From: Myxococcales bacterium
GTDB lineage: Bacteria; Myxococcota_A; Polyangia; Polyangiales; Polyangiaceae
Direction: 5' to 3'
Assembly (NCBI GenBank): GCA_013298325.1
Contig: JAAFHJ010000003.1
Span: 1-33,943 of the forward strand
Length of the DNA: 33,943 bases
The translations under genes were made by a program, and so were the position numbers. The stretch's first letter is position 1, and every line of letters starts with the position of its first letter. Shown here piece after piece: positions 1 through 33,943 of this stretch. Below the pieces are notes generated by a model. It had not been told where the DNA came from and searched no databases. It saw only the letters and a list, made by a program, of their open reading frames with translations.

Positions 1-1541
1 ATGCGGATCGGAAAGCGCTCCTCCGCGAACTTTCCGGAAAAGTGGGGGACTGCCGCACCAGCGAGCGCCTCGGAGCGATCCTCGACGCGGCGAATACCGC
101 AGCGAAAACGCGCTTTTTGGGCCCCAGTCAAAGCGGGCCAATGGCCCTTGGCGAAGCGGCGGCGATGGCGATCAATCCGACGACCGAGAACGCCGATCCG
201 GTGGAAGATGCACGCTTTCGGGCCGCCGTCGCGACGATGACCACAACCCTCGGCAAGCGAGGCGAGCGCTACCGACAAACCCTTGAAGCGCATCTTTTTC
301 CGGCAGCAACGCCGAGTACCGCCGCCGGGCTCTTGCGCGCCTCCCTCCTTCGCGGGTGGGTTCCGCTCGTCGATGGCCACGGAAATTGGGCACCGACGAG
401 CGAGTCGACGAGCATCTACGACACCGACCTGACCGACGACGTCACGCCGCGCCTCTTTGAGCGCGCCACCGGAACGCTGGGGGGTGCGCGGCTCGACAGT
501 GGTGCACGCGCCCCGCTCGTCGATGGCGATGTGCTCGTGGCCGTCGAGCCGGGGACCGTCGCGCCATCCCCAGCGATTTTCCTTGCGGGGCTCTCGCCGG
601 AGTCCCTCGATGAAGTCGCCGTCGCCGCCTTCGCCGACCGCGCCGTCGTCGCTGTCCCCGCCCTCTGGATCCACGACGGCAAGCTCGTCCGCGGCGTGAT
701 TCCGCGACCGAAGCCGGGTCCCGACGGGAAAGATGCACCCTACACGCTCCCCCATCGCGACCTCCCCTGGGGGGATCAGCGCCTCTTGCTGGTGACCGTG
801 CGTGATGTACACGACGAATTTGGCAAGGATTTACGAGCACTTATCCGCAAGGAGCGCCTAAAGAGCCCCGCGCTCGCCGGCATCATCCTCGACCTGCGTG
901 GCAACGGCGGCGGCTCCATGGATGGCGCCATTGAAGCGCTCGCCGCCTTCCTGCCCGACGTCCCGCTCTTTCCGCTCGAGAGCCGCCACGAAGAAGCGGT
1001 CTCCGTCGATCGCACCGAGACGCCCCCCGCCGCCGAACAGTGGGCCGGGCCCGTCGCCACGCTCGTCGACCACGACACCGCAAGCGCCGCAGAAATGCTC
1101 GCCGGAGCCCTCGACGCCTACCGCCGCGGCCCGGTGATCGGGACGACGACCTTTGGGAAAGGGTGCGTCCAATCCTTCGAAGACGACGGCGCGCGCCCAC
1201 CCAATTCGGTCGGCGCCTTCCGCCTCACGACCTACCTCTACGCGCTCCCCGACGGTCGCCCCGTCCAGCGGCGCGGCCTCGTGCCGACGATCCCCTTCCC
1301 CTTCGTCGTCGAGGGGGCCATCGAAACCGAAGCCGACACACCGGCGGCGCCGCCCAGCTTTATCGGCCCCGATGTTCGCGAAAAGACAGCGATCGGACGC
1401 GCAGTCCCCTTCCCGGCCCCCGGCGCGAGCTTCCTCGAAACGTGCCTCGCCGCCCTCCCAGACGCCGGCGCGAGCAAGGTCGACGACGCGACCTGCAAAG
1501 CCCTCGCGCTGCTCGCCCCCCGCCCGCCGAAAAAACGCTAG
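1..1541 (+). CDS. S41 family C-terminal processing peptidase (5'-truncated by window edge)
   Basis: Frame is open to the window start (reads ADRKALLRELSGKVGDC... before the GTG at 42). PDZ-like segment 'VDGDVLVAVEPG', 'GIILDLRGNGGGSMDGAIE', nucleophile context 'DTASAAEMLAGAL' and Lys context 'TTFGKGCVQ' are typical of S41/CtpA peptidases. Confidence 0.88.
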   Translation, partial: ADRKALLRELSGKVGDCRTSERLGAILDAANTAAKTRFLGPSQSGPMALGEAAAMAINPTTENADPVEDARFRAAVATMTTTLGKRGERYRQTLEAHLFPAATPSTAAGLLRASLLRGWVPLVDGHGNWAPTSESTSIYDTDLTDDVTPRLFERATGTLGGARLDSGARAPLVDGDVLVAVEPGTVAPSPAIFLAGLSPESLDEVAVAAFADRAVVAVPALWIHDGKLVRGVIPRPKPGPDGKDAPYTLPHRDLPWGDQRLLLVTVRDVHDEFGKDLRALIRKERLKSPALAGIILDLRGNGGGSMDGAIEALAAFLPDVPLFPLESRHEEAVSVDRTETPPAAEQWAGPVATLVDHDTASAAEMLAGALDAYRRGPVIGTTTFGKGCVQSFEDDGARPPNSVGAFRLTTYLYALPDGRPVQRRGLVPTIPFPFVVEGAIETEADTPAAPPSFIGPDVREKTAIGRAVPFPAPGASFLETCLAALPDAGASKVDDATCKALALLAPRPPKKR

Positions 1542-2362
1542 CGCACGAGCAGGCCGTGGCCGATCTTCGCAACCAGGGCGAGGACCGCCGCGACGATCGC
1601 GTAGCGGACGACGACGGCGCCCCCTTTCACAGCCACCCGCGCGCCGACGAGCGAGCCGACGATGCTCGCGGCCGCCATCGGCAACGCGATCGAAAAGCGC
1701 ACATTCCCTTGAAAGAGGGCGAGCGAAAATGCCGTCAAGTTCGATGCAAAATTAGCAACCTTCGCATTTCCCGAAGCACGAACGACGCCGTCGCCAAAAA
1801 AGCGCTCGTAGCCGATCGCCAGCAGCGTCCCCGTCCCGGGACCGAAGAACCCGTCGTAGGTTCCGAGAAGGCAGGCAAAGCCGGCGAGCAGAAAACCGTT
1901 TTGTTCTTCGATCCACGCTCGAGGACGAGGAACAAGCTGCTGATTTACCTCAGGCACTTCGGCTTCCGTCGGGGACGGCGCGCGCTTCGGAAGGAAGAGC
2001 GTCCCCAGCGCGGCGACGAGAAGCACCAAACAGAGCGGCTCGAGGGTCTTCTTGTCGAGGAGGCTTTGAAGAAAGGCCCCAAACAATCCGCCAACGCCCG
2101 CCGCAACAAACGCAGGAAGCGCACGCGGTCGGTCGATTTCTCCGCGCGCAGCAAACCCATATACCGAGCTCGCCGCGCCGAAGACCGCCTGCCCTTTGTT
2201 CGTCCCGAGGGCGAGCGGCGTCGGCAGTCCCGTCGCCATCAGCAACGGCACGGTGATGAGGCCTCCACCGCCGGCGATCGAGTTGATGAAGCCGGCGACG
2301 AAGGCCCCTACCGCGAGCTCGGCGATGAGCGTCGGCGAAGGGGCGAGGAGGGCGGCGATCAC
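1538..2362 (-). CDS. Sulfite exporter TauE/SafE family (DUF81) membrane permease
   Basis: 274 aa, multi-TM; 'AGFINSIAGGGGLITVPLLMATGLPTPLALGTNK' and 'GTYDGFFGPGTGTLLAIGYERFFGDGVVRASGNAKVANFASNL' are TauE/SafE hallmarks. Confidence 0.9.
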   Translation of the reverse strand: MIAALLAPSPTLIAELAVGAFVAGFINSIAGGGGLITVPLLMATGLPTPLALGTNKGQAVFGAASSVYGFAARGEIDRPRALPAFVAAGVGGLFGAFLQSLLDKKTLEPLCLVLLVAALGTLFLPKRAPSPTEAEVPEVNQQLVPRPRAWIEEQNGFLLAGFACLLGTYDGFFGPGTGTLLAIGYERFFGDGVVRASGNAKVANFASNLTAFSLALFQGNVRFSIALPMAAASIVGSLVGARVAVKGGAVVVRYAIVAAVLALVAKIGHGLLVR

Positions 2363-5289
2363 GACGTGAGCGCTGCGAGCTCGCCGGCGACGAGGGCGGC
2401 GTCGTGGGCGACCTTCGCCGCAGCAGCATCGCGTTCCGCCTGAGCTTTCTTGGCGGCGGCACAGGAGCGCATCGTCGAAAGGTCGGTCAGCGGGGCGAGG
2501 GTTCCGTCCTCCAGACGGGCGCCGAGGGCGGTCCGGACCGCCTGCCAGGGGATCTCGGCTTCCGGGCGTTCAAAGAGGACGCTGAGTACCTCGGTGAGCT
2601 TTGCAGAACCGTTCTGATCGGTCCCGATCGCGAGATGGATCGCGTGGAAATCGCCCACGAGACCGGCCTTTGAAAAGATCGCGCGCGCAGCATCATCGGG
2701 CATCCGTTCGAGGCGCTCGACGTAGCGCTTCACGTCGAGCTTCTTCCCAATCCCTGCGAACTTACCCGGCTTTCCACTTCCACCAGCTTCCTCACCGCCA
2801 CGAATCAAATAAGCATGTTCGCGGGCAGAAAAGTGGGCGAGCGCCGCATCGACCACGTCATCATTGAGGAAACTACGCGGAATTGCAAACAGGTATTCAG
2901 CGCTATCGACGACCTTCGACAACGGCGGATCTTCCGCGTCGAGCTTCGCGGCGGCGAAGAACCGGATCCCCTCGGCGGAGGCGGCGGTGAGCTGGGCGGC
3001 GATGGCGTCCGGGTCGACGTCAGCGGTCAGCTTGAGGTCGACCGCCTCACAAAGGCTCGCGACGCCAAGGGAGAGCGCCGGGCCGAAGACCATGTCCGGC
3101 TTGGGGTGGAAGCCCTGTGTATAATACATAGGAACGTCGATGCGACGGAAGGTCCGCGGGAGGGCGCGGATGACGTCCAGGTGCCCCAAGAAGGCGGAAG
3201 GACCGCTCTTTTCGTAGAGGAACCGGTAACGGCGCGCCTCGCCTTGCACGAAGGAGGCGGGCGCCTTGTGCTGACGCTTCGGCTGGACGACGGGGAGCGG
3301 AGCCGGCGCCCGCGGGGCCTCCGCGCCGAGCTTTTTCAAATAAACAAGACGCTCATTTTTCATCGCCGACAAGTCGCAGGCGACGCCGCAATCGTAACAA
3401 ACGAGTCGTCGCGTATCGGCTTCGGCATCTTGAAGGTTCGTGTGCTGGACGAACATCCCGGCGACCTTCCCGCACGGCGGCGACAAGCGGCTTTTCAGCG
3501 CCTTCCGGTATTCGGAAAGGAGGAAGCCCTCCTCCAGGCCGACGTCGATATGGTCCCAGGAGAGGCGCGCGGTCACCGGGAGGGTGCCGAGCCAAACGTG
3601 CGGATCGATCCCATGGATTTGAAAGGCTTCTTCCCAGATCGAAAGCTTGAGATGGTCGTCCCAGGAGTCGAAGCGCGCTCCGTTTTTGTAGGCGGTCACG
3701 AGGACGTCCGACAGGCGCCGATCGCCGCGCGCATAGACCGCTTCGAGCCAGCTCGTCCGCGAGTCGTGGGTCTTGAGTTCGACGCCGCGGGCGAGGCGCG
3801 CCTCCTCCCGGAGCCACTTCTGCTTCTCAACAACCGTATCGTAGGTGTCCATCGCCGCCCACTGAAAGGGCGTATGAGGCTTCGGTACGTGGGTCGATAC
3901 ACTCACCGTCACCGTCGGCGTCCCCGGATGATTGATTCGCGCCTTCGCTGCGCGCCCAATCTCGCGCGTCCGTTTGCCGACGCGGACGATCTCGCGGACG
4001 TCGCTCTCCTCCTCGGTCGGCAGGCCGATCATGAAGTAGAGCTTCATGTCGTTCCAACCACGCGAAAAGACACGGTCTGCCGTCTCGTGGAGCTGCTCTT
4101 CGGTGACGTTCTTGTTCACCACGTCGCGCATCCGCTGGCTGCCCGCCTCGGGGGCGAAGGTCACCCCGCTCGCGCGGACCCGCTGCATGTCGTCGAGGAC
4201 GTTCTCCTCGAGCCCGTAGGCGCGGAGACTGCTGACGCCGAGGGAGACCTTTTCCGGCGCGAGCTTGTCGACGACCTTTTTGACAAGCGGCGCGATGCAG
4301 GAATAGTCGGCCGTTGAAAGCGACGTGAGAGAGACCTCGTCGTACCCGCTCTTTTTGACCGCTTCGAGGACCGTTTCGACGATTTGATCAGGGTCGCGCT
4401 CACGAACCGGGCGATAGATCATCCCCGCCTGGCAAAAGCGGCACCCTTCCGTGCAGCCGCGGGCGATTTCGATGCTCATCCGCTCGAAAATCGCCTCCGG
4501 TCCGCCGACGGGGCCGGTCGCCGGGAACGGGAACTTGTTGAGGTCGTCGACGAGGGTCCGCACGATCGGAAACGGCAATGCCGGGTCGCTCGGGCGCTTG
4601 ACGACGTGGAAGCCGGTCTGGGGCTCAACCTCGGTTTCGTAGAGGCTCGGCACATAGACGCCGCGGAGCCCGGCGAGGGCCCGAAGACGCTCATTTCGCG
4701 GTTTTCCTTCGCGTTTTAGCCGCGTCCAAAGGAGGGCGACCTCGGTCATACGCTCCTCGCCGTCGCCGATGACGATTGCATCGAGGATCGTCGCGATCGG
4801 CTCCGAGTGCGTCGCCGATGGGCCGCCAGCGAGGACGAGCGGGTCGCCGTCGGCGCGCTCGGCGGTCGTCAGCGGGATGCCGCCGAGTTCGAGGAGCGTG
4901 AGGATATTGGTGTAGGTCAGCTCAAACTGGAGCGAGACGCCGACGACGTCGAAATCTTTGAGCGGGCGCGCACTCTCAAGCGAGAGAAGCGGCAGCCCGC
5001 GCGCGCGTAGTTCGCGGTCCATATCGACCCAGGGAACAAACGCCCTTTCGGCGATCGTTCGCGGGTCATCATTAAGAATTTTGTAGAGAATCTTAAAGCC
5101 AAGATGGCTCATCCCGATGTCGTAGATATCGGGAAAGGCGAGGCAGACGCGCGCCGGCGGATGGCCGTCTGGGCCGAGATCCCAATCGCGCGCCGCCGAG
5201 CCGTACTCGCCACCAAGGTAACGCGCCGGCTTGTCGACCTTGTGGACGAAGGTCGCATAGGGGTGCGGGGCGCGCGCAAGAGTCGTCAT
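2359..5289 (-). CDS. TIGR03960-type B12-binding-domain radical SAM protein fused to DUF2344 (TIGR03936)
   Basis: 976 aa; radical SAM cluster 'IARGCTEGCRFCQAGMIYRPVRERDPDQIVE'; C-terminal 'RYRFLYEKSGPSAFLGHLDVIRALPRTFRRIDVPMYYTQGFHPKPDMVFGPALSLGV' is DUF2344-like. 4-nt ATGA overlap with the TauE gene. Confidence 0.9.
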   Translation of the reverse strand: MTTLARAPHPYATFVHKVDKPARYLGGEYGSAARDWDLGPDGHPPARVCLAFPDIYDIGMSHLGFKILYKILNDDPRTIAERAFVPWVDMDRELRARGLPLLSLESARPLKDFDVVGVSLQFELTYTNILTLLELGGIPLTTAERADGDPLVLAGGPSATHSEPIATILDAIVIGDGEERMTEVALLWTRLKREGKPRNERLRALAGLRGVYVPSLYETEVEPQTGFHVVKRPSDPALPFPIVRTLVDDLNKFPFPATGPVGGPEAIFERMSIEIARGCTEGCRFCQAGMIYRPVRERDPDQIVETVLEAVKKSGYDEVSLTSLSTADYSCIAPLVKKVVDKLAPEKVSLGVSSLRAYGLEENVLDDMQRVRASGVTFAPEAGSQRMRDVVNKNVTEEQLHETADRVFSRGWNDMKLYFMIGLPTEEESDVREIVRVGKRTREIGRAAKARINHPGTPTVTVSVSTHVPKPHTPFQWAAMDTYDTVVEKQKWLREEARLARGVELKTHDSRTSWLEAVYARGDRRLSDVLVTAYKNGARFDSWDDHLKLSIWEEAFQIHGIDPHVWLGTLPVTARLSWDHIDVGLEEGFLLSEYRKALKSRLSPPCGKVAGMFVQHTNLQDAEADTRRLVCYDCGVACDLSAMKNERLVYLKKLGAEAPRAPAPLPVVQPKRQHKAPASFVQGEARRYRFLYEKSGPSAFLGHLDVIRALPRTFRRIDVPMYYTQGFHPKPDMVFGPALSLGVASLCEAVDLKLTADVDPDAIAAQLTAASAEGIRFFAAAKLDAEDPPLSKVVDSAEYLFAIPRSFLNDDVVDAALAHFSAREHAYLIRGGEEAGGSGKPGKFAGIGKKLDVKRYVERLERMPDDAARAIFSKAGLVGDFHAIHLAIGTDQNGSAKLTEVLSVLFERPEAEIPWQAVRTALGARLEDGTLAPLTDLSTMRSCAAAKKAQAERDAAAAKVAHDAALVAGELAALTS

Positions 5290-5367
5290 GGCGGCGGCTC
5301 TTACTCGGGATTTTCCCTGGCGCGCAAACGGTGCGCGACGTTCACGCCCTTCACCCCTGCGAGACGG

Positions 5368-6996
5368 TCAGCGGCCCCCCTCCGGCTTGCACTGGCTGTC
5401 GCAGCCGTCGCCGAGGATCGAGTTCCCGTCGTCGCAGGCCTCGCCGGCCGCCGTGTCGAGGATGCCATCGCCGCAGAACGGCCCCCGCGACTTGCAGTCG
5501 GCCGCACATTTTCCGTAGGCGCCGGTGTTGTTGGCGGTGCCGTCGTCGCAGATTTCGTCGGGGGTGCGGATGCCGTCCCCGCAATTCGACACGCAGGCCG
5601 ACTTCGCCTTCTCAAAGCCGCCAAGGGTGACTTTGTAGTTCGACTCGGTTGTGTGGCGCTCCGCCTGGAAGAGCGCGACTTCATAGATTTTATCGACAAC
5701 GAGACCGAGGTCGGTCGCCTTCTGACCGGCGAGCGTGACCGAACCGTCTTGCGCCGAGTGGACGCCGCCAATGTCGACCGCCAGCCGATTGTTGATGAAG
5801 ACCCAGACGTCGTCATCGCCGCGGAACGTCAGGACTTCGCCCCCCTTGTAGGTGAACCAGTACCGAAATTCGCTTGTAAACGCGTAGTTATGCGACGCTC
5901 CCTGCTTGCCGAACGTCTCCGCGTCACGGCGGTCGAGGGGGAAGAAGCCGCCATCGACCGTGGCAAACGGCCCGTAGTCGGTCGGCCCGTCGCTCTGGCT
6001 GTCAAACACGTAGGCGTTCGCGCCGCTCTTCCGGAGCTTCAAGACGTCGTAGACGGTCTTGTTGAACGCCGGAGTATCTCGATACCATTGAGAAAATGTC
6101 GCCGCCGAGGTGATTTTGCTCGGCGCCCCCAGAAGGACCGGCTTTCGGTCGACGTCGAGCTGGTTCTGGACCATCCCCGAGAGCGCTCCGTTCACGTTCT
6201 CAAAGTCAGGATGGCCGCCCGCCGTCCCGTTGTACTTAAAATCACGATAAATAATAGGGACTTCAAGCAAATTCGCGAGTGCCGCGATCTGCTCGGTGCA
6301 GGCGAAGCCGGCCTCGATGGCGCACGTCGAGGAGCATCCGTCGCCGTCGCGGAGGTTGCCGTCGTCGCAGGCTTCGTTCGGGAGCTTCTGGCCGTCGCCG
6401 CAGACCGCCTGGCAGGTGCCGTTGACGCAGACCGGATCGAGGGTGCAGGTCGGCGAGCAGCCGTCGTAGGGGGCGACGTTCGAGTCGTCGCATTGCTCGG
6501 AGCCCTCCTTTTTCCCATCACCGCACGTCGTTTTTCGGCAGCCGGCGGCGTCGCAGGCGTAGCCCGCCTCGACCTGGCAGGTCGCCGAGCAGCCGTCGCC
6601 ACCGGTCGGATTGCCGTCGTCGCACTGCTCGGAGCCGGCGATGATGCGGTCGCCACACTCTTTCGCGAGGCAAGCAAGTCCAACAGTTGTGCATAGATAG
6701 CCGGGCGCGACTTGGCAGCTCGCCGAACAGCCGTCGCCGTCTTTCGCGTTCCCGTCGTCGCACCCCTCCCCTTTTTCGAGGCGAGCATTTCCGCAGAGAG
6801 GGCCGCCGCTCCCGTCGGTGTTGGAGCCGGTCGAACTGTCCCCCAGGTTGAGGCCGCTGTCGTTGCCCGGCGCGGTGGCGTCGGGGCCGTCAGTCGTCGT
6901 GGAGGCCGAGCCGCAGCCGACGCCGTAGGTAACCCCAGGAAGAATGGCGAGAAACAGGATGCCGAGGAGCGGCAATCGCGAGGAAGTCTTTTGCAT
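5368..6996 (-). CDS. Putative lipoprotein with Myxococcus-type Cys-rich (DUF4215) repeats flanking a fibro-slime domain
   Basis: Repeats 'CGDGxxxxxEQCDDGNxxxGDGCSxxCxVExGYxC' (four N-terminal, two C-terminal) around 'IIYRDFKYNGTAGGHPDFENVNG...FTSEFRYWFTYKGGEVLTFRGDDDVWVFINNRLAVDIGGVHSAQDGSV' (fibro-slime/PA14-like). Lipobox-like 'GVGC' near the N-terminus. Confidence 0.88.
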   Translation of the reverse strand: MQKTSSRLPLLGILFLAILPGVTYGVGCGSASTTTDGPDATAPGNDSGLNLGDSSTGSNTDGSGGPLCGNARLEKGEGCDDGNAKDGDGCSASCQVAPGYLCTTVGLACLAKECGDRIIAGSEQCDDGNPTGGDGCSATCQVEAGYACDAAGCRKTTCGDGKKEGSEQCDDSNVAPYDGCSPTCTLDPVCVNGTCQAVCGDGQKLPNEACDDGNLRDGDGCSSTCAIEAGFACTEQIAALANLLEVPIIYRDFKYNGTAGGHPDFENVNGALSGMVQNQLDVDRKPVLLGAPSKITSAATFSQWYRDTPAFNKTVYDVLKLRKSGANAYVFDSQSDGPTDYGPFATVDGGFFPLDRRDAETFGKQGASHNYAFTSEFRYWFTYKGGEVLTFRGDDDVWVFINNRLAVDIGGVHSAQDGSVTLAGQKATDLGLVVDKIYEVALFQAERHTTESNYKVTLGGFEKAKSACVSNCGDGIRTPDEICDDGTANNTGAYGKCAADCKSRGPFCGDGILDTAAGEACDDGNSILGDGCDSQCKPEGGR

Positions 6997-7146
6997 GGGT
7001 AGGCCTCTTTGGGGGGGACGACGCGGTCCGCTTGCGAGGCGGAAGTCTACGAGAAATCAGCCTCTTGGCGGCAACTTCTCGCGGAATTTGTGGACGATCC
7101 GCTCGGCTCGGTCGACGGCGCCCCGCCAGGCTGCCATAACCGGAGC

Positions 7147-7956
7147 ATGCAGGCGAAGCGCGCAGTCCCCCAGGGAGAAAGCGCGCCGGACCTTGGCGAC
7201 ATCGCCGACGTCCCGGCGGCGGTCGTCTGCGCGCGCTGCGGAGACCCCGAATGTGCCGGCTGCGCGCCCAGCGAGCTCACCCGCTCGGGGATCGTCACCG
7301 TCGTCCCCTGGGAGCGACCAGGCGGCTTCTTGGAGCGCCTTTGGGGCACTGCGCGCCTATCGAGCGTGGAGGCGGCCGGTTTCTTTTCCGTACTCCCCGA
7401 CGGGCCCCTCGGCCCTGCCCTCCGTTTCGCCCTCGCCGCAGAGACGATCGCAGCCACGTTTGCCGTCGCGCCGTTCGTCGCGTTCTTTTTCCTGCTCCCC
7501 GGCGTCGCGTCGCGGTTCCTGGAAGACGCCGGCTTCCGCGGGTGGGTCCTCCGCGGCGCTTTTCTTGCAATTTCGGGCCTTACTGTGCTCCTCGTGACCG
7601 CCCACGCGGGCCACGGCGCCGCCCTCGAACTCGGCGCTCGCCGGAGTGGGGTCCGCGGTTCGTGGACGCGCGCACTCCGCTTCGGTTTCTACGCGTGTGG
7701 CTGGGACCTCGTCGTCGGCCTGCTCGGGGTGCTCGTCTTCGGCGCCAAGAACGGGCCCCGCGGGGCCGCCGAGGCGGTCCTCTTGGGGCGCGGCTTGCCG
7801 ACGCGAGCCACCCTCGCATTTCTTGAGGCATCGTCTGGACTTACCGGCGATGCTGCAAAGCCGGCCCTCCGAACGAGCTACGTCGTCGCCGCGCTCGTGA
7901 CGGTCGTCTCCGCGCTCACCATTTGCGCCGCGAGCGCTTGGGCACTTTTCGGGTAA
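7147..7956 (+). CDS. Multi-TM membrane protein with N-terminal Cys-rich motif (Yip1-like architecture)
   Basis: ORF open from 7009; ATG 7147 preferred because upstream residues look non-coding. 'VVCARCGDPECAGC' followed by several hydrophobic helices. Confidence 0.65.
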   Translation: MQAKRAVPQGESAPDLGDIADVPAAVVCARCGDPECAGCAPSELTRSGIVTVVPWERPGGFLERLWGTARLSSVEAAGFFSVLPDGPLGPALRFALAAETIAATFAVAPFVAFFFLLPGVASRFLEDAGFRGWVLRGAFLAISGLTVLLVTAHAGHGAALELGARRSGVRGSWTRALRFGFYACGWDLVVGLLGVLVFGAKNGPRGAAEAVLLGRGLPTRATLAFLEASSGLTGDAAKPALRTSYVVAALVTVVSALTICAASAWALFG

Positions 7957-8003
7957 TTTCCGACGCCTGGGAACTTCTTTCCACCATCTCTGTCGCGCCC
8001 CTC

Positions 8004-8660
8004 ATGCTCCTCGGGTACCCTGTCGGCGCCGTGTCCCTCCTCGCATGCCCCTTTTGCCGTGACGTCTTCGCACGCGGCGAGGAAAAACGCTGCCCCCACT
8101 GCGACATCGCGCTGCGCCCCTTCGAGTCGCTTCCGCTCTCCGAAGACGCGCGCCAAGAAGGTGGAACCTACACCCTTCCTGAGCACGAAACCCTCGACGT
8201 CCTCTACCTCGGTCGCGGCCGCGGCGTTCTCCTCGGGCTTGGGCTCCTCGGGCTCGGCCTCTTCTTCGCCAATTGGGCGACGCTCACGATGCCCTTTGAT
8301 GCGACGTTCAGCGGCATGGACTTCGCGAAGCGCATGGGCTGGCCCTGGGCGGCGCTCGCTGCGTGGCTTGTGCTTGTGCCGACGACGCTATCTCGCCGTT
8401 CCATCGTGCAAATGGTCCGCGCCCGCGTCCCCGCCGCCTTCCTGGCCGCAATCCCGGCGGTCACGATGGGGCTGCTCCGTTACTTCCCGCCCAAAGCCGG
8501 CTACCTGCCGATCCACGTCACCTTTGAATGGCCCTTTTGGGCAAGCGTGGCGACGAGCGTCGCGGCGATCATTGCCGCTTTCCGCTTCGGTGGGCGCATC
8601 GACATCCTTCAAGCGTCCAAAGAATCGTCGCTCTCTTCGAAGGGGCAAACGCTCCACTGA
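8004..8660 (+). CDS. Zinc-ribbon multi-TM membrane protein
   Basis: 'LLACPFCRDVFARGEEKRCPHCDIALRP' (CxxC-x10-CxxC) followed by four to five hydrophobic segments. Start uncertain: TTG 7923, ATG 8004 or GTG 8031. Confidence 0.65.
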   Translation: MLLGYPVGAVSLLACPFCRDVFARGEEKRCPHCDIALRPFESLPLSEDARQEGGTYTLPEHETLDVLYLGRGRGVLLGLGLLGLGLFFANWATLTMPFDATFSGMDFAKRMGWPWAALAAWLVLVPTTLSRRSIVQMVRARVPAAFLAAIPAVTMGLLRYFPPKAGYLPIHVTFEWPFWASVATSVAAIIAAFRFGGRIDILQASKESSLSSKGQTLH

Positions 8661-8702
8661 GCGCCGTTGTATTTCGCAGCGAACGCAAGTAGGCGCAACG
8701 CC

Positions 8703-9008
8703 ATGACGCTGCACACGACGCCGCTACTCGCCACCGAAGAGGCCCTAGCGGCGTTTTTTGCCGGCTACCCCGGCTGGGCCGCGACGACGGCGAACGGGGC
8801 TCCGGCGATCGGAAAAGACTATGTCTTCGCTGACTTTTCCGCGGCAATGGGCTTCGCGGTTCGCGTCGGTCTCTACGCAGAACGCCACGACCACCACCCC
8901 GATTTGACGGTGAGCTGGGGCAAAGTTCGCGTCGTCTGGTCGACCCACGACGTCGCCGGCATTTCCGACAAAGACCTCGCGGCTGCCGACGCCTGCGACA
9001 ACCTCTGA
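8703..9008 (+). CDS. phhB: 4a-hydroxytetrahydrobiopterin (pterin-4a-carbinolamine) dehydratase
   Basis: 'YVFADFSAAMGFAVRVGLYAERHDHHPDLTVSWGKVRVVWSTHDVAGISDKDLAAADACD' matches the PCD/DCoH pattern (F...A..F...VA..AE...HHP...W..V...L.TH...G.T..D...A). ORF opens at 8667; ATG 8703 preferred. Confidence 0.88.
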   Translation: MTLHTTPLLATEEALAAFFAGYPGWAATTANGAPAIGKDYVFADFSAAMGFAVRVGLYAERHDHHPDLTVSWGKVRVVWSTHDVAGISDKDLAAADACDNL

Positions 9009-9018
9009 GCGACCGCGC

Positions 9019-9786
9019 GTGTCTGGAAAAAAGAAGGACCACGCCACCGACGAAACGCTCCTCGCCGCGCGCAAGGAGCTCGCGAAGTGGATTGCCGACG
9101 AACTGGGAATCGCGGACGTGCCTGCCCTTGGAGAGGCGCTGACCCACGCAAGTTACGCCCACGAGCACGGCGGCGGAGGCGACTACCAACGCCTTGAATT
9201 CCTTGGCGATGCGGTACTGCAGCTTTGTGCGAGCGAGCTGCTCTTCGCCCGCCATCCCGAGGCCGATGAAGGGGCTCTCACACGCATTCGACGCGACATG
9301 GTCAGCGCCGGGGCGCTTGCGCGTTTCGCCGCGGTCCATCGTTTTGGCGAGGCGGTAGCCCTCGGTCGCGGGAAACGCCAGGAGGGCGTGAACGAGAAGA
9401 TTCTCGCGAACGTCGCCGAGTCGGTCCTTGCGGCGATCTATCTCGCTGGCGGCCTCGAGGCAGCGCGCCGCTACACCGACGCGGTCGCGGCAACTGCGTT
9501 TGCCGATGGCGGCGCTGTCGGCGAACGGGACCCGAAAGAGGCGCTCCAAGAATGGAGCCAACGGGCCAAAAAAGGGCTCCCCGAATACCTGGTCGTCGCC
9601 GTCGATGAGGCGGGAAATCCTACAGAAACGCGCGTCCGCGGCTACCGGGCTACCGTTTCCCTTGCGGGAGAAGCGCTAGGGAACGGCGAAGGTGCAACGA
9701 AACAACGGGCCGAGCGAGCGGCAGCCACGATTGCCCTTGAGCGCGTGCCGCGGACCGGTCTGTCTGAGCGGCCCCCCGCCACCTAA
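9019..9786 (+). CDS. rnc: Ribonuclease III
   Basis: 'LTHASYAHEHGGGGDYQRLEFLGDAVLQLCASELLF', 'NEKILANVAESVLAAIYLAGG' and a C-terminal dsRBD 'DPKEALQEWSQRAKKGLPEYLVV...GEGATKQRAERAAATIAL'. GTG start. Confidence 0.93.
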   Translation: MSGKKKDHATDETLLAARKELAKWIADELGIADVPALGEALTHASYAHEHGGGGDYQRLEFLGDAVLQLCASELLFARHPEADEGALTRIRRDMVSAGALARFAAVHRFGEAVALGRGKRQEGVNEKILANVAESVLAAIYLAGGLEAARRYTDAVAATAFADGGAVGERDPKEALQEWSQRAKKGLPEYLVVAVDEAGNPTETRVRGYRATVSLAGEALGNGEGATKQRAERAAATIALERVPRTGLSERPPAT

Positions 9787-9798
9787 GCGGGCAGACGG

Positions 9799-10818
9799 TC
9801 ACGGTTTTTGGGTCGGAAGCGGGATTGCCCCCGGTGCAGAACGCTTCGAATCCGAGACCGTAGGCGGAGCGACGATGTCGATCACCTCAACTTTTTCCGG
9901 ATGGAAATCGGTGAGATAGCGTTTCCGAAGGTCTGCGATCAAATCCGATTTCGCCTTCGCGTCGTTCTCACGCCCGAGCACCGTTCGAATCTGCGTTTTC
10001 GCCTCGTCGAGGGGCCGCTTCGTTGCCGGAATCGACCCGCGGCGCCAGACAATCGCGAACTTGTCCCCTTCGGCAACCGGCTCTTTGCCGATTTCGCCGT
10101 CGGCCAATTTGGCGGCCGCCGCATAGATCGCCGCATCGACGGAAACCCCCGCCTCCGTCGATTTGCCATCGGGAAACAGGAACCCGAGCGAACCGCCGCG
10201 AAGATTGGACCCCTTATCGAGGCTTTTTTCGCGGGCAACGTCGTTCCACGTCGCAAGCTTTCCGCCGCCGTCTTGGAGGCTCTTTGCGAGCGCCACCGCC
10301 TCTTCTTTGGTGGCTACAAGAATGCGCTGGACGGAAATTCGGAGCGGCGCATCAAAGTCGCTTCGGTGGCCTTCGTACCAAGCGGCAACTTCCGCGTCGG
10401 TTAATGCGGTCTTTCCGGTGTCATGGAGGGCACGGAGGAGCGCATTCGCCTTGGCGCGGGCCAAATCAAAGCGGATCCGAAGGGGGGCATCGAGTTTCTC
10501 ATCGACGGCTGCCCGCTCAAGGAGCGCATCGCCAATCACAACGTCCTTAAGGAAGGTTCGCAGCGCCTCCGCGGGATCCTTCCCGAACATTTCATACTGG
10601 TAGCGCGGGACTTCCGCAAAGCGACCGCGAAGCGTCTCGACGTCAATCGCGATTCCAGTGCCCTTCGCCACGATGCGAGAATCGGCTTCCGCTTTGGCGC
10701 TTCCGGATACGCTTGCCGTCGGTAAAGGGGCGGGCGTAGCCATCGCGATCCCTGCGGCACCGACGAGAGAAGCGGCCGCAAAAACAGAGGCCACAAAATG
10801 AAAACGACGGAGCGGCAT
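9799..10818 (-). CDS. Secreted/periplasmic parvulin-type peptidylprolyl isomerase (PpiC-like)
   Basis: Signal-peptide-like N-terminus 'MPLRRFHFVASVFAAASLVGAAGIAMA'; parvulin-like core 'ISVQRILVATKEEAVALAKSL...ATWNDVAREKSLDKGSNLRGGSLGFLFPDGKS...KFAIVWRRGSIPATKRPLDEAKTQIRTVL'. Confidence 0.85.
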   Translation of the reverse strand: MPLRRFHFVASVFAAASLVGAAGIAMATPAPLPTASVSGSAKAEADSRIVAKGTGIAIDVETLRGRFAEVPRYQYEMFGKDPAEALRTFLKDVVIGDALLERAAVDEKLDAPLRIRFDLARAKANALLRALHDTGKTALTDAEVAAWYEGHRSDFDAPLRISVQRILVATKEEAVALAKSLQDGGGKLATWNDVAREKSLDKGSNLRGGSLGFLFPDGKSTEAGVSVDAAIYAAAAKLADGEIGKEPVAEGDKFAIVWRRGSIPATKRPLDEAKTQIRTVLGRENDAKAKSDLIADLRKRYLTDFHPEKVEVIDIVAPPTVSDSKRSAPGAIPLPTQKP

Positions 10819-10844
10819 AGCCCGAAGGCTCTACCGCTCCGTCG
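10795..10844 (-). terminator. Rho-independent terminator-like hairpin (11-bp outer stem, cUUCGg tetraloop, interrupted U tract) overlapping the PPIase start codon
   Basis: Minus-strand RNA: CGACGGAGCGG-UAG-AGCC-UUCG-GGCU-AUG-CCGCUCCGUCG-UUUUCAUUUU. Arms at 10834-10844 and 10805-10815 are perfectly complementary; inner AGCC/GGCU closes a UUCG loop. Confidence 0.8.
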
Positions 10845-10853
10845 ATGAAAGGG

Positions 10854-11357
10854 TCAAGCGCCCTTCTTGGCCTTCGGTGCCTTCGGCGCTGCGCCGGCGG
10901 CGACCTTCTTCGCGGGACGACCGCGGCGGGGCTGAGCGCCTTCAACGCCGGCCGCCTCGAGGGAGTCGGCGGAGATACCGACAAAGCGGTAGGTCTCCGG
11001 GCGGAAGTTGTAGGCCTGGTGAAGCTGCTTCACGACTTCGATGAGCGCTTCGCCGGTGACGCCCGGCTTGCGAACCTTGACGAGCTTCTTGAGCGCGCCG
11101 AGGGTCTCGCCGAGTTCCATCAATTCTTCGACGCGAACGAGAACGTCGAGCGGCTTGAGCTCCTTGTTCCCACCGGCGGAGCCGGCTTCGAGTTCCTGAA
11201 GAAGACGCTGACGGCGCTTTTCGGTACGCCCGTCGAGCTGGACCGCGGAGGAGCCGCGACCGCCGAGGACGTCATTGAACAAACGGCCGGCGCGACGCTT
11301 GGCAATCGCTTCCGGGGAGCCACGACGATTCTGAGCCTTGCTGGTATTCTTAGCCAC
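10854..11357 (-). CDS. Small basic protein of unknown function with AT-hook/histone-like Lys/Ala-rich tail
   Basis: 167 aa from GTG at 11357, preceded by a strong RBS (AGAGGTG-AAAACA-GTG on the minus strand); the ORF track starts at 11408. C-terminus 'AQPRRGRPAKKVAAGAAPKAPKAKKGA' contains an RGRP AT-hook core. Confidence 0.7.
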   Translation of the reverse strand: MAKNTSKAQNRRGSPEAIAKRRAGRLFNDVLGGRGSSAVQLDGRTEKRRQRLLQELEAGSAGGNKELKPLDVLVRVEELMELGETLGALKKLVKVRKPGVTGEALIEVVKQLHQAYNFRPETYRFVGISADSLEAAGVEGAQPRRGRPAKKVAAGAAPKAPKAKKGA

Positions 11358-12035
11358 TGTTTTCACCTCTTGGCGCGCCATCTTGCACAACGAGTTCGAA
11401 TCCGTCAATCAGTGTTGTCGTCGGTGATGACATTTTTTTTTCCACAGGCAGTCCCGGTTTCGGCAGGCGGGCGAGGGAGGACTCGGCGACAAGCAGTGCT
11501 CCTTCTGCGCAACGCTCGGTGACGCCACTTGGGACAACAGTCCTGATTCTCACCCCGCCCAACGCCGCTGGAGCGTCGTAGACCGGGACGCGTCAATCGG
11601 AGTTCGCCCGCCCGCTACGGTGCCCGCGCCAAGGAACTCGGCGTTCGTCCTTCCCGGAGAAGGGCGGGTTTGCATCGGTCTCCGTGCCATCTTCTGGCGA
11701 TCCCACGGACGCAACTTCGCCGGCGTATACCCGTCACAACTTATTGATTACACCGCTTTTTCACCAGCACGACCTCAATACAGTTCGGCGAAGTGGGTGG
11801 CCCTCCCAGCATCAGAAGTGAACCTCGATGGGGCCTGAAATCGACCGCCGACCGCGGAGGCTTCGCCGATGGTAGGCCGACGCGCAGTCGATCGCTTGCT
11901 CGATACAGGCGGAGAAGAACCGCCGCTGAGTCGCCGCAGGCGGACGCAAGAAGTGCGCGGCGTTCTCCGCGAGGGACGCCAGCTCCAGCGAGCGGCTCTC
12001 AACACGCGACGAGAAACTCCAATCGACGTTTGCCG

Positions 12036-13289
12036 CTAGCGACCGCGGAGCGCGAGGACGACCATCCCAAGAAGAGCGAGCACAATCGCCCAAAAGAGCA
12101 GGTGGCGAAGCGGTGAGCGTTCACGGGCGACGACGCGCCGTCCACGACGCCGGGCATCTTCTTCGTCGATTTCCGCCTGTTCGTCGTCATCTACCTCGTC
12201 AAACCCGGCGAGCGCCGCGGCATGATGCGCGAACTCGTGACGAACGGTTTCTTCGAGTTCCTCGTGCCAGTCGGCGCCCTCCTCGGTGGCCTCGGCGGCA
12301 ACCGCGCGAAAAGAGCGCGTGTAGAGAGTCACGATCGGCGGGAGGCCGTCGACGCTTGGACGATAGGAACCGAGAAGTGGAACGCCAGCAGCATCGACCG
12401 CCGGTATTCCAGCGTCGACACGAAAGGCGACCGGCGGACGGGGCACGATTGCCCCCTCTGCGTGCTCGGCATCAGCGGCCAAAAAGGGGGCCGCTACCCC
12501 TTCTGCGATACGCGCAAACGTCGCGTCGTCGGGGAAGCCGTTTCGGCTTGCGTCGAAGGCAGCCAGCGGCATTTCGGTGACCTCCTCGTCGAGGAATTCC
12601 CGATAGAAAGGGACTTCGACGAGGTTCGCCGCGTCGCAGGACGGGCAACGAACTTCTGCGGTCAGACGGGCCGGATAGTGGGCCGCTTGGAGGAGTTCTT
12701 CCACGGAGAGCGCGAGGATCTCGTCGCTCCGAAGGGCCTGCGCGATCGGCCCCGGCTCACTGGCATCACCAACAGCCCGAAGTCCCCAAGCATCGACAAA
12801 CGCCCGTGAAAAAGCGGTGCGCCCGTCAGCGACGGCGCGCCACGCGGGGAGCAATTCGCCGACCGTCCGTTCCGCGATTCGCACATAGACCTCACCCGAC
12901 TGGCCGGCGAGCAGGTGCGGGACGTCGTAAAGAAAAGGGGCATCGAGTTCATCGTCATTGAGCTCGGCGTCATCAAATGGGCCGGTGGGAAACGCGGCGC
13001 CGGGGCGTACGACGAAGCGCTTTTCGCAATTGGAGCAGGGGATCGATACGGCAGGATCATGGAGCAGACCGCGTGCCGTCGCGAGCGCTCGAAGCGCATG
13101 AAAATCGCGCGCAAGGAGCGAATCGACGCTCCGAGAGCGTCCATCGACCGTGAGTCGCCCTCGTGCGAGGCGCTCCCAATCGGCAGCCGGCCCGTGTCCC
13201 GAGCGGTCGGGCGGCCCATGGTCGGCGAGGGCAAACTCGAAGCGGCCCCCGGAAAACAGGGTGCCCCGGATGCGACGCTCGGAGTTCAT
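12036..13289 (-). CDS. Zincin-like metallopeptidase (PF06262/DUF1025-like) with N-terminal two-CxxC region and C-terminal TM helix
   Basis: 'PPIVTLYTRSFRAVAAEATEEGADWHEELEETVRHEFAHHAAALAGFDEVDDDE' (HExxH with preceding zincin-type strand), CSNC and CPSC motifs, C-terminal 'HLLFWAIVLALLGMVVLAL'. Confidence 0.75.
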   Translation of the reverse strand: MNSERRIRGTLFSGGRFEFALADHGPPDRSGHGPAADWERLARGRLTVDGRSRSVDSLLARDFHALRALATARGLLHDPAVSIPCSNCEKRFVVRPGAAFPTGPFDDAELNDDELDAPFLYDVPHLLAGQSGEVYVRIAERTVGELLPAWRAVADGRTAFSRAFVDAWGLRAVGDASEPGPIAQALRSDEILALSVEELLQAAHYPARLTAEVRCPSCDAANLVEVPFYREFLDEEVTEMPLAAFDASRNGFPDDATFARIAEGVAAPFLAADAEHAEGAIVPRPPVAFRVDAGIPAVDAAGVPLLGSYRPSVDGLPPIVTLYTRSFRAVAAEATEEGADWHEELEETVRHEFAHHAAALAGFDEVDDDEQAEIDEEDARRRGRRVVARERSPLRHLLFWAIVLALLGMVVLALRGR

Positions 13290-14071
13290 GCACGCCCCGT
13301 AGCGACGACCGGTTCTGGCGCGATTCCGAGTCGCTTCACGACGACAGCATGAATGGCATAAACGGCAGGTGTCAATGCGACGGCAACCACGAGCTTAATC
13401 CCATATTCACGCCCAATCTTGGCGAAGATCCATCCCCATCGCTGGCTGGAAGACATCTGTCCAAGCTCGGAGGCTGGGTCACTCGCCGCCGCCCAGGTCC
13501 AGAAAATTACATTAATCGCAACAGTATCAACGATCTGACTGAGGAGCGTAGACCCAGTGGCGCGGAGCCAGAGGTGCTTCGAATTCGTAAGCGCCTTCCA
13601 GAACTGAAACACCTGGATATCGAGAAATTGACCGACCAAAAATGCGATCATGCTCGCAACGAAGAGCTGGGCACTTCCGCCAAAGATCTTGGCGAACTCC
13701 GCCTGCGTAAAATAACTCCGCGAGGAGATCGGGAGGGCCGTCGATGCCTGGAGGATGACCCACGCGAGGACCGCCATCGCAAACCCGAGGAGCGTCAGGA
13801 AGCGTGCCCCCCGCTTCCCGTAGAAGTCGTTCACGACGTCCGTGAGGAGGAAGGTGACTGGAAACGGCAGAATTCCCACAGAAATTTCGCCGAGCGGTGT
13901 GCGGAGCAACTTGCCGCCGATCACGTCACCGAGGACGAGACAGAGGACGAAGATCGACGCCAGCCAAATGAAGAGCTTCGTCGAAACGTCGATCCGATCA
14001 AACGCGGGAACGTCCGACGCCGGGACGGAGTTCGAGGGGGCGGGGTCGGCGTTGCGGGTGGGGGCGGTCAT
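13286..14071 (-). CDS. yhhQ: Queuosine precursor transporter (VUT/YhhQ family)
   Basis: 'LVLGDVIGGKLL', 'ILPFPVTFLLTDVVNDFYGKRGARFLTLLGFAMAVLAW', 'FLVGQFLDIQVFQFWKALTNSKHLWLRATGSTLLSQIVDTVAINVIFW' are VUT/PF02592 hallmarks. Confidence 0.9.
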   Translation of the reverse strand: MTAPTRNADPAPSNSVPASDVPAFDRIDVSTKLFIWLASIFVLCLVLGDVIGGKLLRTPLGEISVGILPFPVTFLLTDVVNDFYGKRGARFLTLLGFAMAVLAWVILQASTALPISSRSYFTQAEFAKIFGGSAQLFVASMIAFLVGQFLDIQVFQFWKALTNSKHLWLRATGSTLLSQIVDTVAINVIFWTWAAASDPASELGQMSSSQRWGWIFAKIGREYGIKLVVAVALTPAVYAIHAVVVKRLGIAPEPVVATGRA

Positions 14072-14113
14072 ACGGCACTCACGATGACGGTCAACCGCCG
14101 CGGGGGTCCTTGT

Positions 14114-16000
14114 TCACGAGGAAATCCGACGCGAAGCGGCCATGTTGGGGAGCGAGGAGACGGGGGCATCGTCCCCCGGCGGGCCGGTGCACGGGAGCAC
14201 GAGGCGGAAGCAGGCGCCACCGCTGGCTGCACGTCGATACGACAAATCGCCATCATGCTCGACGGCAATTCGCGCAGCGATCGCAAGGCCGAGGCCAGTT
14301 CCGGTCTGTTTTGTCGTTGCGTAGGGCTCAAACAAACGGTCAACAAAGGCCTCGGGGACCCCATTTCCGTCGTCTTCCACGTCAAAGACGACGCCATCAA
14401 AGCCGGCCACTGGAGCGCTGCCACCGGCTCCGGATGAACGCGACGACGGGGCGACGCGGCTCTTCGGGGCCGCCGTTCGACCGGAGATCCGTACAAGGAC
14501 CTTCCGCGAGCGCCCCTCGGTACGCACCAGAGAATTTCCTGATGAAACTTCGTTCGCGTTGGCTTCTGCGACGGCATCTTGTGCATTCTGCACCAAATTC
14601 ACCAAGACCTGAACGACCTGGTCCCGGTCGGCGAAAATCGTCGGCGGGTCGCCGTCGATCTGGGCCACCACCGGGATTCCTTCCTTGCCGTCGTGGAGGG
14701 TGACGACGTGATTGAGGACTTCGCGCGGATCGACGGTCGTCGGCTTCGGCGGCGGGAGGCGCGCGAAACGGGTAAATTCGCCGACGATCGTGGTGATGCG
14801 CTGGACTTCATCGAGGACCGTCCGCGTAGCTTCGTCGAAATATTCGTCGAAACGTGGGTCTTCCCGTGCGCGTAGGCGGCGCAACGTCTCGACGGCGGCG
14901 CGGATCGGCATGAGCGGATTTTTGATCTCATGGGCCACCCGCCGGGCGACTTCGCGCCACGCAGCGACACGAGACGCGGCGGCGAGCTTCCGACGGGTGG
15001 CGGCGAGATCTTCGATCATTCGATCGAAAGCTTGGGCCAGTTCGGCGATTTCTCCGGAGCCGCGCACACCGAGCGGGCGCGCCTTTTCTTCGGCAACTTT
15101 CGATGCTTCCTCGGCGAGCTGCGCCAGCGGCTTTCCAAGATTTCGCGCAAAGAGGAGGGCGAGAAGGACCGCCGCCACCGCTGCAAAACCAGATGCACCA
15201 TACACAGTTCTGTCGCCACTCGCGAGCGCAGCAAGGAGGGCCGCTTCGCTCTTCGTGACGGCGAGGGAGACGGTCGTATCCCCCAACGGCAACGCGCATA
15301 CGGCGCGCACCGTCCCCGGCGGATCCCGTGGGGCCGACGTGGCGAAGCTCGGGGCGACCCCGAAGGGCTTCGCGAGCCGCTCGGCGGCCGGAACCAAGTT
15401 GCGGGCCCCCAGCAGGGTGACGTCCGGGCGACCGGCGAGTCGGCACCGCACCAGCTCGGTCGGCTCCGAAGGGTCGCCGCGAAAGGCAAGTCCCGCACGG
15501 AGGTCGTTCGGCGTGCGCGGGGCGAGGCTTGCGCGGGGAGACCCTTGAATTTCCTTGGCAAATGTCGCTGGCGAGTGCGTGTGGAGTACACGTGGATCCG
15601 CAGCGATCGGGTCCCCGTCGCTGTGGAGGAGCACGAGTTCGTCGAGGTCGAAGGCGTTCCGCGTTCCGCTTACGTAGGGGCCGAGCCGGGCGACCATCCC
15701 CTCCGCCGCCGCGCGTCGGGCCGCGGGGCCAGCACTTGAGGGGGCGCGTCCTGAGGGGGGCTCCTCTCGAAGCTTCTCGGCGAGGTCCGGCGAAGCGCAT
15801 GCATTCTGCAAGAGTCGTGCGTCGCGCTCCGCCTCACGCCCCAGCTCGCCGGCAATGGCGTCGCAGGCGCTGGAAAGGTCTTTGTGGAAGCGCCCGACTT
15901 CGTCGTTTCTTCGCTCTTCGCGGAGCCGATGACCGAGGAGCAGCGGCGTCGCCGCGCCGAGAAGTCCGAAGGCGAGAAAAAGCCGCAGCGCGAGCCTCAT
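14114..16000 (-). CDS. Membrane sensor histidine kinase (NtrY-like: extracytoplasmic sensor, HAMP, HisKA, HATPase_c)
   Basis: H-box 'EVARRVAHEIKNPLMPIRAAVETLRRLRAREDPRFDEYF', N-box 'QVLVNLVQNAQDAV', 'VFDVEDDGNGVPEAFVDRLFEPYATTKQTGTGLGLAIAARIAVEHDGDLSY'. Confidence 0.92.
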   Translation of the reverse strand: MRLALRLFLAFGLLGAATPLLLGHRLREERRNDEVGRFHKDLSSACDAIAGELGREAERDARLLQNACASPDLAEKLREEPPSGRAPSSAGPAARRAAAEGMVARLGPYVSGTRNAFDLDELVLLHSDGDPIAADPRVLHTHSPATFAKEIQGSPRASLAPRTPNDLRAGLAFRGDPSEPTELVRCRLAGRPDVTLLGARNLVPAAERLAKPFGVAPSFATSAPRDPPGTVRAVCALPLGDTTVSLAVTKSEAALLAALASGDRTVYGASGFAAVAAVLLALLFARNLGKPLAQLAEEASKVAEEKARPLGVRGSGEIAELAQAFDRMIEDLAATRRKLAAASRVAAWREVARRVAHEIKNPLMPIRAAVETLRRLRAREDPRFDEYFDEATRTVLDEVQRITTIVGEFTRFARLPPPKPTTVDPREVLNHVVTLHDGKEGIPVVAQIDGDPPTIFADRDQVVQVLVNLVQNAQDAVAEANANEVSSGNSLVRTEGRSRKVLVRISGRTAAPKSRVAPSSRSSGAGGSAPVAGFDGVVFDVEDDGNGVPEAFVDRLFEPYATTKQTGTGLGLAIAARIAVEHDGDLSYRRAASGGACFRLVLPCTGPPGDDAPVSSLPNMAASRRISS

Positions 16001-18690
16001 CGGCCTGCGTCAGGGCGCGCGGAGACGGAGGCGTCGAGCCCCTCCTCGACGGTGCCCGGAGGCGGAAGGGTTGGCAAACCGCCCTCTTCTGGGGCGCCAC
16101 CATCCAATACTACCGGCTCGGCGACGTCCTTTGGCTCGGTACCGGCGAGGAAATTTTCATCCATGGTTTCCGGGTCATCGGCGAAGGGGAGCAATCCCGT
16201 TTTCTTGTCGACGGCGACGGTAACAATGCCAGAAGGTTTCGGAAAGTCGACGACCGGCTTCCCTTCCTCGGCCCCCTTCATGAAGGCGATCCATGGCGGG
16301 AGCGCAGTGACACCACCCGCTTCCCCCGCCCCGAGGGGGCGCCCGTCGTCAAAGCCGACCCAGCTCACGGCGACGAAATCGGGGGAAAAACCGGCAAACC
16401 ACGTATCTTTCGAATCGTTGCTCGTCCCCGTCTTTCCTGCGACCGGGCGGCCAAGGCTCTTCGCACGAGTCGCCGTTCCGTGGTCGACGACGCTCTTCAT
16501 CATATCGACAAGGAGCCATGCCTCGGCGTCATCCATCACCCGCTTCGGCGCGGCGCGCTCGGGGAGCGGCACTTCCTTGCCATCCGGGCCGATGATTCGC
16601 GTTACAAATCGAGGCTCTACGTAGGTTCCGAGGGTGGCGAACGTGGCGTAGGCGCCGGCGAGTTCGATCGGTTTGACCTCGTAGCTGCCAAGCGCGAGGG
16701 AGAGATCGGGTGCGAGCTTCGATTTGATTCCCAGCGCTTGGGCGAACGACACAATATTTGCTGGGCCGACGTCTTCCATGACCCGCACGGCGCCAACGTT
16801 CACCGAGTTCGCCAATACTTCGCGAAGCCGCAGCGGATCTTTCGCCGTCCACCCTTCGTAGTTTGAAGGTTTGTAATTTCCAAATGACTGCGGATTGATG
16901 TCGACCATACTCGCCGGCGTCCATCGGCGGCTCTTCAGGGCGTACCCGTAGAGGATCGGCTTAAAGGTCGATCCCGGCTGGCGTTCCGCCTGGTTGACGC
17001 GATCGAGTCCCGACGGGGCCCCTTCGTAGTTGCCGACGAGGGCAAGCACATCGCGGGTCCGTGCATCGAGCGCAACAAACGCCGCTTCGGGGCCAATTTC
17101 GAGACGAAGAGGGACCTTGTATCCCGGTTTTCCATCGGGCGGGGTGCTGTCGTTCTTTGCGTCTTTTCCATCCTTGCTTGCGGGCGGCGCAAGCAAGGAC
17201 ACCCGCACAAATGCCCCTGGCGGAGCAAACCCACTTGGTGCCAATTTTTGCGGATTGTAGCGCGGGTAATCGGCCAGTTTTACGACGCCGGTGACGTTAC
17301 CCACCTGAACGTCAAACGTCCCCGCAGCGTCATCGGCGGCCCCCACGATGCCGACGTAGGTTCGGTAGGCTTGCGGGGCGCCTTCCCAAGGCTTTTCCCA
17401 GCGACCGAGCGGCTTCGCCTTCCCCCGCTTGTCGAGAAGCTGGGGCACCTTGAGTGGGCCGGTGAGGCCTCGACGCTTGTCGAAGGCGACCAAATTGGTG
17501 ACGACGGCGTCGCGGGCGACGCGCTGGAGTTTCGGGTCGATCGTCGTCTCCACGGTGAAGCCGCCTCGCGTTGCCCGTTCTGGCTCCAAATCGTGAAGAA
17601 GTCTGCGAACGTAGCTCACCACTTCCGGCGCGAGTTCGTCGTGGGTTTCCGCGATAGCTGCAAGATGCACCGTCTCGACGCGGGCCGCTTCGAAGTCGGC
17701 CTCGGCGCCGCGAAAGAACCCCTTCGCGTTCATCTGGTCGAGGACGAAGGCGCGTCGCTCAAGGGCGCGCTTGGGGTCCTTCCGGGGGGAACAGCTCTCG
17801 GGGCAAGCGATCGTTCCTGCGAGAAGGGCCGCCTCGGCAATGGAGAGATCCTTGGCACTCTTGCCGAAGCTATCGCGTGCCGCCTCCTCGATGCCGTAAC
17901 GACCACGCCCGAAGTAGATGTGGTTCAAATACAGTTCGAGGATTTCATCTTTCGACAAAGTCTGCTCGAGCCGGCGAGCAAGAAGCGCCTCACGAACTTT
18001 GCGACGGAAGGACTTTTCCGGGTCGAGAAGGACGTTCTTGACCACCTGCTGGGTGATCGTCGAGCCCCCCTGCTTCCACTTTCCGTGGCGAAGATTCACG
18101 AGCATCGCGCGAAAAATACCAATATAATTGAGACCTTCGTGCTCGTAAAAGTTGGCATCCTCTGCGGCGAGAGCGGCGAGCTTTACGTGGGGAGGAAGGT
18201 CCCCGATCGGGACGACGGTACGGCGCTCCGTGAAGACTTCGGCCAAGATGGTCTTGTCGCGGCCGAGGATCCGCGTCACCTGCGGCGGCTTATAATTACC
18301 TTTGAGTTCCTTAACTTCAGGCAGCTCTCCTTCGAGCTTTCGCACGTAGAGGGCAAGGGCGATCCCGGCACCAACCGCAAGTGCAAGCCCAAAGAGGGCG
18401 ACCGTTCGAAGAACGTAAAGGGCGCGACGGAACATGCTGGGCTTGGCCGTTCGCTCCGCCCGTCGAAGAGTCGACGGTTTGCGGGGTTCCTCGGCGTCCT
18501 CGGAAACGTCGCGGACGTTCACCCGATTCCGCGCCGAAACCTCCCGGTCGCGGCGCGGAGCCGTCGCGAGAGACGGCGGGCCCACAACGACAGGCGCCTC
18601 CGCCCTCGATTTTGCGGGGTCCCTCTCCGTCGGCGCGAAGGCATCCTCCGATGGAGGCGGCGAATTCGAAGGATCTTCCGGGCGCTTCAC
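15997..18690 (-). CDS. mrcA: Bifunctional penicillin-binding protein 1A (GT51 transglycosylase/transpeptidase)
   Basis: 'ALAAEDANFYEHEGLNYIGIFRAMLVNLRHGKWKQGGSTITQQVVKNVLLDPEKSFRRKVREALLARRLEQTLSKDEILELYLNHIYFGRGRYGIEEAA'; transpeptidase 'RQPGSTFKPILYGYAL', 'SVNVGAVRV', 'KTGTSNDSKDTWFAGFSPD'. Confidence 0.95.
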   Translation of the reverse strand: MKRPEDPSNSPPPSEDAFAPTERDPAKSRAEAPVVVGPPSLATAPRRDREVSARNRVNVRDVSEDAEEPRKPSTLRRAERTAKPSMFRRALYVLRTVALFGLALAVGAGIALALYVRKLEGELPEVKELKGNYKPPQVTRILGRDKTILAEVFTERRTVVPIGDLPPHVKLAALAAEDANFYEHEGLNYIGIFRAMLVNLRHGKWKQGGSTITQQVVKNVLLDPEKSFRRKVREALLARRLEQTLSKDEILELYLNHIYFGRGRYGIEEAARDSFGKSAKDLSIAEAALLAGTIACPESCSPRKDPKRALERRAFVLDQMNAKGFFRGAEADFEAARVETVHLAAIAETHDELAPEVVSYVRRLLHDLEPERATRGGFTVETTIDPKLQRVARDAVVTNLVAFDKRRGLTGPLKVPQLLDKRGKAKPLGRWEKPWEGAPQAYRTYVGIVGAADDAAGTFDVQVGNVTGVVKLADYPRYNPQKLAPSGFAPPGAFVRVSLLAPPASKDGKDAKNDSTPPDGKPGYKVPLRLEIGPEAAFVALDARTRDVLALVGNYEGAPSGLDRVNQAERQPGSTFKPILYGYALKSRRWTPASMVDINPQSFGNYKPSNYEGWTAKDPLRLREVLANSVNVGAVRVMEDVGPANIVSFAQALGIKSKLAPDLSLALGSYEVKPIELAGAYATFATLGTYVEPRFVTRIIGPDGKEVPLPERAAPKRVMDDAEAWLLVDMMKSVVDHGTATRAKSLGRPVAGKTGTSNDSKDTWFAGFSPDFVAVSWVGFDDGRPLGAGEAGGVTALPPWIAFMKGAEEGKPVVDFPKPSGIVTVAVDKKTGLLPFADDPETMDENFLAGTEPKDVAEPVVLDGGAPEEGGLPTLPPPGTVEEGLDASVSARPDAGR

Positions 18691-18750
18691 GGCGCGGAGC
18701 GTAGTCCTATCTGAACAATTTACGCCAGAATGCGGGGATTTTGCCCGCTG

Positions 18751-19989
18751 TCAGTGGCGGAACAGGAGGGCCGCAGCGCCGATGCCGATGGCGAGACCGG
18801 CAAAGAAGAGCACGTAGGAAGGGATGGTCGAACGCGGGGCCGGCGCCGCCACAGGCTCCGGTGCAAGCGCCGGTGGGGCGGCGGCGAGCGCTGGCGCCGG
18901 GACCGAGCGTTGGCGAATGCCACTCTGGCCGCGAGGAACCGGCTCGGCGTCGGTCTCCGAAGAGCCGCGGAGATCGGGCAGTTTCGCGGACGCCGCCACC
19001 GAGGTCGCCGCGGGCGGGGCCGACGCAGGGAGGAGGCTGATGGAACTTGGGAGGGAAATGTCGGTCGCGAGGGCGAGGAGCGCATCGCCGAACTCGGCTG
19101 CAGACGAGAAGCGATCCTCGGGCCGCTTCGCGAGCGCGCGCTCAACGAGTTGAACGAGCGCCTTCGGGAACTTGAGTCCGTCGACGCGCTCGTCGAGGGG
19201 GATCGGCGGGGCCGAAGCGTGCATCTTCAAGAAATCGTTGGGAGAACGAGCGTCGAAGGGCAGCTTCCCCGTTAAGGTTTCGTAGAGAATCACAGCAAGC
19301 GCATAGACGTCGCTCGCCGGGCTGAGCGGGAGCGCCTGCGCCTGCTCCGGGCTCATGAACTCGGGCGTTCCGAAGACCATCCCCTCCTTCGTGAGCTGGA
19401 TCGATTCGGGGCCGACCTCCCTCGGTGAGACCTTCGCGAGACCGAAATCGAGAACCTTCACGAAGTCGTTCGTCGGCCCCTTCGCACAAACGAATAAGTT
19501 CTCCGGCTTCAAATCCCGATGAATGATCCCGGATAGGTGTGCCTCATCGAGCGCGAAGGCGGCCTGCGCAACGATCCGGAGGGCGCGGGCCGGAGCCAAG
19601 GGACCGCTGCTTCGGACGACGCCGTGAAGGTTCTTCCCCTCCAAGAGCTCCATCACGATGCAGAGTACACCCTCTTCAATTTCGCCAAAGTGTAGGACTC
19701 GGACGGTATTCGGGTGGGACAGGTGACTCATCGCTCGCGCCTCGCGGCGGAAGCGTGCGGCGAGGTCTTGACGGCCGGTAAGGCGCGCGTGGAGCACCTT
19801 CACAGCGACGAAGCGGTTCATCTCCGGCTGGAAGGCCTTGTAGACCGCGCCCATTCCGCCCGCGCCGATGCGCTCCTGAATCTCGTATTGAGCGTCGAAA
19901 ATCGTCTTGCCGATAAATGGATCGGCACGGCCCGCCGACGCGCCAGTTGCGCCTGCACTCGTCGTCGGGGAAGGGTCGGCGGTCGCCAT
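18751..19989 (-). CDS. Ser/Thr protein kinase, C-terminal TM anchored
   Basis: 'RIGAGGMGAVYKAF', 'VAVKVL', 'IIHRDLKPENLF', 'VKVLDFGLAKV', 'GTPEFMSPEQA', 'DVYALAVILYETLTGKLPF'; C-terminal 'YVLFFAGLAIGIGAAALLF'. Confidence 0.95.
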   Translation of the reverse strand: MATADPSPTTSAGATGASAGRADPFIGKTIFDAQYEIQERIGAGGMGAVYKAFQPEMNRFVAVKVLHARLTGRQDLAARFRREARAMSHLSHPNTVRVLHFGEIEEGVLCIVMELLEGKNLHGVVRSSGPLAPARALRIVAQAAFALDEAHLSGIIHRDLKPENLFVCAKGPTNDFVKVLDFGLAKVSPREVGPESIQLTKEGMVFGTPEFMSPEQAQALPLSPASDVYALAVILYETLTGKLPFDARSPNDFLKMHASAPPIPLDERVDGLKFPKALVQLVERALAKRPEDRFSSAAEFGDALLALATDISLPSSISLLPASAPPAATSVAASAKLPDLRGSSETDAEPVPRGQSGIRQRSVPAPALAAAPPALAPEPVAAPAPRSTIPSYVLFFAGLAIGIGAAALLFRH

Positions 19990-20058
19990 GCGGTTTGCCT
20001 ACTACAGCCACAGCGCGGTGCACTGTCAAACCCAGAATCTCACGCTATCGTCGGTGCC

Positions 20059-20772
20059 ATGCCTGCCCCCGTGCTTCTCGCTCCACTCCTCGCATCCTTC
20101 CGGCACGGCTTCAGCCTTCGGAGCGCGCAGGTGCCGACCGACCACACGTTCGAAGCGCCAGAACGCGCGGCGGCTCTCGTCGCCTTCCGGGCGGCAACCG
20201 GCCTTGGCGCAGTCCGGCAGACGAAGCAGGTCCATGGCGCCACCATTGTCGAAGGCTCGGCGAGCACCGAGCAGACGGAAGCGGACGGACTTCTTTCATT
20301 TCCTGGTGGCTCCGCCGTCGGTGTACGCACCGCCGACTGCGTGCCGATCCTCCTGGCCGATCGGGTTTCCGGGGCGGTCGCTGCCGTTCACGCCGGTTGG
20401 CGAGGCGTTGTCGCCGGGATCGCGCCCGCGGCGGTCGCTGGACTCGGTAGCCGCCCGGGCAGCATCCTGGCGGCGATCGGCCCCGCGATCGGGCCCTGCT
20501 GCTTCGAGGTTGGCCTTGAGGTCGTCGACGCACTCGTCGACGGCGGGGCGATGCCGGAAGATCGTCGCTTCGCGAATGGACGATCGGGTGCCGGGAAACC
20601 GCTCGTCGATCTCCGGGCATGCGTCGCCTTTCAATTGGAGAAAAATGGGATTTCAAAGGCAGCAATTGCGCTCGTAGGCGGCTGTACCTACTGCGATGCC
20701 CAGTACCATTCCTTCCGGAGGGACGGCGCCGCCTCTGGAAGGATGCTAGCTGCGATCGCTCCAAATTCTTGA
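20059..20772 (+). CDS. pgeF: Peptidoglycan editing factor / YfiH-family (laccase-domain) protein
   Basis: 'VRQTKQVHGATIV', 'EADGLLSFPGGSAVGVRTADCVPILLADRVSGAVAAVHAGWRGVVAGI', 'IGPAIGPCCFEVGLEVVD', 'CTYCDAQYHSFRRDGAASGRMLAAIA'. ORF opens at 19714; ATG 20059 preferred. Confidence 0.92.
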   Translation: MPAPVLLAPLLASFRHGFSLRSAQVPTDHTFEAPERAAALVAFRAATGLGAVRQTKQVHGATIVEGSASTEQTEADGLLSFPGGSAVGVRTADCVPILLADRVSGAVAAVHAGWRGVVAGIAPAAVAGLGSRPGSILAAIGPAIGPCCFEVGLEVVDALVDGGAMPEDRRFANGRSGAGKPLVDLRACVAFQLEKNGISKAAIALVGGCTYCDAQYHSFRRDGAASGRMLAAIAPNS

Positions 20773-20779
20773 AATACTA

Positions 20780-22435
20780 CTATTTAACGCGAAAGAAGAC
20801 CGCAAGTAGCGCCACAACAACGGCAATCCCAGCGATCACCCACGGAAGAATGGGGCCACGTGGTGGGGGCGGCGGGGCGAGAGAGATTTGTAGGGCGGAA
20901 ATACGCGGGAGCGAGCGACTTGCGCGTGAAGGTTCCGAGGACCGTAGGGGCCCCGGCGGCTCGCTCCGCGCGCCATTCCGGCGTGCCGCCTCCAGCTCAG
21001 CGTCATGGCTGGAAACCGGCATTGAACCGCTCGCAGGTCGCGCGGATGGGGCGGGGAGTTCGAGGGCCGCCACCGGAACGTCGATCGGAGGCGAGGAAGG
21101 CCGCGCCGCCAGCGATGACGGAACCTGCGAAAGAAGCGATGGAATTGGCCGAACCGTCCCCGGTGGCAAGAGCGATGGAACCGGGCGACGGGCGACGGGC
21201 TCTAGCGGCGGAAGCACGCCCCTCGGTTCGCCCGCGTCGGCCGCGACGACTTCGGGCGAGGGCGGCGGGAAACTAAAATTCGGAAGATTTTCTGGAAGAT
21301 TCAAAGAGAGTAAAAGCTCAGCACTTTGACTCTTTGTATCAATTTTTCCAGCGACACTCGCCGAGACAGGATCGGAGATCACGCGCGCAGACTCGGGCGG
21401 CTCCGAGAGCGGTGCGGCCGGTGTTGAACGCGTTCGTGAAGAACTCCGCGCCGTCTCCTGCTTCGCGGACGGACGCGTATCTTGGTGGCCCCCGGCCCGA
21501 GCAAGTGCCAATAAAAATTCGGAAACATCTGAGAACCGGTCTTCGGGGCGGGGCGCCAGTGCTCGCGCGAGAGCTTCGAGAACTCCAGTCGCTCCGTCAC
21601 CAGCGTCGGCGCGGCGGGCAAGAAGGAGAGTGTCGTACGGCTCCCCTTTTGCGCATTGAAGAGCGCCTCTAAGGGTCGTCGGTCGACGAAGAGGTCCCCC
21701 AAATAAGATGGCAGAAAGTACCGCAGCAAATGCAAACTGATCGGAGCGCGCGTCGGGTAGCTCTCCAGCAGCCGTCTCCGGCGCGGCATACGCCAAGTGA
21801 GAAATCGGCCGTTGCTCGGGCGGGATCCGGGCGACGAGCTCGGCGCCGACGAACCCGAGGACAGTCGCCGGTTCACAAAATAGGTTCTCGGGGCGGAGAT
21901 CGCCGTGAATCACGCCCAGCCGGTGGGCGTGAACGAGAGCGTCGCCCAGGGGATCGGCCACTGCCATCATCCGCGCGCGCCGCGACGTGGCTGACGCGAT
22001 GTGCCCGCCTGCTGTGAGGCTGTTCGACGGCCGATTTCTCGCCAATTCCAAGGAAAGAGGCAGGCCGGCTGGCAACAACCGGGCGACCCAGGGGACGCCG
22101 TCGTCGGTCGCGCCGTCGTCGAGGATCGGAGGGAGCGCGTGATGGTGGACCCGGGAAGTGGCGAGGCTCTCCCGTCGAAACGCAGCAGTAAGCGACGCGT
22201 CGGCGGAGAATACCGCGCGGACGACCTCAATCAGCGCACGTGCCTTCTTGCGACCGACCGCCACGTAGGTGTCGGCGATGAGCGTCGATGAAGCGCGTTC
22301 TTCCAGGGTCCACCGCCCGCAGGATGTCCCGCTGCGATCGCCGCCTCTTTCGCCGGTCGACGCCATCGGCGGCGGGGAGTACCACGACGAGGCACTCGTT
22401 GTCGTGGCCAGCGTAGTGGGGGCGGAAACTCTCAT
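20780..22435 (-). CDS. Predicted catalytically impaired Ser/Thr protein kinase (pseudokinase), C-terminal TM anchored
   Basis: Kinase-fold landmarks 'GVIHGDLRPENLF', 'HLAYAAPETAAGELPDARSDQFAFAAVLSAILFG', 'RPEDRFSDVSEFL'; VAVK replaced by 'ALIEVV', DFG replaced in 'TVLGFVGAELV'; TM 'LPWVIAGIAVVVALLAVFF'. ORF opens at 22498; ATG 22435 is an alternative start. Confidence 0.82.
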   Translation of the reverse strand: MRVSAPTTLATTTSASSWYSPPPMASTGERGGDRSGTSCGRWTLEERASSTLIADTYVAVGRKKARALIEVVRAVFSADASLTAAFRRESLATSRVHHHALPPILDDGATDDGVPWVARLLPAGLPLSLELARNRPSNSLTAGGHIASATSRRARMMAVADPLGDALVHAHRLGVIHGDLRPENLFCEPATVLGFVGAELVARIPPEQRPISHLAYAAPETAAGELPDARSDQFAFAAVLSAILFGGPLRRPTTLRGALQCAKGEPYDTLLLARRADAGDGATGVLEALARALAPRPEDRFSDVSEFLLALARAGGHQDTRPSAKQETARSSSRTRSTPAAPLSEPPESARVISDPVSASVAGKIDTKSQSAELLLSLNLPENLPNFSFPPPSPEVVAADAGEPRGVLPPLEPVARRPVPSLLPPGTVRPIPSLLSQVPSSLAARPSSPPIDVPVAALELPAPSARPASGSMPVSSHDAELEAARRNGARSEPPGPLRSSEPSRASRSLPRISALQISLAPPPPPRGPILPWVIAGIAVVVALLAVFFRVK

Positions 22436-22501
22436 TATCTTTAGATTAGTTTGTGACCGTTCGCGACGCCCATCGCTACGGGGCATGCTACGTTTCATCC
22501 T

Positions 22502-24154
22502 ATGGCGACGGTTTTCTCAGCACACGGCACGCGCCCCTTCGGCCTCGCAGTCGGTCTTGCCGTTTCGCTTCTCGCAGCGCTCTCCGCCTGCAGCAGCGAA
22601 GATGCCGCCCCCGCAGGCTCCCAAGCGAACGGGACCGCGTGCGTCGATGCATCGACGTGTGGAGGCGGCGTCTGCCTGGAGGGGGTCTGCCGGCCGGGGT
22701 CGGCGACTGACAAAGTCCGGAACAACGGCGAGACCGATGTCGACTGCGGGGGGACCTCGGCGCCGCCGTGTGCGACAGGCCTCGGCTGCGCGGTCGACAA
22801 CGACTGCGTCGATCGGGTCTGTACCGGCGGAAAATGTGCACTCCCGAGCGGGACCGACGGACGAAAAAACGGCCAAGAAACCGACCTCGATTGCGGCGGT
22901 CCGATCGCCGCAAAATGCCCGACTGGGCTCGCCTGCAACGCCAACAATGACTGTGTGAGTCGACGATGCAACAGCGGGCGTTGCGCGGAGGGCCTCCCGG
23001 ACAATGGCGTCGCCGATGGCGATGAAACAGACATTGATTGCGGCGGAACGAAGGCCCCCAAATGCTATTCCGGACGCATTTGTTCAGCGGCCACCGACTG
23101 CGAAAGCGGTGTTTGTACTACCGCACTCTGTGCTGCACCCACGGCGGCCGATGGCGTGAAGAACGGGACCGAAAGCGACGTCGACTGCGGCGGAACCTCC
23201 GGTGTGAAGTGCGCGGTGGGTAAGCGTTGCAACGCCCACATCGACTGCGCGAGCGAGGGCTGCGACTACAAAGGAACCTGTATTGCTGCGCGTAGTTGCG
23301 CGGCCCACTACGGCGGCGACACGTGCGGCGTCGGCGAGCCGTGGCTCCTCGATGGCGCCGGGAATCAAGTTCCCGATCCGGCGATGAAACACGAGAGTTG
23401 TTGCACGTCGCTGCCGGTGCCCGGAGTCGCGGGGACCCTCGACAAGTACCTGGTTACTTCCGGCCGTATCCAGCAGTTCATGGCTCGCGTTGATGGAAAT
23501 GTGCGCGGGTATGTGCAGGCGAATCCGCCCGCGGGATGGAACCCCGCCTGGAACAGCTATGTCCCGGCAGGCTGGAACGACGTCGCTCAGTTGCTGGGTG
23601 CCGGAACGACGGGGGCCGGAGAAGCGGCCGGCTGCTACCTCCGCGGCAACGGTGGGCGAACGTTCTGGCTTCCGACGAAAGCAAATACCGTCGACAATGG
23701 CGATATCGACCACGGATTTTCCAAGGACGTGCTCGATACAAAGGCACAAAATTGCTTTACGGGCCCCATTCTCGCAGCCTTCTGCGCGTGGGATGGGGGG
23801 CGACTACCGACGATGGGCGAGCTTCGCGCCGCCCTCGGTGGGCGGACCTACCCCTGGGGAAACACGGCGTGGAACCCCGATCTTGCGATCTTCAACAAGC
23901 TCTACGCGTGGCCGACCTACCCCCAGAACGCCGACCTCGACCGAACGGCGCTGATCGCCGCACCGGGGCGCCGCCCGCTCGGGTATGGGCCGTTTGGGCA
24001 CGCCGATTTGGCCGGACTCCTCTTTGAATATTCGGCAGGACTCACCGTTGCTTTGTGGCAAGGATCCTTTGAAGGCCACGCGATTTCGATGAGCGACTAC
24101 GCGGTAACCCCCGCTCGAAAATACTGGGCTATTGGCGGTCGCTGCGCCCGCTAA
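22502..24154 (+). CDS. Lipoprotein with Cys-rich 'NGxETDVDCGG' repeats and C-terminal SUMF1/FGE-like domain
   Basis: Lipobox 'LSACSS'; repeated 'NGxETDVDCGG...KCxxGxxCxxxxDCxSxxCxxGxC'; SUMF1-like 'LDKYLVTSGRIQQFM', 'AAFCAWDGGRLPTMGELRAALGGRTYPWGN', 'IGGRCAR' at the C-terminus. Confidence 0.85.
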   Translation: MATVFSAHGTRPFGLAVGLAVSLLAALSACSSEDAAPAGSQANGTACVDASTCGGGVCLEGVCRPGSATDKVRNNGETDVDCGGTSAPPCATGLGCAVDNDCVDRVCTGGKCALPSGTDGRKNGQETDLDCGGPIAAKCPTGLACNANNDCVSRRCNSGRCAEGLPDNGVADGDETDIDCGGTKAPKCYSGRICSAATDCESGVCTTALCAAPTAADGVKNGTESDVDCGGTSGVKCAVGKRCNAHIDCASEGCDYKGTCIAARSCAAHYGGDTCGVGEPWLLDGAGNQVPDPAMKHESCCTSLPVPGVAGTLDKYLVTSGRIQQFMARVDGNVRGYVQANPPAGWNPAWNSYVPAGWNDVAQLLGAGTTGAGEAAGCYLRGNGGRTFWLPTKANTVDNGDIDHGFSKDVLDTKAQNCFTGPILAAFCAWDGGRLPTMGELRAALGGRTYPWGNTAWNPDLAIFNKLYAWPTYPQNADLDRTALIAAPGRRPLGYGPFGHADLAGLLFEYSAGLTVALWQGSFEGHAISMSDYAVTPARKYWAIGGRCAR

Positions 24155-24164
24155 GCACCTGAAT

Positions 24165-24614
24165 TCAAAGGTTATCTACCGTCTTTTCGCGGGGGAGAAC
24201 GATGTTGTAGACCCCCTTCCCCGTCGCGACGTATTCGGTCGGTGCGTCGGCGTGGAAGACGAACATATCGGCTACGCCGACGCGACTTCCTACGCGAACC
24301 ACACGCGCTTCTGCGTACAGATCAATCAGGCGTCCGGGGCGCAGGTAGTCGATGCGCATGTCGATGGTCGAGACGCGGCTGCGCGGGTCATCGGCGTAGG
24401 TCCAGACCGCGAGGCCGCCGGCGACGTCGGCGAGGGTGGCGGCGAGTCCCCCGTGGAGGGCGGGCCTCGTCGGATCACCAATGAAATCTTCGCGAAACGG
24501 GACGCGGATGCGGCAGTAACCGCGCTCTGCCACTTCAAACTGCATCCCGAGGAAGCGATTGAAGGGAACGGCGTTCTGCATGACTTCGCGAAGGAGTTCC
24601 GGATCGATTCCCAT
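24165..24614 (-). CDS. PaaI-family hotdog-fold thioesterase
   Basis: 'MPFNRFLGMQFEVAERGYCRIRVPF'-like entry, 'LHGGLAATLADVAGGLAVWTYADDPRSRVSTIDMRIDYLRPGRLIDLYAEARVVRVGSRVGVADMFVF'. ORF opens at 24800; ATG 24614 preferred. Confidence 0.85.
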   Translation of the reverse strand: MGIDPELLREVMQNAVPFNRFLGMQFEVAERGYCRIRVPFREDFIGDPTRPALHGGLAATLADVAGGLAVWTYADDPRSRVSTIDMRIDYLRPGRLIDLYAEARVVRVGSRVGVADMFVFHADAPTEYVATGKGVYNIVLPREKTVDNL

Positions 24615-24682
24615 GCCGACGCCATGTAGGCGCCGCCACCCCCGAAGGGCGCGGTATTTTTGCAGGAGCCGACTGCAGATTC

Positions 24683-25588
24683 CTAGGCGGTGACGAACAC
24701 GCGCTCGACCCAGTGGCGCTGACCATCGCCAAAGGCGACGAGGATGTGGGTCGGCGAAAGCTGAAGAACCGTGGCAGGATAGCGCTGACCGTTCGACCAC
24801 GTCACGAGGACAGGGCGGCCGAGCGCGAACGGGTCGATCGGGGCGACGGGCGCCGCACGGACGCTTGGGGCGACCGGCGCCGCCGGGGCATAGCCACCTG
24901 GCGCGAACGGTTGGGCCTGCGGAGACGACGAAAACGGACGAGATTCGGCCATTTGGGGCGCAGACGCCGGTGCGACTCGCCGCGAAGAATCGAGGCTCGC
25001 GAGCTGGGGCGCGGAAAGCGGCGCCGCAACCGGCAACGGCGTCGTGGGTGAGAACGTTCCGCGAATGCCGGACGAGACCGGGGCAGCGACCGGAGCGACC
25101 TGGGAACGGGCCTCCATGACGGCGGTTCCGGAACGACCCGAAACCGCCGGGCGCCCCGAAGGTTCCGCGGCGTCCCCGGAGGCTGCACCTCTCGCCGCCT
25201 CGCCCGCGGGGGAGTCCAGCATCGCACGCAAATTCAGGTGACTCCCTGCGAGCGGCGAGATGACACGGGGCGCAGGGACGGGGCGCGCCTCGGACGACAG
25301 CCCCTCGTCGGCGACGGTCTCCCCCCAGGGCGTGGCGTTTGGGACCGAAACGAGCACGGGATCGGGGGCCGTTGTCGCTTCGCCCAAGATTTCGGCCGCA
25401 CGCCGCTTCCCCTCGGCGAAGGCGGCGGCGAGCGCACTGTCATCTGGATTGACGGTCGCCCCGAGGGGATCAACGTCCGGTGCGGGCGCCACGCTGGGAC
25501 GCGCTGGAACGTCTGCGGTCGATCGCCCACATTGAGGGCAAAATCGCGCATCCGTCCGGAGCTGATGGCCGCAGGCGAGGCAGTTCAT
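24683..25588 (-). CDS. Zinc-ribbon protein with long low-complexity linker and C-terminal Tudor/SH3-like domain
   Basis: 'MNCLACGHQLRTDARFCPQCGRS' at N-terminus; Ala/Pro-rich middle; C-terminal 'GRPVLVTWSNGQRYPATVLQLSPTHILVAFGDGQRHWVERVFVTA'. Confidence 0.72.
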   Translation of the reverse strand: MNCLACGHQLRTDARFCPQCGRSTADVPARPSVAPAPDVDPLGATVNPDDSALAAAFAEGKRRAAEILGEATTAPDPVLVSVPNATPWGETVADEGLSSEARPVPAPRVISPLAGSHLNLRAMLDSPAGEAARGAASGDAAEPSGRPAVSGRSGTAVMEARSQVAPVAAPVSSGIRGTFSPTTPLPVAAPLSAPQLASLDSSRRVAPASAPQMAESRPFSSSPQAQPFAPGGYAPAAPVAPSVRAAPVAPIDPFALGRPVLVTWSNGQRYPATVLQLSPTHILVAFGDGQRHWVERVFVTA

Positions 25589-25603
25589 GACCGAACGCGA
25601 AGC

Positions 25604-27235
25604 CTACACCACCGCGTCAAAAATCTGCAGCTCCACCGCGATGCCGCCGAGATCGACGGCACGCGCCGTCCGCAAACGGAGCCCGGCAGCTGCAGCCGCC
25701 TCGCGGGTCGCGCGCGGGGCCGGCGAGAGCCACACGAGGCGACCTCCCGGGGCAAGGACGGTCGCCGCATGCGCCAAGAAGCGGACCAAAAGCCTCGTAA
25801 TTCCTTCGGCATCTTGGACGCGGCGCCCCAGCGGCGGATTGGTCACGATGGCGGTCACGTGTTGCGGCCGTGCGGTGCATGCGTCTTCGACGACGAGCGA
25901 GATGCGGTGAACGCCGACCGTGTTCGCAAGGGCGGCATCGATGGCGCGACGCTCGCGGTCGGTGCCATGCAAGGAAACGTAGGGGCCCGCTTCGGCGCGC
26001 TCGCGAAGTTCGAGGGCGGAGCCGCAGAAGGGGTCCCAGACGACGTCTTCGGGCTGCGGCAGCGACGCGCGGACGAGGGCCGCGGCGACGGTCGGGTGCG
26101 AGGCGGCGGGGACGTCGGCGACCCGGTAGGAGAACCGGTTTTCACCGAGGGCGTGGAGGGTGATCGCGACGGCGACCCCTTCGGCGGCAGAACGCTCAAA
26201 TACCAAAGAAACCGGGGCATTGCGACCATCCGAAACGATCCCATGCTTGCCGAGCGCCTCGGCGAGCGCGAAGATTTCGGCGCGCCCGCGACCGTCGCGA
26301 CGGGCAAAGGCGATCCGCATGCGCGGCAGGGCCGTCGAAGCCTCGCCGACCGTAAACAGCGGGCGCAGCCACGGGGCGACCGTCTCCGCGACGGCGGCGG
26401 CGAGCTTTGCCGGGGCCGACTCGCGCGGGGCGACGGCGAGCGGCAACACCGCCTCGATTTCGGACGCCGTTCGTACTGCGCCGAGGGCTGCAAGCGGAAA
26501 GGCGCCAGCGAACGTGACAACACCACGCTCGACGCGGACCTGGCTAAGTGCTCCGAGACGCTCCTCAATTTCCGCTCGGAGAATTTCCTCAAAGCCGGCC
26601 CGGCAACGAAGCCGCCAGGTGCATGCCGGGGCGACGGCGAGTTCGGCGAGCGGCGCCTCTTCGTGGGCGCGCGCCTCTTCCCGGCGAGCGACAACGGCCC
26701 CCTTCCCCGCGATGCCGTTTTCGTTCGCAAATGCGCGCCCTTCCGCGCCACCGACCGTCGCCAAGGCCCACAGCACCTCGCGACGGAGCGCTTCACGGTC
26801 GGCGGTGCGCAAGCCGGCGGCAGGCCCGTCGGCCGCGAGCCAACGCTCCGCCGCAGCGAGCAACTTCGGGGCGAGCGTCTCCGTCGGCGCCCCTTTCCCC
26901 AGTTGAACAAGCACCTCGCGGAACGTGCGCGGCTCCTCTTCCGTGAGCGCCCCCTCGAGGACGTCGAGCGCCGGCTTCGAGCCGCCCCGCGCCAACCGGC
27001 CAACGAGGCGCACAAGCGCCGGACGGACGGCGGCGGGCGTCTCCGTCGAGGAAAACGCCCGAACAACCGCCGGCAGCGCCCCGTCTCCTGCCCGCTCAAG
27101 CGCTCGAAATGCTTTCTTTTCGAGCGTTTCATCGGCGAGGGCGCCGATGACCGCGGCGAAGGTCTTTTTCCCCGCGGTAAAGCCCGGGTCTTCGAGGAGG
27201 GCGACGAGTTCGGGCGTTGTGAGCATGGCGGTCAT
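25604..27235 (-). CDS. THUMP-domain RNA methyltransferase-like (UPF0020/Trm14/RlmL-like) with N-terminal HEAT-like helical region
   Basis: 'CTWRLRCRAGFEEILRAEIEERLGALSQVRVERGVVTFAG' (THUMP-like), 'VVWDPFCGSALELRERA', 'VTAIVTNPPLGRRVQ' (NPP[FYL] catalytic motif). N-terminal about 170 aa is Ala/Leu-rich helical. Confidence 0.78.
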   Translation of the reverse strand: MTAMLTTPELVALLEDPGFTAGKKTFAAVIGALADETLEKKAFRALERAGDGALPAVVRAFSSTETPAAVRPALVRLVGRLARGGSKPALDVLEGALTEEEPRTFREVLVQLGKGAPTETLAPKLLAAAERWLAADGPAAGLRTADREALRREVLWALATVGGAEGRAFANENGIAGKGAVVARREEARAHEEAPLAELAVAPACTWRLRCRAGFEEILRAEIEERLGALSQVRVERGVVTFAGAFPLAALGAVRTASEIEAVLPLAVAPRESAPAKLAAAVAETVAPWLRPLFTVGEASTALPRMRIAFARRDGRGRAEIFALAEALGKHGIVSDGRNAPVSLVFERSAAEGVAVAITLHALGENRFSYRVADVPAASHPTVAAALVRASLPQPEDVVWDPFCGSALELRERAEAGPYVSLHGTDRERRAIDAALANTVGVHRISLVVEDACTARPQHVTAIVTNPPLGRRVQDAEGITRLLVRFLAHAATVLAPGGRLVWLSPAPRATREAAAAAGLRLRTARAVDLGGIAVELQIFDAVV

Positions 27236-27349
27236 GGCGGGTCGGTGCTGCTACACGGAAAAGGATCGCACGGCGCGACGAAACTTCCGGACGGGCCATC
27301 GCGTAGGGAATCCCGCAACGGTTCTGGTTCCGAGGAGGCGGCAGTTCTT

Positions 27350-28060
27350 ATGACAAAACCCGACGCGAGCGACCTGGTCACCGTCCCCCGACGCACCCTT
27401 CTCCGGACGGCACTTGCCGGCGGCGTGGTCGCCATCGGCGGCGGCGCGTATGTGATCGCCAATGCACAAGAGACCGAAAAGGCGCGCGCAACCGTTCGAA
27501 ATGACGGAAAATCTCGCCTCCCGCCCAGCCAGTACCTGCTGACAAAGCTGCGTGACATGGGCGGAACCGAAGGGGATCCGTCGGCGGCGAACTTTAAGCT
27601 GAAGGTCTACGGGGAGGTCGATGCCCCCTTTGAACTCACCTTCAAGGAGCTGCTCGCGCTCCCCCAGACCGACCAAAGTTGTGATGTTCACTGCGTCACA
27701 AAGTGGACGATGCTCGACGCGACGTTCACCGGCGTACGGGTGAAAGAGCTCGCCGACAAGGCGAAGGTCCGGAAGGCGGCACGGCACGTTATTTTTGAGG
27801 CGGCCCACGGCTACACCTCCAATGTGCCGATCGCCGAAGCGCTCGCACCAAACGTCCTCGTCGCTCATCGCCACGACGGAAAGGCGCTCGGCCGCGCGAA
27901 CGGTGCGCCAGTTCGCGCGCTCGTTCCCGATTTGTATTTCTGGAAGAGCGCCAAGTGGCTTACGGGGATTCGCTTCGTCGCGAAGGACGAACCCGGCTAC
28001 TGGGAAACGCGCGGCTACCACAACCACGCCGACCCGTGGCGGGAAGAGCGTTATGGCTGA
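27350..28060 (+). CDS. Tat-exported molybdopterin-dependent oxidoreductase (sulfite oxidase/MsrP-type fold)
   Basis: Twin Arg 'TVPRRTLLRTALAGGVVAIGGGAYVI'; 'SCDVHCVTKWTMLDATFTGVRVKELADKA', 'HGYTSNVPIAEAL', 'APVRALVPDLYFWKSAKWLTGIRFV'. AGGAGG RBS upstream of ATG 27350. Confidence 0.88.
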   Translation: MTKPDASDLVTVPRRTLLRTALAGGVVAIGGGAYVIANAQETEKARATVRNDGKSRLPPSQYLLTKLRDMGGTEGDPSAANFKLKVYGEVDAPFELTFKELLALPQTDQSCDVHCVTKWTMLDATFTGVRVKELADKAKVRKAARHVIFEAAHGYTSNVPIAEALAPNVLVAHRHDGKALGRANGAPVRALVPDLYFWKSAKWLTGIRFVAKDEPGYWETRGYHNHADPWREERYG

Positions 28061-28694
28061 ACCTACCGAAGTAAAAGAACTTTCGCCTGCCGGCGCCGGG
28101 AGCCGGGTCACGAAAGAGGCGAAACCGAGCAAACCGGTTTTGCGCCCGTGGGTCCGCGCGCTCCATCGGGATTTTGGCTACTTCGTCGTCGGACTCACCG
28201 TCATTTATGCGGTCTCCGGGCTGGCGGTAAACCATATTGCCGATTTCGACCAAGGGGACGCAAGCTTCGTTCGCTACTCGACGAGCCACGAACTTGGGCC
28301 GCTCACCGGAGACGACGATACCCTTGCGAAGACCGTGCAAACAAAGCTCGGAATCACCGAGAAGCCGAAGGAGGTCTTTCGGCGCGGGGAAAACGAACTG
28401 GAGATCACCTTCGAGAATCGGACCCTCGAAATAGATACGCGAAGCGGTCACGTCGACGATGACGGAAAGAAGCCACGCTTCTTTCTGCGCTTCGCCAACT
28501 GGCTCCATCTCAATCGCGGAAAGAAAGCCTGGACGATCATCGCCGACGGCTACGCGGCGCTGCTCTTGTTCCTCGCGTTCTCCGGGCTCGTCATGATCCC
28601 AGGCAAGAAAGGCTTTTTCTTTCGAGGCCTTGTGCTCGCCGGCGCCGGGATTGCCATCCCGGTCGTCTATGTGGTGTTCGCCGGCGGCAAGTAG
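28053..28694 (+). CDS. PepSY-associated TM protein, probable membrane partner of the upstream molybdoenzyme
   Basis: 'RPWVRALHRDFGYFVVGLTVIYAVSGLAVNHIADF' and 'RFANWLHLNRGKKAWTIIADGYAALLLFLAFSGLVMIPGKKGF'. Start overlaps the upstream gene by 8 bp. Confidence 0.82.
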   Translation: MAEPTEVKELSPAGAGSRVTKEAKPSKPVLRPWVRALHRDFGYFVVGLTVIYAVSGLAVNHIADFDQGDASFVRYSTSHELGPLTGDDDTLAKTVQTKLGITEKPKEVFRRGENELEITFENRTLEIDTRSGHVDDDGKKPRFFLRFANWLHLNRGKKAWTIIADGYAALLLFLAFSGLVMIPGKKGFFFRGLVLAGAGIAIPVVYVVFAGGK

Positions 28695-29278
28695 GCGACG
28701 TCGACCTCAGCACCGAGCGCGTCGAAAAGCGGGCGGAGTTCGGCGCCGTCGCCTCGGAGAATTTGGAGCAGAACTCGCCCGCGGAACGGGTCGGGTGACG
28801 TGAGCGTGACCCACGCCTCGCCGGACGGCTCCGCTTCGCTCGCCAGCGGCGACACCTCATCGGGGAGTCGGAGAAGCCAGGCGCCCGCCCCGTCGGAGAC
28901 GCGCGTCGCGCCAACCGCCTCGAGGGCATCGAGAAAGCGCCCGCCCCCGAGGGCGGCCAGTTTCGGTGCAATATGCACGCGGATTTCGCGCTCCGCGAGG
29001 CCGATCGCGACGATGGCGCACTGTGCGCGAAGCGCGTCGTCAAACAGCGGCTGGAGGGTCGCCTCAACGAGCGGGAAAGCGAGATGATGAGCCGCTGCAC
29101 GGCTCCGAAGGCGCGCATCCCGAGCCGCCTCCGCCGGCGCCGAAAACGGCGGGAGTCGCCTGCGATGCTTGCAGGATGCAATCCTTGCAACGATCGCACG
29201 ACGCTCGGCAATTTTCGCGACAAGCGCGTCGTCGATGCGCGCAAGTTCCGCCCGCAAGTCTTCGAGCTCGTCGGCCAT
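28667..29278 (-). CDS. Chorismate mutase (AroQ)-like N-terminal domain with uncharacterised C-terminal domain
   Basis: 'DLRAELARIDDALVAKIAERRAIVARIASCKHRRRLPPFSAPAEAARDARL' matches the AroQ helix-1 pattern LRxxIDxIDxxLLxLLxxRxxLAxxIAxxK. Confidence 0.7.
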   Translation of the reverse strand: MADELEDLRAELARIDDALVAKIAERRAIVARIASCKHRRRLPPFSAPAEAARDARLRSRAAAHHLAFPLVEATLQPLFDDALRAQCAIVAIGLAEREIRVHIAPKLAALGGGRFLDALEAVGATRVSDGAGAWLLRLPDEVSPLASEAEPSGEAWVTLTSPDPFRGRVLLQILRGDGAELRPLFDALGAEVDVAYLPPANTT

Positions 29279-29327
29279 GGCGGGACCGTTACCCCAGCGA
29301 CTGGGCTCGGGGAAACGGCGAGCACGG

Positions 29328-29951
29328 ATGGCGCCGCAAAAAATGCTAGCGGACCTTGTGGTTGCGATTCCCGCGTGGGCTCTTGAGGCGGTCGATACGC
29401 TCCGCCACCTCGACCGCGATCTCTATTTTTCCGTGCATGGTGCAACTCCGCCAGCGGTGCCGGTGCTGTACGCGGCGCGGCTCCTCTCGGCGATCGGCGG
29501 TGGGTTCGCGCTCTTCTTGCTCCCGCCGGCGTGGCTCGCCGCGAGGAAAAAATCAGAGAAGACGCTCGAATCATTGCTGTACCAACTATTACTTGCGGTC
29601 CTTGTTACGGCGGCGGTGGTTTTCCTCATGAAGCTCGCGGTCGGGCGAACGCGCCCCTGTTACGCGCTTCACGCGGGCGCCTGGTGCACGCCTCCGACCG
29701 ACCCCTCCTTCCCAAGCGGCCACGCCGCGGGGAGCATGGCGGTTGCGGTGACGTTAGGTCGCCGTTCGCGGGCCGCGCTCCCTCTCCTCTTCGCCGCGAT
29801 CGGCGTCGCCTGGTCGCGCGTCGTGCTTGGTGTCCACTTCCCGAGCGATGTTCTGGCCGGTGCCGCGCTTGGCGCCGCCCTCGCGTGGGTCATCGACGCG
29901 AGGTGGAACCGACCGCGAGCAACCTTTGGAAATCGCCCATTTTCCGGGTGA
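29328..29951 (+). CDS. PAP2-family membrane phosphatase
   Basis: 'KLAVGRTRPCY' (KxxxxxxRP), 'PSFPSGHAAGSMA' (PSGH), 'SRVVLGVHFPSDVLAGAALG' (SRxxxxxHxxxD). ORF opens at 29169; ATG 29328 or 29343 likely. Confidence 0.9.
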   Translation: MAPQKMLADLVVAIPAWALEAVDTLRHLDRDLYFSVHGATPPAVPVLYAARLLSAIGGGFALFLLPPAWLAARKKSEKTLESLLYQLLLAVLVTAAVVFLMKLAVGRTRPCYALHAGAWCTPPTDPSFPSGHAAGSMAVAVTLGRRSRAALPLLFAAIGVAWSRVVLGVHFPSDVLAGAALGAALAWVIDARWNRPRATFGNRPFSG

Positions 29952-29981
29952 CAAGCCGACGAACGTGACGAAGATGGCCGC

Positions 29982-31376
29982 ATGATCCGTTCCGTCCCGC
30001 GCTTTCTTCCTTCAGCAACGCTTGCGGCCCTCCCCTTCGCACTGCTCGCCGCGTGCAGCACGGCCACACCGGCAGAGTCTCCCGAGGCGGATGGTGGCGC
30101 TATCGCCACAGATGCGGGCTCAGATGCCTCGGTAGATGCCGCCGTCGATGCCTCGGTAGATGCCGCCGTCGATGCTGCGCTTCCAGCAGATGCGGGCCGC
30201 GGCGATAGCGGGCTCAGCGATGCGAGCTTGCCCGTCGATGCCGGCATTGATGCTGCCGATGGGTCGAGTGATGCGGGGGTCGTGATCGATTTGTACGACC
30301 CGGCAATCGTCCCCAAATTCGAATTGACCCTCGCTCCAGACGCCATCGCGATCCTGTCGAGCACGGCAACCGCCGACCAAAAGACCTGGGTCCACGGGAC
30401 GTTCCGCTACGGCGGAAACGAAGTGTTGGACGTCGGTATCCGCCGAAAAGGATCGTCCACCTTCCGGGCGCTCCCCGGGAAAGCTTCGCTCAAGGTCCGC
30501 TTCGACAAATACGTAAATGGACAAACATTTGCGGGACTTCATGAGCTCACCCTCAACAACATGGTGAGCGACGAGACGGGCCTCGCCGAGCGCCTCTCCT
30601 ACCACTTGTTTCGTGCCGCTGGCCTTCCCGCACAACGCGCCAACTCGGCGACGGTCGCCATCAATGGCGACAATTATGGGCTCTACGCCAACATCGAGAC
30701 GCCAAACAAAGATTTTATCAAGAGGGCTTTCGGTGCAAATGCGAAGACGCTCTATGAAGCCGACTACGGCCAGTGGATTCCGAACGATGGTTCTTACAGC
30801 GAAGAAGTAGGTGACGGTACGAAAGCGGATCTTACCGCCCTCTTCGCCGCCGTCGCAGCCACAACCGATGCAAACCTCCCCAACAGTGTCGCCGCCAATC
30901 TCGACGTCACCGAGTGGCTGCGTTTCTCGGCGGCCGAAGGGGTGATTGGGGACCGAGACGGCTACGCGTTCAGCATTTATTCGTCGCACAACTACTTTCT
31001 TGCCGGAAATACAAACGGTGTACTTTCGTTGGTTCCGTGGTCTCTCGACCTCACCTTCGAGGACAACCCGCGCGTGATCGTCACAGCGCCGAAGCCGGCC
31101 TATCCGACCGGCGAACCGACGCTCCTCAAGCGCTGCAAACAGTCGGCTGCCTGCTGGGCGACCTACAAAGCGCAAGTATCTTCAGTACTTCAGGTCTTTC
31201 AGACGCAGAATCTCGGTGCGCTCGCGCAGACCTGGCACGCCCAGATTGACGGCTACCAGAGGAACGATCCGAAGCGGGAATCGACGATCAGCACCTACGA
31301 CGCCGAGACGAACAACCTCTACGCCTGGATCGCCGCGCGTCCGGCGGTCGTCACAGCCCAGTTGGCGGCGCCGTAG
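29982..31376 (+). CDS. CotH-kinase-family lipoprotein
   Basis: Lipobox 'LLAACST'; Asp/Ala/Ser linker; 'KFELTLAPDAIAIL...WVHGTFRYGGNEVLDVGIRRKGSSTFRALPGKASLKVRFDKYVNGQTFAGLHELTLNNMVSDETGLAERLSYHLFRAAGLPAQRANSATVAINGDNYGLYANIE' is CotH-like. Confidence 0.88.
   Translation: MIRSVPRFLPSATLAALPFALLAACSTATPAESPEADGGAIATDAGSDASVDAAVDASVDAAVDAALPADAGRGDSGLSDASLPVDAGIDAADGSSDAGVVIDLYDPAIVPKFELTLAPDAIAILSSTATADQKTWVHGTFRYGGNEVLDVGIRRKGSSTFRALPGKASLKVRFDKYVNGQTFAGLHELTLNNMVSDETGLAERLSYHLFRAAGLPAQRANSATVAINGDNYGLYANIETPNKDFIKRAFGANAKTLYEADYGQWIPNDGSYSEEVGDGTKADLTALFAAVAATTDANLPNSVAANLDVTEWLRFSAAEGVIGDRDGYAFSIYSSHNYFLAGNTNGVLSLVPWSLDLTFEDNPRVIVTAPKPAYPTGEPTLLKRCKQSAACWATYKAQVSSVLQVFQTQNLGALAQTWHAQIDGYQRNDPKRESTISTYDAETNNLYAWIAARPAVVTAQLAAP
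30123..30170 (+). repeat. Two exact tandem copies of a 24-bp unit (gatgcctcggtagatgccgccgtc) encoding DASVDAAV
   Basis: Direct reading of 30121-30180; units at 30123-30146 and 30147-30170. Confidence 0.95.
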
Positions 31377-32901
31377 CCGCGAAGCGCACGACCCGGAGGC
31401 GCTCCCCTTCGTAGAGCACTTCTCCGACGCCGGTGAGCTTGCCGAAATGATCCTTCGGCGCCACGACGAGGACCTTCCCCTTGGCGGCCTCCTCGTGAAC
31501 CCACGCCGTATCGACGTCAAAGACCCAGGCGCGTGAGAACTCCTCTCCGTGGAGTCCGGAAAGGACCTCCGTCTGGGCGACGTCGCAAAAGATACGCACC
31601 GGTTTTTCACGCCGAAGTAGATCTGCGGCGATTCGTTCTTCCCTCCACGCATTTCGGTGAATCAATCGTAGATTCACCTGGTGGGGAACGACCTTTTCAA
31701 TCACCGTATAGGTCGCGAGCGCCCCGACGATGGCGGTCCCCACCAGCGCGCCGGTGAGCGCCCGGAGGGGGCGACCACCAATGACGACGGCGAGGGGCAG
31801 TCGGCGTGCCGCGAAGGCAACGAATGCGACCACGCCGTGGGCGAGGAGCGCCGCGTAGAAGGGGAGGACGGCAAAGAAATGTCGAAGAAGTCCAAGATGT
31901 TGACCGCGGACCCAGCCCCACGTAATGAAGGCCAAGAGCGCAGTGCCCACCAGCGCGAACGCGAGCCCTTCTCGGCGCTCTGCACGCAGGCGTAGCGGCG
32001 CCGCGTACCCGACAACGCCGAGGAACGCGAAGCCTACGAAGGGGCCGAGCTGGTGCCACGGCAAGCGGATCGCGTACCAGGTAATCCCTTTGTAGAAAGG
32101 GTCGAGAGTTCCGACGCCCGACTTGCGAGCGCTCTCGACAAACTTCGCGTTCTCTTTCGCAAATGCGAAGAACTCGCCATATTGAGCGCGGTGGGCAAAA
32201 ATCCACGCAACGATCGTGAGCCCGGGAAGCAGAATCGCGAGAAATCGTGTGTACATTCCGCGAGCGCTGCTGCCAGGCGGTATCGTGCGGCGGGCGACAA
32301 CCCGATAGGCGAGAGCCGCGAGCGCGAAGGCGGGGAGCGTCGACCACGCTTCGTAGCGGAGCACGCAGGCGAGCGAGAGGAGCAGTCCGGCTACCAGGTG
32401 ACCGACGCGGCTCCGTCGATCGACAAGAACGACCGCCCCGAGGAGGAGCGCCGCAAAGAGCGGCTCGGGCTCGCCCGTCTGCCCGTGCTCAATCGCGAAA
32501 GGAAAAAGAATCAATAGCAACGGTGCAAGACAGCGGACCGCGAGCGCACGCAACTCTTTGGCAGAAATTGGCGCAGATAAATCACCCTTCTTCTGCGGCG
32601 AGAGCGCCGCGACGAGGAGGAGCGGCTGCAAGGACGAAAGCCCCACATCGATCTTCCGCATCGCCTCCAGTCCCCCACCCAAAAGGTGAAGACCGGCGTA
32701 GCAAAAATGCCAAAGAGGGAGCCAGACCCAGTGCTGGCGGAGGTCGGTCGGGTTCGCGAGGAGCGTACGCCCGATGATGGCGTGGCCGTAGGCATCACCG
32801 TCCAGGTCGGGCCCGGCGCGAAGGAGATCGAGGCGGAGCGCCGCGAGGACGACCGCCGCGACGACCCCCGAAATCCACGGTGCCCACTGCCTGAATTTCA
32901 T
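31351..32901 (-). CDS. Polytopic membrane glycosyltransferase-like protein (GT-C/GT39-like)
   Basis: 516 aa, multiple TM; N-terminal 'GPDLDGDAYGHAIIGRTLLANPTDLRQHWVWLPLWHFCYAGLHLLGG' resembles GT-C fold enzymes (acidic motif in first luminal loop, then TM bundle). Confidence 0.7.
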   Translation of the reverse strand: MKFRQWAPWISGVVAAVVLAALRLDLLRAGPDLDGDAYGHAIIGRTLLANPTDLRQHWVWLPLWHFCYAGLHLLGGGLEAMRKIDVGLSSLQPLLLVAALSPQKKGDLSAPISAKELRALAVRCLAPLLLILFPFAIEHGQTGEPEPLFAALLLGAVVLVDRRSRVGHLVAGLLLSLACVLRYEAWSTLPAFALAALAYRVVARRTIPPGSSARGMYTRFLAILLPGLTIVAWIFAHRAQYGEFFAFAKENAKFVESARKSGVGTLDPFYKGITWYAIRLPWHQLGPFVGFAFLGVVGYAAPLRLRAERREGLAFALVGTALLAFITWGWVRGQHLGLLRHFFAVLPFYAALLAHGVVAFVAFAARRLPLAVVIGGRPLRALTGALVGTAIVGALATYTVIEKVVPHQVNLRLIHRNAWREERIAADLLRREKPVRIFCDVAQTEVLSGLHGEEFSRAWVFDVDTAWVHEEAAKGKVLVVAPKDHFGKLTGVGEVLYEGERLRVVRFAATAPPTGL

Positions 32902-33943
32902 GGTACTTTCGGTGAATTCGGCGCCAGGGCCCCTGTTGAAGGGGGCCCGCCGTCTCTCACGACGCCGTTGCCAGGGAATTCGCTGGCGGTCGTGAACGGA
33001 CGGGCCCCTCGGCGGAGAAAGACGCGAACCGCCCCAAATGCGTACGCCTCCCAGTAGTCGCTGCGCAGCGTCTTTGCCATCGCAGCATCGTGATTTTCGA
33101 TGTCCTCAAGGGCATCTTCAAACGACGTGAGCGGGGCGCGATCAAACAGGACCCACGCCGCGGCGGGGTGAGTATCCAGGCGCTCGTGGACGTCTTTCCA
33201 ATGGGCGACTTCCATCCCCTTCACGACGGCTGCCACCGCCTCCTCGCGCCCGGTCGGCGCGGTGTCCAAGGCGCCGTGCCAGGCGGCATCGGCATCGAGA
33301 TCGTAGGAATAAATATAGGGGGTCGCCGACAATCGTTTCGCAAAGAAGAGGACGTAGGGATCGATCCCGTAGGTCTGAATGCGGTCGTCTGGCGCAGTGT
33401 GTGCTGCCAAAAAAGCGGCTGCTCCGCGCATTTCGCGCGGGTAGTAGTCGTAGCCGCGGAACGCATCGAGCCAGGGGCGCGAGATGGCGACGTTGGCTGC
33501 GTCAAAGGGCTCGCCCCGCTGGGCCGCCGTCGCCCCGATGGTCGCTGGCCAGGGGAAGAGAACGTGGGGCGCCCCCTGGAGCGTGAACCGAAGGTAGTAG
33601 ACGCCGACCGCCGCGAGCACCGCCCCCAGCGCCCCGGCGAAACGCCGAATTCCCAAAGATTTCGACCATTCCGAGCGATCGGCAAGCGCGAAAGCGAGGG
33701 TGACACCGAGGAGGTTTACGCCGAAAGTTGCAGGATGCAGATGATAGGGGAAGCCCTTCTTCTGAAGGATGACGCCAAAGACGCCAAGTGCGCTCCAGAA
33801 GACGATCGGGAGCGCCCGCAGCGGGAGGAGACGAGAGACGAGCGCGACAACACCGAGAACCGTCGCGCCCGCGGCCATCCGGAAGGGGACGGTGTTCCAG
33901 TCGAGCTCGTACAGCTCCCGCGGCGTGTGCGGCCAAATGTAGA
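32898..33943 (-). CDS. Membrane glycosyltransferase-like protein (5' end beyond window)
   Basis: Frame is open to the window end (reads YIWPHTPRELYELDWNTVPFRMAAG... before the ORF-track Met at 33878). TM segments then soluble C-terminus 'REMRGAAAFLAAHTAPDDRIQTYGIDPYVLFFAKRLSATPYIYSYDL', typical of GT-C C-terminal domains. Confidence 0.68.
   Translation of the reverse strand, partial: YIWPHTPRELYELDWNTVPFRMAAGATVLGVVALVSRLLPLRALPIVFWSALGVFGVILQKKGFPYHLHPATFGVNLLGVTLAFALADRSEWSKSLGIRRFAGALGAVLAAVGVYYLRFTLQGAPHVLFPWPATIGATAAQRGEPFDAANVAISRPWLDAFRGYDYYPREMRGAAAFLAAHTAPDDRIQTYGIDPYVLFFAKRLSATPYIYSYDLDADAAWHGALDTAPTGREEAVAAVVKGMEVAHWKDVHERLDTHPAAAWVLFDRAPLTSFEDALEDIENHDAAMAKTLRSDYWEAYAFGAVRVFLRRGARPFTTASEFPGNGVVRDGGPPSTGALAPNSPKVP

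Follow-up and report, generated by a model that had tools for sequence, protein, structure and literature searches.

How can two neighbouring genes share one hairpin that seems to end the first and holds the start codon of the second? This question is raised by a locus in the window analysed here, that is, the whole stretch of 33,943 nucleotides from a Myxococcales bacterium (contig JAAFHJ010000003.1), in which a gene for an AT-hook-like basic protein is followed on the minus strand by a PPIase gene. The initial annotation saw in this hairpin a built-in attenuator limiting PPIase expression. We think it fairly probable, instead, that the hairpin is an intrinsic terminator and insulator of the AT-hook gene which encloses the PPIase gene's promoter as well as its start codon, and that the PPIase gene's own transcripts escape it.

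The downstream gene (positions 9799 to 10818, minus strand) encodes an exported parvulin-type PPIase (Pfam Rotamase_2, E 8e-13) with the signal peptide MPLRRFHFVASVFAAASLVGAAGIAMA. Homologs were present in all 59 of the 59 relatives' genomes searched. A comparison of the genus's two species shows divergence of 0.9% at the first, 1.2% at the second and 14.5% at the third codon position, a pattern indicating that it is a real gene. An in-frame TAG (10833-10831), five codons ahead of the ATG at 10818, makes an earlier start impossible in the window. In the sister species (one contig of which is deposited as a Sorangium cellulosum MAG; Polyangiaceae, Myxococcota), a G-to-C change at 10831 converts this TAG into TAC. 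Taken with the codon-position pattern, the upstream stop makes ATG 10818 the likely PPIase start, as had been annotated. The alternative GTG at codon 9 (10794), right behind the U tract described below, would indeed cost the protein its charged n-region, since no start other than ATG 10818 yields a signal peptide with one. No Shine-Dalgarno (SD)-like sequence was found before the PPIase AUG in the window sequence.

The AT-hook gene (10854 to 11381, minus strand; stop TGA at 10856-10854) is an open reading frame whose exact start is uncertain. Its homologs occur in 55 of 108 family genomes, and its product was assigned to no family in comparisons with Pfam and NCBIfam. The protein (window 10854-11381) is identical in the two species and its DNA diverges by 1.1%, compared with 6.5% for the contig, which is unusually slow. 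The two genes lie on the same strand, 35 nt apart. At the opposite end of the PPIase gene, an RNase III gene converges on it with 12 nt between the stops (9786-9799), and no hairpin with a U tract of the kind scanned for was found at that convergent junction.

The minus-strand letters agree with what the initial annotation had described, both in coordinates and in anatomy: the perfect 11-bp stem, the cUUCGg loop, the U-rich tract and the 9-nt spacing are all there. The hairpin (10805 to 10844) begins 9 nt past the AT-hook stop TGA. The perfect core of its outer stem (10844-10834 paired with 10805-10815) is lengthened to 13 bp by the pairs U10833-G10816 and A10832-U10817, and above it lie a 1x1 mismatch (G10831/A10818), an inner 4-bp stem (AGCC/GGCU, 10830-10827 with 10819-10822) and the UUCG loop (10826-10823). 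The stability of this hairpin is about -32 kcal/mol. A folding-energy calculation, which the initial annotation had suggested as a check, gave the 71-nt segment a minimum free energy of -35.8 kcal/mol, compared with -19.4 +/- 2.7 for shuffled sequences (z -6.0; 0 of 200 shuffles as stable), with a single dominant fold. Among 43 hairpins with U tracts in 471 kb from the two genomes, it ranked joint second in stability, tied with its own ortholog.

The U tract UUUUCAUUUU (10795 to 10804, minus strand) follows directly after the hairpin and is interrupted, yet typical for the genus. Read from the sequence, it would supply both the predicted 3' end of the AT-hook mRNA and PPIase codons 5-8. The overlap of hairpin and coding region was likewise confirmed, the start codon and the n-region codons lying in the 3' arm; in the AUG (10818-10816), the A is the unpaired mismatch base, while the U and G are paired. 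A simple terminator scan of the window missed the hairpin, and its comparison with Rfam returned no family, just one weak and meaningless match. A repeat element was ruled out, as the 81-bp region occurs just once in the genome.

Scanning 1.31 Mb of the sister species' genome gave 115 hairpins with a U-rich tail, 61 of which lie near a same-strand stop codon (from 20 nt before it to 100 nt after it) when 5.5 would be expected by area, suggesting that the genus uses intrinsic terminators; the median distance from the stop is 22 nt. The AT-hook/PPIase hairpin resembles such Rho-independent terminators in its GC-rich stem, stable UUCG loop, U tract and position just past a stop codon, and the earlier description of it as terminator-grade agrees well with these features and with the genus-wide usage of such elements. 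What sets it apart is that it contains parts of the following gene, namely the predicted -10, the start codon and codons of the signal peptide.

The predicted promoter of the PPIase gene is invisible to a generic sigma-70 scan, which found nothing at the junction, and comparison of orthologs was therefore needed. We gathered 50 distinct syntenic AT-hook/PPIase loci, 48 of them outside the genus, taking the first in-frame ATG or GTG past the AT-hook stop as the PPIase start in the orthologs. Gene order is kept across these loci and the short intergenic stretch has largely diverged, so that the junction is well suited to a footprint test. A TA at -18 to -11 of the PPIase start was found at 30 of 44 orthologous loci, compared with a mean of 7.7 and a maximum of 14 in shuffles; averaged by genus, the count was 16.0 of 22 versus 3.8 in shuffles. 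TTGAC is present 23-25 nt upstream of the TA at 10 of the 48 loci outside the genus, in seven genera (0.05 in shuffles), and a recognisable -35 thus appears in only some orthologs. The TTGAC includes the AT-hook stop codon in nine of these ten loci, but at locus L017 it lies 10 nt after that stop with its spacing to the TA unchanged, showing that the stop codon is not its whole explanation. Judged from these comparisons, the PPIase promoter footprint is family-wide.

In the window, the layout reads TTGACC-18-TAGAGC-9-ATG. The predicted -35 (TTGACC, 10852 to 10857, minus strand) overlaps the AT-hook stop, and the predicted -10 (TAGAGC, 10828 to 10833, minus strand; TACAGC in the sister species) lies inside the left arm of the hairpin, where its TA, at -15 before the ATG, corresponds to the ortholog signal. 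Ordinary promoter geometry, applied to these predicted elements, sets the transcription start of the PPIase gene near 10821-10818 on the minus strand, about 7 nt downstream of the putative -10.

The conservation check that had been proposed for the hairpin covered the sister species and the syntenic loci. The sister species retains every hairpin pair and shows one substitution, at the unpaired mismatch base. However, of 40-nt windows drawn at random from the alignment of the two species, 32% show no more changes than the hairpin does, so that its conservation between the two species carries little weight, and we dropped it as a proof of the stem. Outside the genus, a comparable hairpin with U tract was absent at all 48 syntenic loci, and a family-wide hairpin was rejected. 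Set against the family-wide promoter footprint, a hairpin confined to this genus's two species looks like a later, genus-level gain around an older promoter.

From this nested arrangement we infer a PPIase start site, termination and insulation, as follows. The left arm would serve as promoter spacer and -10, and the right arm with the U tract would be PPIase codons 1-8. A polymerase coming from the AT-hook gene would transcribe the entire hairpin and halt at the U tract, and any read-through message would hold the PPIase AUG in the stem. A polymerase starting from the PPIase promoter would make an mRNA that is nearly leaderless and lacks the left arm, and in which the 3' arm and the U tract would be unable to form a terminator. 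The predicted pairing of the AUG is strong in the read-through RNA and weaker for an mRNA starting at 10818-10819, in which it is mostly open; for starts at 10820-10822, the predicted access is only partial. The element would in this way separate the AT-hook and PPIase genes, with no attenuation of the latter.

Leaderless genes have been associated with a TANNNT signature about 12 bp before their starts (PMC3160421), and this signal was tested experimentally in Deinococcus (PMC12340547). The PPIase gene is like such genes in its TA at -15, in having no SD and in the family-wide positional signal, and it possesses their conserved TA-type -10. The T at the sixth position of the motif is absent in the window as well as in the sister species; this T is weakly preferred in the genus (31%). 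The PPIase gene is unlike them in that its -10 would lie within the terminator stem of the upstream gene and that a leader of 1-3 nt is likely rather than none. In the sister genome, start codons preceded by a gap of 30 nt or more (257 in all) show a TA peak at -12 to -16 that agrees with the leaderless signature, both with and without SD-like motifs, in the context GGTAGnnT. Leaderless or near-leaderless transcription may perhaps be common in this myxobacterial lineage. Where it is, a gene whose start codon is covered by a hairpin is not necessarily regulated by that hairpin.

An attenuator would mean that PPIase mRNA arises mainly by co-transcription with the AT-hook gene, and that the hairpin terminates most transcripts and hides the start codon. 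The close same-strand arrangement, the synteny of the two genes in many family genomes and the AUG predicted to be paired in read-through RNA are all consistent with it. Yet the hairpin is missing from all the loci outside the genus while the promoter footprint is present there, a co-transcribed message with no SD and a buried AUG would be translated very poorly, and no alternative antiterminator fold was seen beside the dominant one in the folding calculation. Moreover, attenuation needs the left arm in the PPIase mRNA, whereas the footprint predicts a start inside the hairpin, beside the AUG, making the attenuator less likely; a PPIase start past the left arm, which the initial annotation had named as evidence against its own proposal, is what the footprint implies. 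The attenuator interpretation is probably wrong, and we consider it unlikely.

Alternatively, read-through could depend on translation of the AT-hook gene, with a trailing ribosome blocking the terminator, besides or instead of an internal promoter. The hairpin lies 9 nt from the stop, compared with the genus median of 22 nt, and in E. coli translating ribosomes repress terminators this near a stop almost completely (PMC4824070); by analogy, the nearness to the AT-hook stop may weaken termination here. The read-through message, however, would still have a buried AUG and no SD, and the tight spacing may merely reflect compactness, and we see slightly less chance for such a switch than for the attenuator. 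Lowest of all we place an ordinary terminator with the true PPIase start downstream, at GTG 10794 or at the ATG of codon 25, the overlap then being an annotation matter. The GTG directly behind the U tract and an AGGG upstream of the later ATG would suit such a start, but it would forgo the charged n-region provided by ATG 10818, which is also the start that the promoter footprint fits, and in most relatives the distance from the AT-hook stop to the PPIase start is 23-54 nt, and the n-region often contains Arg.

For the preferred explanation, a terminator enclosing a near-leaderless promoter, the parts are known and their nesting is likely new; in the part of the literature searched, we found no described leaderless promoter inside a terminator stem. 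In the frd-ampC region of E. coli, the ampC promoter lies in the end of frdD, and one hairpin is both the frd terminator and the ampC attenuator. The AT-hook/PPIase junction is like it in that the promoter of the second gene overlaps with the last part of the first, and one hairpin serves the junction. It is unlike it in that ampC is transcribed from a site upstream of its hairpin and is attenuated by it, whereas the PPIase gene's own transcripts would lack one hairpin arm. If our explanation is true, about 60 bp hold together a stop codon, a -35, a terminator, a -10, a start codon and signal-peptide code. Such a terminator would discriminate by the origin of transcription, stopping an incoming polymerase while being invisible to one that starts inside it, and a compact genome could in this manner separate neighbours with almost no intergenic space.

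A start codon inside a hairpin with a U-rich tail was found for three further genes in 1.3 Mb of the sister genome (G001), based on home-made gene calls in which start sites are approximate. One (C84:52952; locus L210, ~12952-12986) has a GTG start (MRGLFRFFFASRAFAVLATAAALTASAAAC) and a lipoprotein-like product, with GGTAGGCT in the left arm. Another (C84 76813, minus strand; locus L211, ~16789-16813) has its ATG in the hairpin loop (MRRSFCFLACLTVAAC), 17 nt past the upstream stop, and a small lipoprotein-like product; the base of the hairpin's left arm carries GCTAGGAG. The remaining one, near position 1131 of contig C3 (locus L096), starts with GTG (MGRPFLYALAGALVLGARNALA). Each lies 17-56 nt behind a same-strand stop, and the two genes on C84 have a TA at -18 to -11. 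All three have export-type N-termini, in a small sample and by a crude rule that is satisfied by 22% of genes and whose hydrophobic call is made more likely by the U tract. In the antisense control a single case turned up, which was not exported.

A GC-rich arm would be read as Arg, Gly and Pro and a U tract as Phe and Leu, so that a signal peptide would be the protein start easiest to fit. We tentatively suggest, as a possibility less probable than the explanation given for the PPIase locus itself, that a terminator around a leaderless promoter is a recurrent compact junction in this genus, in which the GC-rich 3' arm provides the positively charged n-region and the U tract a hydrophobic Phe/Leu export start. 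Exported proteins would then be favoured at such junctions, a signal peptide being what the 3' half of a terminator can encode with least difficulty. For one of the additional cases, the window's genome yielded a weakly similar sequence but no true ortholog. The hairpin of the C84:52952 gene is unchanged in that genome (ortholog L213), within a region of 93% identity.
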